Assembly: GCA_028280635.1 (NCBI GenBank)
Contig: JANQLM010000043.1
Coordinates: 62,001 to 126,000 of the forward strand
Source: Halieaceae bacterium
GTDB lineage: Bacteria > Pseudomonadota > Gammaproteobacteria > Pseudomonadales > Halieaceae
Direction: 5' to 3'
DNA length: 64,000 nt
Shown: positions 1 to 64,000 of the stretch, one piece after another
Numbering within the stretch: position 1 is the first letter of the stretch
Layout of the letters: every line of letters begins with the position of its first letter
Program-made: the position numbers and the translations under genes
The notes under the pieces: generated by a model
What the model was told of the DNA's origin: nothing
Database searches by the model: none
The model's input: the letters and a program-made list of their open reading frames with translations, nothing else

Positions 1-432
1 GCCACGGGCCTGCTCGGCGAGGGCGTCAGCCGGCCGCACCCAGCGGTGCTCGGCGATCTCGCCCCCGTCGACCACCACATCCTGTTCTTCGTGCAGCAAC
101 CCCAAATAAAACCAGGTGGCAAAGCGCTTCTTCGCCCCCTTGGGTGTGGTCCAGTGGGAAATGTAGTGCAGGGCCTCGGCGGTTATTTCCAGGCCGGTTT
201 CCTCGCGGGTCTCACGGATAGCGGCGGCGAGCGCGGTCGCCTCTGGCTCGGCATCAAAATCCCCGTCGGCGGGATCAACCCGTCCGCCCGGGAACACCCA
301 CATGCCACCCATGTGGCGCACGTCCTGTGAACGTCGAACCATCAGCACTTCGAGCGGGGCATCGTCGCCGCGCACCAGTACCACGGTGGCCGAGGGATAG
401 GCCGGCGTTACTTCCGGGGAGTTGAATTCCAA
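1..432 (-). CDS. NUDIX hydrolase, truncated by window edge
   Basis: Reverse-strand translation from TTG (432): MEFNSPEVTPAYPSATVVLVRGDDAPLEVLMVRRSQ..GGMWVFPGGRVD..AAIRETREETGLE; Nudix-like GG..RExxEETG motif. Confidence 0.8.
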   Translation of the reverse strand, partial: MEFNSPEVTPAYPSATVVLVRGDDAPLEVLMVRRSQDVRHMGGMWVFPGGRVDPADGDFDAEPEATALAAAIRETREETGLEITAEALHYISHWTTPKGAKKRFATWFYLGLLHEEQDVVVDGGEIAEHRWVRPADALAEQARG

Positions 433-466
433 GCGCGGGCTCCTGACGGGCTGTGCACAGAGCCTA

Positions 467-1021
467 TCAGGAAGCCTCGGCGTTTAGCGAGTCGGTCGGC
501 AGGTCCAGCAGGTCGTCGTCGGACAGGCTCCGGAAATCCAGCGGCCACTCGCGGATCTTCATTTCGCCGCGGGGGGTACGCAGGGTCATAAACAGGTCGC
601 CGTACTGCATCGGCTCACCCTGGCTATTGGGCACCGCGACCTGGCCAATCTCCTCGCCACGCTTGCGGTCGCGCACGTTCATATAGCCTTCCCCGGGCTC
701 CTGCTCCCAGCGTTCCCACCACTGCATGATGGAAATCATCACCGGCAACAGGTCGCGGCCCTTCTCGGTGAGCTGGTAGGCGTAGCGACGACCACCTTCC
801 TGCAAGGGCACTTTCTCGATCACCCCGGCGTCCGTCAGCGTGCGCAGCCGCTCGGTGAGGATATTGCGGGATATTCCGAGGCTGTCACGCAGTTGCTCAA
901 AACGGCGACGGCCACCGCCCACGAAGAAATCGCGCACGATCAGCATGCTCCACCATTCGCCAATCACATCCATGGCCTGGGCCAGGGAGCACGCCATGTC
1001 ACTGAAGGATTTCTTGACCAT
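467..1021 (-). CDS. HxlR-family winged-helix transcriptional regulator
   Basis: 184 aa; CSLAQAMDVIGEWWSMLIVRDFFVGGGRRRFEQLRDSLGISRNILTERLRTLTDAGVIEK is a typical HxlR domain. Confidence 0.93.
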   Translation of the reverse strand: MVKKSFSDMACSLAQAMDVIGEWWSMLIVRDFFVGGGRRRFEQLRDSLGISRNILTERLRTLTDAGVIEKVPLQEGGRRYAYQLTEKGRDLLPVMISIMQWWERWEQEPGEGYMNVRDRKRGEEIGQVAVPNSQGEPMQYGDLFMTLRTPRGEMKIREWPLDFRSLSDDDLLDLPTDSLNAEAS

Positions 1022-1304
1022 TGTTCCCGTGTATTTCCATGTTGCCGCGGCGGCCCCATGGCCACGCGAAGTCGTCCTGCTGTACCACGCTTGTTATCTG
1101 ACAGCGATCACGCCTGATCTGGCGGCCCGCTGCCGGTGCGCATAGCGCGCACAATACCGAATTAGACTCCACTTTACAAATTAGTTGCATTATAGAACTT
1201 TGATGATATAGTTGCGTTATGGGATTAGTTGCATTTTAGAACTTTTTGCGTCTGACCAGCACCTCATCCCGGTCCATAGTGATGACTTATTGGGGGATTT
1301 ACCC

Positions 1305-1673
1305 ATGAATAAACGTGCACTTCTCAGTTTTCCCTTCCTGATCGCGGCCAGTGCGGCCACCCTGTTTTCTGCCGGTGCGGCTCGCGCCGACCTGGTACCC
1401 GATGAGCAGGCCCATCGCGCCTGCCTGGAGCGGATCGACACAGTGAACCACCGCCAGGGCCTGAGGCTTAAGGACGGCGAGACCTATGCCGCGCCACAGT
1501 CCTCCGCTGACCGCTACCGCTACTACCTGAACCTGGAATCACGCGGTGACAACCCGCAGACCTACCGGGTGGAATGCGAGGCCCGCAAGGTCGGCAAGGT
1601 GACCTACTTCGCCATTGAAGAAGGCCGCTGGCACTACCAGGCAGAACCGGCCAGCGCCGTAGCCACTCGCTAG
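1305..1673 (+). CDS. Small secreted hypothetical protein
   Basis: Start set at the ATG (1305) giving MNKRALLSFPFLIAASAATLFSAGAARA signal peptide. Confidence 0.7.
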   Translation: MNKRALLSFPFLIAASAATLFSAGAARADLVPDEQAHRACLERIDTVNHRQGLRLKDGETYAAPQSSADRYRYYLNLESRGDNPQTYRVECEARKVGKVTYFAIEEGRWHYQAEPASAVATR

Positions 1674-1745
1674 GCCTCTACGCCCGCAACCTTTCGTCCT
1701 ACCTGCCGGGGGCGGCACTGCCAAACCCGGCATTTTTACGCCCGG

Positions 1746-2213
1746 CTAGGGGAAGAAGCGCGAAATGGTGTCGACCACGCAGGCCGGGCGGTCGCTGCCT
1801 TCTATTTCCACGGTCACCCGCACCACCACCTGCACACCGCCCTTCACCTCTTCGGCGCTGATAACCTCGCCGCTGCCGCGCAGGCGGCTGCCCACCGGCA
1901 CCGGCGCGGGAAAGCGCACCTTTTCGCAACCGTAGTTCACGCCCATGGACGTGTTCTCGACCGTGAGCAGGTCCGGCAGGAACAGGTTGGCCAGCGACAG
2001 GGTCAGGTAGCCGTGGGCGATGGTAGCGCCGAAGGGCCCATCTTTGGCCCGCTCGGGGTCCACGTGGATCCACTGGTGATCACCGGTGGCCTCGGCGAAC
2101 TGGTTGATGCGCTCCTGGGTGATCTCCAGCCAGTCGCTGGGGCCCAGGGTGGTTCCGGGGGCCGCGAGCAGTGCGGCCGGGTTTTCATAGACTGTGCTCA
2201 CGCGCACCTCCAT
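1746..2213 (-). CDS. MaoC-family dehydratase / R-specific enoyl-CoA hydratase-like
   Basis: 155 aa; ..NQFAEATGDHQWIHVDPERAKDGPFGATIAHGYLTLSL.. hot-dog hydratase signature. Confidence 0.93.
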   Translation of the reverse strand: MEVRVSTVYENPAALLAAPGTTLGPSDWLEITQERINQFAEATGDHQWIHVDPERAKDGPFGATIAHGYLTLSLANLFLPDLLTVENTSMGVNYGCEKVRFPAPVPVGSRLRGSGEVISAEEVKGGVQVVVRVTVEIEGSDRPACVVDTISRFFP

Positions 2214-2388
2214 CGCAGTTAAGTTATTAATTTAGCTGGTTTTTTAATAGCAGTGCAGCTACACACCCCAGCCCATCTCGGACGGTACAGATAGTCAATC
2301 ACGAGTACTGTTTAGTGCTGCCGGAAGTCAGCGCCAGCCTGCTCAGAACAAATTTTTCTAAAAATCGGCTTGCGCCAGCCTGCTGATG

Positions 2389-2414
2389 TAGTGTTATAGT
2401 TTCGTATAACACTA
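2389..2414. promoter_or_regulatory. Perfect 10-bp inverted repeat upstream of RND operon (candidate operator)
   Basis: TAGTGTTATA-GTTTCG-TATAACACTA, 20 bp before ATG 2435. Confidence 0.55.
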
Positions 2415-2434
2415 AACAAACCTTAACAAACGCC

Positions 2435-5400
2435 ATGCCATCGCCGGACTTCAGTAAACCACACTACCTGGTCGATACCTTCACCCGTCATCGGCTGGCC
2501 TCCAACCTGCTGATGATCATGCTGATCCTGGCGGGCATCTGGGGCATTCGCCAGCTCACTGTGCAGCTCAACCCGACCCAGGACAATCACGAGGTCAGCG
2601 TGGAGGTGGTGTGGCCGGGCGCCAGCGCCGAGGACGTGGAACGGCTTGTCACCCAGCCCATCGAGTACCAGTTGCGCTCACTGACCCGCCTCAACAAGCT
2701 CACGTCCTCCACCGCCGATGGCAGCACCACGGTGGAGGTGGGCTTCGACAAGGGCACCGACATGATTGAGGCCCTGGACCGGGTCAAACAGGCCGTGGCC
2801 CAGGTGCGCGACCTGCCGGTGGATATTGAGCCGCCGATCATCCAGCGCGTGCAGTGGCTGGACACGATCGCCGCGATCCTGATTTCCAGCGAGGGCAGCG
2901 TGGAAGAACTGGTGCCTATTGCCCGCGAGATTGAACGCGATCTACTGGCTCGCGGCGTCGACAAGGTGGAGTTTCGCGGCGTACCGGAAGAAGAGATTGC
3001 CATCCAGGTCGATAGCAAGACCCTGTTTGAGCTAGGTGTTCCCCTGTCGGCCATCGCCGCCAGCGTTCTTGACTCCAGCACCGACGTGCCGGCCGGGAAC
3101 GCGGGCGGTGGCCAACTCCAGCGTAAGCTGCGCAGCCTGGATCAGCGCCGCACCGCCGAGGAGTTTGAGCAACTGCCGGTGCGCTTCAGTGACGAGGGCG
3201 CGCTGCTGCGCCTCGGCGACGTGGCAGATGTGGAACGGCGCCAGAAAGACGACCAGCGCATGGTGCAGTATGAAAGCCGCCCCGCCATCATGATTCGCCT
3301 GCGCCGTGGCATCGGCTCCGACACCCTCGACGCCGCCGATATCCTGTATGCCTGGGAAGCGGACAATGCCCAGGCCCTGGCCGAGCGCGGCGTAAAAGCC
3401 ACCATCTGGCTGGAAGCCTGGCGCTTCGCCTACAACCAGATTTCCCTGGTGTTCATGAATGGGATCGGCGGCCTGCTGCTGGTGATCGGTACCCTGTTCC
3501 TGTTCCTCAACGGCCGGGCGGCCTTCTGGGTCACGGTCGGTATCCCGGTGTCTTTCCTGGGGGCGCTGGCGGTGTTTTACGGCTTCGGCGGTAGCATCAA
3601 CTTCATCAGTATGATTGGCGTGGTGATGGCGCTGGGTATTGTGGTGGACGACGCCATCGTGGTGGGCGAACACTCCCTGGCCCTATACCAGAAGGGCCAC
3701 GGACCCGTGGACTCTGCCGCCCAGGGCGCCCAGCGCATGTTCGCGCCCGTGATGGCCTCGTCGCTGACCACCCTGGCCGCCTTCATACCGCTGCTGGCCA
3801 TCAACGAACCTTTTATTCGCGAGATTCCGCTGCTGATGGTGTGCGTGATCATCGCCTCCCTGGTGGAATGCTTCCTGATTATGCCCGGCCACCTGCGCCA
3901 CAGCTTCAGCGCCATGGAGCACGAAGAGCCCTCGCGCCTGCGGCGCGGGTTTGACAGCCGCTTCGACCACTTTCGCCAGAATCTCTACCTGCCGACGCTG
4001 CGCACCGCACTCGGGAACCGCCGCTCGGTGCTGGCCATCGCCTTGTTCGGCTTTCTGATCGCCATCAGCCTGCTGGCCACTGGCCGCGTGAAGCCGGACC
4101 TCAACGTCAATATCGACTTCGAGTTTGCCGACGCCTACATGCAATTCGCCGCCGGCACCACGGAATACCAGCAGGACGAGTGGCTGAAGACCATGGCCCA
4201 GGCCGCGGAGGAAACCGACCGCGAGCTGGGTGGCGGCCTGATCGTGACCCACGTGATCAACCGCAACTACGCCTACCTCGACGAGTCTCCCAAGCAGGGC
4301 AGCCAGTACGCCACCCTGTGGGTAGAGCTAATCTCACCCGAGCAGCGCAAGGTTACCCTGGATGAGTTCATCTCTGCCTGGCAGGCGCGCCTGCCGGAAA
4401 ACCCCTACGTGGAACGCCTGCGCATCGGCTCCGGAGACGGCAACTGGCCGGACGTGCAGCTCTACTTCTCCGGCGACAATACCCAGGAGCTGAAAGCCGC
4501 CGCCGAGGAACTGGCCGGCAAGCTGGCCACCTACCCCGGCGTGCTCAGTGCCTACGACGACCTGCCCTACGGCAAGGAACAGTGGATCATCAACCTGAAC
4601 ACCGAAGGCCGCAGCCTGGGCCTGACCAGCGCCGAGGTAGGCCGCCAGCTACGGGCCGCCTTCGAGAGCCACCGGGTGCAGCTTTTTACGGAAAACGACG
4701 CCGAACTGGAGGTGAACGTCAGCCTGCCGGAGGAAGAGCGCAACCGGCTGGATACCCTGTACAGCCTGCCGATCACTACTCCCTCCGGTGAAGTGATGCC
4801 GCTGCCGGCGGTGGCCGATGTCAGCAGCCGCCGCGGCATCGACCGCATCCAGCACCGGGATGCCAGGAAGGCGGTGAACGTGTACGCCTACGTGGACAAG
4901 AAGATCAATACCTCCATGGCCATCATCGAGGACCTGGAGAAGTCGGTGATCCCCGGTATCCTGCAGAAATACGACGTCAGCTACGGCCTGGGGGAAGGTT
5001 CGGCGGAAGAAGCCAAGATCCTCGGCGACATGATGCTGGGAGCGGTGATCGGCCTGCTGCTGATCTACCTGATTCTGGCCTGGATCTTCGCCTCCTGGAG
5101 CTGGCCGCTGGCGGTCATGGCGGCCATCCCCCTGGGCCTCACCGGCGCTCTGGGCGGCCTCTACCTGCTGGGGCTGAACCTCGGCGCCCTGGCCATCATG
5201 GGCGTGTTTACCCTGACCGGGGTGATTGTGAATGACTCCATCATCCTGATCACTTCCTACCGGGAAGCTCGCGAGCGCGGCCTGGATGCCCATGCCGCGC
5301 TGGAAGAAGCCTGCAGCCAGCGCCTGCGCCCGGTGATCCTGACGTCACTCACCACCACCTTTGGCCTGGGCCCGCTGATGCTGGAAAGCTCGCCCATGGG

Positions 5401-5557
5401 CGAAGTGATGGTGCCGCTGGCCGTAGTGATCTGCTTTGGCCTGCTCTACGGCACCACCCTGATCCTGTTTGTTATTCCCACCATCCTGTCTGTACTGGAG
5501 CAACTGGCTCCGATGCGTCGCGAAGGAGTTCACGATGAAGTTCAATATGCGTCTTAA
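2435..5557 (+). CDS. RND efflux transporter permease
   Basis: 1040 aa; RND repeats, TM4 GIVVDDAIVVGEH and duplicated NDSIILI region. Confidence 0.96.
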   Translation: MPSPDFSKPHYLVDTFTRHRLASNLLMIMLILAGIWGIRQLTVQLNPTQDNHEVSVEVVWPGASAEDVERLVTQPIEYQLRSLTRLNKLTSSTADGSTTVEVGFDKGTDMIEALDRVKQAVAQVRDLPVDIEPPIIQRVQWLDTIAAILISSEGSVEELVPIAREIERDLLARGVDKVEFRGVPEEEIAIQVDSKTLFELGVPLSAIAASVLDSSTDVPAGNAGGGQLQRKLRSLDQRRTAEEFEQLPVRFSDEGALLRLGDVADVERRQKDDQRMVQYESRPAIMIRLRRGIGSDTLDAADILYAWEADNAQALAERGVKATIWLEAWRFAYNQISLVFMNGIGGLLLVIGTLFLFLNGRAAFWVTVGIPVSFLGALAVFYGFGGSINFISMIGVVMALGIVVDDAIVVGEHSLALYQKGHGPVDSAAQGAQRMFAPVMASSLTTLAAFIPLLAINEPFIREIPLLMVCVIIASLVECFLIMPGHLRHSFSAMEHEEPSRLRRGFDSRFDHFRQNLYLPTLRTALGNRRSVLAIALFGFLIAISLLATGRVKPDLNVNIDFEFADAYMQFAAGTTEYQQDEWLKTMAQAAEETDRELGGGLIVTHVINRNYAYLDESPKQGSQYATLWVELISPEQRKVTLDEFISAWQARLPENPYVERLRIGSGDGNWPDVQLYFSGDNTQELKAAAEELAGKLATYPGVLSAYDDLPYGKEQWIINLNTEGRSLGLTSAEVGRQLRAAFESHRVQLFTENDAELEVNVSLPEEERNRLDTLYSLPITTPSGEVMPLPAVADVSSRRGIDRIQHRDARKAVNVYAYVDKKINTSMAIIEDLEKSVIPGILQKYDVSYGLGEGSAEEAKILGDMMLGAVIGLLLIYLILAWIFASWSWPLAVMAAIPLGLTGALGGLYLLGLNLGALAIMGVFTLTGVIVNDSIILITSYREARERGLDAHAALEEACSQRLRPVILTSLTTTFGLGPLMLESSPMGEVMVPLAVVICFGLLYGTTLILFVIPTILSVLEQLAPMRREGVHDEVQYAS

Positions 5558-6791
5558 AAAGCCCTCACGGAAGAACCGTGCGCTGCTGATCGTGGCGGCG
5601 GTGGGGCTGGCGACCACCGGTACCCTGATGGCCACCGCCCCCAACCACGATGCCAATGAGGTGGAGGAAAAGGTCTACCCGGTCACCACCATGCCGGCGG
5701 TGGAAGAAAACCTGGCCCCGGAGCTGCGCCTGTTCGGCCGGGTGGAAACCCCCCGCCACGCCCAACTCACCGCCGCGGTGACCGCCACGGTGAATTCACT
5801 GAACGTCAGCGAAGGCCAGTTGGTGGACAAAGGCGAAGTGCTCATGGCCCTGGACGACGCCGACGAAGAGCTGCGCTTCAAGCAGCGCCAGGCCGACGCC
5901 GCCGAAGCCCGCGCCGCGGTGGACACCCTGCGCCGCCAGCACGAGGTGGACAAGGAAGTGCTCAAGCACATGCAGGAACTGCATGAGCTGACCCTGGCCA
6001 AGCGCAAGCGCCTGGAGAAACTGGAGCAGCAGAACCTGGTGGCCACCGAGCAGTTGGAAGACACCCGCGCCGCAGTAGCGCGCCAGGCCATCCAGCTCGC
6101 GGAGCAAAAGCTCAAGGTGGACAACTACCCGCAACGACTCACCACCGTGGAGGCCGCGCTGGAACGCGCCGAGGCTCTGCTTGCAGAACAGGAGCTGCGC
6201 TTGTCGCGGACCCTCGTGACCGCCCCCTTTCGCGGCCGTGTTTCGCGCATTGAAGCGTCCCCGGGAGACCGTGTGCGTGAGGGAGAAATACTGCTGGAGA
6301 TATACGATACCGCGGCCCTCCAGGTCCGGGTCACCCTTCCAGGCTCCTCGGTAAACCCGATCAAGCAGGCCATGGCCCGCGGCGAGACCATTCATGCCCG
6401 CCTCGATGACGGCAGCTTCCGCGCCATAGAGCTGGACCAGCTGGCAGCGGAAGTGAGCAGCGGACGCTCCGGGGTGGACGGCCTGTTCCGGGTCGGCAGT
6501 GATGAGAGTCTCGAGATCGGCAAGGCCGTGGATATCACCGTGGTGATGCCGGTGCTGGAGCAGGTCACCGGCGTGCCGGTGCAAAGCCTGTACGGCGACG
6601 ATCGCATCTACACCGTGGTAGATGGTCGCCTGAAAGGCGTGCAGGTGCGCACCCTCGGGCGCCGGTTGGACAACAGCGGCCAGATACAGCTTTTGATTCG
6701 CCCGGAGCACAACGGCCTGAAAGGCGACGTGCTCACCACCAGCCTGCCACAGGCCAGCACCGGCCTGAAGGTCAACGTCGTTAACAGCTAG
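5535..6791 (+). CDS. RND periplasmic adaptor (HlyD/MFP family)
   Basis: Start ATG 5535 with AAGGAG upstream; lipoyl halves and coiled coil; overlaps permease end by 23 bp. Confidence 0.92.
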   Translation: MKFNMRLKKPSRKNRALLIVAAVGLATTGTLMATAPNHDANEVEEKVYPVTTMPAVEENLAPELRLFGRVETPRHAQLTAAVTATVNSLNVSEGQLVDKGEVLMALDDADEELRFKQRQADAAEARAAVDTLRRQHEVDKEVLKHMQELHELTLAKRKRLEKLEQQNLVATEQLEDTRAAVARQAIQLAEQKLKVDNYPQRLTTVEAALERAEALLAEQELRLSRTLVTAPFRGRVSRIEASPGDRVREGEILLEIYDTAALQVRVTLPGSSVNPIKQAMARGETIHARLDDGSFRAIELDQLAAEVSSGRSGVDGLFRVGSDESLEIGKAVDITVVMPVLEQVTGVPVQSLYGDDRIYTVVDGRLKGVQVRTLGRRLDNSGQIQLLIRPEHNGLKGDVLTTSLPQASTGLKVNVVNS

Positions 6792-7015
6792 CCGCCAATC
6801 CCCGCCGTTTTATCAGGCGGGCAGGCCTTGCCGGTGATCCCCCTCACTGGTTGGGGTTCCCCTGCCCGCCTTCCTTCTGCCTGCACCATGGTCCGGCCCG
6901 ACACATCTAGGTAAAAAACCGGGACAAAGCACCCCGTTTTGCCCACGAATGCTGAATTTTGGGCTACCTTATGCAGCAGCAATCTTGCACTCAAAAAAGA
7001 AAATAAGGGGTAACC

Positions 7016-7837
7016 ATGCCGGAAAATATCGACATCCAGGCGCTGTTCAACGACTACGTGCTGCCCTGGGGCATCAACATCGGCCTTGCGCTGATCATCT
7101 TCATCCTTGGTCGCATGGTGGTGTCCGCGGTGGTGGGCCTGGTGCGCAAACTGATGATTCGCGGCGGCATAGACGAGATGCTGGTGGGTTTCGTGACCTC
7201 CATCCTGCGCTGGGTGCTGTTGCTGTTCGTGATTGTCGCGGCCCTCGACCAGCTCGGCGTCAACACCACGTCACTGGTTGCCCTGCTGGGTGCCGCCGGC
7301 CTGGCCATCGGCCTGTCGCTGCAGAGCTCGCTGTCCAACTTTGCCGCCGGCGTGATGTTAATCGTGTTCCGCCCCTTCCAGAAGGGTGACTTCGTGGACA
7401 TCGCCGGCACCACCGGCGCCGTGGAAGCCATCGGTATTTTCACCACCACCCTGGTCACCCCTGACAACAAGGTGACCATCGTGCCCAACGGCGGCATCTA
7501 CGCCAGCACGATTACCAACTTCTCGGCCCGCGATACGCGCCGGGTGGATATGGTGTTTGGGGTGTCCTACGAGGACGACATCCGCGTGGTGCGCAAGACC
7601 CTCGAGGACATCATCGCCGCCGACGACCGGGTGCTGGCCGACCCCGCCCCTACGATCGAGGTGGGCGAGCTTGCGGATTCCAGCGTGAACTTCATCGTTC
7701 GCCCCTGGGTAAAGTCCTCCGACTACTGGCAGGTGCTGTGGGACACCCACGCGACGGTCAAACTGCGCTTTGACGAGGCCGGCATTTCCATCCCCTACCC
7801 ACAGATGGACGTGCACTTCGACAAGAGCGACGACTAA
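7016..7837 (+). CDS. MscS-type mechanosensitive ion channel
   Basis: 273 aa; LGAAGLAIGLSLQSSLSNFAAGVMLIVFRPFQKGDFVDIAGTTGAVEAIGIFTTTL..PNGGIY. Confidence 0.95.
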   Translation: MPENIDIQALFNDYVLPWGINIGLALIIFILGRMVVSAVVGLVRKLMIRGGIDEMLVGFVTSILRWVLLLFVIVAALDQLGVNTTSLVALLGAAGLAIGLSLQSSLSNFAAGVMLIVFRPFQKGDFVDIAGTTGAVEAIGIFTTTLVTPDNKVTIVPNGGIYASTITNFSARDTRRVDMVFGVSYEDDIRVVRKTLEDIIAADDRVLADPAPTIEVGELADSSVNFIVRPWVKSSDYWQVLWDTHATVKLRFDEAGISIPYPQMDVHFDKSDD

Positions 7838-7841
7838 GCGC

Positions 7842-7869
7842 GGCGCGGCCGCAGCACGGCGGCCGCGCC
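7842..7869. terminator. Strong GC hairpin after MscS gene, possible terminator
   Basis: GGCGCGGCCGC-AGCACG-GCGGCCGCGCC inverted repeat just after stop; no clear T-tract. Confidence 0.4.
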
Positions 7870-8094
7870 CTCCTTGCGAGGGCGGGCGGACAGGCCCACC
7901 CTTTGACCCAGTTCACGCATTTACAAACCTTTAGTCTTATTACCCAAATTTAATCTCTCACGGGCCGCGAGACGTAATAAAATCAACGTCTTGCAGATCA
8001 TTGCGCGCCCGCGTCTCCCGACTGAACAGAGTTTCGGGCCGGTGAGGCTCGAAAACAGGAATTTGGAAAAGGGCTGATAGAAAGGGCTGGAGCT

Positions 8095-9393
8095 GTGTCG
8101 AGATTGTCCCTGAAAAACTTCACGCCGGTGCTGCTGGTAGCAGCCTCACTGGCTATTGCTGTGCTGCTGGTGGTGAGCCGCCCCCAATCGGTGATCGAAC
8201 CGGCCCGCGCCATTGTGCCCACGGTGGACGTGGCGGAGGTGGTGCTGCAGGACCTGCGCATCCCGGTGCAGGCCCAGGGCACTGTCACCCCGCACCGTGA
8301 TACCACCCTGGTGGCGGAAGTCAGCGGCCGTATTACCGAGGTATCACCCAATTACAATGCCGGTGGCTATGTGACCAAAGGCGATGTGCTGGCGCGCATT
8401 GATGACCGCGACTACCAGGCCGCCTTGCTGCGTGCCCGCGCCGAGGTGGCAACCGCCGAGGCCAACCTGGCCCAGGAAAAGGGCCGTGCCGAAGTGGCAC
8501 GCCGCGAGTGGGAAAAGCTCGACAACCGCGGCTCCCGCAGTGCCGATGCCCGCGACCTGTACCTGCGCAAGCCGCAGCTCGAGCAGGCGGAATCCCAACT
8601 GCTGTCCGCCCAGGCCGACCTGCGCAAGGCCGAGGATGACCTGGAGCGCACTGCCATTCGCGCGCCCTACGACGCCCTGATCCAGGAAAAGCACTCCGAC
8701 CTGGGCAAGTTCGTCGCACCCGGCACCAGCATCGCCCGGGTATTCGCGGTGGATTACGCTGAGGTACGGCTGGCCATTCCCCAGGGCCGGCTCAACTATC
8801 TGGAACTGCCCGGTGTTGCCGGCTTTGACCAGGAGCAGGCGCCGCCGGTCGACCTCTACACCGATATCGGCGGTACCGTGACGCACTGGACCGCGCGCCT
8901 GGACCGCACCGAGGCGGCCCTGGATGAACGCTCCCGTGTGCTGTTTGCAGTGGCGCGGATTGACGACCCCTACGCCCTCGGCGTGGGCAACCACACGCCC
9001 CTGCGGGTCGGCACCTTCGTAAAAGCCAACGTGATCGGCAGGGTCATGAACGACCTGGTGGTGCTGCCGCGCTACGTGGTGCGGGCCGGCAACCTGGTGT
9101 GGGTGGTGGACGAGCAGAACACCCTGCGCAACCGCCAGGTCACCACCCTGCGCACCGGCGGCGATGAGATCTACGTCAGTGGCGGCCTGCAGGACGGCGA
9201 CCTGGTATCGCTGACGCTGCTGGGTGACGCCCTGCCTGGCATGGAAGTGACCATCGGCGAGCGCAACAGCACCCGCCGCCAGGAGGCGTTGATGGAAGCG
9301 GCCGGCACGGCCCCCGAACCCCCCGCCGCCACCCCCGACCAGAGCTCGGCGCAGCCCGATAGCAAGCGGGCCGACCAGCCGGCGGCAGCATGA
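8095..9393 (+). CDS. RND periplasmic adaptor (HlyD/MFP family)
   Basis: 432 aa from GTG; N-terminal TM, lipoyl halves, coiled coil, beta-barrel. Confidence 0.92.
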   Translation: MSRLSLKNFTPVLLVAASLAIAVLLVVSRPQSVIEPARAIVPTVDVAEVVLQDLRIPVQAQGTVTPHRDTTLVAEVSGRITEVSPNYNAGGYVTKGDVLARIDDRDYQAALLRARAEVATAEANLAQEKGRAEVARREWEKLDNRGSRSADARDLYLRKPQLEQAESQLLSAQADLRKAEDDLERTAIRAPYDALIQEKHSDLGKFVAPGTSIARVFAVDYAEVRLAIPQGRLNYLELPGVAGFDQEQAPPVDLYTDIGGTVTHWTARLDRTEAALDERSRVLFAVARIDDPYALGVGNHTPLRVGTFVKANVIGRVMNDLVVLPRYVVRAGNLVWVVDEQNTLRNRQVTTLRTGGDEIYVSGGLQDGDLVSLTLLGDALPGMEVTIGERNSTRRQEALMEAAGTAPEPPAATPDQSSAQPDSKRADQPAAA

Positions 9394-12300
9394 CTGACCC
9401 GCAGCTAACCCAGCACAAGGGTGTTATCCCCTGGTTCGCCACCAATCCGGTGGCGGCCAACCTGCTGATGATTGTGATCATCGCCGTGGGCCTGCTGTCG
9501 GCGTTGACCATCAAACGCACCATGATGCCGGAGTTCGAGATCGACGTGATCCAGGTGACGGTGCCCTATCCGGGCGCGGCGCCGGAGGAAGTCGAGCAGG
9601 GCATCACTCTGCGCCTCGAGGAGGCGCTCTCAGATCTGGAGGGTATCGATCGCATCGAGTCCGACTCCATGGAGTCGCTGGCGCGCGTCATCATCGAGCC
9701 GGAAAACGAAGACGACATGGTCGAGATGATCAACGAGGTGAAGAACCGCGTTGATGCCATTCCGTCGCTGCCGGAAGGCGCAGAGAAGCCGATCATCGGC
9801 CGCGTAGAGCTACCCTTCCAGGCGCTGATCATCCAGGTGGCCGGCGACCTCGACGAGCGCAGCATGAAAGAGCTGGCGGAGCAGGTGAAGCTGGACCTGG
9901 TATCCCATCCCGATATCTCCTCGGTAGACATCTGGGGTGCCCGCGATTACGAGGTGGCCATTGAGGTGAGCGAGCACCGCCTGCAGGAATACGACCTGAC
10001 CCTGCGCGACGTCGCCAATATCGTCGCCCGCTCCTCCATCGACCTGCCGGGCGGCTCGGTGCGTACAGAGGCCGGCGACATTATGCTGCGCACCCAGGGC
10101 CAGGCCTACCGCCAGGCGGATTTCGAGAACATCGTGCTCAAGACCTTCCCGGACGGCACCCGCCTGCTGCTGGGGGATATTGCCATTGTCGATGACGGTT
10201 TCGAGGACCTCACCGGCTTCGCCCTGTTCAACGGCAAATACTCCATCGCCCTGCCGATCATGGCCATGGGCTCGCAGGACATCATCCGCGCGGCGGCCGC
10301 AGCGGAAGAGTACGTGGAGCAGAGAAACCAGACCCTGCCGGATTCCGTGAAGCTCACCATCTGGTCGGACTTCAGCTACTACCTAGGCGAGCGCCTGGGC
10401 ATGATGATGAAGAATCTCGCCATGGGTGCAGTGGTGGTATTCGTGGTGCTGGCCCTGTTCCTGGAGATCAAGCTGGCCTTCTGGGTGATGGTGGGCATTC
10501 CCATCTGCTTCCTGGGCAGCATGGCCGTATTCGGCAGCCCCTGGGTGGGCGGCACCCTCAACGTGGTGAGCGCCTTTGGTTTTATCCTGGTGCTGGGGAT
10601 CGTGGTGGACGACGCCATTATCATCGGTGAGGCCGCCTATACCGAGCAGGAGGAACGGGGCCACAGCGTGGATGCGATTATCTCCGGCGCCCTGAAAGTC
10701 GCCACCCCGGCGACCTTCGGGGTACTCACCACCATCGTGGCCTTCATGCCCACACTGTTTATCCAGGGCGGCCTGAGCGTGTTCGGCGAAGCCATCGGCT
10801 TTGTGGTGGTGTTCTGCCTGTTGTTCTCGCTGGTGGAATCCAAGTGGATTCTGCCCGCTCACCTGGCCCATAGCCCGCCCGCCACCAAGGGCTGGCTGGC
10901 GGAAATCGATCACGTGCAGGAGGCGGTGAACCGCCGCCTGCGCCACTTCGTGAACAATAGCTACCGGCCCTTCGTTGAAAAGTGCATCCGCCGGCGTTAC
11001 CTGACGGCTGCCAGCTTCCTCAGCCTGCTGATCCTCACCATTGGCGTGGTGGCCAGCGGCCAGGTGCGGATGGTAATTGCGCCGGAAACCGAGGGCGAAT
11101 TCATCCAGATGAGCCTGGAGATGACCGAGGGCACACCCCAGCGCCGCACGCTGGAAGTGATGAGCGAGATCACCGCGGCGCTGCGCGACATCGACAACGA
11201 GTACCGTGCCGAAAACAATGACCAGCCGCTGCTCTACAGCCAGTTCGCCTACAGCCAGGGCACCACCGGTGGCTTCATGCTGGCGGAACTGGTGCTGGCC
11301 CAGGAGCGCAATCTGTCCACCAAGGACGTGATGCTGCTGTGGCGCGACCGGGTTGGCAGCATTCCCGGCGCTGAAGTGCTGTCGTTCTATATCGAAGACG
11401 GCCCGAGCTTCGGCTCCGATATCTCTTTCGACCTCGCCCACCCGAACTGGGAGGCGCTGCAGGCGGCGTCCCTGGAACTGGAGGCAAAGCTCAAGGAGTA
11501 CTACGGCCTCTACGACATCCAGAGCAGCGTAAGCGCGGTGTCCAACGAGTTCCATATCGACATCAAGCCCGAGGGCGAGGCACTGGGCATCACGCGCTTC
11601 GACCTGGGCTCCCAGGTACGCCATGCCTTTTACGGCGCCGAGGCACAGCGCATCCAGCGCGGCACCCATGAGATCAAGGTGCTGGTGCGCTACCCGCGGG
11701 AAGACCGCCGCACCACCGCCAGTCTCGATGGCATGTTCATCCGCACCCCGGACGGCGGCCGCGTGCCGTTTGATTCTGTGGCCACCCTGGACGTAAAGCC
11801 CGGCTTCAACCAGCTCACTCGCATCGATTTCCAGCGCGCGGTGGAAATCACCGCCGAGGCGGAAACCGACAAGGTTGAGCCCGGCCGCATCAGCAGTGAG
11901 CTGATCAATAACTTCATTCCCGAGCTGCAGAAAAAGTACCCGGGGCTGACCTGGGGTGTGTCGGGCATGTCACAGGAAGAAGACCTTGCCGCCCAGAGCA
12001 TGGTCATCGGCTTCGCCCTGGCCCTGTTCGGCATCTACTCCCTGTTGGCGGTGCCGACCCGCTCCTACCTGCAGCCGCTGATTATTATGGGCGTGATTCC
12101 CTTCGGCATCATCGGCGCGGTGGTCGGGCACCTGGTGACCGGCTACGCCATCAGCATGATGTCGCTGGTGGGCATCATCGCCCTGTCGGGCGTGGTGGTG
12201 AATGACAGCCTGATCATGGTGGACTTTGTGAACCGCGCCGTGAAAGAAGGCACACCGCGGGCGGAGGCCGCCGTGCTGGCGGGCATGCGCCGCTTCCGCG

Positions 12301-12554
12301 CCATCATTCTCACCTCGCTGACCACTTTCTGCGCCCTGGTACCCATGCTGCTGGAAACCAGCACCCAGGCCAAAGTGATTGTGCCCATGGCGGTGTCGCT
12401 GGCTTTTGGCATCGTGTTCGCCACCGTTATCACCCTGCTGCTGGTACCCAGCCTGTACGTAATCCTCGATGACGTCGGCCGCCTGTTCAAGAAAGGCGAG
12501 CTACCTGAGAAAGAGGTCACCGGCGACGCCAAGGGCCTGCCCGGCAGCGCCTAG
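9390..12554 (+). CDS. RND efflux transporter permease
   Basis: 1054 aa; 4-bp overlap with adaptor; GIVVDDAIIIGEAAYTEQ and NDSLIMVDFVNRA motifs. Confidence 0.96.
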   Translation: MTDPQLTQHKGVIPWFATNPVAANLLMIVIIAVGLLSALTIKRTMMPEFEIDVIQVTVPYPGAAPEEVEQGITLRLEEALSDLEGIDRIESDSMESLARVIIEPENEDDMVEMINEVKNRVDAIPSLPEGAEKPIIGRVELPFQALIIQVAGDLDERSMKELAEQVKLDLVSHPDISSVDIWGARDYEVAIEVSEHRLQEYDLTLRDVANIVARSSIDLPGGSVRTEAGDIMLRTQGQAYRQADFENIVLKTFPDGTRLLLGDIAIVDDGFEDLTGFALFNGKYSIALPIMAMGSQDIIRAAAAAEEYVEQRNQTLPDSVKLTIWSDFSYYLGERLGMMMKNLAMGAVVVFVVLALFLEIKLAFWVMVGIPICFLGSMAVFGSPWVGGTLNVVSAFGFILVLGIVVDDAIIIGEAAYTEQEERGHSVDAIISGALKVATPATFGVLTTIVAFMPTLFIQGGLSVFGEAIGFVVVFCLLFSLVESKWILPAHLAHSPPATKGWLAEIDHVQEAVNRRLRHFVNNSYRPFVEKCIRRRYLTAASFLSLLILTIGVVASGQVRMVIAPETEGEFIQMSLEMTEGTPQRRTLEVMSEITAALRDIDNEYRAENNDQPLLYSQFAYSQGTTGGFMLAELVLAQERNLSTKDVMLLWRDRVGSIPGAEVLSFYIEDGPSFGSDISFDLAHPNWEALQAASLELEAKLKEYYGLYDIQSSVSAVSNEFHIDIKPEGEALGITRFDLGSQVRHAFYGAEAQRIQRGTHEIKVLVRYPREDRRTTASLDGMFIRTPDGGRVPFDSVATLDVKPGFNQLTRIDFQRAVEITAEAETDKVEPGRISSELINNFIPELQKKYPGLTWGVSGMSQEEDLAAQSMVIGFALALFGIYSLLAVPTRSYLQPLIIMGVIPFGIIGAVVGHLVTGYAISMMSLVGIIALSGVVVNDSLIMVDFVNRAVKEGTPRAEAAVLAGMRRFRAIILTSLTTFCALVPMLLETSTQAKVIVPMAVSLAFGIVFATVITLLLVPSLYVILDDVGRLFKKGELPEKEVTGDAKGLPGSA

Positions 12555-12594
12555 GCGACCCCATCCTGCCGGCCCGCGCACCCAGCCCAGTGCC

Positions 12595-13038
12595 GTGAGA
12601 CTCACCGCCACCCTCACCCTCATTGCGGCCGCGGTAGCGCTGATGCTCTACCCGTTCTGGGGCCTGCTACACCCGCAGAGTTACGAAACGGTATTGCTTG
12701 CGGAGTTCGGGCTCACTGAGGGCGTCTCACCAGGCCAGGTGAGACGCTCCGCCGCCATGAACTGGGCACCGAATGGCATTCTCGCGTCCGCCTTCGTATG
12801 CCTCTCCGGCTTCGTCCGGAATCCAGGCCGCAGCCTTCACGCCCGCTGGGCCGGGGGCTGCTTCATCGTCTACCCTTTCCTTCGCGCGGCCATAGACGCC
12901 TGGAGTGGCTTCAATCTCACCTCATACACGCCGGAGCCCGAGTTCACCCTGTTTTTCAGCGGCGAAGACCTGGTGTACGTCGTCTTCGGCGTGGTGTTTT
13001 TGGCACTTACGTCTACGGCTAAGCTCAGCCAAACCTGA
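12595..13038 (+). CDS. Small integral membrane protein, unknown function
   Basis: GTG start; several hydrophobic segments; collinear with preceding operon. Confidence 0.6.
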   Translation: MRLTATLTLIAAAVALMLYPFWGLLHPQSYETVLLAEFGLTEGVSPGQVRRSAAMNWAPNGILASAFVCLSGFVRNPGRSLHARWAGGCFIVYPFLRAAIDAWSGFNLTSYTPEPEFTLFFSGEDLVYVVFGVVFLALTSTAKLSQT

Positions 13039-13275
13039 GAGCGTAGACGCGATGCACGAGAGCTGGCGCGCAAGAAACGCTGGGCGTGGACCACGGAATC
13101 GTCGCGACAATTTATCCCTCAAGGTCGTGCCGATAACGAGCGAAAACAAAAAAGCCGAGTGGTAAGCCAATCTTTGCACAAATAAAAACGAGCCAAGTCC
13201 TCCAAGTGCTTGTATAGAAGCAGGTTTTCGGGAGAATAAATCTTGGAATCCCTACATACCGAGACGAGGAGAAAA

Positions 13276-13338
13276 ATGAACCCCGTCCATTTATTTAGCT
13301 GTTATGGGTCTCTTGCGAAGCTATGTCCTCTGATTTAG
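13276..13338 (+). CDS. Candidate short leader ORF spanning the left recombination core and overlapping the first cassette gene
   Basis: GAGGAGAAAA-ATG then MNPVHLFSCYGSLAKLCPLI-stop; crosses GTTATGG (13301-13307) and overlaps ATG 13323 by 16 nt. Confidence 0.45.
   Translation: MNPVHLFSCYGSLAKLCPLI
13301..13307 (+). other. Candidate left recombination core (attI-like or attC R')
   Basis: GTTATGG fits GTTRNNN-type cores seen at the other attC sites; lies just before the first cassette ORF. Confidence 0.45.
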
Positions 13339-13673
13339 CCAAGACATGGATCGAGTACCACGCCGAGAGGGACGAGGCCTTGTTCTGGGCCTTCGAGAAG
13401 CTAAATGAGCTATGCCAGGATCAACCAGAAGACGCATGGAGTATAGTCTTGGAAATATCAGAACTAACTGATGATCCGAGGGTACTCTCGAATCTGGCGG
13501 CAGGCCCCCTCGAAGATATACTTACCAAACACGGCCACGATTTTATTGATCGCTTCGAGATACACACTCGCCAAAATCCCGGGTTCGTTCCAGTTGCAAA
13601 GGGTGTATGGATCAGCGGCGCGCCTAAAGACATCGAAGAGAGGGTGCATGAAGTACAAGGACGGTACTCATAA
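13323..13673 (+). CDS. Cassette C1: small protein, DUF6869-like (family assigned from memory)
   Basis: 116 aa; ..LSNLAAGPLEDILTKHGHDFIDRFE..; followed by an attC. Confidence 0.65.
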   Translation: MSSDLAKTWIEYHAERDEALFWAFEKLNELCQDQPEDAWSIVLEISELTDDPRVLSNLAAGPLEDILTKHGHDFIDRFEIHTRQNPGFVPVAKGVWISGAPKDIEERVHEVQGRYS

Positions 13674-13754
13674 CAAGGCAATGCTGTCGCTGCGCTGGGA
13701 CACCCAACCTTCCGCTGCGCTCCAGGTCGGGCGCCCCAGCTTGCGGCGTTAAGT
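13669..13754 (+). repeat. attC site a
   Basis: CATAACAAGGCAATGCTGTCGCTGCGCTGGGACACCCAACCTTCCGCTGCGCTCCAGGTCGGGCGCCCCAGCTTGCGGCGTTAAGT. Confidence 0.9.
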
Positions 13755-13762
13755 GCTGTAGC

Positions 13763-14461
13763 GTGCAGAGTCACATACCCGAAATTCTCAGGAACCAATT
13801 TAGATTCCTAGTATTTAGACGAATTTCCCCTGATATTCGGAACCACTTTCCCGAATATTTGACGTATGTTGTTCTCGTTTCACTGGCTGCAGGCGTAGGA
13901 CGGTATTGGGACCACTTAGATGCCGAGCCATGGCAGTACTTCGGCGTGGGATCACTCGCTTACATTTTCGTTTTGTCGGCCTTCCTTTATCTGATTGTTC
14001 TGCCCCTTAGGCCGAACCGTTGGAGTTACAGATCCGTCTTGATTTTCGTCGGCCTAACCTCCTTGCCAGCAATCCTCTATGCAGTGCCTGTCGAGCGTTT
14101 CATGGACATCGTCGCTGCCCAGAATGCCAACGCGCTGTTCCTGGCGCTAATCGCTGTATGGCGCGTGGCGCTTTACACCAATTATCTTAGAAGCACAGCA
14201 AGCCTCAGAGGCGTGGAAGTCTTAGTATCTTTACTCCTTCCGCTATCTCTAATAGTCGTGACACTGAGCCTGCTAAATTTGGAACACGCGGTGTTTCAAA
14301 TTATGGCCGGAAATCCTGTAGCCCCAACGGCGGCAGATTTGTCGTACTTCGTTGTACTGTTGCTAAGCGTCTTGGCCTACTTCACGCTCCCAGTTACTCT
14401 GGGCCTGTATTTGTACGTAATTTATAGAAAGTGGAAGAGTTCCAGTGATAATCGCAATTAA
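13763..14461 (+). CDS. Cassette C2: multi-pass membrane protein
   Basis: GTG start 9 bp after attC; multiple hydrophobic segments; stop TAA lies inside the next R''. Confidence 0.7.
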   Translation: MQSHIPEILRNQFRFLVFRRISPDIRNHFPEYLTYVVLVSLAAGVGRYWDHLDAEPWQYFGVGSLAYIFVLSAFLYLIVLPLRPNRWSYRSVLIFVGLTSLPAILYAVPVERFMDIVAAQNANALFLALIAVWRVALYTNYLRSTASLRGVEVLVSLLLPLSLIVVTLSLLNLEHAVFQIMAGNPVAPTAADLSYFVVLLLSVLAYFTLPVTLGLYLYVIYRKWKSSSDNRN

Positions 14462-14605
14462 CAAGACCAGGCAGTTCGCTCCCTTCGGTCGCCGAATTCC
14501 GGGGACAGTTTACTTAACTGCCGAACATAGCGTTTCGCGCCGTTTTTTTGAGCTTGAGTTAAGTGAACTGTCCCCAGAACTGCAGAACTCTTCGCGGCGT
14601 TATAT
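14457..14605 (+). repeat. attC site b, interrupted by palindromic element copy 1
   Basis: R'' AATTAACAAG at left, R' GTTATAT (14599-14605) at right; removing the 88-bp element leaves ~61 bp. Confidence 0.7.
14494..14581. mobile_element. Palindromic MITE/REP-like element copy 1
   Basis: GAATTCCGGGGACAGTTTACTTAACT...GAGTTAAGTGAACTGTCCCCAGAACT; ends are imperfect inverted repeats. Confidence 0.75.
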
Positions 14606-14628
14606 GCCCTTAATGAGTACCTAGCTAG

Positions 14629-15177
14629 ATGAATTGGATGGAATTTACAGAAAAAATAGTAGGTCATGTATCTTGGCCTATAGCCATATTCTCCACAGCG
14701 GTACTTTTTAGGAGTGAAATTCGCGGATTCGTCCGGAGAATACGCACAGCCAAGTACAAAGATATGGAGCTTAATCTTGGCCATGAAATTCAGTCTGTGA
14801 AACAAGAGGCCGAAGATGCTGGAATCACCATTTACTACCCTGATGCTGCCTTCCCTCCAGATACTGTAAGTAGCATCGAGTCTGAGCCAGAGTGGGCAAT
14901 CATTAAGTCATGGCAAGAGATCGAGTCTGTTTTGACTACTCTCTATAGACAAGCAACGGGTAGTGAAGAGAAACGTGAATCTATACCTGAAATTATCAAT
15001 ATTTTGGCCCAGAAAGGCATGATTCAAAGGGATTTAGCCGATTTAGTGGCAAAGATTCGAGAAGTCCGAAACAAAATAGTCCATGTTTCTGATTCCGAAC
15101 TTACCCGGGGGGAGGCCCTAGAATGGCTGGGGATATCAAAGAGCGTAAAAGATAGATTGGAGCAAAGGCTCGTATGA
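14629..15177 (+). CDS. Cassette C3: N-terminal TM protein with C-terminal HEPN-like (RNxxxH) segment
   Basis: 182 aa; TM near N-terminus; ..LVAKIREVRNKIVHVSDSELTRGEALEWL.. Confidence 0.65.
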   Translation: MNWMEFTEKIVGHVSWPIAIFSTAVLFRSEIRGFVRRIRTAKYKDMELNLGHEIQSVKQEAEDAGITIYYPDAAFPPDTVSSIESEPEWAIIKSWQEIESVLTTLYRQATGSEEKRESIPEIINILAQKGMIQRDLADLVAKIREVRNKIVHVSDSELTRGEALEWLGISKSVKDRLEQRLV

Positions 15178-15203
15178 TCTCTAAGTTACCGGCATATAAC
15201 AAC

Positions 15204-15290
15204 GAATTCGGGGGACAGTTTACTCAACTGCCGAACATAGCGGGTCGCGCCGTTTTTTAAGCTTGAGTTAAGTGAACTGTCCCCGGAACT
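15204..15290. mobile_element. Palindromic MITE/REP-like element copy 2
   Basis: GAATTCGGGGGACAGTTTACTCAACTGCCGAACATAGCGG...TTGAGTTAAGTGAACTGTCCCCGGAACT; left edge abuts CATATAACAAC (R''-like). Confidence 0.75.
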
Positions 15291-15697
15291 CGCAGGACAA
15301 TTCTGGTCGTTTTCCGCCAAATGCTTACGAACTTGCTACATCTGACTGGTACTACAATTTCGATGACCATAGATGTCCCCATGATTCTTGGCTAGAGGAG
15401 CTTTCCATTAGAGAATCGGCGACAGGGGAGCGCAATGAGATCCGTTCGACAGAGATGTCTATAAGGCTCCTCGGCGCATATCACGACGGATTCATCGAGC
15501 TGCGATACGGTAAAGTAAGTTCCTACAGGCTCAAAGGTGCATTTATCTCTGACGGCCACTCTGACTGGCGTTATGACGAGTTCCGGCTCACGAATGACGG
15601 CCGCCTAATTCATGAGATTGAGTGGTGTGGTTTCGAAGATACAGCAGTTATGGAAATTGTTTCGAGGGATGTCCAGTTCTCATGGCTACCAAAGTAA
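15272..15697 (+). CDS. Cassette C4: hypothetical protein whose ORF begins inside element copy 2
   Basis: 141 aa from GTG inside the repeat; body ..SDWYYNFDDHRCPHDSWLEELSIRE..; followed by attC c. Confidence 0.55.
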   Translation: MNCPRNSQDNSGRFPPNAYELATSDWYYNFDDHRCPHDSWLEELSIRESATGERNEIRSTEMSIRLLGAYHDGFIELRYGKVSSYRLKGAFISDGHSDWRYDEFRLTNDGRLIHEIEWCGFEDTAVMEIVSRDVQFSWLPK

Positions 15698-15702
15698 CAA
15701 CG

Positions 15703-15788
15703 CATAACAAGGCAATGCTGTCGCTTCGCTGGGACACCCAACCTTCCGCTGCGCTCCAGGTCGGGCGCCCCAGCTTGCGGCGTTATGT
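15703..15788 (+). repeat. attC site c
   Basis: CATAACAAGGCAATGCTGTCGCTTCGCTGGGACACCCAACC...CAGCTTGCGGCGTTATGT; nearly identical to site a. Confidence 0.9.
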
Positions 15789-15800
15789 TTCTCCACGATC

Positions 15801-16061
15801 ATGATAAATAGCAGTGACAACCCTGTTGCATGGGCTCTCTTGATGCATGAGCTTGAAGATGCGCACGAACACCTGGGCGAGCTCATCGCAGGGATGGCCC
15901 GCGACGGCAGAATCGATGTCGAGGTATATGCAATCGACGTTGCCCATGTTTACGCTCATCTAAATCGCGCGTGGAACACCAGAGACATTCCTGATGAAGT
16001 CACTGACGAACAGTGGGAACAGGGCCGAGCTTTTCCAACAGATTTGGAGCCACTGGCTTGA
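15801..16061 (+). CDS. Cassette C5: small hypothetical protein
   Basis: 86 aa acidic protein 13 bp after attC c. Confidence 0.6.
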   Translation: MINSSDNPVAWALLMHELEDAHEHLGELIAGMARDGRIDVEVYAIDVAHVYAHLNRAWNTRDIPDEVTDEQWEQGRAFPTDLEPLA

Positions 16062-16066
16062 TTACC

Positions 16067-16153
16067 GAATTCGGGGGACAGTTTACTTAACTGCCGAACA
16101 TTGCGTTTCGCGCCGTTTTTTAAGCTTGAGTTAAGTGAACTGTCCCAGGAACT
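16067..16153. mobile_element. Palindromic MITE/REP-like element copy 3
   Basis: GAATTCGGGGGACAGTTTACTTAACTGCCGAACATTGCG...TTGAGTTAAGTGAACTGTCCCAGGAACT; right edge followed by C then GTTATGT (R'). Confidence 0.75.
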
Positions 16154-16174
16154 CGTTATGTGTAAGGACACTGG

Positions 16175-16465
16175 ATGAAGCTCACTAACGACGAAAAAGC
16201 GGTGGTTGCACGTTATCTTGGTTCAGACCCGAGCTGGCGCGGAGTACTGGCCGCCTATTGGCCTTTTCTAGCACCGTCGTTGATCGCAGGAACCTATGGG
16301 GTCTATGACCAAAACCACATTGCATGCTCCATCGGCTTCATCTTGCTAGCTTGTTTCGCCATGTGGTTTTTCTACCACGGAGGCAAGGAGGGCATTTATC
16401 TAAGGTCGGCTCTCGAAAAGTATGAGCAAGAGGTATCTGCACTTGGCGAGCAACCCTACACATAA
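16175..16465 (+). CDS. Cassette C6: small two-TM membrane protein
   Basis: 96 aa with two hydrophobic segments; bounded by R' GTTATGT and attC d. Confidence 0.65.
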   Translation: MKLTNDEKAVVARYLGSDPSWRGVLAAYWPFLAPSLIAGTYGVYDQNHIACSIGFILLACFAMWFFYHGGKEGIYLRSALEKYEQEVSALGEQPYT

Positions 16466-16546
16466 CAAGGTAAGGCTGGCGCTGCGCTGGGACACCCAAC
16501 CTTCCGCTGCGCTCCAGGCCGGGCGCCCCAGCTTGCGGCGTTACAT
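16461..16546 (+). repeat. attC site d
   Basis: CATAACAAGGTAAGGCTGGCGCTGCGCTGGGACACCCAACC...CAGCTTGCGGCGTTACAT. Confidence 0.9.
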
Positions 16547-16552
16547 GGCCTC

Positions 16553-16822
16553 ATGAATCGCGCCCAGGCATACAAGCTCGCCCAAGCGGAGTTGCTTAAA
16601 GTAGAACAGGAAGGCTTCGCCGTTGCTTCTGGAAACATTGGTCCCGGAAACGCCCGCGAAACACGCGATAGCAACGGCACCGTATACGAGGTCGAGTTAT
16701 CCTACACTTACGGCAATACCGAAAGATCTAGAATAGAAGTTACGTGCAAGGTTACGCCAAAGAATTGGTTCCGACATGAGCAGTTAGAGGAGTCCATTAC
16801 GCTATATGCACCGGCCATTTAA
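16553..16822 (+). CDS. Cassette C7: small hypothetical protein
   Basis: 89 aa between two attC sites; stop TAA in next R''. Confidence 0.65.
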   Translation: MNRAQAYKLAQAELLKVEQEGFAVASGNIGPGNARETRDSNGTVYEVELSYTYGNTERSRIEVTCKVTPKNWFRHEQLEESITLYAPAI

Positions 16823-16891
16823 CAAGGCAAGGCTGCAGGGCCGCTCTGCGCCGGGACGGCGTGTCGACCGCCCCAGCTTGAAGCGTTATGT
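16817..16891 (+). repeat. attC site e
   Basis: ATTTAACAAGGCAAGGCTGCAGGGCCGCTCTGCGCCGGGACGGCGTGTCGACCGCCCCAGCTTGAAGCGTTATGT. Confidence 0.9.
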
Positions 16892-16900
16892 GTCCACGCG

Positions 16901-17224
16901 ATGAAGCTCCTTTTCGTGTGTTCCGAGAATCGCCTGCGAAGCCCTACTGCTGAGGAAGTTTTCTCAGCATATCCAGGCGTGGAAGCTATCGGATGTGGGA
17001 CAAACTCCGACTCAGAGACATCCATTTCCGGAGACCTAATTGAGTGGGCCGACATCGTCCTTGTTATGGAGAGATCGCACCGCAACAAAGTATCGCAGAA
17101 ATTCCGCGATCTCCTGAAAACGAAGAGACTTGTCTGCTTGGACATTCCGGATAACTATGATCGTATGCAGCCAGAATTGGTTCGGTTACTTGAGAGAAAG
17201 GTACCACGGTATGTGCGCCTGTAG
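16901..17224 (+). CDS. Cassette C8: low-molecular-weight protein tyrosine phosphatase-like protein
   Basis: 107 aa; CX5R loop in MKLLFVCSENRLRSPTAEEVF and C-terminal DIPDNYDRM. Confidence 0.8.
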   Translation: MKLLFVCSENRLRSPTAEEVFSAYPGVEAIGCGTNSDSETSISGDLIEWADIVLVMERSHRNKVSQKFRDLLKTKRLVCLDIPDNYDRMQPELVRLLERKVPRYVRL

Positions 17225-17230
17225 CGGACA

Positions 17231-17304
17231 CATAACAAGTCAAGGCTGCAAGGCCGCTTCGCGCCGGGACAGCCTACCGGCTGCCCCAGCTTGAAGCGTT
17301 AGGG
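17231..17304 (+). repeat. attC site f
   Basis: CATAACAAGTCAAGGCTGCAAGGCCGCTTCGCGCCGGGACAGCCTACCGGCTGCCCCAGCTTGAAGCGTTAGGG. Confidence 0.9.
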
Positions 17305-17310
17305 AGCGCG

Positions 17311-17670
17311 ATGGGCGAGCATCTAGAAACGGTTACGCTCTACCGCCCTACTGGACCGGAAGAACTGAAGCTCGTTAAAGACTCTGGATTCAAACGCTGG
17401 CCACCCCGACTGCCTGGTCAACCGTTCTTCTATCCAGTTACAAACGAGCAGTACGCCATCGAAATTGCATCACAGTGGAACGTCAAAGATAGCGGTGTTG
17501 GCTTTGTCACACGTTTTTATGTGAAGCGGGAATTCATGGACCGTTACGAGATACAGACTGTTGGGGCATCACATCACTCTGAATGGTGGGTGCCAGATGC
17601 GGAGTTGGAAGAACTAAACGACAGTATTGTGGGCGACATCGAGGTAATAGGTGAGTATCGCGCATCCTAA
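17311..17670 (+). CDS. Cassette C9: hypothetical protein (resembles proteins often named ADP-ribosylation/crystallin J1)
   Basis: 119 aa; TVTLYRPTGPEELKLVKDSGFKRWPPRLPGQPFFYPVTNEQYAIEIA; bounded by attC f and g. Confidence 0.65.
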   Translation: MGEHLETVTLYRPTGPEELKLVKDSGFKRWPPRLPGQPFFYPVTNEQYAIEIASQWNVKDSGVGFVTRFYVKREFMDRYEIQTVGASHHSEWWVPDAELEELNDSIVGDIEVIGEYRAS

Positions 17671-17724
17671 CAAGCCTGGGCAGCAGGGACGTGCCAACGC
17701 ACGCCCCTGCTCGGGGCGTTAGGT
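17665..17724 (+). repeat. attC site g
   Basis: TCCTAACAAGCCTGGGCAGCAGGGACGTGCCAACGCACGCCCCTGCTCGGGGCGTTAGGT; 60 bp. Confidence 0.88.
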
Positions 17725-17744
17725 GGCGCCGGGAGATAGCAGAA

Positions 17745-18044
17745 TTGGAATTATTGGCCGTTTTGCTAGGGTGGCCCGCGATTGCATTGGCGTTGGTGCT
17801 ATCGGCGATTGGCATAATACGCAGCCAATCCGCGTTGCTTTTCGTCGGGGCCGGCCTGCTTCTACCAACTTCTCTCTACCTGACTGGAAGCCCGCGCATT
17901 GGGTGGCTCGGATTGGCGGTGGTGTTTCTCGTGGCTGGGGCAGGCATCGCGGTGAAGAGGCGCCGAGCCAAAACTGCGCTTGCATTGTATTTACCAGTGG
18001 TTGCGGCGTTGAGCCACCTGGCAGTGCTGGTGGTCACACAGTGA
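17745..18044 (+). CDS. Cassette C10: small membrane protein
   Basis: Probable TTG start; highly hydrophobic ~99 aa; ORF as listed runs back to 17691 through attC g. Confidence 0.55.
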   Translation: MELLAVLLGWPAIALALVLSAIGIIRSQSALLFVGAGLLLPTSLYLTGSPRIGWLGLAVVFLVAGAGIAVKRRRAKTALALYLPVVAALSHLAVLVVTQ

Positions 18045-18050
18045 ACATGT

Positions 18051-18135
18051 CACCCAACAAGGCAAGGCTACCGCTTCGCTGGGACGCCCAACCTTCCGCT
18101 GCGTTCCAGGCTGTGCTGCCTGCCGGCGGCAATAG
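18051..18135 (+). repeat. attC site h (degenerate right end)
   Basis: CACCCAACAAGGCAAGGCTACCGCTTCGCTGGGACGCCCAACCTTCCGCTGCGTTCCAGGC.. matches sites a/c/d, but no intact R'. Confidence 0.65.
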
Positions 18136-18141
18136 CTGTCC

Positions 18142-18588
18142 ATGAGCGTCAGAAGCGCCACTGGGCACGACAAGGGCACTCTAATTGCCCTGCGAAAAGA
18201 ACTGTGGCCCGACGAAGTCGACGAGCACAACGATGAGCTAACCAGGTTCTTCGAAGGACAGCTTTCCCACATTGACCATATCGTTGTGGCCGAATCTGAA
18301 TCCGGAGAAATAATCGGCTTCGCTGAACTGCGGGTTAGGAACTATGCGGAAGGCAGCAATAACTTCGAAGTGCCCTTCCTTGAAGGGTGGTATGTGACGC
18401 CTTCACATCGCAGGAATGGGATTGGGCGAGCCCTAATTGGTGAAGCAGAAGCATGGGCGCGCAGAGGAAGGTATAGTGAACTTGCCAGCGACGTTCTTAT
18501 CAGCAATTCAGAAGCCATATGCGCTCATGCGTCAATTGGTTTCAAAGAGGTAGAGCGCACTGTTAGTTTTCTCAAAAATATCGAGTGA
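18142..18588 (+). CDS. Cassette C11: GNAT acetyltransferase resembling AAC(6')-I aminoglycoside 6'-N-acetyltransferases
   Basis: 148 aa; ALRKELWPDEVDEH..VPFLEGWYVTPSHRRNGIGRALIGEAEAWARRGRYSELASDVLISNSEAICAHASIGFKEVERTVSFLKNI follows the AAC(6')-I signature. Confidence 0.8.
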   Translation: MSVRSATGHDKGTLIALRKELWPDEVDEHNDELTRFFEGQLSHIDHIVVAESESGEIIGFAELRVRNYAEGSNNFEVPFLEGWYVTPSHRRNGIGRALIGEAEAWARRGRYSELASDVLISNSEAICAHASIGFKEVERTVSFLKNIE

Positions 18589-18653
18589 ATAAACCTGACA
18601 GGCCGCTTCCCGCCGGGACAGTCTGCCGACTGTCCCAGCTTGAAGCGTTAGGT
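18586..18653 (+). repeat. attC site i
   Basis: Degenerate R'' (TGAATAAACCTGACAGG) but clear right half: GGGACAGTCTGCCGACTGTCCCAGCTTGAAGCGTTAGGT. Confidence 0.75.
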
Positions 18654-18666
18654 AGCCTATTCGAGT

Positions 18667-19053
18667 ATGACGAAGCACGGCGAGTTCAATTGGATTGAGC
18701 TTCAAACTCACAATACCGACGCGGCGATAAAGTTTTATAAAAAGTCCGCGGGATGGAAATTTCAAGCTGAGACCATGCCCAGCGGTGGCACCTATTGGTT
18801 GGCGATGCTGGGTGAGAAGGTAATCTGCGGCATATGGACCTTAGAAAGCGATGGTGGTGAATCAGCCAAAAACAGATGGGTAGTCTATTTGCACGTAGAT
18901 GACATTGATGACGCTATCGATCAAGCAAAATCTATCGGTGCTGAAATTCTACATGAACCCTGGAATGTCCCGGGAGTTGGTCGCATAGCCATGATACGAG
19001 ATCCAGGTGGCGCAGAAATAGGATGGGTAACTCCCAGTACCCGGGCTACCTAA
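18667..19053 (+). CDS. Cassette C12: VOC (glyoxalase/bleomycin-resistance) family protein
   Basis: 128 aa; FNWIELQTHNTDAAIKFYKKSAGWKF..IAMIRDPGGAEIGWVTP. Confidence 0.88.
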   Translation: MTKHGEFNWIELQTHNTDAAIKFYKKSAGWKFQAETMPSGGTYWLAMLGEKVICGIWTLESDGGESAKNRWVVYLHVDDIDDAIDQAKSIGAEILHEPWNVPGVGRIAMIRDPGGAEIGWVTPSTRAT

Positions 19054-19097
19054 CCGTTAAGTCAATTAGGGCGCTGTGGAGATACTGAATCGCGACA

Positions 19098-20153
19098 ATG
19101 AGTGAAGCACTGCAAGAATTTGGTCTGGTGCCCTTTTTTACCCAACAACTGGCAAATACAGACTCACTGGATAACCGCCTCGGGCGCGTCACTTCAGTGC
19201 AACGTTCGAGCATTACCGTTTTCTGTGCTGAGGGCTGTCGATCGGTACAGCTATCGCCCACCCTGCAACAGTCTCCACCGGTTGATCGCCCGACAGTCGG
19301 CGATTGGATAGTGATGGATGAGACGCTTACCAGAATTGAAAGGGTGCTCGAAAGGAAGAGTCTATTCAAACGTATCGGTGCGGGAAGCAGCACCAGTTTC
19401 CAGCCCATCGCAGCAAATATAGACACTCTGTTCATCATTACCTCGTGCAACCAGGAATTCAAGGAATCCCGCCTGGAGCGCTATCTAGCCTTGTGCAATG
19501 AGGCGGGCGCGATGCCTGTTATAGTGCTTACGAAAACTGACCTTACCGACGATACGGATTCTTATATTAGTCGTGCACGCAGCGTTCAAGCTGGGGTACC
19601 GGTAGAGACCGCCAACGCCCTTGATCCTACTTCACTGGATGGCGTCCGTGCGTGGATAGATAACAGCTCTACCGTGGCGCTTGTGGGATCTTCCGGCGTA
19701 GGCAAATCCACGCTTCTAAATGCATTGGCAGGGAACTCGTTGGCTGCGACAAAGGAGATTCGAGAGCAGGATAAAAAGGGGCGTCACACGACAACTCATC
19801 GTGAGTTACACCGGCTACCTTCCGGCGGGCTGCTCGTCGATGTCCCGGGCATGCGAGAGCTAAGGGTGGCAGAAGTCGATCACTCGTTGGGGGTGGTGTT
19901 CGAGGACATCGAGGTGTTGGCAAAGCAATGCCAGTTCGCTGACTGTAAGCACCAGGCTGAACCCGGTTGTGCAGTGCTTCAGGCCATAGAGCAAGGCATG
20001 CTCGACGAGCGTAGATTGCGCAGTTACCAAAAACTGCGGAGAGAAAATGACCTGGCATCAGCGACTTTGGCCGAAAAACGCGCCCGGGAACGCAGCTTCG
20101 GGAAAATGGTAAAAGAAGTAAAACTCCTCAAGCAGAGAAAAGGCAAAACGTGA
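19098..20153 (+). CDS. rsgA: RsgA-like circularly permuted ribosome-associated GTPase
   Basis: 351 aa; VALVGSSGVGKSTLLNAL, DVPGMREL, Cys-rich CQFADCKHQAEPGCAV. Confidence 0.9.
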   Translation: MSEALQEFGLVPFFTQQLANTDSLDNRLGRVTSVQRSSITVFCAEGCRSVQLSPTLQQSPPVDRPTVGDWIVMDETLTRIERVLERKSLFKRIGAGSSTSFQPIAANIDTLFIITSCNQEFKESRLERYLALCNEAGAMPVIVLTKTDLTDDTDSYISRARSVQAGVPVETANALDPTSLDGVRAWIDNSSTVALVGSSGVGKSTLLNALAGNSLAATKEIREQDKKGRHTTTHRELHRLPSGGLLVDVPGMRELRVAEVDHSLGVVFEDIEVLAKQCQFADCKHQAEPGCAVLQAIEQGMLDERRLRSYQKLRRENDLASATLAEKRARERSFGKMVKEVKLLKQRKGKT

Positions 20154-20157
20154 ATCT

Positions 20158-20235
20158 TCACAACAAGCGCATGCAGACGGACCTCGCAAGTTGCTACGCG
20201 CCTTGTGACGGTGCTGATGCCGTGCGCTATTGGGC
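20158..20235 (+). repeat. Degenerate attC-like junction
   Basis: CACAACAAGCGCATGCAG...CTGATGCCGTGCGCTATTG; imperfect symmetry, no canonical R'. Confidence 0.35.
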
Positions 20236-20241
20236 CCAAAA

Positions 20242-20646
20242 GTGATCTCCGGAATCAATCACATCACCTTCGCGGTTTCGAACCTGGAGCGCTCTCTACA
20301 CTTTTATCGAGACATACTTGGGTGCACCGAGGTCTATGCCTGGAGCGCCGGGGCATACCTCGACGCTGGCGGTATGTGGCTGTGCCTGTCAGAAGATCCT
20401 GGCGCAAGTGGGAACACTGACTACACCCACGTGGCGTTTGATGTACCAACGGAGAGCTTTGAAGCACTCTCCCGACGAATCATCGATTCAGGTGCCGAGC
20501 TTTGGAAGCAAAACCGCAGCGAAGGTGATTCACTCTATTTCTGCTGCCCGGACGGTCATCGCCTTGAAATCCACGTCGGAGATCTTCAGTCTCGTCTTGA
20601 TGCTATCCGTCGGAGCAAACCAACGCGTTGTGGGTTTGCGCAATAA
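20242..20646 (+). CDS. fosA: FosA-family fosfomycin thiol transferase
   Basis: GTG start; GINHITFAVSNLERSLHFYRDILG, DYTHVAFDV, WKQNRSEGDSLYFCCPDGHRLEIHVGDLQSRL; metal ligands H, H, E retained. Confidence 0.9.
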   Translation: MISGINHITFAVSNLERSLHFYRDILGCTEVYAWSAGAYLDAGGMWLCLSEDPGASGNTDYTHVAFDVPTESFEALSRRIIDSGAELWKQNRSEGDSLYFCCPDGHRLEIHVGDLQSRLDAIRRSKPTRCGFAQ

Positions 20647-20712
20647 CGATGCAATACTGCCGACTCACAAGCATACCCAGCCTTCCGCCACGCTCCGGCA
20701 TGCGGCGCTAGC
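20640..20712 (+). repeat. Degenerate attC-like junction after fosA
   Basis: CAATAACGATGCAATAC...ACCCAGCCTTCCGCCACGCTCCGGCATGCGGCGCTAGC resembles attC a/c/d body. Confidence 0.4.
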
Positions 20713-20714
20713 AT

Positions 20715-21293
20715 TTGAGTACCGCGCCCACCATCGAAACCGAACGACTGACACTCAGGGCATTCGGGCAGGACGACGTGCAGGACTTCGCTGATTACCT
20801 GGTTTCGGATGCATGGGTGATGGCGACACTTCCTGAAGTGAGAGTAGACGACCCCGACGAGCAACGGTCGATAGCCCAGGAGTACATTGATGACGCTCTA
20901 AAGCCCTGGCGAGAGGGTGGTATCGGGGCCTGGGCGGTTTGCCTGAACCGTTCTGATAGCGCCGACAGCGTCGTCGGCTTTTGCGGCTTCTTTGCCAGCA
21001 AACTTGAATCTCCCGACCCGGAGCTGGGATATGCCCTGGCCAGGCAGTGGTGGGGGCAGGGCCTGGTGTCCGAAGCCACCACTGCTGCCGTGTCCTGGGC
21101 TTTCGCCAATACCGGTATCCATGGCGTCTATGCGGTGACCTTTGAGGAGAACCGCGCTTCCCAGGCTGTGCTGCGCAAACTTGGCTTCGAACCCGGGGAC
21201 GGCGTCGACCTCTACAACTCCGTACGAGACGGCCGAGGGCTTATGCGTTATTTTTATCTGGAGAGAGACAAGTTCTCGCAAACACGGGACTGA
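20715..21293 (+). CDS. GNAT acetyltransferase (RimJ/RimL type)
   Basis: 192 aa; ETERLTLRAFGQDD..GYALARQWWGQGLVSEATTAAVSWAF..ENRASQAVLRKLGFE. Confidence 0.9.
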   Translation: MSTAPTIETERLTLRAFGQDDVQDFADYLVSDAWVMATLPEVRVDDPDEQRSIAQEYIDDALKPWREGGIGAWAVCLNRSDSADSVVGFCGFFASKLESPDPELGYALARQWWGQGLVSEATTAAVSWAFANTGIHGVYAVTFEENRASQAVLRKLGFEPGDGVDLYNSVRDGRGLMRYFYLERDKFSQTRD

Positions 21294-21357
21294 AGATTCC
21301 ATGCCACGGATTGCTCAATGTTGCGGCGTGCTACTGCGGTCCAATCCCCGCTAAGAA

Positions 21358-21741
21358 ATGCGCAGGCGAAATCTCAATCTCGTTCTCTTTGTCCTGCTGC
21401 TCATATTGCTGGTATCTACCTACGTTCACGATCAAGACAAGCAGGCACAAACGCCTGGGCAGGAGTTTCTGGAGCTGGCGCTGGCTTGTCACGAGGAGTA
21501 TCGGCCAGCCCTGGAAGCAATGTTGAGCAAGACATATAACATCTTCCAGATCACCGAGGGCTGTAGCGGCGGTGACGACAGGCTGAGCAGCGAGATTCTC
21601 CCGGACGCGGTTCTCGCCGTGCGCTCCAGAGAACACGGTTACGAGATTATCTTAACGCCACGAGCGGCCCGGGACAAGATTGAGTGGTCGTGTGAAAGCA
21701 CCCTACAAAACACTGCCCTGGCGTGCGCTACAGGGCTGTAG
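21358..21741 (+). CDS. Hypothetical secreted/anchored protein
   Basis: 127 aa with N-terminal hydrophobic helix. Confidence 0.55.
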   Translation: MRRRNLNLVLFVLLLILLVSTYVHDQDKQAQTPGQEFLELALACHEEYRPALEAMLSKTYNIFQITEGCSGGDDRLSSEILPDAVLAVRSREHGYEIILTPRAARDKIEWSCESTLQNTALACATGL

Positions 21742-21815
21742 TAGTCGCCTCTTGCCGAGTCGGCTGGACCGCGTTACCGTTTTGTACTTCGAGTGGTAAA
21801 CGTTAGACCTTGCAG

Positions 21816-22277
21816 ATGCATCTTGAACTCGACACCCGCCTGCCGTGCAGCTTAGAACAGGCCGTTGCCGAGGTGAAGCAACCCAGACTGCTTTTCCATA
21901 TCGCCCGACCCATGGTCTATTTTGCGCCCTGCGACGGAACCGTGATTCCGGAGCAATGGCGCGAGCGCACCTATTGGTTCCAGTTGAAGCTGCTGGGCAT
22001 TCTGCCCTTCGGAAAGCAAGCCGTGCGTATTTCCTTCCAGGAACGCCCGGGCTGCTTCACGGTGCGTGACAATGGCTTCAGCGCGCTGATCCGCAAGTGG
22101 GACCACAGGATTACGATCACAGAGAACAACGGCGAAGTGATCTACCGCGACCAACTGGAACTGGACGCGGGCATACTTACTCCCTTTGTCTGGGTATTCG
22201 CCCGAGTCTTCTATGGACATCGCCAGTCTCGTTGGAGAAAGCTTGCCCAATCGGGGTTCGATTACGCAAATGCCTAG
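21816..22277 (+). CDS. Hypothetical protein, possibly DUF4166/SRPBCC-like
   Basis: ATG 21816; ~153 aa; ..GTVIPEQWRERTYWFQLKLLGILPFGKQAVRISF.. Confidence 0.6.
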   Translation: MHLELDTRLPCSLEQAVAEVKQPRLLFHIARPMVYFAPCDGTVIPEQWRERTYWFQLKLLGILPFGKQAVRISFQERPGCFTVRDNGFSALIRKWDHRITITENNGEVIYRDQLELDAGILTPFVWVFARVFYGHRQSRWRKLAQSGFDYANA

Positions 22278-22310
22278 ACAGGCCTGGCACCTGGCCGTGA
22301 GATCTCAACT

Positions 22311-22763
22311 ATGAATGGCAGCCAACAACTGATTGTCGCCGGCATCCTGAGTTTCTGTGCAGCGCTACTGCATGTCGCTGTGATTTTTGGCGGAGCGAAC
22401 TGGTATCGGTTTTTTGGTGCCGGTGAGGGCATGGCAAAACTGGCCGAGTCCGGCAGCCGCTACCCGATGATCGTGACATCGATCATCGCCTGTGTGCTGG
22501 CGGTCTGGGGTCTGTATGCACTGTCCGGTGCAGGCGTGATCCCCAGGCTACCTTTCCTGCGGCTGGCGCTTTGCGCCATCAGCGCGGTCTATCTGGTGAG
22601 GGGCCTGGCGGGGCTGGTGCTGCCCTTTATCAGCAGCCACCCGGCGATAGCCGCGAACTCGCTGACGTTCTGGCTGGTCAGCTCAGCCATTTGCTGTGTA
22701 TTTGGCATCTTCTATCTGCTGGGCACCATCAATCTATGGGCGCAGTTGTCAGCCAACCACTAG
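22311..22763 (+). CDS. Four-TM membrane protein, unknown
   Basis: 150 aa, hydrophobic. Confidence 0.7.
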   Translation: MNGSQQLIVAGILSFCAALLHVAVIFGGANWYRFFGAGEGMAKLAESGSRYPMIVTSIIACVLAVWGLYALSGAGVIPRLPFLRLALCAISAVYLVRGLAGLVLPFISSHPAIAANSLTFWLVSSAICCVFGIFYLLGTINLWAQLSANH

Positions 22764-22839
22764 CAGAGGACGCAGAGCCAGCTTGTTGTTGGCTGGTCGG
22801 CGTATACTCGACACACGCTTACCGAAGTGAAAGACGGAC

Positions 22840-23316
22840 ATGACTGACGATTTGAGTATCGACAGCATCCTGGAGATGCTCTCCCAACACGGGCAACTGC
22901 CCATCGATCCCACGGAAGAACAGCTTCGCGGCTTGCTGAGCGGCCCACTCGAGGGACCCTTCCACTTCGTGAACCTGTTGAAGTTCAGGGCCCGGGCCAA
23001 CTACCCAGAGAATCATGAACTGGCCGGCAAGGCGCTCAGTGGAGCGGAGGCCTACGACCAGTACGGCGCCGTGGCCCTGGCCCACGTGACAAAGCGTGGG
23101 GGTCGCCTGATAACGCTGAATGAGGTGCAAGGCACAGTCATCGGCAGCGGCGCGAGCTGGGACCGGATTGCCACCATGGAGTACCCGGGCATCAACGCCT
23201 TCGTCGATATGCTGCTGGACTCGGATTACCAGGCCGCGCTGGTACACCGCAACGCCGGCCTGGATGCCACCGAGGTGTATGCGAGCCGCCCACTGATTGC
23301 AGAGCCCATCGGCTAG
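22840..23316 (+). CDS. DUF1330-like protein
   Basis: 158 aa; FVNLLKFRARANYP..SGAEAYDQYGAVALAHVTKRGGRLI..YPGINAFVDMLLDSDYQA. Confidence 0.75.
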   Translation: MTDDLSIDSILEMLSQHGQLPIDPTEEQLRGLLSGPLEGPFHFVNLLKFRARANYPENHELAGKALSGAEAYDQYGAVALAHVTKRGGRLITLNEVQGTVIGSGASWDRIATMEYPGINAFVDMLLDSDYQAALVHRNAGLDATEVYASRPLIAEPIG

Positions 23317-23331
23317 CGTGAAGCTTGTCGA

Positions 23332-23883
23332 ATGACCGGACTTGTTTACATCGCGACCAGCCTCGATGGCTTTATCGCGCGCGTGAATGGTGCACTGGAC
23401 TGGCTGCCCGTACCGGAGGGTGAAGAGGACTTTGGCTTTGGTGAGTTCATGGCCTCGATCGATGCCCTGGTAATGGGAAGAAACACCTACGAGGCCGTCC
23501 GCGGTTTCGATGGCTGGGCCTACGGCTCGGTGCCGGTCTTCGTGCTCACTCACCGACCCATCACCGAGCCTGAAGACGCCGCGGCAAATGTGGAGGCGAT
23601 CTGCGAGTCCCCTGCCGAACTGGTGGCCGCTCTGGCGAAGCGAGGTTATCACCGTCTTTACATCGATGGTGGCAACATCATCCAGCAGTTCCTACGCGCC
23701 GGACTGATACAGAACATAATCATCACCCGCATACCGGTGTTGCTCGGCGATGGCATTCCCCTGTTTGGCCAGCTCGGTGCTGATATTGCGCTGCGCTGTA
23801 TGCGCACCCGGCTGCTCCCCGGCGGTCTCGAGCAATCGGAGTATGAAGTGCTTGAGGGGCATGGTCCTTCGGAAAGACCCTGA
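23332..23883 (+). CDS. Dihydrofolate reductase / RibD C-terminal family protein
   Basis: 183 aa; GLVYIATSLDGFIAR..DALVMGRNTYEAV..LYIDGGNIIQQFLRAGLI. Confidence 0.88.
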   Translation: MTGLVYIATSLDGFIARVNGALDWLPVPEGEEDFGFGEFMASIDALVMGRNTYEAVRGFDGWAYGSVPVFVLTHRPITEPEDAAANVEAICESPAELVAALAKRGYHRLYIDGGNIIQQFLRAGLIQNIIITRIPVLLGDGIPLFGQLGADIALRCMRTRLLPGGLEQSEYEVLEGHGPSERP

Positions 23884-23976
23884 CAGAGCGTGAGCGTCGC
23901 GCCCTCCCGAGCGCATTGAACCGGGACTGCGGGCCTGCCAGACTAACGACACGAGAGAGCGAGGGGGTATGGGCCG

Positions 23977-24369
23977 ATGCTCAAGGGCAGCTGCCTTTGC
24001 GGAGGCATCAAGATCAGCGTCGCGGGTGAACTGGAGCATGCGCCGGAAGCCTGCCACTGCCACCAGTGCCGCAAGCAATCGGGCAGCTTTCTTACCGCAG
24101 TGAACGTACGCAAGACTGCGCTGGCCATTGAGGGTGAAGAGCTGGTGGGCTGGTACCCCTCCTCTGACAAAGTGGATCGCGGCTTCTGCACCCGCTGCGG
24201 CTCCACCCTGTTCTGGGCGCCGAACATGGAAGACTATGCCTGGATCGCGGTGGCCATGGGCCTGTTTGATGGCCCGACTGGCACGACGCTGAAGAAGCAT
24301 ACCTTTGTGGGCGACAAGGGCGACTACTACAGCCTCAACGATGGCGTTCCCCAGAGCGACAGCTTCTAG
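23977..24369 (+). CDS. GFA family protein
   Basis: 130 aa; GSCLCGGIKISV..CHCHQCRKQSGSF..FCTRCGSTLFW. Confidence 0.9.
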   Translation: MLKGSCLCGGIKISVAGELEHAPEACHCHQCRKQSGSFLTAVNVRKTALAIEGEELVGWYPSSDKVDRGFCTRCGSTLFWAPNMEDYAWIAVAMGLFDGPTGTTLKKHTFVGDKGDYYSLNDGVPQSDSF

Positions 24370-24413
24370 CGGACTGTGTTCTACTAGCCGCCGTCAGTCA
24401 GTCACGGAGCACA

Positions 24414-24815
24414 GTGCACGTGAAATACCAGGGAAGCTGCCACTGCCAGGCCATCCGCTTTGAGATCGAGGCGCCCGAGGTAATCGAGGCGGACCTCTGT
24501 AACTGCTCCATCTGCGCGAAATCGGGCTTTCTGCACCTGATCCTGCCACTCAGCAAGTTCAAACTACTAAGCGGTGAAGACGCCATCACCACCTACACCT
24601 TCAACACCGGCGTAGCCAAACACACCTTCTGTCGCCACTGCGGCGTCAAACCGTTCTACACGCCCCGCTCCAACCCCGATGGCATCGATATCAACGTGAA
24701 CTGCCTGGATACCGAGGCGGCCCAGATCAAGGTCACCGAGTTCGACGGCAGAAACTGGGAGCAGCACGCCGACAGCCTTGCCCACAAGAGCCGGGAAGAC
24801 CATGCAGATTCGTGA
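24414..24815 (+). CDS. GFA family protein
   Basis: 133 aa; GSCHCQAIRFEIE..CNCSICAKSG..FCRHCGVKPFY. Confidence 0.9.
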   Translation: MHVKYQGSCHCQAIRFEIEAPEVIEADLCNCSICAKSGFLHLILPLSKFKLLSGEDAITTYTFNTGVAKHTFCRHCGVKPFYTPRSNPDGIDINVNCLDTEAAQIKVTEFDGRNWEQHADSLAHKSREDHADS

Positions 24816-25338
24816 GGCCCGCGCCGATGAGCGGGACGCCTTGCTAAGCGTGCATCGCGCCGCCTTTGGTAACACCGAAGGTGAAGCGGCGGGCGATACC
24901 ATCGCGACGCTGGCGGCCGAATTGCTGGATGACCCCACCGCTCAACCCGTGCTATCGCTGGTCGCCGAGGCGGACAGAGAATTGGTCGGGCATGTGCTCT
25001 TCACGCCGGTCACACTGGCTGATCAAGCCGTGCAGGGGGGCTACATCCTTGCACCCCTGGCGGTGCTGCCTGGCGTGCAGGGGCGCGGTATAGGCAGCAC
25101 CCTGATGCGCGCCGGTCTCGAACAACTCAGGTCCCGGGGCGCGACCTACGTGATGGTGCTGGGCGATCCGAACTATTACGGGCGAGCAGGCTTTGCCACG
25201 GGTCATCAGATAAAAACGCCCCATGAGATTCCCTACCCGGAGGCGTGGATGGCACAGGAGCTCGTCTCCGGTGCCCTGGCGGGGCTGGCAGGCACCCTGC
25301 GCTGTGCCAACGCCCTGAACGCGCCCGAGCACTGGTAG
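24802..25338 (+). CDS. GNAT N-acetyltransferase
   Basis: ATG 24802; IREARADERDALLSVHRAAFG..LAPLAVLPGVQGRGIGSTLM..VLGDPNYYGRAGF. Confidence 0.88.
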   Translation: MQIREARADERDALLSVHRAAFGNTEGEAAGDTIATLAAELLDDPTAQPVLSLVAEADRELVGHVLFTPVTLADQAVQGGYILAPLAVLPGVQGRGIGSTLMRAGLEQLRSRGATYVMVLGDPNYYGRAGFATGHQIKTPHEIPYPEAWMAQELVSGALAGLAGTLRCANALNAPEHW

Positions 25339-25488
25339 CCTGCAGTGAACGCACCGTCCCGGGTATTTGTTTTCAAGATCGTAGCCACCTTGCTGATCAC
25401 TCTGGGTCTGTTCCTGTTCGGGGTGAAGGGCGAGGGTGAAGCTCGCTAGCCCGCGCCACATCAAACACCTTTCTATCGGGAGTCCAAA

Positions 25489-25824
25489 ATGAGCCACCTC
25501 TACCTGGCTATCGCCATTGTCGCCGAGGTAATCGCCACCAGCGCCCTCAACGCCTCCAACGGGTTCAGCGAGCGCCTGCCCGGCGCTGTGGCTATTGTCG
25601 GCTATGGCATTGCCTTCTACTGCCTGTCACTGGTGCTGAAAACCCTGCCGGTCGGCATTGCCTACGCCATATGGTGTGGGTTGGGCATCGTCCTGATTTC
25701 CCTGGTAGGTGTCTTCTGGTTTGGCCAGGCACTGGATGGCGCCGCCTTCGCAGGTATCGGGCTGATTGTCGCGGGTGTGGCAATCATCAGCTTGTTCTCC
25801 GATACACTGGCCAGGACTCACTAG
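25489..25824 (+). CDS. SMR-family multidrug transporter (EmrE-like)
   Basis: 111 aa, 4 TM; AIVAEVIATSALNASNGF (conserved Glu), GIAYAIWCGLGIVLIS. Confidence 0.92.
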   Translation: MSHLYLAIAIVAEVIATSALNASNGFSERLPGAVAIVGYGIAFYCLSLVLKTLPVGIAYAIWCGLGIVLISLVGVFWFGQALDGAAFAGIGLIVAGVAIISLFSDTLARTH

Positions 25825-25834
25825 GAGCACAGGT

Positions 25835-26692
25835 ATGGAAGTCGGCACCGTTGCGGAAATCTGGCGCTACGCCGTCAAGAGCATGGGCGGCGAGCGCCTG
25901 CCTGCCACCGATATCGGTACAACGGGGCTGCCGGGTGACCGGGCCTGGGCCGTGCGAGACGAGGTGCGCGGCGGCATCCGCGGCGCCAAGAAACTGCCCG
26001 GCCTGATGCAGTTCCAGGCTGCCTACCCTTCGTCTCCCGCCGCCAGCGGTTCCAGCCCGGCCACCATCACACTCCCCAACGGCAGCACCGCAAACACCGC
26101 TGATGCAGACATCAATGAGCGTCTCAGCGCGGCCCTGGACCACGCCGTGTCGCTGTGGCCGCTGCTGCCTGCCAGTGCCCAGGACCACTACCGCCGGGGC
26201 GCACCGGACCAGGAAGATCTCGAGCAGGAATTGCGGGATATGTTTGGTCGCCAACCGGGCGAGCCGCTGCCAGACCTGGGGCTGTTCCCGCCGGAGCTGC
26301 TGGAATACGAATCCCCACCGGGCACATACTTTGATGCCTTCCCCATCCTCCTGCTGAGCACGGCGTCAATGGAGAGCCTGCGCGACACCTCGGATGCGGT
26401 GATCGACGTGCGCCGCTTCCGCCCCAACTTCCTGCTCGACATCCCCGGTGTCAGCGGGTTTCCCGAACAGGCCTGGCGGGGGCGCCGTCTCAAGCTGGGG
26501 GATGCGGTGCTCAACGTGACGGTGGAATGCCCGCGCTGCGTGATGACCACGCATGGCTTCGACGACCTGCCGCGGGACCCGGGCATTATGCGCACCCTGG
26601 TGCAGGAAGCCGGCGGCAACCTGGGCGTTTACGCCACGGTGGAGACGCCCGGCAGGGTGACGATGGGCGACAGCATCGAGCTACTGGACTGA
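25835..26692 (+). CDS. MOSC-domain protein
   Basis: ATG 25835; N-terminal WRYAVKSMGGERL; VECPRCVMTTHGFDDLPRDPGIMRTL. Confidence 0.9.
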   Translation: MEVGTVAEIWRYAVKSMGGERLPATDIGTTGLPGDRAWAVRDEVRGGIRGAKKLPGLMQFQAAYPSSPAASGSSPATITLPNGSTANTADADINERLSAALDHAVSLWPLLPASAQDHYRRGAPDQEDLEQELRDMFGRQPGEPLPDLGLFPPELLEYESPPGTYFDAFPILLLSTASMESLRDTSDAVIDVRRFRPNFLLDIPGVSGFPEQAWRGRRLKLGDAVLNVTVECPRCVMTTHGFDDLPRDPGIMRTLVQEAGGNLGVYATVETPGRVTMGDSIELLD

Positions 26693-26696
26693 GTTC

Positions 26697-27068
26697 ATGC
26701 CCTGCCACTCCCCCGCCCTGTTTTGCTCACTGGCCGGCGTCGCTGCGCTGGCATTGTTGGCGGGCTGCACTACGGGCGGCTCCAGCGGCGATCTGATATA
26801 CGGCACTCCGGCACGGATCGTGGCGGTGGAACCGGCACCCCCGGGTAGCGAACCGGCTGCGGCCAAAACAGCGCCCGCCAGCATCTATACCCTGCGCACC
26901 CGGGTCGGTGAGGAACTGCGCACCACCAGCCGCCTGGCCTTCGCACCCGGCGACTGCGTCATCCTCTGGCATGGACTGCGCACCTTTGTGCAGCCCGGTG
27001 ACCCCTTCAACTACCTCGGCGGCGATTTGCGACCCTACGACGCCTGCGTGGCTCCTCGGGGCGAGTAG
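26697..27068 (+). CDS. Small lipoprotein
   Basis: Lipobox LALLAGC. Confidence 0.7.
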   Translation: MPCHSPALFCSLAGVAALALLAGCTTGGSSGDLIYGTPARIVAVEPAPPGSEPAAAKTAPASIYTLRTRVGEELRTTSRLAFAPGDCVILWHGLRTFVQPGDPFNYLGGDLRPYDACVAPRGE

Positions 27069-27094
27069 CCTGGCGGCACCACCCGCCGTTCGGG

Positions 27095-27487
27095 CTAGCC
27101 TGAAGCGCTGGCAGCGAACAGGCTGGGAAACAGGGCCGGCAGAAACACTATCAGGCCAATCAGCGCCGCCACCAACGCGGCGATCAGCACGGCAGCAGCC
27201 GCCACGTCTTTGGCCTTGGCAATCAATGGGTGCTGCTCGGGAACGGCCGCATCGGCCAGGTATTCCAGGGCGGTGTTCAGCGCCTCGGCGATCCATACCA
27301 GGGCGATGGCCAGCAGCAGCGCGACCCAGTCTCCGCGCGCAAGCTGAAGCCAGGCGGCCAGGCCGAGCGCCAGGCCGGTGGCAAGCAGATGGATGCGGGT
27401 GTTGTGCTGGTGGCGTAGCAGCTCAGCCAGGCCGCGCAGCGCGTACCTGAAACTCGCGAGCCGGTCGGCAAGACGGAAGCGGCTCAC
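27095..27487 (-). CDS. dgkA: Diacylglycerol kinase
   Basis: 130 aa; RYALRGLAELLRHQHNTRIHLLATGLALGLA..EALNTALEYLAD..AKDVAAAAVLIA. Confidence 0.92.
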   Translation of the reverse strand: MSRFRLADRLASFRYALRGLAELLRHQHNTRIHLLATGLALGLAAWLQLARGDWVALLLAIALVWIAEALNTALEYLADAAVPEQHPLIAKAKDVAAAAVLIAALVAALIGLIVFLPALFPSLFAASASG

Positions 27488-28050
27488 TCGCGGGACATAT
27501 ACCGCACTTCCTGGGTGTTGACCTTGATACGCTCGCCCACCTCCAGGTATTCAGGCACCTGCACCACCAGGCCGGTGGAGCAGGTGGCGGGCTTGGTGCG
27601 GGCCGAGGCCGAGGCGCCTTTCATTGCCGGTGCGGTTTCCACGATTTCCAGCACCACCGACTGTGGCAGCTCAACGCCGATAAGGGCGCCGTCGACCAGC
27701 ATGCCCATAATGCCCGCCAGGCCGTCAGTGATGAACTGGGCCTGTTCGCCCAGGCTCTCTGTGGACAGGTTGTACTGGCTGTAGTCTGCCTCGTCCATGA
27801 ACACAACATCGTCACCGTCCATGTAGGAGTACTGAAGCTGGCGGCGTTCCAGGTCGATATCGCCCAGCATGTCCTCACCCTTGTAGGTCTCGTCCAGCTT
27901 CTGCTTGGTGCGGGCGTTGTTGAAGCGCACCTTGTACAGGGTGTTGGCGCCGCGGGATGAGGGCGCCTTCACGTCAATGTTGATGACGATATAGGGCTCG
28001 CCGTTGATCTCGACGACGCCGCCGCGCTTCAGCTCACTGGCCTTGGGCAT
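27484..28050 (-). CDS. yeiP: Elongation factor P-like protein YeiP
   Basis: 188 aa; EF-P fold, MPKASELKRGGVVEINGEPYIVINIDVKAPSSRGANTLYK. Confidence 0.93.
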   Translation of the reverse strand: MPKASELKRGGVVEINGEPYIVINIDVKAPSSRGANTLYKVRFNNARTKQKLDETYKGEDMLGDIDLERRQLQYSYMDGDDVVFMDEADYSQYNLSTESLGEQAQFITDGLAGIMGMLVDGALIGVELPQSVVLEIVETAPAMKGASASARTKPATCSTGLVVQVPEYLEVGERIKVNTQEVRYMSRE

Positions 28051-28080
28051 GGGGTTTCCTTGTGTGAATACGGGTGGCTG

Positions 28081-29954
28081 TCAGGGCGCCAGGCAAACCA
28101 GGCAGTGGGCGTACACGCCGCGCGGGTCGTCCAGGTTTTCCAGCACGGACATACCCGCCTGCAGCGGCACGCTCCAGCTCTTCAGGGCCCGCTGCCAGTC
28201 CTGCATCGGCAGGCCACCCAGGGCCTGGTGGGCATTGCCCGCCAACTGGCGCAGGAACATCTCGCGCGGGCCGGGCGCTTCTTCAAACAGCACCGAGGTG
28301 TAATCACCCTCTTCAAGGCCCGCCAGTTTCGCGGCGGCCTTCACCGCGTCGCGGCCGTCGCCCAGTGCATCCACCAGGCCCAGCTCCCGGGCGTAGCCAC
28401 CCAGGAAGACGCCGCCATTGGCCAGGCCCCGAACGTCGTCCTCGGGCAGCTCCCGGCCCTGGCTCACCACGTCGACAAATAGGCGATGGAAATGATCCAC
28501 CGAGGCCTGCACCGTACGACTCACCTGGGGTTGGATTGGACGGTCGGGACGGAACGCGCCGGCGACGTCCGTGGTACCGACCCCGTCGGTGCTGATACCG
28601 GCCCGGTCCAGGACCTTTTCAAAGGTCGGGAAGGCGGCAAACACGCCGATGGAGCCGGTCAGGGTGGTGGGCGTCGCGAGAATCTCATCCGCTGCCGCCG
28701 CAATCCAGTAGGCCCCGGAGGTGGCGATACTGCCCATGGAGACCACCACCGGTTTGCCGGCGCGGCGGGCTTCCAGCACTTTCTGGCGAATCACTTCGGA
28801 GGCGAAGGTGCCGCCACCGCCACTGTCCAGCCGCAGCACGATGGCGGCAATGCTGGGGTCGGCGACGGCGTCTTCAATCAGCGGCCCCAGGGTGGCGGAG
28901 CCGATGGTGCCCGCAGGCTGCTCCCCGCCCATAATGGTGCCGCGACCGACGATAGTGGCAATCTGCGGTTTGCTGCCGAGGCCCGCCAGCGGTGGACGCT
29001 TGCGCGCCAGGTAGCGTTCGAACTCGATGGCCTCGTAGAAGCCCTCGTCATTGCTGGCGCCGACAATACCGGCGATATACTCATTGGCCTCGCTGTGCTG
29101 CATGACCCGGTCCACCAGCCCGCTGGCCAGGGCGGTGGCTGCGAGATCGCCGCCGTTGTCCTCGACGATGTCGGCAAAATTGTTGACGTAGTCATTGATG
29201 GTGCCGGCATCCAGCTCGCGACGGGCTTCCACCCTGCCGGTGTAGTGGCCCCAGGCGCCATCCAGCCAGCGACGGCTGATGGCTTTCTCGCCGTCTGACA
29301 TGTTATTGCGCTGAAAGGGCTCGGCGATGGATTTGAACTGGCCGGCCTTGAACACATGCACGTTGACCGAGAACTTCTCCAGGGCGTCGGCAAAGTACCA
29401 CTGGTAGTTGGCAAAACCTTCCAGCAACACGCTGCCCATGGGGTGAATAATCAGCTCATCGGCCTCACTGGCCAGCAGGTACTGGGACTGGCTGAGGCTG
29501 TCGTTCCAGGCGATCACCGGCTTGCCGGCGGCACGGAATTCCTCGAGGGCGGTGGCCACTTCGCTGGTCTTGCTGGTGCCGATGCCGAACAGCTGGTCCA
29601 GTTCCATCACCAGGGCAGAGATCTTCGGGTCGTCCTTGGCCAGCAGGATGGCGTCGATCATATCGCCCAGCAGCACTTCCCGTTCCTGGGGGGCCTGGTC
29701 GCTGAGCAGCACTTCCAGCGGCTCCACAAAGGTCTTCTGGTCCACCACGGTACCCACCGGGTTCAGCAGCAGCGCCGCGGTGTCCGGCAGGGGCTCGGGC
29801 GTGGTGTCCTGGAAGGCCCAGATAATCAGGAAAATAATCAACAAAAACAGGATGTTGGAGAGGGCCAGCCGAATTTTGGTCAAACCGGTCCAGAGGGTGC
29901 CGAGTACGTGGCGTACCGGCCCTGGCCTGTCTTCCAATCGGCGCTCGATATCGC

Positions 29955-29958
<4 letters not shown>
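28081..29958 (-). CDS. sppA: Signal peptide peptidase SppA, 67K type
   Basis: 625 aa; LRLDSGGGGTFASEVIRQKV..GKPVVVSMGSIATSGAYWIAAAADEI. Confidence 0.95.
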
Positions 29959-31289
<1,331 letters not shown>

Positions 31290-31374
31290 TGCTAGGCGTC
31301 TACGTGGTCCTTGGGGCGGCGGATTATACCAAGCTGGACACCGGTACACGGCAAACATGCCATAATGTGGCGCC

Positions 31375-32661
31375 ATGGACGCCCGCAGCCAACAGCGCTC
31401 CGTCGTCGACCGCCTCCAGGAATTGCGGGGCGACCTGCTGCCCTGGAGCCGTTACATCTGGTCCCGTTTCGTCGATGACGGCTGCAATCGCAGTGCGGCG
31501 GCGCTGACCTATATGAGCCTGTTTGCGCTGGTGCCGCTGATCACGGTGATGTTCGCCATCCTCTCGGCCATCCCCGATCTGCAAACCCGCGCCGCCGACC
31601 TGCAGGACCTGCTGTTCGACAACCTGTTCCCGGAAGGCAGCGGCACCGACACCATCTCCCGCGTCAAGGACCAGGTCAGCGATGCTCTCTCGAGCTTCTC
31701 CCAGCAGGCCCAGAACCTCAGCGGCCCCGGTGTGGGCGTGCTGATCGTGACCGCGGTGCTGATGCTGCGCAATGTGGAGAGCACCTTCAACCGCATCTGG
31801 CGCACCCGCGCCAACCGCAGCCCGATTTCCAGCTTCCTGCTGTACTGGGCGGTGCTGAGCCTGGGTCCGATCCTCATTGGCCTGGCCCTGGGCAGCAGCA
31901 CCTACCTGGGCATCACCGACCGATTTTTTCAAGAGTACGACGTGATCGGCGTCAGCCGACTGTTCTTCTCGCTGGCGCCGCTGCTGCTGTCAGCCCTGGC
32001 TTTCAGCCTGCTGTATGCGGCGGTGCCCAACTGCCGGGTGAACATCCAGCACGCGCTGTTAGGCGGCCTGATCACCGCGGTGGCGTTCAATATTGCCCGC
32101 TGGGGCTTCGGCAAACTGATTGCCAAGTCCAGCTACACCGCCATCTACGGCGCCTTTGCTGCCTTCCCGCTGCTGTTGCTGTGGATCTACCTGTCCTGGA
32201 ACATCGTACTGGCGGGCTCGGTAATCGTGCATTCCCTCTCGACCTTCCGCTACGAATCCAGCGGGAACGTGCCGCCGCTGTTGAAAGCGCTGGTGGTGCT
32301 GGAGTTGCTGTGGGAAAACTACCAAAGCGGCAAAACCATCAGCGAGTTCGACCTGGTGCGTACCGCCAACCAGCGCCACGCCCAACTCGACAGCAACACC
32401 TGGACCACCCTGCGGGACCTGTTCCTGCAGCGGCGTCTGGTGGTGGTCGACGAGCGCGGCCGCTACCTGCTGGCGCGCGACCTCAACCAGGTGCAGTTCT
32501 GGCAGCTCAAGGAGTGGGTTACCGGTGAGATAGCCCTGGAAGACATGCAACTGGCCGAGGTGGAAGGCTGGCGCGCGGAGGCCCAGGAGCTGTTGAAGTC
32601 CCAGCGCGGCCAGCAGCGCGACCTGCTCTCCCTCAGCCTGGCGGAGCTGTTCTCCCGGTGA
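31375..32661 (+). CDS. YihY/BrkB-family inner membrane protein
   Basis: 428 aa; FVDDGCNRSAAALTYMSLFALVPLITVMFAILS. Confidence 0.94.
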   Translation: MDARSQQRSVVDRLQELRGDLLPWSRYIWSRFVDDGCNRSAAALTYMSLFALVPLITVMFAILSAIPDLQTRAADLQDLLFDNLFPEGSGTDTISRVKDQVSDALSSFSQQAQNLSGPGVGVLIVTAVLMLRNVESTFNRIWRTRANRSPISSFLLYWAVLSLGPILIGLALGSSTYLGITDRFFQEYDVIGVSRLFFSLAPLLLSALAFSLLYAAVPNCRVNIQHALLGGLITAVAFNIARWGFGKLIAKSSYTAIYGAFAAFPLLLLWIYLSWNIVLAGSVIVHSLSTFRYESSGNVPPLLKALVVLELLWENYQSGKTISEFDLVRTANQRHAQLDSNTWTTLRDLFLQRRLVVVDERGRYLLARDLNQVQFWQLKEWVTGEIALEDMQLAEVEGWRAEAQELLKSQRGQQRDLLSLSLAELFSR

Positions 32662-33104
32662 GATACGTGGCCATCCTGGCGCTGGCAGTACTCGGCGCCT
32701 GCAGCCCTGGCGCGCCCGACGGGGTGCTCGGGGCACCGGCCCTGGCCGGGAACTGGACCGTCATCAACTACTGGGCTATCTGGTGTGGGCCCTGCCGCGA
32801 GGAAATCCCTGAACTCAACCGCCTGGCCTTCAGCAGCAGCGAACTGGACGTCTACGCGGTGAATTTTGACGAGGTCCAGGGTGAAGAACTGCGGACCCAG
32901 GCGGCGGACCTGGATATCCAGTTTCCGCTGCTGGCCACCGACCCGGGGCCCCGGCTGGGCCTGGTGCGTCCCACCGTGTTGCCCACCACCGTGATTCTCA
33001 ACCCGGCGGGTGAGGAGATCACCCGTCTGATCGGCCCGCAGACCGAGGCCTCGCTACGCAACGAGCTGAGGCTGGCGCAGGAGGCCGCCACCCCGTCGCC
33101 CTAG
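32658..33104 (+). CDS. TlpA-like thioredoxin-fold lipoprotein
   Basis: Lipobox LGACS; WAIWCGPCREEIPELN. Confidence 0.9.
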   Translation: MRYVAILALAVLGACSPGAPDGVLGAPALAGNWTVINYWAIWCGPCREEIPELNRLAFSSSELDVYAVNFDEVQGEELRTQAADLDIQFPLLATDPGPRLGLVRPTVLPTTVILNPAGEEITRLIGPQTEASLRNELRLAQEAATPSP

Positions 33105-33160
33105 CTTTGCCAAAACACCGCAGCCAATAACGCATTCAAAAAAAACAAGGACACGCAGCC

Positions 33161-33859
33161 ATGCTGACCCTGCACCAGTACAACCAGTCGCCTTTCAACC
33201 AGAAGATCCAGCGCATGCTCAATTACAAGGGTGTGGCTTTTGAAGAGATTTACTGGCGCATCGCCGAGCGGGGCAAGGTGCTCAAGGTAAGCCCCTCGGG
33301 CAAGCTGCCGGCGCTGGAGCACAACGGTAAGGTGGTGGTGGATTCCACCGACATGGCCTACTACATCGAGACTGCCTTTCCGCAGCGGCCGTTGATTCCC
33401 GAGGACCCCAAGCTGCGCGGCCTGCTGCACGCCATCGAGGACTGGGCCGACGAGAGCCTGTACTTCTACGAGATGGTGCTGCGCTTTACCACCGAAGGGA
33501 ATACCGAGAAGAATGTCCCGAAGCTCATAGAAAACGAGGCGCCCGCCCTGCGCTGGCTGCTGAAGCGGATCATTCCCCGGCTGCTGCGCAAGGCCACCGC
33601 CAACCAGGGCATCGGCCGCAAAAGCCGCGAGCAGCTCAGCATCGATACCCGCCGCCATATCGAGGCAGTGGCCAATATGTTAGGCCAGGACGACTGGCTG
33701 TTGGACAATCGCTTGACCCTGGCAGACCTGGCGGTTTATGCCATGTTCCAGTGTTTCCGCGATGCGGATTTCGTGGCCGCCATGCTTGATGAGTACCCGG
33801 CGGTCACCGCCTGGATGGCGCGCATCGAGACGGAAACCAGCACCCGGGCCCAGGAGTGA
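33161..33859 (+). CDS. Glutathione S-transferase family protein
   Basis: 232 aa; LHQYNQSPFNQKIQRML..SGKLPALEHNGKVVVDSTDMAYYIE. Confidence 0.9.
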   Translation: MLTLHQYNQSPFNQKIQRMLNYKGVAFEEIYWRIAERGKVLKVSPSGKLPALEHNGKVVVDSTDMAYYIETAFPQRPLIPEDPKLRGLLHAIEDWADESLYFYEMVLRFTTEGNTEKNVPKLIENEAPALRWLLKRIIPRLLRKATANQGIGRKSREQLSIDTRRHIEAVANMLGQDDWLLDNRLTLADLAVYAMFQCFRDADFVAAMLDEYPAVTAWMARIETETSTRAQE

Positions 33860-33892
33860 GTGCATGGGCCGCCAAACGGAGGAGAGCGGGAC

Positions 33893-35002
33893 ATGAGTGA
33901 AGAACTGACTGCGGCTGAGATCGAGGAAAAAGTCGCCAGCGGCGCCGCCTGGGAGGAGTTCTGCGAACAGCTCAAGGGGCTGGGCAGCTTTATCACCGAT
34001 GATCGCACCCCCATCGACGCCTTCAACCGCGCCGAGGGCTTTCGCTACCTCACCCGGCTGCTGCGCAACAGCCTGGAGGGCGTGATTGAAAGCGGCAGCG
34101 CCGAGTACCCGGTGATGCGCGGGCTGGGCAATATGGTAAAGCTGGGGGCGGACAACCCGGACAATATGTACCTCGGCGCCACCATCCACGGCGACTACGA
34201 GTACCGGCTGCGCGGCACCCGGGGCAGTGTGTTCTACCTGAGCTTCGCCTCGATTTCCGGTGGCTACGGCGCGGATGGCACCATGATCACCGACGGCTTC
34301 CTGGACAGCAACAGTCTGCAGGTGGAGCCCGACGGCAGCTTCGAGATTATCCTCAGCCAGCGGGAACAGCCGGGCAACTGGCTGCCGCTGACAGGGAAAA
34401 CCCGCTCGCTGAACATCCGCCAGACTTTCCTGGACCGCGCCACCGAGCGCCCTGCCCAGATCGATATCGAGCGCCTCGGCGAGGCGGCCACCCCGCCGCC
34501 CTACTCCGCCGAGGAGCTTTACAAGCACCTGCAGCGCATCAACGGCAACCTGCATGGCACCGTCAAACTGTTCGCTGACTGGACCGACAGCCTCAAACCC
34601 GCCATGAACGCCCTGCCCCCAGCGGACCAGGCTTATTGCCAGTCCATCGGCGGCGACCCCAATATCTTCTACTTTCATGCCCACTGGGCCCTGGCCGATG
34701 ACGAGGCCCTGGAGATCCGGGCTCCGGTCATTCCCGAGTGCCAGACCTGGAATTTCCAGTTGGACAACTACTGGATGGAGTCCCTGGACTACCGCTACCA
34801 CCGGATTACCGTGAATAAGCACACCGCCCGCTACGCAGACGATGGCAGCGTGGTACTGTACGTCGCAGCGAAGGACCCGGGCGTCGGCAACTGGATCGAC
34901 ACCGCGGGCCATACCGACGGGACCATGTGCTGGCGCTGGATCGGCGCTGACGAACACCCGGGCCTCGAGACCCGGGTGGTAAAACGGGAGGAGATTTGTT
35001 GA
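33893..35002 (+). CDS. DUF1214-domain protein
   Basis: ATG 33893; C-terminal FQLDNYWMESLDYRYHRITVNKHTARYADDGSVVLYVAAKDPG..NWIDTAGH. Confidence 0.85.
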   Translation: MSEELTAAEIEEKVASGAAWEEFCEQLKGLGSFITDDRTPIDAFNRAEGFRYLTRLLRNSLEGVIESGSAEYPVMRGLGNMVKLGADNPDNMYLGATIHGDYEYRLRGTRGSVFYLSFASISGGYGADGTMITDGFLDSNSLQVEPDGSFEIILSQREQPGNWLPLTGKTRSLNIRQTFLDRATERPAQIDIERLGEAATPPPYSAEELYKHLQRINGNLHGTVKLFADWTDSLKPAMNALPPADQAYCQSIGGDPNIFYFHAHWALADDEALEIRAPVIPECQTWNFQLDNYWMESLDYRYHRITVNKHTARYADDGSVVLYVAAKDPGVGNWIDTAGHTDGTMCWRWIGADEHPGLETRVVKREEIC

Positions 35003-35739
35003 AAGGGAGATGCTGGATTGCCATGGCGGCGGCGCTCATGGTGTCGGGCGCACCGGTCTGGGCCCAGAGCACGGTCTATGGCGACACGCGCCTGCAGGCC
35101 TACCTGGGGGTCATGGAGCTGGATGACCAGACCGGGGAGCTGCAGGTAGACCTGGGGGAAGGTGACGCGGGCGACGCAGTGGAAATCGACTTCGCCAACC
35201 TGCTGTATTTCGGTGTCGATGGCGAGACGCCCATGAACACGCCCAACAGCGGTTTCGAATGGGGGGTCAACGCGGGTATCAGCATAGGCTGGGAAGGCGG
35301 CGACACGGAATTTGCCGGCCGCGTCAACGAAGGCGGCGGTACCGTGGCCTTCAGGATCGACAACGACATGCTGGTGATCGAGGGCCACATAGGCCCCTAC
35401 CTGCGCACCCATATTGGCGAGAAAATCGACTTCTACCTGGGCGGCGGCCCGGCCATCATCTATGCCGAGCACGACGTGGATGACGGTGACAACGATCCGG
35501 ACGTATCACCCAGCGCCCTGACAACCACCGGCGGCACGATCATCCTCGGTGACGACAGCTCGTCGGACACCGTCATCGGTATCTATGCCCGGGCAGGGCT
35601 GGAGTTCGACATGGGCGGCGGTCGTAGCTGGGGCCTGGGGGTGAAATACCTGGGCGCGGAGATGGACTTCAACGACACCGTCGGCGAGTTCGACCTCGAG
35701 GGCTACTCGATCATGCTTACCTATTCGGCCTGGTACTAG
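34996..35739 (+). CDS. Outer-membrane beta-barrel protein
   Basis: Signal peptide, amphipathic strands, C-terminal aromatic; 4-codon overlap with previous ORF. Confidence 0.7.
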   Translation: MLKGRCWIAMAAALMVSGAPVWAQSTVYGDTRLQAYLGVMELDDQTGELQVDLGEGDAGDAVEIDFANLLYFGVDGETPMNTPNSGFEWGVNAGISIGWEGGDTEFAGRVNEGGGTVAFRIDNDMLVIEGHIGPYLRTHIGEKIDFYLGGGPAIIYAEHDVDDGDNDPDVSPSALTTTGGTIILGDDSSSDTVIGIYARAGLEFDMGGGRSWGLGVKYLGAEMDFNDTVGEFDLEGYSIMLTYSAWY

Positions 35740-35882
35740 TTAGCCAGGTTTGTGCCCTGGCTCCGGTGCGCCGGGTGGTTGAGGACTCGTGAACGGTTGC
35801 GCAGCAGCCTTTTGCCTGGGTGCAGACCGCAACCGTTCAGCCAGGCCGCCGCGCTTCCCAGCCCCGGTCCAGCGTGAGCACA

Positions 35883-35910
35883 AAAAAAACCGGCCCCAGA
35901 AGGGGCCGGC
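35883..35910 (-). terminator. Rho-independent terminator reading leftward
   Basis: CCGGCCCC-AGAA-GGGGCCGG with A-tract on the left (T-tract on minus strand). Confidence 0.75.
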
Positions 35911-36160
35911 AACCATACTCTCTTTGCTCGAATGAGCTTCAGGGGACATGAATGGAGGTGCGGCGGGAGTAACGTGATTCCGGGGTCAGAATCTCACCGC
36001 CCCTGCCATTGATTAAATAGACCCCCGTGATCCGGGAAAGTTCCACCGGTATTGGGAATTTCCGCGGCGCGTCGCAAATCCCCCTGCAGGCCCCGAAAAC
36101 CCTCCTATAATGGGGGCCTACCGCTCTTGCAGCACCATCAGAAAACCGGGGGCCCGCACT

Positions 36161-37138
36161 ATGTCCAATATCTATGAAAACATCGCTGTCACCATCGGCA
36201 AAACCCCGCTGGTGAAGATCAACCGCATCAGCGACGGCAACATTCTCGCCAAGCTGGAGAACCGCAACCCCGCCATGTCGGTGAAGTGCCGCATCGGCAC
36301 CAGCATGATTGTGGCCGCCGAGGAAGACGGCAGCCTCAAGCCCGGCATGGAGATTGTCGAACCGACCAGCGGCAATACCGGGATTGCGCTGGCCTTCGTG
36401 GCGGCGGCCAAGGGCTACGACTGCACCCTGGTGATGCCCCACACCATGAGCCTGGAACGCCGCAAGCTGATGGTAGCGCTGGGCGCCAACATTGTTCTCA
36501 CCGACGGGGCGCTGGGTATCCCGGGCTCCATGGCCAAGGTGGAGGAACTGGCCGCCGCCGACCCGGAGCGCTACTTCCTGCCCAAGCAGTTCGAAAACCC
36601 CGCCAATCCCGCGATTCACGAACACACCACCGGTCCGGAGATCTGGGATGACACCGACGGAAAGATTGATGTGCTGGTCAGCGGCGTGGGCACCGGCGGT
36701 ACGCTTACCGGGATTTCGCGCTACATCAAGCAGACCAGGGGTAAAGCCATCACCACGGTGGCGGTGGAGCCGGACACCTCAACCATGATTCGCGCCGCCA
36801 TGGCGGGCGAGGAGCCCGAGCACGCCCCGCATAAAATCCAGGGCATCGGCGCCGGCTTTGTCCCCAGGAACCTCGATCTCGACATGGTCGACCAGGTGGA
36901 AGCGGTGAGCAGCGAAGACGCCATGGGCTGGGCCCACCGGCTGATGCAGGAAGAAGGCATTCTTGCCGGTGTTTCCTGCGGCGCGGCCATGGCGGTGGCC
37001 GACAGGGTATCCCGGCAGCCGGAGCACCAGGGCAAGACGATCGTGGTGATCCTGCCGGATTCCGGCGAGCGCTACCTGTCAGCGCCGCTGTTCGAGGGCC
37101 GCTTCAGCGACAACGAGATGGTCCAGGCCATCGCCTAG
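36161..37138 (+). CDS. cysK: Cysteine synthase A
   Basis: ATG 36161; [53 protein letters not shown]. Confidence 0.96.
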
Positions 37139-37160
37139 ACGGGGCCATAAAAAGGGGTGT

Positions 37161-37183
37161 AAAAAGGGATCAGAGCCCTTTTT
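37161..37183. terminator. Bidirectional rho-independent terminator between convergent genes
   Basis: AAAAAGGG-ATCAGAG-CCCTTTTT. Confidence 0.8.
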
Positions 37184-37952
37184 ATTGGGGGGTGCCGGTG
37201 GGGATGTTGTAGCGCTGATCCCACTTGCGGATGATGGCGGCGTGGCTACCGTCTTCAACGGTCTCGGCGAGAGCCTTGTTGAAGGCATCGATCATCGCCT
37301 GGCTGCCCTCGACCTCGCGGGACGCCGCCACATGGCGGCTGCGGCCCGGCAGCATGATCGGGGCTACCTCGAACTTGTGCGCCTGGGTCTGCAGATACTC
37401 GTTGAGCTGCAGCGCCATGGTGCGCTGGTCACCGACCACCACATCGACGCGGCCGTTCAGCAGGTCCATGAGATTCTGGATCAGATGATTCTCTTCCACC
37501 AGCCGCAGGCCGGGAATGCTCTCGAAGTCCACACCGTAGGCGTAGTCGGAGCGCACGCCCAGGCGCTTGCCGCGTAGCTGCGCCAGGTCGCGGAATATCT
37601 CCGGGTTGGCGCGCAGTGACACCAGGATCAACTGGCTTTCCAGGTAGGGTTCACTGAAGATGAAATCCCGCTCGCGTTCATCACTGTGCCAGGCGGTAGC
37701 CAGGGCGTCATATAGGCCGATGCGCACGCCCTCCATGGCCCGCGACCAGATCTCAATCTCGATCTCCGCGTCGTAACCGGCGCGCTCCATCACATGGCTT
37801 ACCAGTTCCAGGGCCAGGCCCTGCTCGGGCAGTTTTTTGTCCGCATAAGGCGGCGAGGTGTTGGCCAGCAGCCGCACCGTCTCAGCGGCAGCCGGCAGTG
37901 CCAGCGCCACGGAGATGACAAGTGCAGTGGTGAGCGTCTGGGTCTTGGTCAT
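37182..37952 (-). CDS. Periplasmic substrate-binding protein (SBP_bac_3 type)
   Basis: Signal peptide at MTKTQTLTTALVISVALALPAAA; PYADKKLPEQGLALELVSHVMERAGYDAEIE. Confidence 0.9.
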   Translation of the reverse strand: MTKTQTLTTALVISVALALPAAAETVRLLANTSPPYADKKLPEQGLALELVSHVMERAGYDAEIEIEIWSRAMEGVRIGLYDALATAWHSDERERDFIFSEPYLESQLILVSLRANPEIFRDLAQLRGKRLGVRSDYAYGVDFESIPGLRLVEENHLIQNLMDLLNGRVDVVVGDQRTMALQLNEYLQTQAHKFEVAPIMLPGRSRHVAASREVEGSQAMIDAFNKALAETVEDGSHAAIIRKWDQRYNIPTGTPQ

Positions 37953-38005
37953 GAAAAGCTCCTCAAAATCGGGCGCAAGAATAGCACAGCGACATGACAG
38001 CGCAT

Positions 38006-38482
38006 TCAGGGCGCTGGCAGCGCGCGAATCTGCCCGGCCACGTCTTCGACAATGGCGTTCGGCACCGGCACGCTCAGGTTGTACTGGGCAATCTTCCAGC
38101 GCCCCTCTTCCAACACCACCACGCCGGAGCCGCGGCACTGTCCCAGCCGATCGTGCTGCAGCAACTCATCAAACAGGGCCCACTGGCCGCCGGAGCCCAT
38201 ATCGATGTGGCGCTCGGTGGGTGTATAGGTCCAGCCGCGTCCCTTCGGGAAGTACTGGTTGACGAAGTCGCGGAACTCCTGGCCCTGCCAGCGCTCTGTG
38301 CCGTCGGTACCCAGGAACACCACACCGTCAGTCATCAAGTCGAAGTAGGCGGGCTGGTCCGCCCGTGAGGCGGCGGAGTGAAAAGCATCGATTGCCGCGG
38401 CCACCGCACGCTCTTCAGCCAGGCCAGTGACAGGCTGGGCGCAGGCGATCAACAGCAACAGGGTAAGCAGGCGTGCACGCAT
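38006..38482 (-). CDS. SnoaL/NTF2-like (DUF4440-like) secreted protein
   Basis: 158 aa; signal peptide; IDAFHSAASRADQPAYFDLMTDGVVFLGTDGTERW. Confidence 0.85.
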   Translation of the reverse strand: MRARLLTLLLLIACAQPVTGLAEERAVAAAIDAFHSAASRADQPAYFDLMTDGVVFLGTDGTERWQGQEFRDFVNQYFPKGRGWTYTPTERHIDMGSGGQWALFDELLQHDRLGQCRGSGVVVLEEGRWKIAQYNLSVPVPNAIVEDVAGQIRALPAP

Positions 38483-38592
38483 GATGTGGTCTCCATAAGA
38501 TAGAGCGAGGATTGTAACCCGCGCCGGCGGCGAAACGGGGACCCGGCTGTTGTTATACTCCCGACTCAGCCACTCACTGGCGTGGAGACACC

Positions 38593-39213
38593 ATGGGATT
38601 CTACGACCGTTATATCCTGCCGCGATTTATCAACTGCGCCTGCGGTACCAAGCCCATCACCCGGCAGCGCGAGAAAGTCGTGCCGCTGGCTGCGGGTACG
38701 GTACTGGAAATTGGCGTCGGCACCGGTCTCAACCTGCGGCACTACGACCACGGCAAGGTCGACAAGGTAATCGGCCTGGACCCGTCAGAGGAGTCCTGGG
38801 AGATTGCCCGGCGAAACAATCCAGACCTGCCATTCGCACTGGAGTTCATCGGCCTGCCGGGCGAGGAAATCCCGCTGGAAGATGCCAGCGTCGACACAGT
38901 GATGGTGACCTATGCCCTGTGCACCATCCCCGACCCCGTCGCCGCACTGCACGGCATGCGCCGGGTGCTGCGTCCGGGGGGCAAGCTGGTGTTCTGCGAA
39001 CACGGCGAAGCGCCGGACCCGGGGGTGAAGAAATGGCAGGACCGCATCAACCCGCTGTGGAGGACTTTCACCGGCGGCTGCAATCTGCACCGCCCCATTC
39101 CCAGCCTGCTGGAGAGCGGCGGCTTCAACATCACCACGATTGACACCATGTACCTGCCCAGCACACCCCGCTTCGCCGGCTTCAACTATTGGGGTGTTGC
39201 CGAGCACGCCTGA
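38593..39213 (+). CDS. Class I SAM-dependent methyltransferase
   Basis: 206 aa; VLEIGVGTGLNLRHYD..VMVTYALCTIPDPVAALHGMRRVLRPGGKLVFCEHG. Confidence 0.93.
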   Translation: MGFYDRYILPRFINCACGTKPITRQREKVVPLAAGTVLEIGVGTGLNLRHYDHGKVDKVIGLDPSEESWEIARRNNPDLPFALEFIGLPGEEIPLEDASVDTVMVTYALCTIPDPVAALHGMRRVLRPGGKLVFCEHGEAPDPGVKKWQDRINPLWRTFTGGCNLHRPIPSLLESGGFNITTIDTMYLPSTPRFAGFNYWGVAEHA

Positions 39214-39225
39214 TAGAAAAACGGC

Positions 39226-40530
39226 CTACAGGTAGTCTTTGGCCTTGAAGTAGCTCATGCCGACGGCGTAGGCGGGGCGGCGGAGGTATTTGCCGCCGGG
39301 GAAGGCCATATGGCGGATGCTGCTGAGCATGTCGAAGCGGTCGCTTTCACCGTGTATGGCCTCGGCAATGATTCGCGCCATGATATGGGTGGGTGCCACG
39401 CCGTGGCCCGAATAGGCCTGCACGTAGTAGAGGTTATCGGCGAGTTTGCCCAACTGCGGCATGCGGTTGATGCTGATCCCCATCTGCCCGTCCCAGGCGT
39501 AATCGATCTTCACGCCCTCGAGCTGGGGGAATACCTTGAGCATCTTGTTGACCATGACCGACTGGTAGTCCACCGGCACCAGACCGGTGTAGTTGGACAG
39601 TCCGCCGAACAGCAGGCGGTTGTCCCCGGTGCGCCGGAAGTAGTCGAGAGCGGTGCGCGGGTCGCATACGGCGACATCTTTAGGGAGCACCTCGTGGGCC
39701 AGCTCTTCGCCCAGCGGCTCGGTGGCGATCATGCAGGTGCTCGCCGGCAGCACGCGGCTGGCCAGCCGCGGTACCAGGTTCTCCATGTAGGCGTTGCCGC
39801 ACAGCACCACGCGCCTGGCGCGCACGCTGCCGTGCTCAGTGCGCAGGGTGACGCGCTCTCCGTGTTCGATTGAGGTCACCTTGCTCTGCTCAAATACCCG
39901 CGCGCCCTGGCTAACGGCCGCTTTCGCTTCACCGAGGCACAGGTTCAGCGGGTGCAGGTGGCCGCCGCCGTTGGCATTGTAGAGCCCGCCCAGGTAACGC
40001 TCGGAGCCCACAAACTCCTTCACCTCGTCGCGGTCCAACATGACCAGTTCGTGGGGGTAGCCGGCTTCTCGCTGCTCTTTCCGGGTCTCGCGGAACCAGC
40101 CCAGATGCTTGGGCTTCAGGGCCACGTCGCAGTAACCCCAGCGAATATCGCAATCGATGGCGTAACGCGCCACGCGCTCGCGGATGATTTCCACACACTC
40201 AACACCCATGTCGTAGATGCGGCGTACGCCATCTTCACCGATCTGGCTGCGAAATTTGTCCGGGTCATGACCCAGGCCGCCAATAATCTGGCCGCCATTG
40301 CGCCCGCTGGCGCCCCAGGCCACGCGATTCGCCTCCAGCAACACCACCTGGTCACCGCGCTCGGTCAGTTCCAGCATGGTGTTCACCCCGCTGAAGCCGC
40401 CGCCGACGATCGCCACATCCGCCTCGATGTCATTCTCGAGAGTCGGATAGCCCACGTCGTTGAGGGCGGTGGCGGCATACCAGGAGCCGGTGTGCTCGCG
40501 GGTATTTATCGGAAGTCGTAGTCCGAACAT
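39226..40530 (-). CDS. FAD-dependent amine oxidoreductase, gamma-glutamylputrescine oxidase (PuuB)-like
   Basis: 434 aa; HTGSWYAATAL..ADVAIVGGGFSGVNTMLELTERGDQVVLLEANRVAWGASGRNGGQ. Confidence 0.88.
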   Translation of the reverse strand: MFGLRLPINTREHTGSWYAATALNDVGYPTLENDIEADVAIVGGGFSGVNTMLELTERGDQVVLLEANRVAWGASGRNGGQIIGGLGHDPDKFRSQIGEDGVRRIYDMGVECVEIIRERVARYAIDCDIRWGYCDVALKPKHLGWFRETRKEQREAGYPHELVMLDRDEVKEFVGSERYLGGLYNANGGGHLHPLNLCLGEAKAAVSQGARVFEQSKVTSIEHGERVTLRTEHGSVRARRVVLCGNAYMENLVPRLASRVLPASTCMIATEPLGEELAHEVLPKDVAVCDPRTALDYFRRTGDNRLLFGGLSNYTGLVPVDYQSVMVNKMLKVFPQLEGVKIDYAWDGQMGISINRMPQLGKLADNLYYVQAYSGHGVAPTHIMARIIAEAIHGESDRFDMLSSIRHMAFPGGKYLRRPAYAVGMSYFKAKDYL

Positions 40531-40700
40531 GCGCTTATTCCTGTATCAAGCGTAGTCAACAAGCAGCGTATCAAGCCTGCTGGCGGGCCATCATAGCAAG
40601 GCCGGCCTGCGAAACTTTCTTCGCGTATAGGCACGGTTGTTGTGGGTGTACTGCTTGGCTAGCCTTGCTCGATTCGCAATTAAAAGGTAGCGGAATACCC

Positions 40701-42242
40701 TTGTCTGATTACGACTCCATCATCATCGGCGCGGGCCACAACGGCCTGGTCTGTGCGGCCTACCTGGCGCGGGCCGGTCAACGCGTGCTGGTGCTGGAGG
40801 CTGCCGCGGAACCGGGCGGCCTGGCGGCTACTCGAGAGTTTCACCCCGGCTTCCGGGTCAGTGTGGCACATACACTTCATCACTTTTCAAAAAAGGTGGT
40901 AAACGAACTGGGGCTTGCCAGGCACGGCTACCGGCCCGGTGAGCCGCTGACCACCACCGGACTGTCTGCCGACGGCCAGCACGTGAGCATCAAGGGGAAC
41001 CTCGTAAAAGGCGTGAGCAGTGCTGACGCCACAGCCTTCACCGAATACCAGGCGACGCTGGAGAAGTTCGCCGCGGCCCTGGACCCGTTCTGGATGAAGA
41101 CCATGCCGCGCATCGGCAACAACAGCCTGAAAGAGATGCTGACTTTCGCGCAGGTCGGCCTGAAGCTGCGGCTGCTGGGTGCTGACGATATGCGTGAGTT
41201 CTTCCGGGTCGCCTCGTTGCCGATCCGCGACCTGATGGATGAGCACTACGACAGCGACATCCTCAAGGCCGTGCTGAGCTGGGACGCGGTCATCGGGTCT
41301 ACCCAGGCGCCGCGTTCACCCAACAACACTGTGTTGACCATGCTCTATCGAATGACCGGTGAGTCCGGCGGCGCCCACGCGGTTCCCGCCGGCGGCATGG
41401 CAGGGCTGGTGAATGCCCTCGCGGCGGCCGCCGAATCCCAGGGCGCAGAGTTGCGCTACGGCGCACCGGTCAAGCGTATCGCGGTCGAGGGCGACGAGCA
41501 CGGCCAGCGCGCCACCGGAGTGGTGCTGGCCAACGGCGAGAGCCTGTCGGCGCCGCGGGTAATCTCCGCCACCGATCCCAAGCGCACCTTTTTCGAGCTG
41601 CTGGGTGCACGGCACCTGGAGATAGAATTCACCAACCGCATCCGCCGGCTGCGCACCGACGGCCAGGTGGCCAAGCTGCACCTGGCACTTAGCGAACTGC
41701 CGCGCTTTACCGGTGTTGAAAGGCCCGACGGTCGCCTGATCATTGCGCCGAAGATGGACAGCCTGGAGTTTGCCTGGGACGACGCAAAGTTCGGCCGCCT
41801 GCCGGAGCGGCCGGCGCTGGAAGTGGTGATCCCCAGCCTGCGCGAACCCGGCCTGGCACCTGCCGGCCAGCACGTGCTGTCGGCCCACGTCATGTATGTC
41901 CCGCGCCGCCTGGAAGACGGCTGGACCGAAGCCGCCAAAACCGAACTGCAGGGCAAGGTGATGCAGACCCTGGCTCAGTACGCACCCGGTATTGAAGACC
42001 TGGTACTGCACGCCGAGCTGCTCACCCCCCAGGACCTGGAAGAGCACTGGAACGTTACCGGCGGCCACTGGCACCACACCGAGTTGGCCATGGACCAGAT
42101 GCTGATGATGCGGCCGACCTACGAGGCGGCCCAGCACAGCACGCCGGTCCCCGGCCTGTTTATTTGCGGTGCCGGCTGCCACCCGGGTGGCGGCGTCATG
42201 GGTGGGCCGGGCCACAATGCGGCGGGAGAGATCCTACGATGA
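40701..42242 (+). CDS. NAD(P)/FAD-dependent oxidoreductase, phytoene desaturase/PYROXD2-like (paralog 1)
   Basis: TTG start; YDSIIIGAGHNGLVCAAYLARAGQRVLVLE; C-terminal GAGCHPGGGVMGGPGHNAAGEIL. Confidence 0.9.
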   Translation: MSDYDSIIIGAGHNGLVCAAYLARAGQRVLVLEAAAEPGGLAATREFHPGFRVSVAHTLHHFSKKVVNELGLARHGYRPGEPLTTTGLSADGQHVSIKGNLVKGVSSADATAFTEYQATLEKFAAALDPFWMKTMPRIGNNSLKEMLTFAQVGLKLRLLGADDMREFFRVASLPIRDLMDEHYDSDILKAVLSWDAVIGSTQAPRSPNNTVLTMLYRMTGESGGAHAVPAGGMAGLVNALAAAAESQGAELRYGAPVKRIAVEGDEHGQRATGVVLANGESLSAPRVISATDPKRTFFELLGARHLEIEFTNRIRRLRTDGQVAKLHLALSELPRFTGVERPDGRLIIAPKMDSLEFAWDDAKFGRLPERPALEVVIPSLREPGLAPAGQHVLSAHVMYVPRRLEDGWTEAAKTELQGKVMQTLAQYAPGIEDLVLHAELLTPQDLEEHWNVTGGHWHHTELAMDQMLMMRPTYEAAQHSTPVPGLFICGAGCHPGGGVMGGPGHNAAGEILR

Positions 42243-43864
42243 AGCGCTATGACGCGGTGATTATCGGGGCGGGTCACAACGGCCTGACCAATGCGGCCTA
42301 CCTGGCCAAGGCCGGCCTGGACGTGCTGGTGGTCGAGAAGAACGACTACATCGGCGGCGCGGCGGTCTCCCGCCAGATGACGGAAGGCTGGTGGTACTCG
42401 AGTTGCTCCTACGTGTGTTCGATGATGCGCCAGTCCATCCACCGCGACCTGGACCTGACCCGCCACGGCCTGATCCTGGTGCCCTACCTTGGGACGGTGA
42501 ATTTCGGCGACAAGGTCGGCGACACACTGATGAGCTATCACGCGGAGGGCCCGGCCTACAACGCCCTGCGCAAGCGCAACCCCCACGACGCGGACGCCAT
42601 GTTCCGCTTCCAGACCGATCTCAACCGCTACGCCCAGCTGATTCGCAAGACCCTGCTGCGCACCCCGCCGGACCCTGCGCGTATGCGACCGCGGGACATC
42701 CAGGAGCTGCTGTTCCTGGCCAAGGAATTCTGGAACCTGGGCGAGCGTGAGCTTTACGAGTACGTGCGCTTCTTTACCATGAGCGCGGCGGACTTCCTGG
42801 AAGACTACTTCGAGGACGAACTGATCAAGGGCGCCATGGCGTCACCGGGCATCATCGGTACGGCACTGGGCGTTTATTCGCCGGGTTCCGCCTACATCCT
42901 GCTGCACCACGTGATGGGCGACGTCGACGGTTCCATCGGCGCCTGGGGCCTGGCCCGCGGCGGCATGGGCGCGATTTCCAACGCCATTGCCGGTGCTGTG
43001 AAACAGCACGGCGGGGAGATTCGCACCGAGGCCGGGGTCGAGCAGATCATTGTGCGTGGCGGCAGGGCCGTGGGCGTCGCCCTGGAGTCCGGTGAAGAGG
43101 TTTACAGCGACATCGTGGTGTCCAACCTTGACGCCAAGCGCACTTTCACCAAAGTGATGGACAAGAAGGACCTGCCGCCGGGCATCTACGAGAAGGCCAG
43201 GAACTTCAAGATTCGCGGCTCCTCCGGCAAGGTCAATATCGCCCTGTCGGGCCTGCCGAAGTTTATCGGCGTGCCGGAGGGCAATCGCTACATCAACCGC
43301 GGTGGCCAGGGTTTCTGCGGCAGCATGGGCACCATGGAACGCGCCTACGACTGCTGGAAACGCGGCACCTGGTCCGAGGACCCCTTCATCGAGTCGGTGA
43401 TCCCTTCGGCCTGGGACCCCACCGTGGCGCCCACCGGCCAGCACTGGATGTCGAATTTCATCCAGTACTGCCCGCCGGAACTGGCTGACGGCCCCTGGAC
43501 CCCCGAGAAACGTGACGCCTTTGGCCAGACCGTGGTCAACAAGATTGAGCGACACGCGCCGGGCTTCAAGGACCTGATCGTCCACATGGAAGTGCGCACG
43601 CCTCACGAGATCGAAAACGAGGTGGGACTCACCGAGGGCAACATCTTCCAGGGCGAGCTGACCATCGACCAGTTGCTTTTCAACCGCCCCTTCCCCGGCT
43701 ACGCCCAGTACCGCATGCCGGTGAAAAACATGTACATGTGCGGCTCGTCCACTCACCCGGGTGGGGGTGTGTCCTCTGCCTGCGGCGCCAACGCGGCGCG
43801 GGAAATCCTGATGGACCTGAAGCGCCCCAACACCGTGCCAGAAGACGACTGCTACGACGAGTAG
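42239..43864 (+). CDS. NAD(P)/FAD-dependent oxidoreductase, phytoene desaturase/PYROXD2-like (paralog 2)
   Basis: 4-bp ATGA overlap with paralog 1; YDAVIIGAGHNGLTNAAYLAKAG; CGSSTHPGGGVSSACGANAAREIL. Confidence 0.92.
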   Translation: MKRYDAVIIGAGHNGLTNAAYLAKAGLDVLVVEKNDYIGGAAVSRQMTEGWWYSSCSYVCSMMRQSIHRDLDLTRHGLILVPYLGTVNFGDKVGDTLMSYHAEGPAYNALRKRNPHDADAMFRFQTDLNRYAQLIRKTLLRTPPDPARMRPRDIQELLFLAKEFWNLGERELYEYVRFFTMSAADFLEDYFEDELIKGAMASPGIIGTALGVYSPGSAYILLHHVMGDVDGSIGAWGLARGGMGAISNAIAGAVKQHGGEIRTEAGVEQIIVRGGRAVGVALESGEEVYSDIVVSNLDAKRTFTKVMDKKDLPPGIYEKARNFKIRGSSGKVNIALSGLPKFIGVPEGNRYINRGGQGFCGSMGTMERAYDCWKRGTWSEDPFIESVIPSAWDPTVAPTGQHWMSNFIQYCPPELADGPWTPEKRDAFGQTVVNKIERHAPGFKDLIVHMEVRTPHEIENEVGLTEGNIFQGELTIDQLLFNRPFPGYAQYRMPVKNMYMCGSSTHPGGGVSSACGANAAREILMDLKRPNTVPEDDCYDE

Positions 43865-43894
43865 CAGGACGAACCGTAGAGAGAAGAGACGGAT

Positions 43895-45121
43895 ATGACT
43901 GCTGAAGAGAACAGCCTGCGTCACGCGACCGCGCCGGATCCCTACGCCGACGAGCGCCTGACCCTGTCGCCTTTCCACCCCCGCCAGGCGGCCCTGAATA
44001 TCCGCGAGGCCTGGTCCGAGTGGAACGGCTACCGGTTTGCCGACTACTACTACGATGTGGAGTACGAGTACTTCTGCATTCGCAATACCGTGGGCACCTA
44101 CGACATCTCACCCATGCAGAAGTACCACATCGAGGGTCCGGACGCTGAAGCCATGCTTGATCGTATGGTGACCCGCGACGTGACCAGGCTGCAGGAAGGC
44201 AGGGTGACCTATGTGTGCTGGTGCACCGACACCGGCCGCATGATCGACGACGGCACAATCTTTCGGCTGGGCCCGGAGAAGTTCATGCTGACCTGCGGCA
44301 GCCCCAGCCTGGCCTGGCTGAAGAAAGCCCGCTTCGGCTTCGACAACCTGACCATCACCGACATGACCGACAACATCGCCGGACTGTCGGTGCAGGGCCC
44401 CTGCTCCTGCGCCACACTGAAGGCCATGGGCCTGGAGGGCATCGACCAGCTCAAGCCGTTCAATATCGCGTATTTCGACTTCGGCGGCGGCGAGCTGATG
44501 GTGTCACGCACCGGCTTTACGGGCGATCTGGGCTACGAGCTGTGGATCGAGCCGCGGCTGGCGCTGCAGATGTGGGATGCACTGTACTCTGCAGGCGAAA
44601 ACTACGGCATCCAGCCCTACGGCGAGGCGGCCACCAACATGGCGCGTCTCGAGGCGGGCTTCATCATGCCCGACATGGAATTCCACGAGGCGCTGAAGAC
44701 GGTGCACCTCAACCACGATCAGAGTCCCTTCGAGCTGAACCTGGGCTGGCTGGTGGACTTCAAGAAACCCCACTTCAATGGCCGCCGCGCGCTGCTGGAG
44801 GAGCGTGAACGCGGGCCCACCTACACACTGACCAAGCTGGATATCGAGGGGAATAAAGTTGCCGAAGGCTCATGGATCTACGCCGACAAGGGCTGCCGCA
44901 AGCATGTGGGCTATGTAACATCAGCCATGTGGTCACCGGCGGTGAAGGCCAATATCGCCCTGGCCATGATCGAAACCGAGCACCTCAAGGGCGAGTTGTG
45001 GGCGGAAATCTACTACGACAAGGAGCTGCGCCAGTACGAAAAGATAGCCCGCTGCACCGTGGTCGACAAACCCTTCTGGGCGCCGGACCGGGCTCGCGCC
45101 ACACCGCCGGCGGATGCCTAG
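43895..45121 (+). CDS. Aminomethyltransferase (GcvT)-like folate-binding protein
   Basis: 408 aa; YDISPMQKYHIEGPDAEAMLDRMVTRDV..SRTGFTGDLGYELWIEP. Confidence 0.92.
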   Translation: MTAEENSLRHATAPDPYADERLTLSPFHPRQAALNIREAWSEWNGYRFADYYYDVEYEYFCIRNTVGTYDISPMQKYHIEGPDAEAMLDRMVTRDVTRLQEGRVTYVCWCTDTGRMIDDGTIFRLGPEKFMLTCGSPSLAWLKKARFGFDNLTITDMTDNIAGLSVQGPCSCATLKAMGLEGIDQLKPFNIAYFDFGGGELMVSRTGFTGDLGYELWIEPRLALQMWDALYSAGENYGIQPYGEAATNMARLEAGFIMPDMEFHEALKTVHLNHDQSPFELNLGWLVDFKKPHFNGRRALLEERERGPTYTLTKLDIEGNKVAEGSWIYADKGCRKHVGYVTSAMWSPAVKANIALAMIETEHLKGELWAEIYYDKELRQYEKIARCTVVDKPFWAPDRARATPPADA

Positions 45122-45203
45122 GGCGAGGTTGCCATAACAGGCATCGTTCGGTGCTCATTATCTGATTGGTCACTCGCGCCTGGGCGGCAACGACCTTGAG
45201 TGG

Positions 45204-45776
45204 CTAACGCAGCCACTTGGGTAGCTGCCCCGGAATGACCGTGACCAGGTCACCCACGGCAATTGTACCCGCCACCTCCACGACACCCACCACGCCGCGC
45301 AGGAACTTCGCTGCCTGGGAAAACTCGGTGGCGGCGACGGGTGCCCCGGAAACGGCTGTGTATTGGGAGGCAATCTCGGCACCCATGTCGGAACAGGGCG
45401 GGTTGTACTCCTCAACCATCAACACGGCACCGGAGGAAAACTCCAGTAGAGTGCCACGGCGCAGCCGGGACAGGCCCGGCACCCCCGACAGACAGAGGTT
45501 GGCACCGAGGGTTTCCGCCCGCAGCGACTCGGACAAACCCATGGCGGCGCCAATCTCGGCCAGTTCTTCCGCCGACACGGCAGACCATTGGCGCTCGTTG
45601 CGCCGCAGGGTTCCGGCGGACTGCTTGTCGCCGCTGTCCCAGCACTCGCGCTGCAGGCCGCGATGGCGATCACCGACGATGCCGTCCATCGCCAGCTCGA
45701 TGCTGTCCTGCGGAGCCTTGCCGAGCTGGCCATCTGCGCCGAGGTAAACGGAAACAACGCTGCCGGTGGCAGTCAC
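45204..45776 (-). CDS. MOSC-domain protein
   Basis: 190 aa; IVGDRHRGLQRECWDSGDKQSAGTLRRNERQWSAVSAEELAEI. Confidence 0.85.
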   Translation of the reverse strand: MTATGSVVSVYLGADGQLGKAPQDSIELAMDGIVGDRHRGLQRECWDSGDKQSAGTLRRNERQWSAVSAEELAEIGAAMGLSESLRAETLGANLCLSGVPGLSRLRRGTLLEFSSGAVLMVEEYNPPCSDMGAEIASQYTAVSGAPVAATEFSQAAKFLRGVVGVVEVAGTIAVGDLVTVIPGQLPKWLR

Positions 45777-45779
45777 GCT

Positions 45780-46136
45780 CTACTCACCCGAGTGATCGAT
45801 CATGTAATAGACCTTGCGCACCTTCTCGACAACCTCGGCCCTGCCCTTCCAGCCATTGGGGAAAATCCAGCTATCTCCCGCCTTGATCTCGGTCACCGCG
45901 CCGGACTCGGAGGTGAGGATCCAGTGACCTTCCAGCAGGTGGCAGAACTCGGTGACGTCCAGGTCCAGGTCCAGCACGCCGGGCTCACATTCCCAGGTAC
46001 CGGCGTAATGGGTACCCGCCTCGTAGAAATTGTTACCCGTCTGCTTCGGCAGCTCGCCGACCGGCTCACCGAATGAGTCTACCGGCTCCAGGTCGCTCAG
46101 GTGGATGCAGTTGTGCTGTGCTTGAATCTCTGGCAT
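45780..46136 (-). CDS. Cupin-domain protein (DUF861-like)
   Basis: 118 aa; AGTWECEPGVLDLDLDVTEFCHLLEGHWILTSESGAVTEIKAGDSWIFPNGWKGRAEVVEKVRKVYYM. Confidence 0.9.
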   Translation of the reverse strand: MPEIQAQHNCIHLSDLEPVDSFGEPVGELPKQTGNNFYEAGTHYAGTWECEPGVLDLDLDVTEFCHLLEGHWILTSESGAVTEIKAGDSWIFPNGWKGRAEVVEKVRKVYYMIDHSGE

Positions 46137-46207
46137 GGAATATCTCCTCTTAAAAGGTGGGTGATAGCTCGGTTTGTTGCAGATGTGCGTGTCTTGCGGT
46201 GGGTGGG

Positions 46208-47068
46208 TCAGGCGACCTGCGTGGCGGCTTCCCGAGCCTCCTCAGCTTCGATCTCCTTCTTCCACTCATTCATGTTGGCTTCGATGGCGAAAAAGCCAAC
46301 AATCCACAGGGTTTCGTCCCAGGCGTAGTAATAGTGACCCAGATAGGCCCACCAGGCCGCCATGGCCCACAGGCCGGTGTAGAGAAACAGCTTGGAAGAC
46401 TCGATGGCAGTGACGAAGCGACCGCGGGTGATACCCCGGTCCTGTAGCCGCACCATGATCTCGATAGTGGCCAGAATGAGCAGCCAGACCACCACTTCCA
46501 GCCAATCCACCAGCGCCAGGCGCTGCTCCAGGGCAAGGCCATCCGCGTCGCTCACCACCAGCCCGGGCTCGGTGTAGAAAAACTGGCCGGCGCTGGACAG
46601 GGCGTTGCAGTTCTCCGCAGTGATCGTGGTGTATTCGATATTACGCACGAAAGACAGGCCCTGGCCCAGCAGCTCGCAAAGCCGGGTCACGCCCTCAACG
46701 GCCTGCGCGTTGCTGATTTCCCAGTAGATGACGCCGAAGGCGTAAATCGAGTGAGCCAGCACCAGGTAGCACACCAGGCGCACGCCGTGGACCAGGCGCA
46801 TGACCAACGGCCGTTCCTGTAGCTCGTCGGACAGCACGTAGGTCTCGAGCTCAAACAGCAGCAACAGGATGAACCAGGCAGATTCGTCGATGGTGGTGGC
46901 AAAGGCCCGCATCCATTTGAGAAAGCTGCCGCCATTGCGCATTTCATGAGAAGCGGCTTCGATATCTTCGAGGATGTAGAGACCGAAGTTGACAAGCAAC
47001 AGCGCATACACGGTGACCTTGATCACCTGCCGTGTGTCCCACTTGAAGGTCGCTACTGCCTCGGTCAT
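46208..47068 (-). CDS. Integral membrane protein of unknown function
   Basis: 286 aa, about six hydrophobic segments; no recognised family. Confidence 0.75.
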   Translation of the reverse strand: MTEAVATFKWDTRQVIKVTVYALLLVNFGLYILEDIEAASHEMRNGGSFLKWMRAFATTIDESAWFILLLLFELETYVLSDELQERPLVMRLVHGVRLVCYLVLAHSIYAFGVIYWEISNAQAVEGVTRLCELLGQGLSFVRNIEYTTITAENCNALSSAGQFFYTEPGLVVSDADGLALEQRLALVDWLEVVVWLLILATIEIMVRLQDRGITRGRFVTAIESSKLFLYTGLWAMAAWWAYLGHYYYAWDETLWIVGFFAIEANMNEWKKEIEAEEAREAATQVA

Positions 47069-47226
47069 CGAAACCCGGCACCATGCCGTAACTATCGTTG
47101 CAGCGACCGATTACACCCTGTCCAACAGCACAGTTCTTCCGCGCGTGACGGCCCGGAGAACAGCGTGCAGGGGCTTCGCTATACTCGAGCACTCTCGCCC
47201 ATCAAAGCGCACGCGCAGGTGGTTCG

Positions 47227-48813
47227 ATGCAAACAGATACGGACGTTATCGTTATCGGGGCCGGCCACAACGGCCTCACCTGTGCCGGCTACCTGGCGCG
47301 GGCCGGTCTGCGCGTTACCGTGCTGGAAGCCCGCGAAGTGGTTGGTGGCGCAGCCGTCACCGAGGAGTTCCACCCGGGCTTTCGCAACTCGGTGTACTCC
47401 TACTCGGTGAGCCTTCTACACCCCAAGGTGATCAGGGAGCTCGAGCTCAACCAGCACGGCCTGGAGATCATGGAACGCCCCGCCGGCACGCTGAGCCTGC
47501 TGAACAACGACCACCTGCTGCTGACCCGGGACGACGCCCAGGCTCACGCCGAGATTGCGCGCTTTTCACGGCGCGACGCCGAAAACATCGGGCAATTTGA
47601 AAGCGAGATTTCCGAAGTCGCCCTGGCCCTGCGCGCCATGGCCACCGAGGCACCACCCAACCTGGGCGGCGGGCTGCGCGACCTGATCGGCCTGCTGAAG
47701 AGCGGCAACCGCCTGCGCAAGCTCAGCGCTCGCCACCAGGCCATCCTGGTGGAGCTGATGACGCGCTCGCTGGGCGACTACCTGGACATGTGGTTTGAAG
47801 GTGAAGCGCTGAAGGGCGTGTTGGGCCTGGAAGGTGTAATTGGCAACTTCGCGGAGCCCTACCAGGCCGGCACCGCCTACGTGCTGCTGCACCACGCTTT
47901 CGGCGAGGTCAACGGCCGCACCGGCGCCTGGGGCATTGCCCGCGGTGGCATGGGCGCGATCAGCGAATCCATGGCCTCCTTCGCTCGCAGCCGCGGCGCC
48001 GCTATCGAAACCGGCACGCCGGTGTCAGAGATTATCACCGAGAAAGATCGCGCAGTGGGTGTAACCACCGCCGACGGGCGCACCATCACCGCCCGCTGCG
48101 TCGCTGCGAACATCCACCCGCAGACCCTGCTGACCAAACTGCTGGACCCTGGATTGCTGGAAGAAGGCGACCGCCGCCGCATCAATGCCTACCGCAGCCA
48201 CTCCGCGACCTTCCGCATGAACGTGGCGCTGTCGGAGCTGCCACGGTTCACCAGCATGGCGGGCCGCGGCGAGGATCACTTCATGGGCGCCATTGAGGTG
48301 AGCCCTTCACTGCAGTACATCGAGGACGCCTACATGGACGCCCGCCGACACGGCTGGTCAAGCAAGCCGGTAATCTCCATGCAGGTACCCAGCACCCAGG
48401 ACGACAGCCTTGCGCCCGAGGGCTGCCATGTTGCCAGCCTGTTCTGCCAGCACTTCCAGCGCCACCTGCCCAACGGCCAGGACTGGGACAGCGTGCGCGA
48501 CCAGGTGGCCGACCAGGTGATCGACACCATCGACCAATACGCGCCAAACTTCAAAGCCTCGGTGGTGGGCCGGCAGATCAAGACACCGCTGGATATCGAG
48601 CGCGACCTGGGCATGGTGGGCGGCGACATCTTCCACGGCGCCCTGCACCTGGACCAGTTCTACTCCATGCGGCCGCTGCCCGGGCACGCGTCCTACAAAA
48701 TGCCGGTGGCGGGGGTTTACCTGTGTGGTTCCGGGGCGCACCCCGGTGGCGGCGTCAGTGGCTTACCGGGCCACAACGCGGCCCGGGAAATCCTGCGCGA
48801 ATACCGCGCCTGA
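47227..48813 (+). CDS. NAD(P)/FAD-dependent oxidoreductase, phytoene desaturase/PYROXD2-like (paralog 3)
   Basis: DVIVIGAGHNGLTCAGYLARAGLRVTVLE; CGSGAHPGGGVSGLPGHNAAREIL. Confidence 0.92.
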   Translation: MQTDTDVIVIGAGHNGLTCAGYLARAGLRVTVLEAREVVGGAAVTEEFHPGFRNSVYSYSVSLLHPKVIRELELNQHGLEIMERPAGTLSLLNNDHLLLTRDDAQAHAEIARFSRRDAENIGQFESEISEVALALRAMATEAPPNLGGGLRDLIGLLKSGNRLRKLSARHQAILVELMTRSLGDYLDMWFEGEALKGVLGLEGVIGNFAEPYQAGTAYVLLHHAFGEVNGRTGAWGIARGGMGAISESMASFARSRGAAIETGTPVSEIITEKDRAVGVTTADGRTITARCVAANIHPQTLLTKLLDPGLLEEGDRRRINAYRSHSATFRMNVALSELPRFTSMAGRGEDHFMGAIEVSPSLQYIEDAYMDARRHGWSSKPVISMQVPSTQDDSLAPEGCHVASLFCQHFQRHLPNGQDWDSVRDQVADQVIDTIDQYAPNFKASVVGRQIKTPLDIERDLGMVGGDIFHGALHLDQFYSMRPLPGHASYKMPVAGVYLCGSGAHPGGGVSGLPGHNAAREILREYRA

Positions 48814-48825
48814 GATCGAATGGGA

Positions 48826-49602
48826 TCAGCCGGCGAGACTGCGACGGTACTGTGCGGGCGTTTGCCCTGTCACCTTCTTAAAAGCCACGTAGAAGGTGGA
48901 GGTGCTGTTGAAACCCACTTCAAGCGCCACCGCCAGCACCGTGGGCGTATCCCCCTCGCAGGGCCCCAGCAGGGACATCGCTTCCTTCACTCGGTATTGG
49001 TTGACGTAGTCGAAGAAGCTCATGCCAAAGCCGGCGTTGATGACCTGGGAGAGATGATTCACGGAACACTCCAGGACTTCCGCCAACTCCGGCAGGGTGA
49101 GCTCCGGGTGCAGGTAAATCCTTTGCTCCTCCATCAGGTCCCCGAGCTTGCGCTTGACCTCGTCCATCTGCTGGCCGCTGAGGCCGGACTTGGCGTAGCG
49201 CTGCACATTGCCCGGGCCCGCCACGTCCGCGACCGGGCTCTGGGGAGAGGCAACACCGCGCTCCTGGTAATAGTCGACAACTCTGGTGGGTACATCGGTG
49301 TTGCGGGTGATGAATTCTGCGCCGTAGTAGGAGCCTTCATCGTCCTCGGCATCGCGCGGGATCGCCTTGTACTGGAACGCCACCGTGTTGGGGCCTACAC
49401 AGACCTCGCCCACAAGCTCGTATCTGTAGGGCTCGAGCTGGAACAGCTCCTCGAGCCATATCAGCAGCTCATCGCGACTCATCTCCTGATGAATGGCGAT
49501 ATCCAGATAAGTGCCCTGGTCGGAGATATGGCTGGCAATCGCCCGCGCATCCTGCCGGTTCCAGGCATCGATGTACTGCGCTGCAAATTCGGCCGCGTCC
49601 AT
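48826..49602 (-). CDS. Transcriptional regulator: N-terminal NTF2/SnoaL-like domain with C-terminal AraC-type HTH
   Basis: 258 aa; N-term FAAQYIDAWNRQDARAIASHISDQGTYLD; C-term LTLPELAEVLECSVNHLSQVINAGFGMSFFDYVNQYRVKEAMSLL..LAVALEVGFNSTSTFYVAFKKVTGQTPAQYRR. Confidence 0.9.
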   Translation of the reverse strand: MDAAEFAAQYIDAWNRQDARAIASHISDQGTYLDIAIHQEMSRDELLIWLEELFQLEPYRYELVGEVCVGPNTVAFQYKAIPRDAEDDEGSYYGAEFITRNTDVPTRVVDYYQERGVASPQSPVADVAGPGNVQRYAKSGLSGQQMDEVKRKLGDLMEEQRIYLHPELTLPELAEVLECSVNHLSQVINAGFGMSFFDYVNQYRVKEAMSLLGPCEGDTPTVLAVALEVGFNSTSTFYVAFKKVTGQTPAQYRRSLAG

Positions 49603-49750
49603 TGTTTGAAACGGTCCCCGTCCACCACAACGTGTAATGTTTTTTCAGATACTGCCGCAACTGCGTCTGCCGCACAACGTCAGCGGTTTTCTACCATCGA
49701 ACAGGTCTCGGCTAACGACTCACGCTCTTCTTTGGATTATTCTGTATCCC

Positions 49751-51631
49751 ATGCCATCTAAACTTGATATCACACGACGCGATTTTCTCGGCGGTACCGC
49801 ACTGGCCCTGTCCGGTGCCGCACTGTCGCCGATGGAACTGCTGGCTGCCAGCCGGGCGAAGCAGCCTGGCTACTACCCCCCCGCACTGACCGGTCTGCGC
49901 GGCAGCCATCCGGGCTCTTTCGAGGTGGCCCACGAATTGGCGTGGGCGGGCAAGCACCCGGCCATCCCCAAACAGCAAACCGATGCCGACTACGACCTCG
50001 TGGTGGTGGGCGGCGGCATCTCCGGGCTGGCGGCCGCGTTTTTCTATCAACAGCGCAGCGAGGCGGACGTCCAAATCCTGGTACTGGACAACCACGACGA
50101 CTTCGGCGGCCATGCCAAGCGCAATGAGTTCAATGTCGATGGCCAGCACCTGGTAGGCTACGGCGGCAGCCAGAGCCTCGAAGCCCCAGGCAGTTACTCC
50201 GCCGTATCCAAAAAGCTGCTGCGGGACATCGCCATCGATCCGCAGCGTTTCTACCGGTATTACGATCAGGAGTTTTTCGAGAAGCGCGGCCTGGGGGCCG
50301 GTCTGCACTTCCCCGCCGCCAGCTATGGACGCGACGTGCTGGTAGCCAATCCCTTCGAAACCTTTGCGAGCGATGGTGTGGACGATTTGGCGGCCGTGGT
50401 TGCGCAGTTCCCCATTTCCGAGGCGGGAAAAGCCGCCGTGATTGAGCTCTATGCCGAACACCCGGACCCGCTGCCAAAGCTCAGCCGCAGGAAGAAGATC
50501 GCCTATTTGCAGAAGATCAGCTATGTCGATTACCTCCAGCAGCACGTCGGCACGCCGCTGGAGGTCACACGCATCTTCCGCGACGTACCACGGGGCATCA
50601 TGGGTGTGGGCTGGGAAGCGACATCGGCGCTGGAGGCCTATCGCTGGGGCCTGCCCGGATTCGACAGCCTGAACCTCGGTGAGCTTGAGTACAACTGGGC
50701 CGACTCGGACGAGCCCTACATCTTCCACTTCCCGGACGGCAATGCCGGCGTCACCCGCGCCCTTGTGCACAAACTGGTGCCGGACGCCCTGCCGGGCGAC
50801 AGCATGGAAGCCCAGGTGCTGGCACAGCTCGACTACGGCGCGCTCGATCGCCCCGGCGCTCCCACCCGGATTCGCCTCAACAGCACGGCGGTGGATATCC
50901 GTCATACCCCGGACCAGTCCGGCGTTGAAGTCACTTACGCCAGCGGGGGCAATAGTTACAAGGTGAGGGGCAAGCACGTGGTCTACGCGGGCTATCACGC
51001 CCTGTTGCCATCGGTCTGCGAAGGCCTGCCGGGGGATCAGGTGGCCGCCATCAAGAGCGTTACCAAGGTGCCGCTGGTCTACATCAACGTGGCACTGCGC
51101 AACTGGAAGGCCTTCAATGAGCTGGGTATCTACCACGTCGATGTGGCGCAGCCGCCGTTGATGCACTCCTTCGGCATGGACTTCCCGGTCAGCATGGGCG
51201 GCTACCAGTACACCCGATCCCCGGAGCAGCCGGTGGTGGTTCACGGCACCTACGTCCCCGCGGTGCCAGAGAGCGGGCTGTCCCCCATCGATCAGCACCG
51301 CCTGGGTCGCCGGCAGCTCTACGAGATGAGTTTCGCCGATTTCGAGGAGAAGATCGTCGAGCAGATGAGCGGTGCGCTGGGCGGTGGCGGCTTCGATGCC
51401 GAGCGTGATATCGCGGCTATCACCGTGAACCGGTGGCCTCACGGTTATGCCTATGAGTACAGCGAGCTGTTTGACGACCTCGACTTCGGCCCGGACTACG
51501 GTCCCCACCTGACAGCGCGGCGCCAGCTCGGGCGTATATCCATCGCCAACTCGGATGCCAGCGCCTATGCCTATGTTGACGGCGCCATCGACGCCGCCGA
51601 CCGGGCGGTGGACGAACAGCTCAAACTGTAG
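49751..51631 (+). CDS. Tat-secreted FAD/NAD(P)-binding oxidoreductase
   Basis: ATG 49751; twin-arginine ITRRDFLGGTALALSGAAL; DYDLVVVGGGISGLAAAFFYQQ. Confidence 0.88.
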   Translation: MPSKLDITRRDFLGGTALALSGAALSPMELLAASRAKQPGYYPPALTGLRGSHPGSFEVAHELAWAGKHPAIPKQQTDADYDLVVVGGGISGLAAAFFYQQRSEADVQILVLDNHDDFGGHAKRNEFNVDGQHLVGYGGSQSLEAPGSYSAVSKKLLRDIAIDPQRFYRYYDQEFFEKRGLGAGLHFPAASYGRDVLVANPFETFASDGVDDLAAVVAQFPISEAGKAAVIELYAEHPDPLPKLSRRKKIAYLQKISYVDYLQQHVGTPLEVTRIFRDVPRGIMGVGWEATSALEAYRWGLPGFDSLNLGELEYNWADSDEPYIFHFPDGNAGVTRALVHKLVPDALPGDSMEAQVLAQLDYGALDRPGAPTRIRLNSTAVDIRHTPDQSGVEVTYASGGNSYKVRGKHVVYAGYHALLPSVCEGLPGDQVAAIKSVTKVPLVYINVALRNWKAFNELGIYHVDVAQPPLMHSFGMDFPVSMGGYQYTRSPEQPVVVHGTYVPAVPESGLSPIDQHRLGRRQLYEMSFADFEEKIVEQMSGALGGGGFDAERDIAAITVNRWPHGYAYEYSELFDDLDFGPDYGPHLTARRQLGRISIANSDASAYAYVDGAIDAADRAVDEQLKL

Positions 51632-51709
51632 GATTGCCCCTAGTTGTTACCCAGCGACCCCGGCGCGCAAGCGGTCTGCGCGCACAGAAGCCCGAAGCCC
51701 TGTTCAACA

Positions 51710-52606
51710 ATGCGGCGACGGGGGATCCCATGGGCCGGCAGATGGCGACGCCGACTGGCAGCAGGGTGTTTTTTGGCCTGCTCGCTGGCAGCCTGTGGCA
51801 ATGCCTACCGTTCACCCCCGCCCGAGCCGCCGCCGGACCTGATGGTGCTGTATGGCGTAGACCCTGAGTTTAAATCCCTCTACACCCTGGATACCCGGCT
51901 TGGGGTGCACACCTTGGTCGGTTCTCCCGGACCCGGCAGGCTGGAGGCGCCCGGCGCTATGGCCATTCGGCCGGACGACAGCGAGGTTTTTGTCTACAAC
52001 AACGCGGTCAGCGATGACGTTCGCCAGTACTGGGGGCTGGTGAATCTGGATCGCTGCTCCGGATTCGCGACCCGCATCGGCCCAAGCGCACAACCGCGCC
52101 TGAACATCTCCGCCATGGCGTTCTCCGCCGACGGGCAACTCCATGCGTTCGGCCATGAGGCCCTGGAAAGCGAGGGTCGGGGCAAGCTCTACAGGATCGA
52201 CCCGGCGAGCGGGAACTACGCCGTGGTGGCTGAAGTAAAAGGCAGCGCCCACTACCGCATCTCGGCCGCCGACTTTCACAGTGATGGTGACCTGTACGGT
52301 ATCGGCACTCTCGCAGAGGCCCCGGCACAGCGGAGTGAAGCTGAGATACAACTGCTCCTGATTATCGACCCGGCGACCGGCCGCCCCAGCATCGTGGGGG
52401 AAATCAACCCGGAGATCGGTTCCATCAGCGCCATCGCCTTTAAACCCTCCGGCAAGCTGCTGGCCGCCGGCGCCTATCGCCGCGGTGGCAAGATTCTGTT
52501 TGAAATTGATATCGCGACCGGCACGATCGCCGACGTTCGTCGCGCAACAGTGGCAGCCCGGGGCATGGGTTTCGGACGCCCGCTGCGCTGTCCGGGCACT
52601 GGCTGA
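51710..52606 (+). CDS. Lipoprotein with beta-propeller-like repeats
   Basis: Lipobox-like CSLAACG; repeated SAMAFSADGQLHAFG / SAADFHSDGDLYGIG / SAIAFKPSGKLLAAG. Confidence 0.75.
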   Translation: MRRRGIPWAGRWRRRLAAGCFLACSLAACGNAYRSPPPEPPPDLMVLYGVDPEFKSLYTLDTRLGVHTLVGSPGPGRLEAPGAMAIRPDDSEVFVYNNAVSDDVRQYWGLVNLDRCSGFATRIGPSAQPRLNISAMAFSADGQLHAFGHEALESEGRGKLYRIDPASGNYAVVAEVKGSAHYRISAADFHSDGDLYGIGTLAEAPAQRSEAEIQLLLIIDPATGRPSIVGEINPEIGSISAIAFKPSGKLLAAGAYRRGGKILFEIDIATGTIADVRRATVAARGMGFGRPLRCPGTG

Positions 52607-52834
52607 CAGCCTGCCACACTCCCTCTGGCGTCACCCGGCGTCGTCCTCCCAGCACAGAAACACCATATTGTCGGCCCTGGCGTACATGGCCCGGTGGATG
52701 TGGTCGGCTTCACGCTCCCCGATACTATTTGCAAGCAGGTATCTCCGAGAATATACGCCCTATGCATCAGGACGAATTATTGCGTCGCGCACCCTAGCGT
52801 TAGCTGATGCCGACTAAAGTTCACTGGAAACGCC

Positions 52835-53713
52835 ATGGCCGCTGATCTCAAGACCCTGCTGCGCAACCCTGCCATCAACGAATGGCGGGTATTCTGGCTG
52901 GTCGCCGCGCCGATGGCGCTGTACATGGTCGTCGCCATGCTGCTGCGCGATATGGCCACTGCCGAGGGTGTCTCGGCCATGATCACCAGTTCAGTGCGCT
53001 GGTCCATCCCCTGGCTGTACCTCGCCTTTGTGGCCTCTTCGCTGGTGGTTCTTGTGCCCGGCGAGGCGAGTCGCTGGCTGCTGCGCAACCGGAAGATCAT
53101 GGGCCTGTGCTTCGCCATGGGCATGGCCTGGCAGATCAGCTTTATTGTCTGGCTGGTCACCGTGCACACCGACTATTACGTCAATGAAGTGTATGTGCTG
53201 CGTGACGTGATCGAGGGTTTGTTGGGCTACAGCTTTCTGCTGGCCATGACGGTCACCAGCTTCAAGCGTGGCCGCCAGCTCCTTACGCCGCAAACCAGGC
53301 ACTGGAAGCTGCTGCACAAGACCGGCATTTACTTCCTGTGGGCCTACGCCTTCAGCACCTACTGGTACTCGGTGTTCTACTACGACAACCCACACTGGGT
53401 GCACTACCTGTACTACTGGCTGGGCGTGGCGGCACTGAGCCTGCGCATTGCGGCCTGGGTACGCAAGCAGGCAGCGGGTGAAACCGCACAACCAGCGCTG
53501 GCTGCGCTGGGCTCTGTGGTTATCCTGTTCGGCGGTATTGGCGCGGCCACCGGCTCCCTCTGGGAAAGCCTGGCCCACAATAAGCTGGAGGGCATCACCT
53601 GGGCCATGTCGCTGGAGCTGTACATGCCCTACTGGCCGTTCATCCCCTACCTGCCCATGTTCGCCATCGCCGCGGGCGCCTACCTGCTGGTTCGCTCTCG
53701 GCGCAGTTCCTGA
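52835..53713 (+). CDS. Multi-pass membrane protein, possibly ferric reductase-like
   Basis: 292 aa; several TM; RHWKLLHKTGIYFLWAYAFSTYW. Confidence 0.65.
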   Translation: MAADLKTLLRNPAINEWRVFWLVAAPMALYMVVAMLLRDMATAEGVSAMITSSVRWSIPWLYLAFVASSLVVLVPGEASRWLLRNRKIMGLCFAMGMAWQISFIVWLVTVHTDYYVNEVYVLRDVIEGLLGYSFLLAMTVTSFKRGRQLLTPQTRHWKLLHKTGIYFLWAYAFSTYWYSVFYYDNPHWVHYLYYWLGVAALSLRIAAWVRKQAAGETAQPALAALGSVVILFGGIGAATGSLWESLAHNKLEGITWAMSLELYMPYWPFIPYLPMFAIAAGAYLLVRSRRSS

Positions 53714-53714
53714 A

Positions 53715-54938
53715 TCAGGAGGCATCCGCCAGCGCCGGTATCTGCTGGCGCAGCCGCAGGTACATAAAGCCGTAGATACCCATGGCAATCAGCGTAACGC
53801 CGGCGCACATGATGAATACACCGCCGTAGCCAAAGCCCATGGCGAGGATGGTCGCGGAGAGATTGGGCCCGATGATCTGCCCCAGTCCCTGGGCGCCAGG
53901 CATAAGCGCGGCGAAGCGACCCGAGTGATCGACATTGGCCACCGTCGACATCTGGTAGACGTCGACAAACACCCACAGGAAGTTGAAGCTGAACAGGCTG
54001 ATCACCAGCTTGGTATTGTCGATGCCGTTGTACAGCATGCCGACCACCATCGCCTGAATCAGCAGGGTCAGCAGCAGCGGTCGCGCCAACCCCCAGCGAT
54101 TGCTAATCAATGTGGCCACCAGGCAGCCCAAAATGGAACAGAAAGAGGTCCACACCAGCACCTGGCTGGTCCAGTCGGGGGTGGCCTCGGAAGCCAGGCT
54201 CGCCAGTTCGATATAGGTCCAGTAGCCGCCGATATTGATGTAACTGGCGAGGATGGCCGCCAACACCAGCCAGGGCACCCAGGCAGGCACGTGGCGGTGC
54301 TCGGTGTGATGACCGCCACCGGCGTCCTCGATATCCAGGGCCACATCCAGGGTCTTGTCCAGGGGCCGCGCCGGCAGCCAGGACAGAAAACCCAGCCCGA
54401 CCATATAACAGCCGATAAACGCCAGGTAGATTTCGTTCATGCTGAGCCGCGGCAGTACATGCAGCTCTCCGGCCTGGGAAAAGGCGAAGCAAAACAACAT
54501 CAGGTTGTAGGCGCGGGCAGGTTTTGAGCTCGCCCCCAGGGTAGCGACAGCCACCGCCGTGTAAAAACCACTGCCGACACCGGCGATGAAACGCAGCCAC
54601 AACACGCCCTGGTAGTCGACCACCGTCATACACAGGGCATTGGCGCCAATCGCAAGCCCTGCGCCCAGCAGGACGATGCCGCGCCGATTCCAGCGACCGA
54701 CAATGACCGCCGTGATGACGGCCCCCAGTGATAGGCCGCCCAGGTCGGCACCTGCCACCCGGCCCACCTGCACCTCAGTGAATCCCAACTGGGTTACCCA
54801 GGCCGTACTGATCACCGGGATGCCCACCAGCACGCCGTAGCCCACCAGGGTCATATAGAGGGCGAGCACCATGGACTTCCAACCATCGAATACCGTCTTT
54901 TCATGCACCAGTTCGGCGCTGGCGGTCGTCACTGACAT
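53715..54938 (-). CDS. MFS transporter
   Basis: 407 aa, ~12 TM; GAVITAVIVGRWNRRGIVLLGAGLAIGANAL. Confidence 0.92.
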   Translation of the reverse strand: MSVTTASAELVHEKTVFDGWKSMVLALYMTLVGYGVLVGIPVISTAWVTQLGFTEVQVGRVAGADLGGLSLGAVITAVIVGRWNRRGIVLLGAGLAIGANALCMTVVDYQGVLWLRFIAGVGSGFYTAVAVATLGASSKPARAYNLMLFCFAFSQAGELHVLPRLSMNEIYLAFIGCYMVGLGFLSWLPARPLDKTLDVALDIEDAGGGHHTEHRHVPAWVPWLVLAAILASYINIGGYWTYIELASLASEATPDWTSQVLVWTSFCSILGCLVATLISNRWGLARPLLLTLLIQAMVVGMLYNGIDNTKLVISLFSFNFLWVFVDVYQMSTVANVDHSGRFAALMPGAQGLGQIIGPNLSATILAMGFGYGGVFIMCAGVTLIAMGIYGFMYLRLRQQIPALADAS

Positions 54939-54944
54939 TGAGAC

Positions 54945-56534
54945 TTACCGGTCGGAGAGAATACGTTTGGCGGCATTGTGCCCGGGCGCGCCGGTGACAC
55001 CGCCGCCGGGGTGAGCGCCGGAGCCGCACAGGTAGAGGCCCGGAACCGGGGTGGCGTACTGGGCCGCCTCCGGGTGTGGCCGCATGCTGAAAAGCTGGTC
55101 GGGCTCCAGCCGGCCATGGCAGATGTCGCCACGGGTCATGCCAAAGGTACGCTCGATATCCAGCGGCGTCAGGCACTGGGCGTGTTCAAGAATCTCCGGG
55201 AGATTGGGAATCAAGCGCTGCACCCAGGCGAGGATGTCGCTGACCACCCGTGGCTTCTCCTCATCCCACTGCCTGCCATCGGCCAGCTCGTAGGGCATGT
55301 ACTTGCAAAGCAGGCTCATGACGTGGGTGCCGGGGGCGTCAGTGAGGCCGTCGTCCAGGGAGCTGGGGATGATGGCCTCGATGATCGGCGGTAGGGCCGG
55401 CACTCCGGCGCGGGAGGAGCGGTAGGCCTGCTCGACGTGATCCTTGCTCTCGATAATGGTGATGCTGGCGCGGTGCTGGGGCCCGATCTCGGCGCCGGGC
55501 AGCGCGGCAAACTCCGGCAGGCCCTTCAGGGCAAGGTTCATGCGCAGGGAGGCTGACTCCTGGCGGAAGGCGCTGATATCCCGGGCAAAGCGCTCGGGCA
55601 GATGCTCTGCGCCCAGCAGTTTCAGGAAGGTGCGATTCGGGTCCGTGTTGGCGGCAACCACCGGCGCCTTCACTTCTTCGCCGTCTGCCAGGCGCACGCC
55701 CGTGACCTTGCCGGCTTCGAGCAGGATCTTCTCAACACCCACGCCGGTGCGAATCTCCACGCCCTTGTCCCGGGCGGAGGCAGCCATGGCCTGGGTAATG
55801 GCGCCCATGCCGCCGCGCACAATGCCCCAGCCCCCCTTGCGGCCGTCGATCTCACCAACGGCGTGATGCAACATCGACAGGCTGGCCCCCGGCTGCTGCA
55901 GGGAGGCGTAGTTGGCGGGCAGGATATGCGCTGCCACCATGGACTTGACCTTCTCACTCTCGAACCAGCGTTCGATGATGGTGTCCGGCGCGCCAACGAA
56001 GAACTGCATCAGGCGCCAGCGCGCATCCTCGTCGAGCCTGTAGACATCAAAGCCCAGCTTCACCGCGCTCAGCAGGTCGGTGACGCCACCTCCGGAGAGC
56101 TTCGGCGGCGTCTTCAGCCACTGTTTGGCGAGAATATCGCCGACCTTCTCGACGGTTTCATCAAAGGCCAGATAGGCGTCGTAATCGACCTGGGAGAACT
56201 TGGCGAACTGTGCCCGGTCGTGGGCCTCATCGCCGTTCAGCAACAGGTAGTCACCGCTGGAATCCAGATACAGGGAATTGCCCAACAGCATGGGCTCGTA
56301 GCCGTAGCTTTCCAGTGCCAGGTCTGCCACCACTTCAGGACGCAGCAGGCTGACCACGTAGCTGGCCAGGGAGTTGCGATAGCCCGGGTGAAACTCTTCG
56401 GTCACCGCGGCGCCGCCGACCACGTCGCGGCGCTCCAGCACGCAGACCTTCATGCCACCCATAGCGAGGTAGTTGGCGGTGGTGAGGCCGTTGTGGCCGG
56501 CGCCGATCACAATGGCGTCAAAGCCCTGGTTCAT
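54945..56534 (-). CDS. NAD(P)/FAD-dependent oxidoreductase, phytoene desaturase/PYROXD2-like (paralog 4)
   Basis: ATG 56534; FDAIVIGAGHNGLTTANYLAMGGMKVCVLERRDVVGGAAVTEEFHPGYRNSLASY; CGSGAHPGGGVTGAPGHNAAKRIL. Confidence 0.92.
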   Translation of the reverse strand: MNQGFDAIVIGAGHNGLTTANYLAMGGMKVCVLERRDVVGGAAVTEEFHPGYRNSLASYVVSLLRPEVVADLALESYGYEPMLLGNSLYLDSSGDYLLLNGDEAHDRAQFAKFSQVDYDAYLAFDETVEKVGDILAKQWLKTPPKLSGGGVTDLLSAVKLGFDVYRLDEDARWRLMQFFVGAPDTIIERWFESEKVKSMVAAHILPANYASLQQPGASLSMLHHAVGEIDGRKGGWGIVRGGMGAITQAMAASARDKGVEIRTGVGVEKILLEAGKVTGVRLADGEEVKAPVVAANTDPNRTFLKLLGAEHLPERFARDISAFRQESASLRMNLALKGLPEFAALPGAEIGPQHRASITIIESKDHVEQAYRSSRAGVPALPPIIEAIIPSSLDDGLTDAPGTHVMSLLCKYMPYELADGRQWDEEKPRVVSDILAWVQRLIPNLPEILEHAQCLTPLDIERTFGMTRGDICHGRLEPDQLFSMRPHPEAAQYATPVPGLYLCGSGAHPGGGVTGAPGHNAAKRILSDR

Positions 56535-58288
56535 AGCGCAGTTCCAGTTTGGGCCACAGGCGCGCGCGGCACCCCGTAGCGATGTCGAATCACCCGCGCC
56601 GCGATCAGGCCGAGCGAGATATAGATGACCGGCGTGGTGAGGGAAATGATCACCTCCCCGGTAGTCCAGTTGAGTGAGCCGTCCGCCAATAGCTGGCCGG
56701 TGGCGCGCTGGTAGGGAATGACGTAGAAGTTGATCATCAGCACCGGGATCAGGCAGCCGTAGCCAATCAGGCACCAGGGGGCGAACAGCGTCAGCCGGGT
56801 CTTGCCGGCATCCCGGTCTTCCGACGGCACCTGGTGCAGGCGTTGACGGTATTCTCGCTCTGCGCCGCTAACCTCGCCCCGCGCCGACAGCCACAGGATC
56901 ACAGCAATCGCCAGACCGGCGCCGATGACCACCGGCGGCAACAGGTAGGGCCAGGTGATGATTCCCGCGTACTCCAGCGCCGACGGGATCACGTTGCCCA
57001 GGAAGCCCACGGTCATGCCCCAGAAAGCCGCCTGGCCGGTGATACGGTCACTCCAGACACTCATCAGGGCCACCGGCCCCCAGGACGAGGCGAACACCGT
57101 GCCGATAAACAGCATCAGCCAGAACACATTGGGCGGGAAGACAAGGCTCAGGGCCAGGGCAGACAGGCCCGTGGCCCCCATCACCCAGCGGGTGAAGGAG
57201 AGGCTGCGCTCGTCGCCATGACCCATGATGTCGTTGCTGACGCTGAAGCCCACCAGCGACAGGAAAGTGGAGGCCGAAGACAGGGCTGCCGCCATGATGC
57301 CGGCAATCAACAGGGCGCCAAGAAACTCGGGTACCAGGTGGCGGGCCGCCCAAAGAACTACCGTCTCCGAAGGGGAAATCTCGCTGTTGGCGAGGTTGAT
57401 CAGGCCGCCCACGCCATAAATCAGGATCTGCATAATGATCACCGCGAAGCAGGCATAGATCGCCGCCCGCAACACCACGTGCTCGTCCCGCGCCATCAGG
57501 TGACGGCTGGCCTGCCAGGGGCTGACCGCGTAGACAACCCCCCAGGCCATGTCGATCACTACCGCCCATATCAGGTAGTCAAAAGGCGTGGGCCAGTAGG
57601 TGTCCGGGCCTACCGTACCGTGCCAGCTGGCGATATCGGGCTTGCTCTCCAGCCGCGTCATATCCGCGATCGCCGCAGGCACACCACCAAAACCGTCCAC
57701 CACATACCCGACAAACAGCACGGTGGCGAAGCTAAACAGCAGGAACATCAGGGTGTCGGTGAGGATAACGCCGCGGGAGCCGGCGTAGAGGGTGAAAAGG
57801 GTATAGCCGAGCCAGGTGAGCACCAGGCTCTCCCCGTAGCTCAGCGGCATCAGCTCCGAGAGCAGGATGGCAGCGCCCTGGGTCACCACCAGCAGGTAGC
57901 CGCCCAGGCCGAGGATGATGGTGACGCCCGCCGCCTTCTGCACCCGCGGGTCGTCAAAGCGCTGCCCGAAATAGTCGGCCACCGTCGGTGCCCGGGACCG
58001 GCGCAGGTAGGTGCCGAACAACAGGGCACCGTAGATGTATCCGATCACGGCGATGCCCGGGAACAGCAGGTAGGGCCCCATCTGCCCGTCGTAGGTGAAA
58101 CCCGCCTCTCCCAGGAAGATGGAGGTGCTGAATACGCTGGCGACCAGGCTGCCGACAATCAGCAGAGTGGGCGCCTGGCGTCCCGCCACGTAGTAGTCAT
58201 CGAGGTTCTTGATGCCGCGCCCGGACCAGGTGCCGACTGCTACAAACAGCAGTACGCTCAGCCCCACGGTCCAGGTATAGATGTCCAT
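56531..58288 (-). CDS. Sodium:solute symporter family transporter
   Basis: Start ATG 58288; SSS fold, VGTWSGRGIKNLDDYYVAGRQAPTLLIVGSLVASVFSTSIFLGEAGF. Confidence 0.93.
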   Translation of the reverse strand: MDIYTWTVGLSVLLFVAVGTWSGRGIKNLDDYYVAGRQAPTLLIVGSLVASVFSTSIFLGEAGFTYDGQMGPYLLFPGIAVIGYIYGALLFGTYLRRSRAPTVADYFGQRFDDPRVQKAAGVTIILGLGGYLLVVTQGAAILLSELMPLSYGESLVLTWLGYTLFTLYAGSRGVILTDTLMFLLFSFATVLFVGYVVDGFGGVPAAIADMTRLESKPDIASWHGTVGPDTYWPTPFDYLIWAVVIDMAWGVVYAVSPWQASRHLMARDEHVVLRAAIYACFAVIIMQILIYGVGGLINLANSEISPSETVVLWAARHLVPEFLGALLIAGIMAAALSSASTFLSLVGFSVSNDIMGHGDERSLSFTRWVMGATGLSALALSLVFPPNVFWLMLFIGTVFASSWGPVALMSVWSDRITGQAAFWGMTVGFLGNVIPSALEYAGIITWPYLLPPVVIGAGLAIAVILWLSARGEVSGAEREYRQRLHQVPSEDRDAGKTRLTLFAPWCLIGYGCLIPVLMINFYVIPYQRATGQLLADGSLNWTTGEVIISLTTPVIYISLGLIAARVIRHRYGVPRAPVAQTGTAL

Positions 58289-58474
58289 CAGCAGTGACAG
58301 TGGCTGTAATCGTGGATATCGCCACTGACGCGGAAGCGCACTGCCCGGCATCCACAGTGTCCTTCAATCATCACCCGCCTCCCCCAAACGCCTGATCATA
58401 CCGCCGCCGCGGGCGGCAGGTGTCCCGCCCTATAGGGGTAGAAAGGCATGCGACTGGCTGTCGGGTGGCCCTGC

Positions 58475-59983
58475 TTACTCCGCGATATTGATCCAGGCAG
58501 CTTTTTCCTGGGTGTAGCTCAGCACCGACTCCATGCAGTTGTCGCGGGCGTTGCCGGACTGCTTGAAACCGCCGAACGGCAGTGTGAAATCCGCCTCGTC
58601 GTAGGTGTTCACCCAGACCATGCCCGCCTGCAGGTCGCGCACAAAGCGGTGAGCCTTGCCGACGTCAGCAGTCCAGATACTGGCGGCAAGGCCGTAGGGC
58701 GTATCGTTGGCAATTTCCACCGCCTCTTCCGGCCCGTCCACCGGCAGTATCGAGGCCACCGGGCCGAAGATCTCCTCACGGGCAATGGTCATCTGGTTGT
58801 TTACATCGGCAAACAGGGTCGGCTCCACAAAGGCCCCGGACTCGAGACCCTCGGGCACGCCGCCGCCGAACTCCAGCGAGGCGCCCTCCGACTGGCCCTT
58901 TTCGATGTAACCCAGCACGCGCTGCTGGGCTTCAAAAGTCACCAGTGGGCCCATCATGGTCTCCGGGTCCAGCGGGTCGCCCACGGTGAATTCTTCGCGC
59001 CCCTTCTCGCGAAAGGCCGCTACAAACTCCTCGTAAATGCCGCGCTCCACCAGCAACCGCGAGCCGGCATTACAGACCTCGCCCTGGTTGGAATAGATAC
59101 CGTAGATCGCCGATTCCACCGCCGCATCGAGGTCAGGCAGGTCGTTGAGGAAGACCTGCGGCGACTTGCCGCCGGTCTCCAGCGACACGCGCTTCATATT
59201 GGACTGGCCGGCGTATTGCAGCATCAGCTTGCCCACTGCCGTGGAGCCGGTGAAGCTGATCTTGTCGACATCGTTGTGCAGGGCCAGGGCCTTGCCGGCC
59301 ACTTCGCCGAGACCATTGACCACGTTGAACACGCCCGGCGGGCCGCCCGCCTCCACAAACAGCTGCGCCAGGCGCAGGCAGCTCAGGGGTGACTGCTCCG
59401 CGGGTTTGAGCACCACGCTGTTGCCCGCAGCCAACGCCGGGGCGAATTTCCAGGCCGCCATCAGCATGGGGTAGTTCCAGGGCGAAATCGCCCCCACCAC
59501 ACCGTAGGGCTCGCGACTCACGAAGTGCAGCGACTCGCTGTCAGTATTGGTCACACGGCCTTCGATCTTGTCGATGCACTCGCCGCAGAACTGGATGAAG
59601 TCCGCCACCGCCGGCAGATCATCTTCTACCATGGCACTGATGGGCTTGCCCATGTCCAGGGTATCCAGCACCGCCAGCGCCCGGCCGTCCTCACGCACCA
59701 GTTCAGCAAAGCGGTACATCACCGCCATGCGGTCCCGCGGCGCCATGCGCGACCAGCTACCGCCTTTGAAACTGGCGCGGGCCGAAGCCACAGCGCGATC
59801 AACATCGGCGGCGCTGCCGGCACTGACGGCGGCGATCACCTCGCCGTCGGCCGGGTTGATGCTCTCGATGACGTCATTGCTGACGACAAAGTCACCATCC
59901 AGGAACAACCCGGTGGGCGTTGCGGCCAGGGTGTCGGCGGCGGCCTGTTGCCAGTCCGCCCGGGTCAAGTCAGCCAGGTTCAT
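58475..59983 (-). CDS. Aldehyde dehydrogenase (PuuC-like candidate)
   Basis: 502 aa; GAISPWNYPMLMAAWKFAPALAAGNSVVLKPAE, SLETGGKSPQVF, NQGEVCNAGSRLLVE. Confidence 0.95.
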   Translation of the reverse strand: MNLADLTRADWQQAAADTLAATPTGLFLDGDFVVSNDVIESINPADGEVIAAVSAGSAADVDRAVASARASFKGGSWSRMAPRDRMAVMYRFAELVREDGRALAVLDTLDMGKPISAMVEDDLPAVADFIQFCGECIDKIEGRVTNTDSESLHFVSREPYGVVGAISPWNYPMLMAAWKFAPALAAGNSVVLKPAEQSPLSCLRLAQLFVEAGGPPGVFNVVNGLGEVAGKALALHNDVDKISFTGSTAVGKLMLQYAGQSNMKRVSLETGGKSPQVFLNDLPDLDAAVESAIYGIYSNQGEVCNAGSRLLVERGIYEEFVAAFREKGREEFTVGDPLDPETMMGPLVTFEAQQRVLGYIEKGQSEGASLEFGGGVPEGLESGAFVEPTLFADVNNQMTIAREEIFGPVASILPVDGPEEAVEIANDTPYGLAASIWTADVGKAHRFVRDLQAGMVWVNTYDEADFTLPFGGFKQSGNARDNCMESVLSYTQEKAAWINIAE

Positions 59984-60588
59984 GCGTCCTCCTGTTGCTG
60001 CATCAGTGCAGCCAATTCTAGATTACCTGCCGCGACCAGGCCCTCAATCACGCTGGCCCGGTCGCTGGCATTGCGATTCTGGCTCAGCTTGTACTTGCCG
60101 CGCAGATCGCTCATATCGATATGAAAACCCACGATGGCCGCGAGCATCCTGTCGATACGCTCCTCGTCCATTTTGTCCATGGTCCAGGGGCTGGCAAACC
60201 CCGCCTCATGCCGCAACGTCAGGCGCTCAAGGATATCTCGCTTGTCCTCGGGATCATCGTGCAGCACTACCGCGCCACGCACCTGTACCGTCACAAAATT
60301 CCAGGTAGGCACCAGCTGCGGATCGCCGTACCAGTTGGGTGAGATGTAGCCGTGGGGCCCGTTAAATACCACCAGCGCCTCACCGGCAGCCGCCAGGTCA
60401 ACGAGCTGGGGGTTGGGCCTGGCCAGGTGCCCCCACAACCTGTCGGCCCCCGGCTGTCGCAGCAGCGGCACCTGATTGGCCATCAGCCCGCCGGGGCCGG
60501 AGGTCACCAGCGTGCCCACCGCGGCTGCGTCGATAAAGGCCAGCAGGTCCTCGCGGTTGTCGTGGGAGAAATGTTGGGGAACGTACAT
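59980..60588 (-). CDS. PaiB-type FMN-binding negative transcriptional regulator
   Basis: MYVPQHFSHDNREDLLAFIDAAAVGTLVTSG..HGYISPNWYGDPQLVPTWNFVTVQVRG. Confidence 0.93.
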   Translation of the reverse strand: MYVPQHFSHDNREDLLAFIDAAAVGTLVTSGPGGLMANQVPLLRQPGADRLWGHLARPNPQLVDLAAAGEALVVFNGPHGYISPNWYGDPQLVPTWNFVTVQVRGAVVLHDDPEDKRDILERLTLRHEAGFASPWTMDKMDEERIDRMLAAIVGFHIDMSDLRGKYKLSQNRNASDRASVIEGLVAAGNLELAALMQQQEDA

Positions 60589-60739
60589 GCTGACCAGCCA
60601 GGGGGCAAAAAATCAGTATATACGCCGCATGGAATGAGCATGTACCCAATATCGGGGACGACTGCGAATACTACTCCCGGACGGGCACAAGCGCCGCGGG
60701 ACGACCGCCCCACGGACCTGAGTTATCTCCAGAGAGGCT

Positions 60740-61159
60740 TCAGGAAACTGCGGGAGCAGTTGCCGCGGCGCGCGAGTACTCAGCGCCAGCTTCGCGGCGG
60801 CGCGCACCGCGGCTAGTCAACGGCAGGCAGAGAGCAGAAATACCCAGTGACAGGCCCAGGCTCAGCATGGGTACCACCATGGCGTAAGCCAGGGTGTGGG
60901 CTTCAAGATGACCGCGTACGGTGGGGGTCGTCTTGCAGAGCTCAACCGCGTGAATGCCAAACAGCGAGTCGCTGGCGCACTCCATATAGGCGGCCACATA
61001 GGAGGAGTAATGTGTCGCGCCGGTGTTGTGATGCACAAAGGCAATACCGAAGCACAGCGCAGCCGCCAGCCCCATGCCGATCCGCAGGCGGCGAGAAGAT
61101 ACGCCTTGCTGTGCATTGGTACCACTGGGTACTGCTGAATCGTTTGTCGCCTTGTTCAT
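60740..61159 (-). CDS. Small membrane protein, unknown
   Basis: Probable ATG at 61159; ~139 aa with two or three hydrophobic segments. Confidence 0.55.
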   Translation of the reverse strand: MNKATNDSAVPSGTNAQQGVSSRRLRIGMGLAAALCFGIAFVHHNTGATHYSSYVAAYMECASDSLFGIHAVELCKTTPTVRGHLEAHTLAYAMVVPMLSLGLSLGISALCLPLTSRGARRREAGAEYSRAAATAPAVS

Positions 61160-61350
61160 CTTGCTATCCCCCACACCAACCCCGGTGTGTTCAGGGGTTA
61201 CATTAGCGCTTTACGGCAACAAAGCTTCATAAACCTCCTCCAGCTGTGACCCGGTTCATAGCCCCATGTGCAAAGCTGTGAATCGGTTCTCACTAATCAC
61301 CAGAGAGCGGGCCCCTTGGGGCGGATTGACGGGGAAATCCGCATCCCGGG

Positions 61351-62607
61351 TCAGCCCGGGCGGGCGAGTGCCTGCAGGTACCAGTTCACAAAGTCGACAC
61401 AGAGGTGTTCGTAGGCCGGGTTGTAGGGGCCCGGCTCAAAGAAGTGCGAGTTAACGCCGGCGCTATTGCGGGTAATGATGAACTCGTCTTCCAGCGTGGT
61501 GTTATGCCACAGCCAGGTCAGTGCATCGCGGTCGTAATCCTTTCCCTCCTCCGCATCGCCGCGCACCAACCAGACGATTTCCATGTCGGTGGCGGTGATG
61601 CCGCGGGGGGTGAAGCGATACAGCACGCAGTGATCCGGGTAATTGAGCATGAAGCACAGGGGACCGAGCTGGAAATCCCCGGCGCCGCCGTCGTAGCCGG
61701 TGAACTGCCCCATCAGCGGCGCCACAGGCTGGCCGCCATCGCTGCCGGTCAGGAAACCGTCGTAGAGTGCGTAGCGGCTGTGATAGACGTCGGTGCCAAA
61801 GCCGGCGGAGGCACTGTAAGCCTGGTAATGATTCAGTGTAATGCCGGTCACACCGGTCTGCGCCTCAGCGCGGGCCAGCATGGCCTCGGTGAGGTCGCTG
61901 ATGCGGTCCTCGACGTCCTGGATGCTGTGCATCCTGGCGTAGGCACGATGCGCGGTGGCGCAGTGGTAGCACTCCAGGTAGTTCTCCAGGGCCAGTTTCC
62001 AGTTGGCATCCACCCGGTATACCTGGCTGTGGGCGACTTTCGCGCCTGGCAGGTCGTAGGGCTTCAATGCCGCGCCGATGGTATCGAGGGCAGGCTCGAA
62101 GTGGGCGGCATCCGGGTCGCAATTGATAAACACCAGCCCCTCATAGACGCAGCAACGGGCATGCTTGAGGCCGTGGTCCGCCGGATCAAAGCCCTCCAGC
62201 GCCTCCATGGCGCGGGCCGCCTTGAGGCTGCCGTCCAGCTTGTAGACCCAACCGTGATAGGGACAAACGAAGGTCTTGCGGTTGCCGTGCTTCTCCTCGC
62301 AGATCCGGGCGCCGCGATGCCGGCAGATGTTCATGAGGGCGTGGATCTCGCCGTCCTCATCGCGACAGATGATGATGGCGTCTTCGCCCAGCTCAAACTG
62401 AATGTAGTCGCCCGGCCCGGGTAGCTGGCTGATGTGGGCGGCGTAGAGCCAGCCGCGGTAGAGAATCTGCTCCAACTCCCGCTCGAACACCAGCTGCGAG
62501 CGATAGAAATAGGGGTCCATCGCGTAGCCGGTCTTCTGCTGCTGGGCGGCAGTCTTCTCCGCCATCAGCGCCGGCGAGTCATCTACCTTGGTTGCGATCA
62601 GCTTCAT
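61351..62607 (-). CDS. Rieske non-heme iron oxygenase alpha subunit
   Basis: 418 aa; CRHRGARICEEKHGNRKTFVCPYHGW Rieske site; ENYLECYHCATAH iron site. Confidence 0.94.
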   Translation of the reverse strand: MKLIATKVDDSPALMAEKTAAQQQKTGYAMDPYFYRSQLVFERELEQILYRGWLYAAHISQLPGPGDYIQFELGEDAIIICRDEDGEIHALMNICRHRGARICEEKHGNRKTFVCPYHGWVYKLDGSLKAARAMEALEGFDPADHGLKHARCCVYEGLVFINCDPDAAHFEPALDTIGAALKPYDLPGAKVAHSQVYRVDANWKLALENYLECYHCATAHRAYARMHSIQDVEDRISDLTEAMLARAEAQTGVTGITLNHYQAYSASAGFGTDVYHSRYALYDGFLTGSDGGQPVAPLMGQFTGYDGGAGDFQLGPLCFMLNYPDHCVLYRFTPRGITATDMEIVWLVRGDAEEGKDYDRDALTWLWHNTTLEDEFIITRNSAGVNSHFFEPGPYNPAYEHLCVDFVNWYLQALARPG

Positions 62608-62610
62608 GGC

Positions 62611-63993
62611 TCAGACCGTGCGCAGATACCATTCGTAGTCGAGATTACTGACCACCGCCTGGAACTGGTGGTACTCGTCGCGACGAGTCATCTCGAACAG
62701 GCGGGTGAAGTGTTCACCGAAGTAGGTCGGCACGATATCGCTGGCCAGCCAGTTGTCCAGGGCACGCGGCCAGTTGGTGGCCAGGGTGATCTCTTCGTTC
62801 TCCAGGAATTCTCCTTCGACAACCCGGGTGCCCGGCTCACAGTGATTCTTCAGGCCGTGGTGAATGCCACCCAGCACGGCGGCCAGCACCAGGTAGGGAT
62901 TGGCGTCAGCGCCGGCCACCCGGTGCTCGATGCGCAGGTTTTTTGCGTCGCTGACCGGGATACGCAGGGACACGTTGCGATGGTTGTAACCCCAGTTCGG
63001 CGACAGCGGCGCATAGCAGCCGGGCTTCAGGCGCCGATAGGAATTGGCGTTGGGGGCAAACACCGCCTGGCAGTCTTTCATCATCACCCCCAGGCCGCCG
63101 ATGGCGTCGCGCATGCGCGGCCCGATAGGTGGCACCTCGCTGCTATCGGGGTCGACAAAGATATTGTTACCGTCCGCGTCGTAGACACTGATGTGAATAT
63201 GCAGGCCGTTGCCGGGCTCGTCAGCGAAGGGCTTGGCCATGAAGGTCGAGCCGATACCCAGGGAGGCCGCCACGCCCTTGATCAGGCGTTTGAGCATCAC
63301 CGCGTGATCGCAGGCGGTGACCACATCGTCGACGTGATGCAGGTTGATCTCGAACTGCCCGGGAGCGAACTCCAGATGGGCGGTGGTGGCGGGGATGCCC
63401 TGCTCTTCGCAGGCCAGCCGCACCGCTTCCAGGAAACCGTCAAACTCCGCCATATCCTCGGGGTTGCAGTACTGGGTGCCGTCCTGGCCCAGGTTGGTCC
63501 CCAGGATGCGACCCAGCCGCGGCTGCGGCACCGGGCCGTCACCATCCGCCAGCAGGTAGAACTCAAGCTCCGTGGCTACCACCACCCGGAGGCCCATCTC
63601 AGTCAGCGGCTTCAACGCATTGGCCAGCAGGGTGCGTGAATTGAAGCCCAGCGGCGAACCATCCAGCTCCGTCCAGTTCGCCAGCACCTGGTGGGTAGCC
63701 GACTTCAGCCAGGGGATGGGCGCAAGGGTCTCTACCACCGGCCAGAAACGCTTGTCCGGATCGCCGTCGAGTGTACCCAGGCCCAGCGGCTCGCAGCAGT
63801 CGCCCAGGGTGTTCATGATCGGCGTGGTGCCGGGCCCGGTCAGCCCCTTCTCAAAAAAGGTCTCGATCTCGGCGCGCGGGATACGCTTGGCGCGCAGGAT
63901 ACCGTTCATGTCCGGCGTCAGGATTTCCAGGCTGGCCAGGTCGGGATTCTGCTCGAGATAGGCGTCCAACGCCTTGCGTGATGCATCTGTCAT
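62611..63993 (-). CDS. Glutamine synthetase family protein, gamma-glutamylpolyamine synthetase (PuuA)-like
   Basis: 460 aa; TELEFYLL, HLEFAPGQFEINL, NGLHIHISVYD, RIEHRVAGADANPYLVLAAVLGGI. Confidence 0.92.
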   Translation of the reverse strand: MTDASRKALDAYLEQNPDLASLEILTPDMNGILRAKRIPRAEIETFFEKGLTGPGTTPIMNTLGDCCEPLGLGTLDGDPDKRFWPVVETLAPIPWLKSATHQVLANWTELDGSPLGFNSRTLLANALKPLTEMGLRVVVATELEFYLLADGDGPVPQPRLGRILGTNLGQDGTQYCNPEDMAEFDGFLEAVRLACEEQGIPATTAHLEFAPGQFEINLHHVDDVVTACDHAVMLKRLIKGVAASLGIGSTFMAKPFADEPGNGLHIHISVYDADGNNIFVDPDSSEVPPIGPRMRDAIGGLGVMMKDCQAVFAPNANSYRRLKPGCYAPLSPNWGYNHRNVSLRIPVSDAKNLRIEHRVAGADANPYLVLAAVLGGIHHGLKNHCEPGTRVVEGEFLENEEITLATNWPRALDNWLASDIVPTYFGEHFTRLFEMTRRDEYHQFQAVVSNLDYEWYLRTV

Positions 63994-64000
63994 GCTTATT

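Follow-up and report, generated by a model that had tools for sequence, protein, structure and literature searches.

The integron integrase, IntI, recombines the folded bottom strand of an attC site with attI, between a G and a TT. Loss of intI that leaves the cassettes behind has been described for the sedentary chromosomal integrons of Xanthomonas and Treponema (PMC12444791, PMC3607928), and the formation of a cluster of attC sites lacking integrase (CALIN) through integrase loss is an ordinary fate. According to PMC12444791, the cassettes of CALINs can be mobilised in trans. Insertion at attG is a case of an integrase working on a site other than its own attI.

The locus described here, in a 64,000-nucleotide window from a Halieaceae bacterium, resembles a CALIN in being a cassette array that has attC sites but lacks a neighbouring intI, and differs in keeping a recognisable attI at what is probably its native locus, with a putative intI deletion that shows up in comparison with two congeners. 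As in Xanthomonas and Treponema, where intI decays, cassettes remain after the apparent loss of intI, but here attI-like sites at different loci, some in common with a congener, head integrase-less arrays. Unlike attG insertions, the left boundaries of these arrays are attI-like over about 50-100 bp rather than a bare GTT core. Our literature search, in which subscription journals were thinly covered, turned up no account of multiple attI copies, at conserved loci, standing at the head of arrays that lack intI. To our knowledge, attI is rarely searched for beyond the known classes.

The array in the window (on contig C22) comprises 12 small ORFs, all on the plus strand, and is adjoined on the left by an AcrB-type RND operon. 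With a GC content of 51.6%, against 63.6% upstream and 57.6% downstream, it is AT-richer than its flanks; a preliminary description had reported this and the RND operon correctly. The array opens with an attI-like site (13209-13308, plus strand; core 13254-13304, crossover between G13301 and T13302), recognised by its similarity to intI-linked attI, and GTT junctions are visible along it. Cassette 1 (13302-13748) carries a DUF6869 ORF (13323-13673, domain match) and an attC at 13669-13755 (77.3 bits, E 1e-18). Cassette 2 (13749-14599) has a membrane protein-like ORF without a Pfam match (13763-14461), and the loop of its attC (14455-14606) is interrupted by a palindromic element (14493-14582), seen in the sequence and by repeat search (repeat family D2). 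Cassette 3 (14600-15202), with a HEPN-like ORF (14629-15177; sequence, domain match), terminates in the left half of an attC; a second palindrome (15203-15292) lies immediately 3' of the R'' core ATATAACAA, and the right half of the site is missing. The start of the cassette 4 ORF (15272-15697) was possibly cut by this palindrome, to judge from the missing R'; its attC lies at 15703-15788 (79.3 bits, E 4e-19). The cassette 5 ORF (15801-16061) is followed by a third palindrome (16066-16155) that ends exactly at an R' core (G16155, TTATGTG).

Further right, cassette 6 has a membrane protein-like ORF (16175-16465) and an attC at 16461-16546 (72.3 bits, E 3e-17), and cassette 7 an ORF at 16553-16822 with its attC at 16818-16891 (84.4 bits, E 1e-20). 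The cassette 8 ORF (16901-17224) is low-molecular-weight phosphatase-like by a short N-terminal match only, and its attC (17231-17304) scores 85.1 bits (E 9e-21). The ORF of cassette 9 (17311-17670) is followed by an attC at 17666-17724 (57 bits, E 4e-13), and the membrane protein-like ORF of cassette 10 (17691-18044) by a decayed attC (18053-18138) that has lost its R' core, scores 12 bits and is 66% identical to attC 1. Cassette 11 encodes a GNAT acetyltransferase (18142-18588, domain match), with an attC whose R'' is degenerate (18588-18653; 51.4 bits, E 1e-11). The last ORF (18667-19053), of the VOC/glyoxalase family, has no attC 3' of it by the attC model. This gene content, with its small membrane proteins, is of the usual kind for cassettes. 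In a defence-gene search with nine cassette proteins from the window and the C108 array (below), only the HEPN-like protein gave matches, and these were weak.

The attC covariance model was trained on eight attC-type sites, seven of them from the window, which therefore scores by construction (13669, 15703, 16461, 16818, 17231, 17666 and 18588; E 1e-11 to 1e-20); the informative test is thus the matches elsewhere in the genome and family. At E below 1e-4, matches in the remainder of the 4.48-Mb genome were confined to four other cassette arrays (C28, C7, C80 and C108), and 52 of 141 family genomes were positive, many of which carry intI. These results bear out the reading of the region as integron gene cassettes with attC sites. 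The preliminary count of at least eight attC sites stands for seven strong ones; the eighth is decayed, and at three more positions (14455-14606, 15193-15202 and 16066-16161) a 90-bp palindrome interrupts the site or stands in its place. These palindromes inside attC sites and the four other arrays lay beyond the view of that first reading. Bottom-strand folding, which it had proposed as a check, agreed in part: the R/L-box hairpin was better than in shuffles at 15703 (z -3.1), 17231 (-2.9), 17666 (-4.5) and 18588 (-6.5), showed no clear gain at 13669 (-1.3), 16461 (-0.2) and 16818 (-1.6), and was worse than shuffles at the decayed site (+1.7). Rfam models at the gathering threshold gave zero matches in the window.

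We searched the whole draft assembly (132 contigs, 98.6% complete) with the integron-integrase model TIGR02249 and found no intI, in agreement with the preliminary description; the best matches, two XerC/D-like proteins, scored 82 and 72 bits where the cut-off is 265. With seven attC sites close together at E 1e-11 or better, where a CALIN needs at least two, and no integron integrase nearby, the array is a CALIN by definition, and not merely CALIN-like. Of the parts of a complete integron, the intI gene is absent from the window, and an attI is present by sequence at the array head.

This attI ties the locus to an intI-bearing integron. The sequence ACATACCGAGACGAGGAACAAATGAACCCCGTCTATTTATTTAGCTGTTA adjoins intI in the congener G038, and nearly the same sequence opens the window array. 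The two attI sites are 94% identical over 51 bp, and a model trained solely on intI-linked attI sites recovered the window site at E 9e-11. Identity to G038 falls from 94% in the attI core to 65% in the next 50 bp upstream and 48% in the 100 bp beyond, unrelated sequence giving 45%. The DNA upstream of the array matches G038 (contig C244) at 89.8% over 3745 bp, the match ending before the G038 intI and resuming at attI. The gap between these homology blocks is 2089 bp in G038, where it holds intI, and about 220 bp in the window (13005-13222), where we found no recognisable intI remnant; about 1.9 kb, intI included, is missing from the window. In a second congener, G039, intI likewise adjoins the RND operon (contig C165; 83.8% over 4.9 kb). 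A promoter scan at attI found nothing.

An attI of the intI-linked type, together with syntenic intI genes in G038 and G039, points to a native integron locus from which intI was deleted. From these sequence comparisons we consider it very probable that the window holds the genus's native chromosomal integron after an in-place deletion of intI that spared attI. An intI may still lie on unassembled DNA of the 132-contig draft, which would speak against loss. The array could instead be a detached or newly seeded CALIN, inserted in trans at attG where no integron ever stood, an explanation that fits the missing intI and the lack of a recognisable remnant, and CALINs of this kind are known from work cited in PMC12444791. 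A full attI ahead of the first cassette speaks against it, and the intI genes of G038 and G039 at the same locus largely refute it, so that we regard it as very improbable. The same two observations contradict the preliminary suggestion of a piece detached from a larger array. As a probable product of intI deletion in place, with attI left and two congeners to read it against, the locus bears on how CALINs originate. Its cassettes would have entered through IntI-mediated attC x attI recombination; intI would then have been lost, followed by decay and by palindromes accumulating in attC sites.

The four additional integrase-less arrays of the genome led the comparison beyond the window: C28 and C80 start with attI-like sequence, and C108 perhaps does. 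We used two attI models. The training set of the first (R2) consisted partly of array starts; its matches adjoin intI in twelve genomes, which supports the sequence being attI, and others, in the source genome and elsewhere, have no intI, several of them lying at array starts. The second (R3), trained on intI-linked sites alone, was run over the source genome and its three congeners. It ranked two intI-linked sites highest, followed by the window site on C22 (9e-11), C28 (2.4e-10) and G038:C23 (2.9e-10), with weaker matches at G038:C122 (8.2e-7), C80 (0.0027) and G039:C220 (0.0058) and a background of 0.52. A model built from intI-linked sites thus exposed integrase-less platforms, strongly at C28 and marginally at C80; it missed C108, which was matched by R2 only.

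Besides the main locus, three loci are shared with G038: C28 corresponds to C23/C59, C80 to C118 and C7 to C122. At orthologous positions, the source genome and its congener carry attI platforms without an integrase. At C28 and G038 C23/C59 an acyl-CoA ligase gene lies upstream (88.7%), and the arrays have no cassette ORF in common, only attC sequence. The same platform with wholly different cassettes implies exchange or pruning of cassettes since the two species diverged. The attI-like site of C80/C118 is 83% conserved, no better than its flank (78-88%), which, like the marginal score of C80 and the failure of R3 to match C108, counts against the proposed reading. At C7 the attI is gone and a palindrome sits where a truncated VOC gene meets the first cassette, and G038:C122 retains the VOC gene, attI and cassettes. 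By genome-wide search G038 has a single intI, located elsewhere than its satellite loci. The flanking genes had no match in the congener G037, which therefore offered no empty site for comparison.

These arrangements suggest, tentatively and from sequence comparison, that one integrase served several attI platforms in trans, loading and unloading them before its loss, and that these were orphaned when intI disappeared; we hold this to be nearly as probable as not. The satellites C28, C80, C108 and C7 might instead be read as several complete integrons, each shorn of its own intI, with no need for loading in trans. More than one integron per genome does occur in the family, since G012 has two intI genes, and the homology of the G038:C23 satellite to the main locus extends for about 170 bp on the upstream side of the crossover, as it would in a shortened integron copy. 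This reading remains somewhat doubtful to us: no intI was seen in the examined satellite flanks of two species, and genome-wide there is none in the source and one in G038. Moreover, C28 and G038:C23/C59 occupy the same platform without a common cassette, and on the assembled evidence that platform was then without an adjacent intI. Non-overlapping cassettes could also arise at a shared platform by differential deletion of a longer ancestral array, and we prefer in-trans use of the C28 platform over such pruning. Were platforms served in trans, the picture of one attI per integron would need revision and CALIN counts would have to be read differently.

The palindromes that break attC sites belong to a repeat family, GGGGACAG / GGGGACAGTTTACTTAA(C/T), of about 26 copies in the genome, many of them inverted pairs. 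Each of the five arrays of the source genome has REP-like palindromes within or next to attC sites; outside the window they are at L057 5450-5540, L056 2793-2865, L021 1055-1144 and 2125-2223, and, on the minus strand, L055 1626-1537 and 3966-3890. Six GGGGACAG copies occur within 18 kb of ordinary chromosome on C53 (G000:C53 69000-88500, L117), and a different palindrome type, GGGGTCAGAG, sits in an apparent attC of C108. The palindrome contains ACTTAAC and GTTAAGT and was considered as an attC itself; this was dropped as unsupported, since the copies within arrays are complete from one end to the other and the family also occurs far from arrays. Like the REP palindromes mobilised by TnpA-REP (PMC8266576), these are dispersed, multicopy intergenic palindromes that would fold as single-strand hairpins. 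They differ in that no Y1 transposase (PF01797) match was found in the genome, which removes such a transposase as their mobiliser and leaves membership of the class putative, and in that many copies lie in or beside attC hairpins. The palindrome core had no match among GTDB and viral contigs, from which the source genome's own records may be left out.

In the proposed course of events, palindromes drop into intergenic DNA, and an attC broken in this way could not be excised, which would lead to a pile-up after intI loss; palindromes inside attC sites would be a simple means of freezing cassettes. The elements may target the attC hairpin. Alternatively they insert into whatever intergenic DNA is dispensable and are retained where excision by the integrase has stopped, which we think slightly the likelier account. 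The family's presence in ordinary regions, with the six copies on C53, agrees with landing without targeting, as does one C108 array copy that sits in an ORF end and not in an attC. A palindrome was found in 8 of 27 attC sites here (including one of the GGGGTCAG type) against 1 of about 18 in the intI-bearing G038, a further point in its favour (Fisher p 0.06, sites counted by eye). Set against it is the concentration of 8 of the 26 copies, mostly in or at attC sites, in arrays that make up 0.35% of the genome (p about 3e-14 by length, or 5e-11 counting only intergenic DNA, assumed to be 10%).

The one palindrome-bearing attC of G038 is the terminal site of C59, at the right end of the array. 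Behind that end (L174 2880-2990) lies a 124-bp duplicate, 85% identical, of the 3' end of the acyl-CoA ligase gene found upstream of that array's attI. Duplicated gene ends of this sort, a sign of island integration, were sought at the arrays and seen in G038 (C23/C59) only, not at the five of the source genome.

Across the family, one integrase might keep dispersed attI platforms whose arrays are loaded in trans, so that many CALINs would be working satellites of a distant integrase and not debris, with attI perhaps spreading in cassette-like fashion; this broader proposal is tentative, somewhat short of probable. In G129:C35 (L158 1016-1180) an attC has an attI-like site immediately after it, the two R' cores being about 113 bp apart, and a unit with 86% identity over 117 bp occurs in a different genus (G026:C2, L185 1610-1723), together a hint of such cassette-like spread. 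The C108 array (L055 1557-3805, minus strand) holds two adjacent ORFs of 497 and 251 aa without a match in Pfam or PADLOC. Lastly, the second C7 cassette (L021 1694-2094) has an 81% identical protein counterpart in the attI-headed array G039:C220, at a seemingly different locus.

Follow-up and report, generated by a model that had tools for sequence, protein, structure and literature searches.

A palindromic, REP-like hairpin concentrated in integron cassette arrays, where it adjoins truncated attC sites

A palindromic element of about 88 bp is concentrated in the integron cassette arrays of the genome under study, where it lies in cassette orientation and next to attC sites that are cut short or lost. 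The reading that we favour, with modest confidence, is that it is a non-autonomous hairpin of the RAYT type that has become enriched in cassette arrays and stands at rearrangement joints, some of which were probably made via IntI. IntI and RAYT are unrelated enzymes, and each recognises its DNA as a folded single strand, attC sites in the one case and REP-type palindromes in the other. When a REP-type hairpin replaces or terminates attC in a lineage, this is a natural test of interference between hairpin-based systems, and it also bears on the loss of array mobility and on the possible origin of new attC-like sites. The observations suggest an encounter between two DNA systems that work through hairpins, in which each has altered the other. 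We found no published report of REP or RAYT elements within cassette arrays in a literature search that reached few subscription journals.

The window, which is the whole 64-kb stretch of DNA that was analysed, holds three copies of the element:

14494-14590, plus strand: c1, an 88-bp core (14494-14581) followed by a short end repeat, GCAGAACTC, to 14590 (BLAST, repeat search and sequence reading)
15203-15292, plus strand: c2, CGAATTC...GAACTCG (BLAST and repeat search)
16066-16155, plus strand: c3, CGAATTC...GAACTCG, the final G of which doubles as the G of the R' core (BLAST and repeat search)

The initial annotation had described three palindromic copies of ~88 bp that end in imperfect inverted repeats, and this description was borne out. 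The cores (14494-14581, 15204-15290 and 16067-16153) are 92-94% identical over 87-88 bp by BLAST and repeat search, with E-values of 2e-29 or better for their matches within the host genome. In the repeat search, their arms are inverted repeats of 23-30 nt with a complementarity of 83-91%. As had also been claimed, neither the repeat search nor reading of the sequence revealed a further copy within the 64-kb window. The element is thus a hairpin-forming palindrome present in several copies, as seen from its folds and from about 24 family loci, and like a MITE it has terminal inverted repeats without a gene. The two flanks of the element do not resemble each other and show no consistent target-site duplication, and no fixed target sequence was recognised at its copies.

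The copies in the window lie in an array with the following sites:

13253-13306, plus strand: left end of the array, attI-like; the attI next to intI on contig C244 of the sister species G002 has this same sequence
13666-13758, 15700-15792, 16458-16550, 16815-16895, 17228-17308 and 17663-17728, plus strand: six strong attC sites (covariance model R1)
18050-18141 (weak) and 18574-18657, plus strand: weaker attC sites (covariance model R1)

Model R1 was built from the six strong attCs of this array. Over the 4.48-Mb host genome it returned the attCs of the window, a few on contigs C28, C108, C7 and C80, and a marginal one on C71. A TIGR02249 search found no integron integrase above the NCBIfam cut-off in the host genome, and we therefore refer to the arrays as IntI-less. 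With at least two attC sites and no intI nearby, the window array is a CALIN. It resembles CALINs and delta-attI-type cassettes in the absence of intI and in the replacement of attC at a cassette end (PMC9024848, PMC12901181), but here the replacing sequence is a REP-like hairpin and the array starts with the genus's own attI copy. Related attI-like copies head other intI-less arrays of the host genome (G000) and of G002, at L035 8600-8660, L037 6550-6605, L112 3100-3040 (minus strand) and L149 90-150 (minus strand). Separately, at 19045-19062 of the window a single C separates the R'' of the last cassette from a GTTAAGT core (GGCTACCTAAC-C-GTTAAGT), which amounts to an attC minus its entire hairpin.

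Family members have ends of the form GAATTCnGGGGACAGTTTACTTAA. In the host genome, 35 places differ by at most 2 mismatches from GGGACAGTTTACTTAA, compared with 0 for the reversed control, and merging of neighbouring halves gives about 24 loci. Cassette arrays, which together cover ~16.9 kb, contain or border eight of the 24, against an expectation of 0.09 (binomial P ~3e-14), the locus count and the array lengths being dependent on our own grouping. The four most similar copies are among these eight. All eight array copies are in cassette orientation (two-sided P 0.008), and so is a ninth array copy found in G002. Both P values assume independence, an assumption that duplication could break, and the array events may not be independent, a single draft genome being the source of almost every array copy. 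GC skew was weak when checked for a replication-strand account of copy orientation. Scoring copies by their location at attC, as the initial annotation had proposed, gives a divided picture: most of the wider family is found at a distance from attC, in agreement with the random distribution that the initial annotation had named as refuting, but this does not apply to the 88-bp copies, which are the youngest.

Each cassette begins with a sequence complementary to its own R'' (8-10/10 in intact cassettes, mean 6.4 in mismatched pairs), so that the boxes flanking the element can be assigned to cassettes independently. Around c1-c3 we found:

14453-14493, plus strand: R'' CGCAATTAAC (14453-14462) and the left part of the cassette 2 attC, cut at GGTCGCC; complementary to the cassette 2 start at 8/10
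14591-14608, plus strand: right remnant of an attC, TTCGCGGC, and R' / cassette 3 start (GTTATATGCC from 14599), from sequence reading; the start matches its own R'' at 10/10
15191-15202, plus strand: R'' of cassette 3, GGCATATAAC, and 2 nt directly before c2; complementary to the cassette 3 start at 10/10
15293-15697, plus strand: fragment of the cassette 4 gene, its N-terminus lost at the element; no cassette start (best match 6/10)
16155-16164, plus strand: R' / cassette 6 start, GTTATGTGTA, flush with c3; complementary to the cassette 6 R'' at 10/10

To the left of c1 stand R'' and ~31 nt of attC; to its right are the final 8 nt of L' and then R', and TTCGCGGC-GTTATATG is all that remains of an attC there. 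Its left flank agrees with ~10 intact attCs of relatives as far as GGTCGCC; these continue beyond that point, for example as GGACGCGCTTACAGCGC...GCTGCTGGCGGCGTTA, and c1 has no such centre. As the L'/L'' complementarity score was not discriminating, we claim for c1 only the missing centre and not chimerism. Copy c2 joins the R'' of cassette 3 to the interior of the cassette 4 gene, of which a Rhizobium homologue is ~30 residues longer at the N-terminus. The left edge of c3 follows the cassette 5 ORF, 4 nt past its stop codon, and no attC is recognisable there; on its right the complete cassette 6 begins at once, the joint falling precisely on the IntI crossover G|TT. Each copy had been annotated as placed in or against an attC core. 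This location holds for c1-c3, but 'placed in' implies an insertion, and the two flanks of a copy are not halves of one site. R'/R'' pairing was not restored in bottom-strand folds of c1-c3 with their flanks. These sites therefore probably work poorly as attC, and the cassettes next to them are probably locked.

Similar joints are seen on other contigs. The first copy on C7 disrupts a glyoxalase gene, and a cassette start, G|CTATATGC, adjoins it exactly; the two-cassette unit that begins there ends in R''-AATG-element. This glyoxalase gene is uninterrupted in G002, with an attI-like site and cassettes behind it, indicating that the C7 state in G000 is derived. The arrays on C28 and C80 end in an attC that is cut short, followed by the element and then by chromosomal genes. 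An array of G002 that lies past a CoA-ligase gene, the same gene as on C28, also ends in a truncated attC and the element; it spans contigs C23 and C59, which overlap by ~100 bp. Behind this array (L099 2866-3120 of G002) we observed part of the CoA-ligase 3' end for a second time, together with a remnant that resembles attI, which looks as though a duplication of the locus had enclosed the array. The copy on C108 falls towards the 3' end of a cassette gene, with an attC ~60 bp further on, and is the only one that looks like a plain insertion; the interrupted gene gave no plasmid homologue. Among other palindrome-bearing loci, model R1 was positive only in G002, and no other convincing junction of attC and element emerged when 394 genomes of the order were scanned.

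The initial annotation had suggested folded attC hairpins as the preferred target. A RAYT or another Y1 enzyme would then prefer folded single-stranded attC hairpins, and deletions would later have trimmed the sites. The concentration in arrays, the uniform orientation and the left flanks, which often fall within an attC, are in line with this. However, none of the array copies is a clean insertion that splits an intact attC in two, the flanks of 7 of the 8 are not two halves of one site, and the breakpoints vary from 2 to ~46 nt after R''. The missing centre of c1, the position of the C108 copy in a cassette gene outside attC and the many family copies far from attC also count against targeting, which we consider unlikely. 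The known mobile elements that target attC, namely IS1111-attC elements and group IIC-attC introns, insert at a fixed position. The present element resembles them in its location at attC sites and its fixed orientation, but it has no gene of its own, its breakpoints are variable and it does not occupy a fixed place between the two halves of one site.

The exact joints could alternatively mean that IntI uses the element itself. Its edge or folded hairpin would act as an attC- or attG-like site against which whole cassettes are inserted, in some cases with the element as attC stem, and a REP-like hairpin would thereby have been drafted into the integron. Two independent exact joints, G|TT at c3 and G|CT on C7, have complete cassettes behind them, two left joints fall just past R'' (at c2 and on C7 near 2126), and IntI is known to recombine at attG and delta-attI sites (PMC12901181). 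Against this, no single copy combines R'' with a flush R', or has both cognate R''/R' boxes and an attC-like fold, R' and R'' are unpaired in the bottom strand, and there is no intI in the host genome. We regard such a use of the element as distinctly unlikely.

Very unlikely, in our view, is plain repeat-mediated rearrangement in dispensable, insertion-tolerant arrays, in which RecA recombination made the joints and there is no special link to attC. Homologous recombination of repeats that are 92-94% identical can yield mismatched flanks, and older family copies cluster on C53, away from attC, but the uniform orientation and the exact G|TT joints would be left unexplained.

In the reading that we favour, a non-autonomous MITE/REP-like hairpin would have been moved by a RAYT since gone from the host genome, and its recent 88-bp subfamily would have gathered in the IntI-less arrays in a single orientation relative to the cassettes. 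As the likeliest route we infer two steps, a Y1-like one in which the element was inserted, or a strand transferred, on single-stranded DNA of one polarity, and then recombination between copies or at hairpins, by which the neighbouring attC was removed. The copies now stand at joints where the attC hairpin is lost or cut on one side at least, and the element links it to non-matching DNA, be it another attC half, the interior of a gene or the chromosome at the array end. The uniform orientation fits single-strand chemistry, as known from Y1 enzymes and from IntI acting on the attC bottom strand (PMC8266576). Since the TnpA-REP of E. coli cleaves and recombines REP DNA in vitro (PMC8266576), a RAYT could by itself produce joints of this kind; the simpler alternative is homologous recombination between copies. 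For c3 and the first C7 copy, the exact crossover joints make an IntI event next to the element the best explanation, and such an event probably put a cassette against the element edge at the crossover. Several points count against the favoured reading: the host genome has no RAYT, almost all array copies derive from a single draft genome, no copy yielded an empty/filled pair, neither a target-site duplication nor a fixed target was recognised, and the element is without the GTAG foot of canonical REPs.

The proposed kinship to RAYT-associated palindromes gained support from related genomes. In a member of the same taxonomic family (G092, contig C217) inverted GGGGACAGTTTACTTAATTC ends enclose an intact RAYT (NF047646; score 81.2 bits, cut-off 80), and in another (G021, contig C485) a RAYT fragment lies between GAATTCCGGGGACAG... 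and ...CTGTCCCCAGAATTC. A RAYT with matching flanking palindromes, as the initial annotation had proposed to look for, is thus found in these two genomes and not in the host, which has no gene for a Y1 transposase or RAYT. The RAYT genes of the two sister species that have one (G001 contig C52 and G002 contig C219) are without flanking copies of the element palindrome. In canonical REPs the 5' foot of the hairpin bears the tetranucleotide GTAG or GTGG (PMC6006769), which was absent when both strands of the element were read. We therefore regard the element as RAYT-associated but not as a canonical REP (PMC6006769, PMC8266576). It resembles the REP, REPIN and BIME sequences of RAYTs (Y1 HUH enzymes, kin of IS200/IS605) as a short, gene-less palindrome in several copies, with ends that flank RAYT in relatives. 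It differs from them, besides the foot, in its 88-bp length, two long arms, low copy number, concentration in cassette arrays and host without RAYT.

Searches beyond these genomes returned little: Rfam gave no match at gathering scores, the element was found in no plasmids or phages, and an exact-pattern scan of 85,488 genomes returned one locus only, a short match beside an unrelated gene. A published GGGGACAG in a MITE-related paper occurs merely in a PCR primer and is not relevant. A terminator role was also considered and dropped, the predictor calling no terminator at any copy.

Contigs C22 (three copies), C7 (two), C108 and C80 (cut short) carry the 88-bp form, with its GAATTC...GAACTC ends, and more degenerate relatives occur elsewhere; outside c1-c3, four further copies in the host genome are complete or almost so, and several others are degenerate. 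About five older, degenerate copies, nearly all in one orientation, were observed in a region without attC (C53:65000-92000; L005, L033). Short near-perfect hairpins of ~45-50 bp lie between chromosomal genes on C105, C8, C51 and C68, and at least two family hairpins are apparently at matching sites in sister species (C105 and G001:C6; C23 and G003:C100). Unlike the 88-bp array copies, the short chromosomal hairpins look inherited. Short perfect hairpins of the family were noted between chromosomal genes at L024 4521, L025 3579, L027 3630, L110 2890 and L111 3184.
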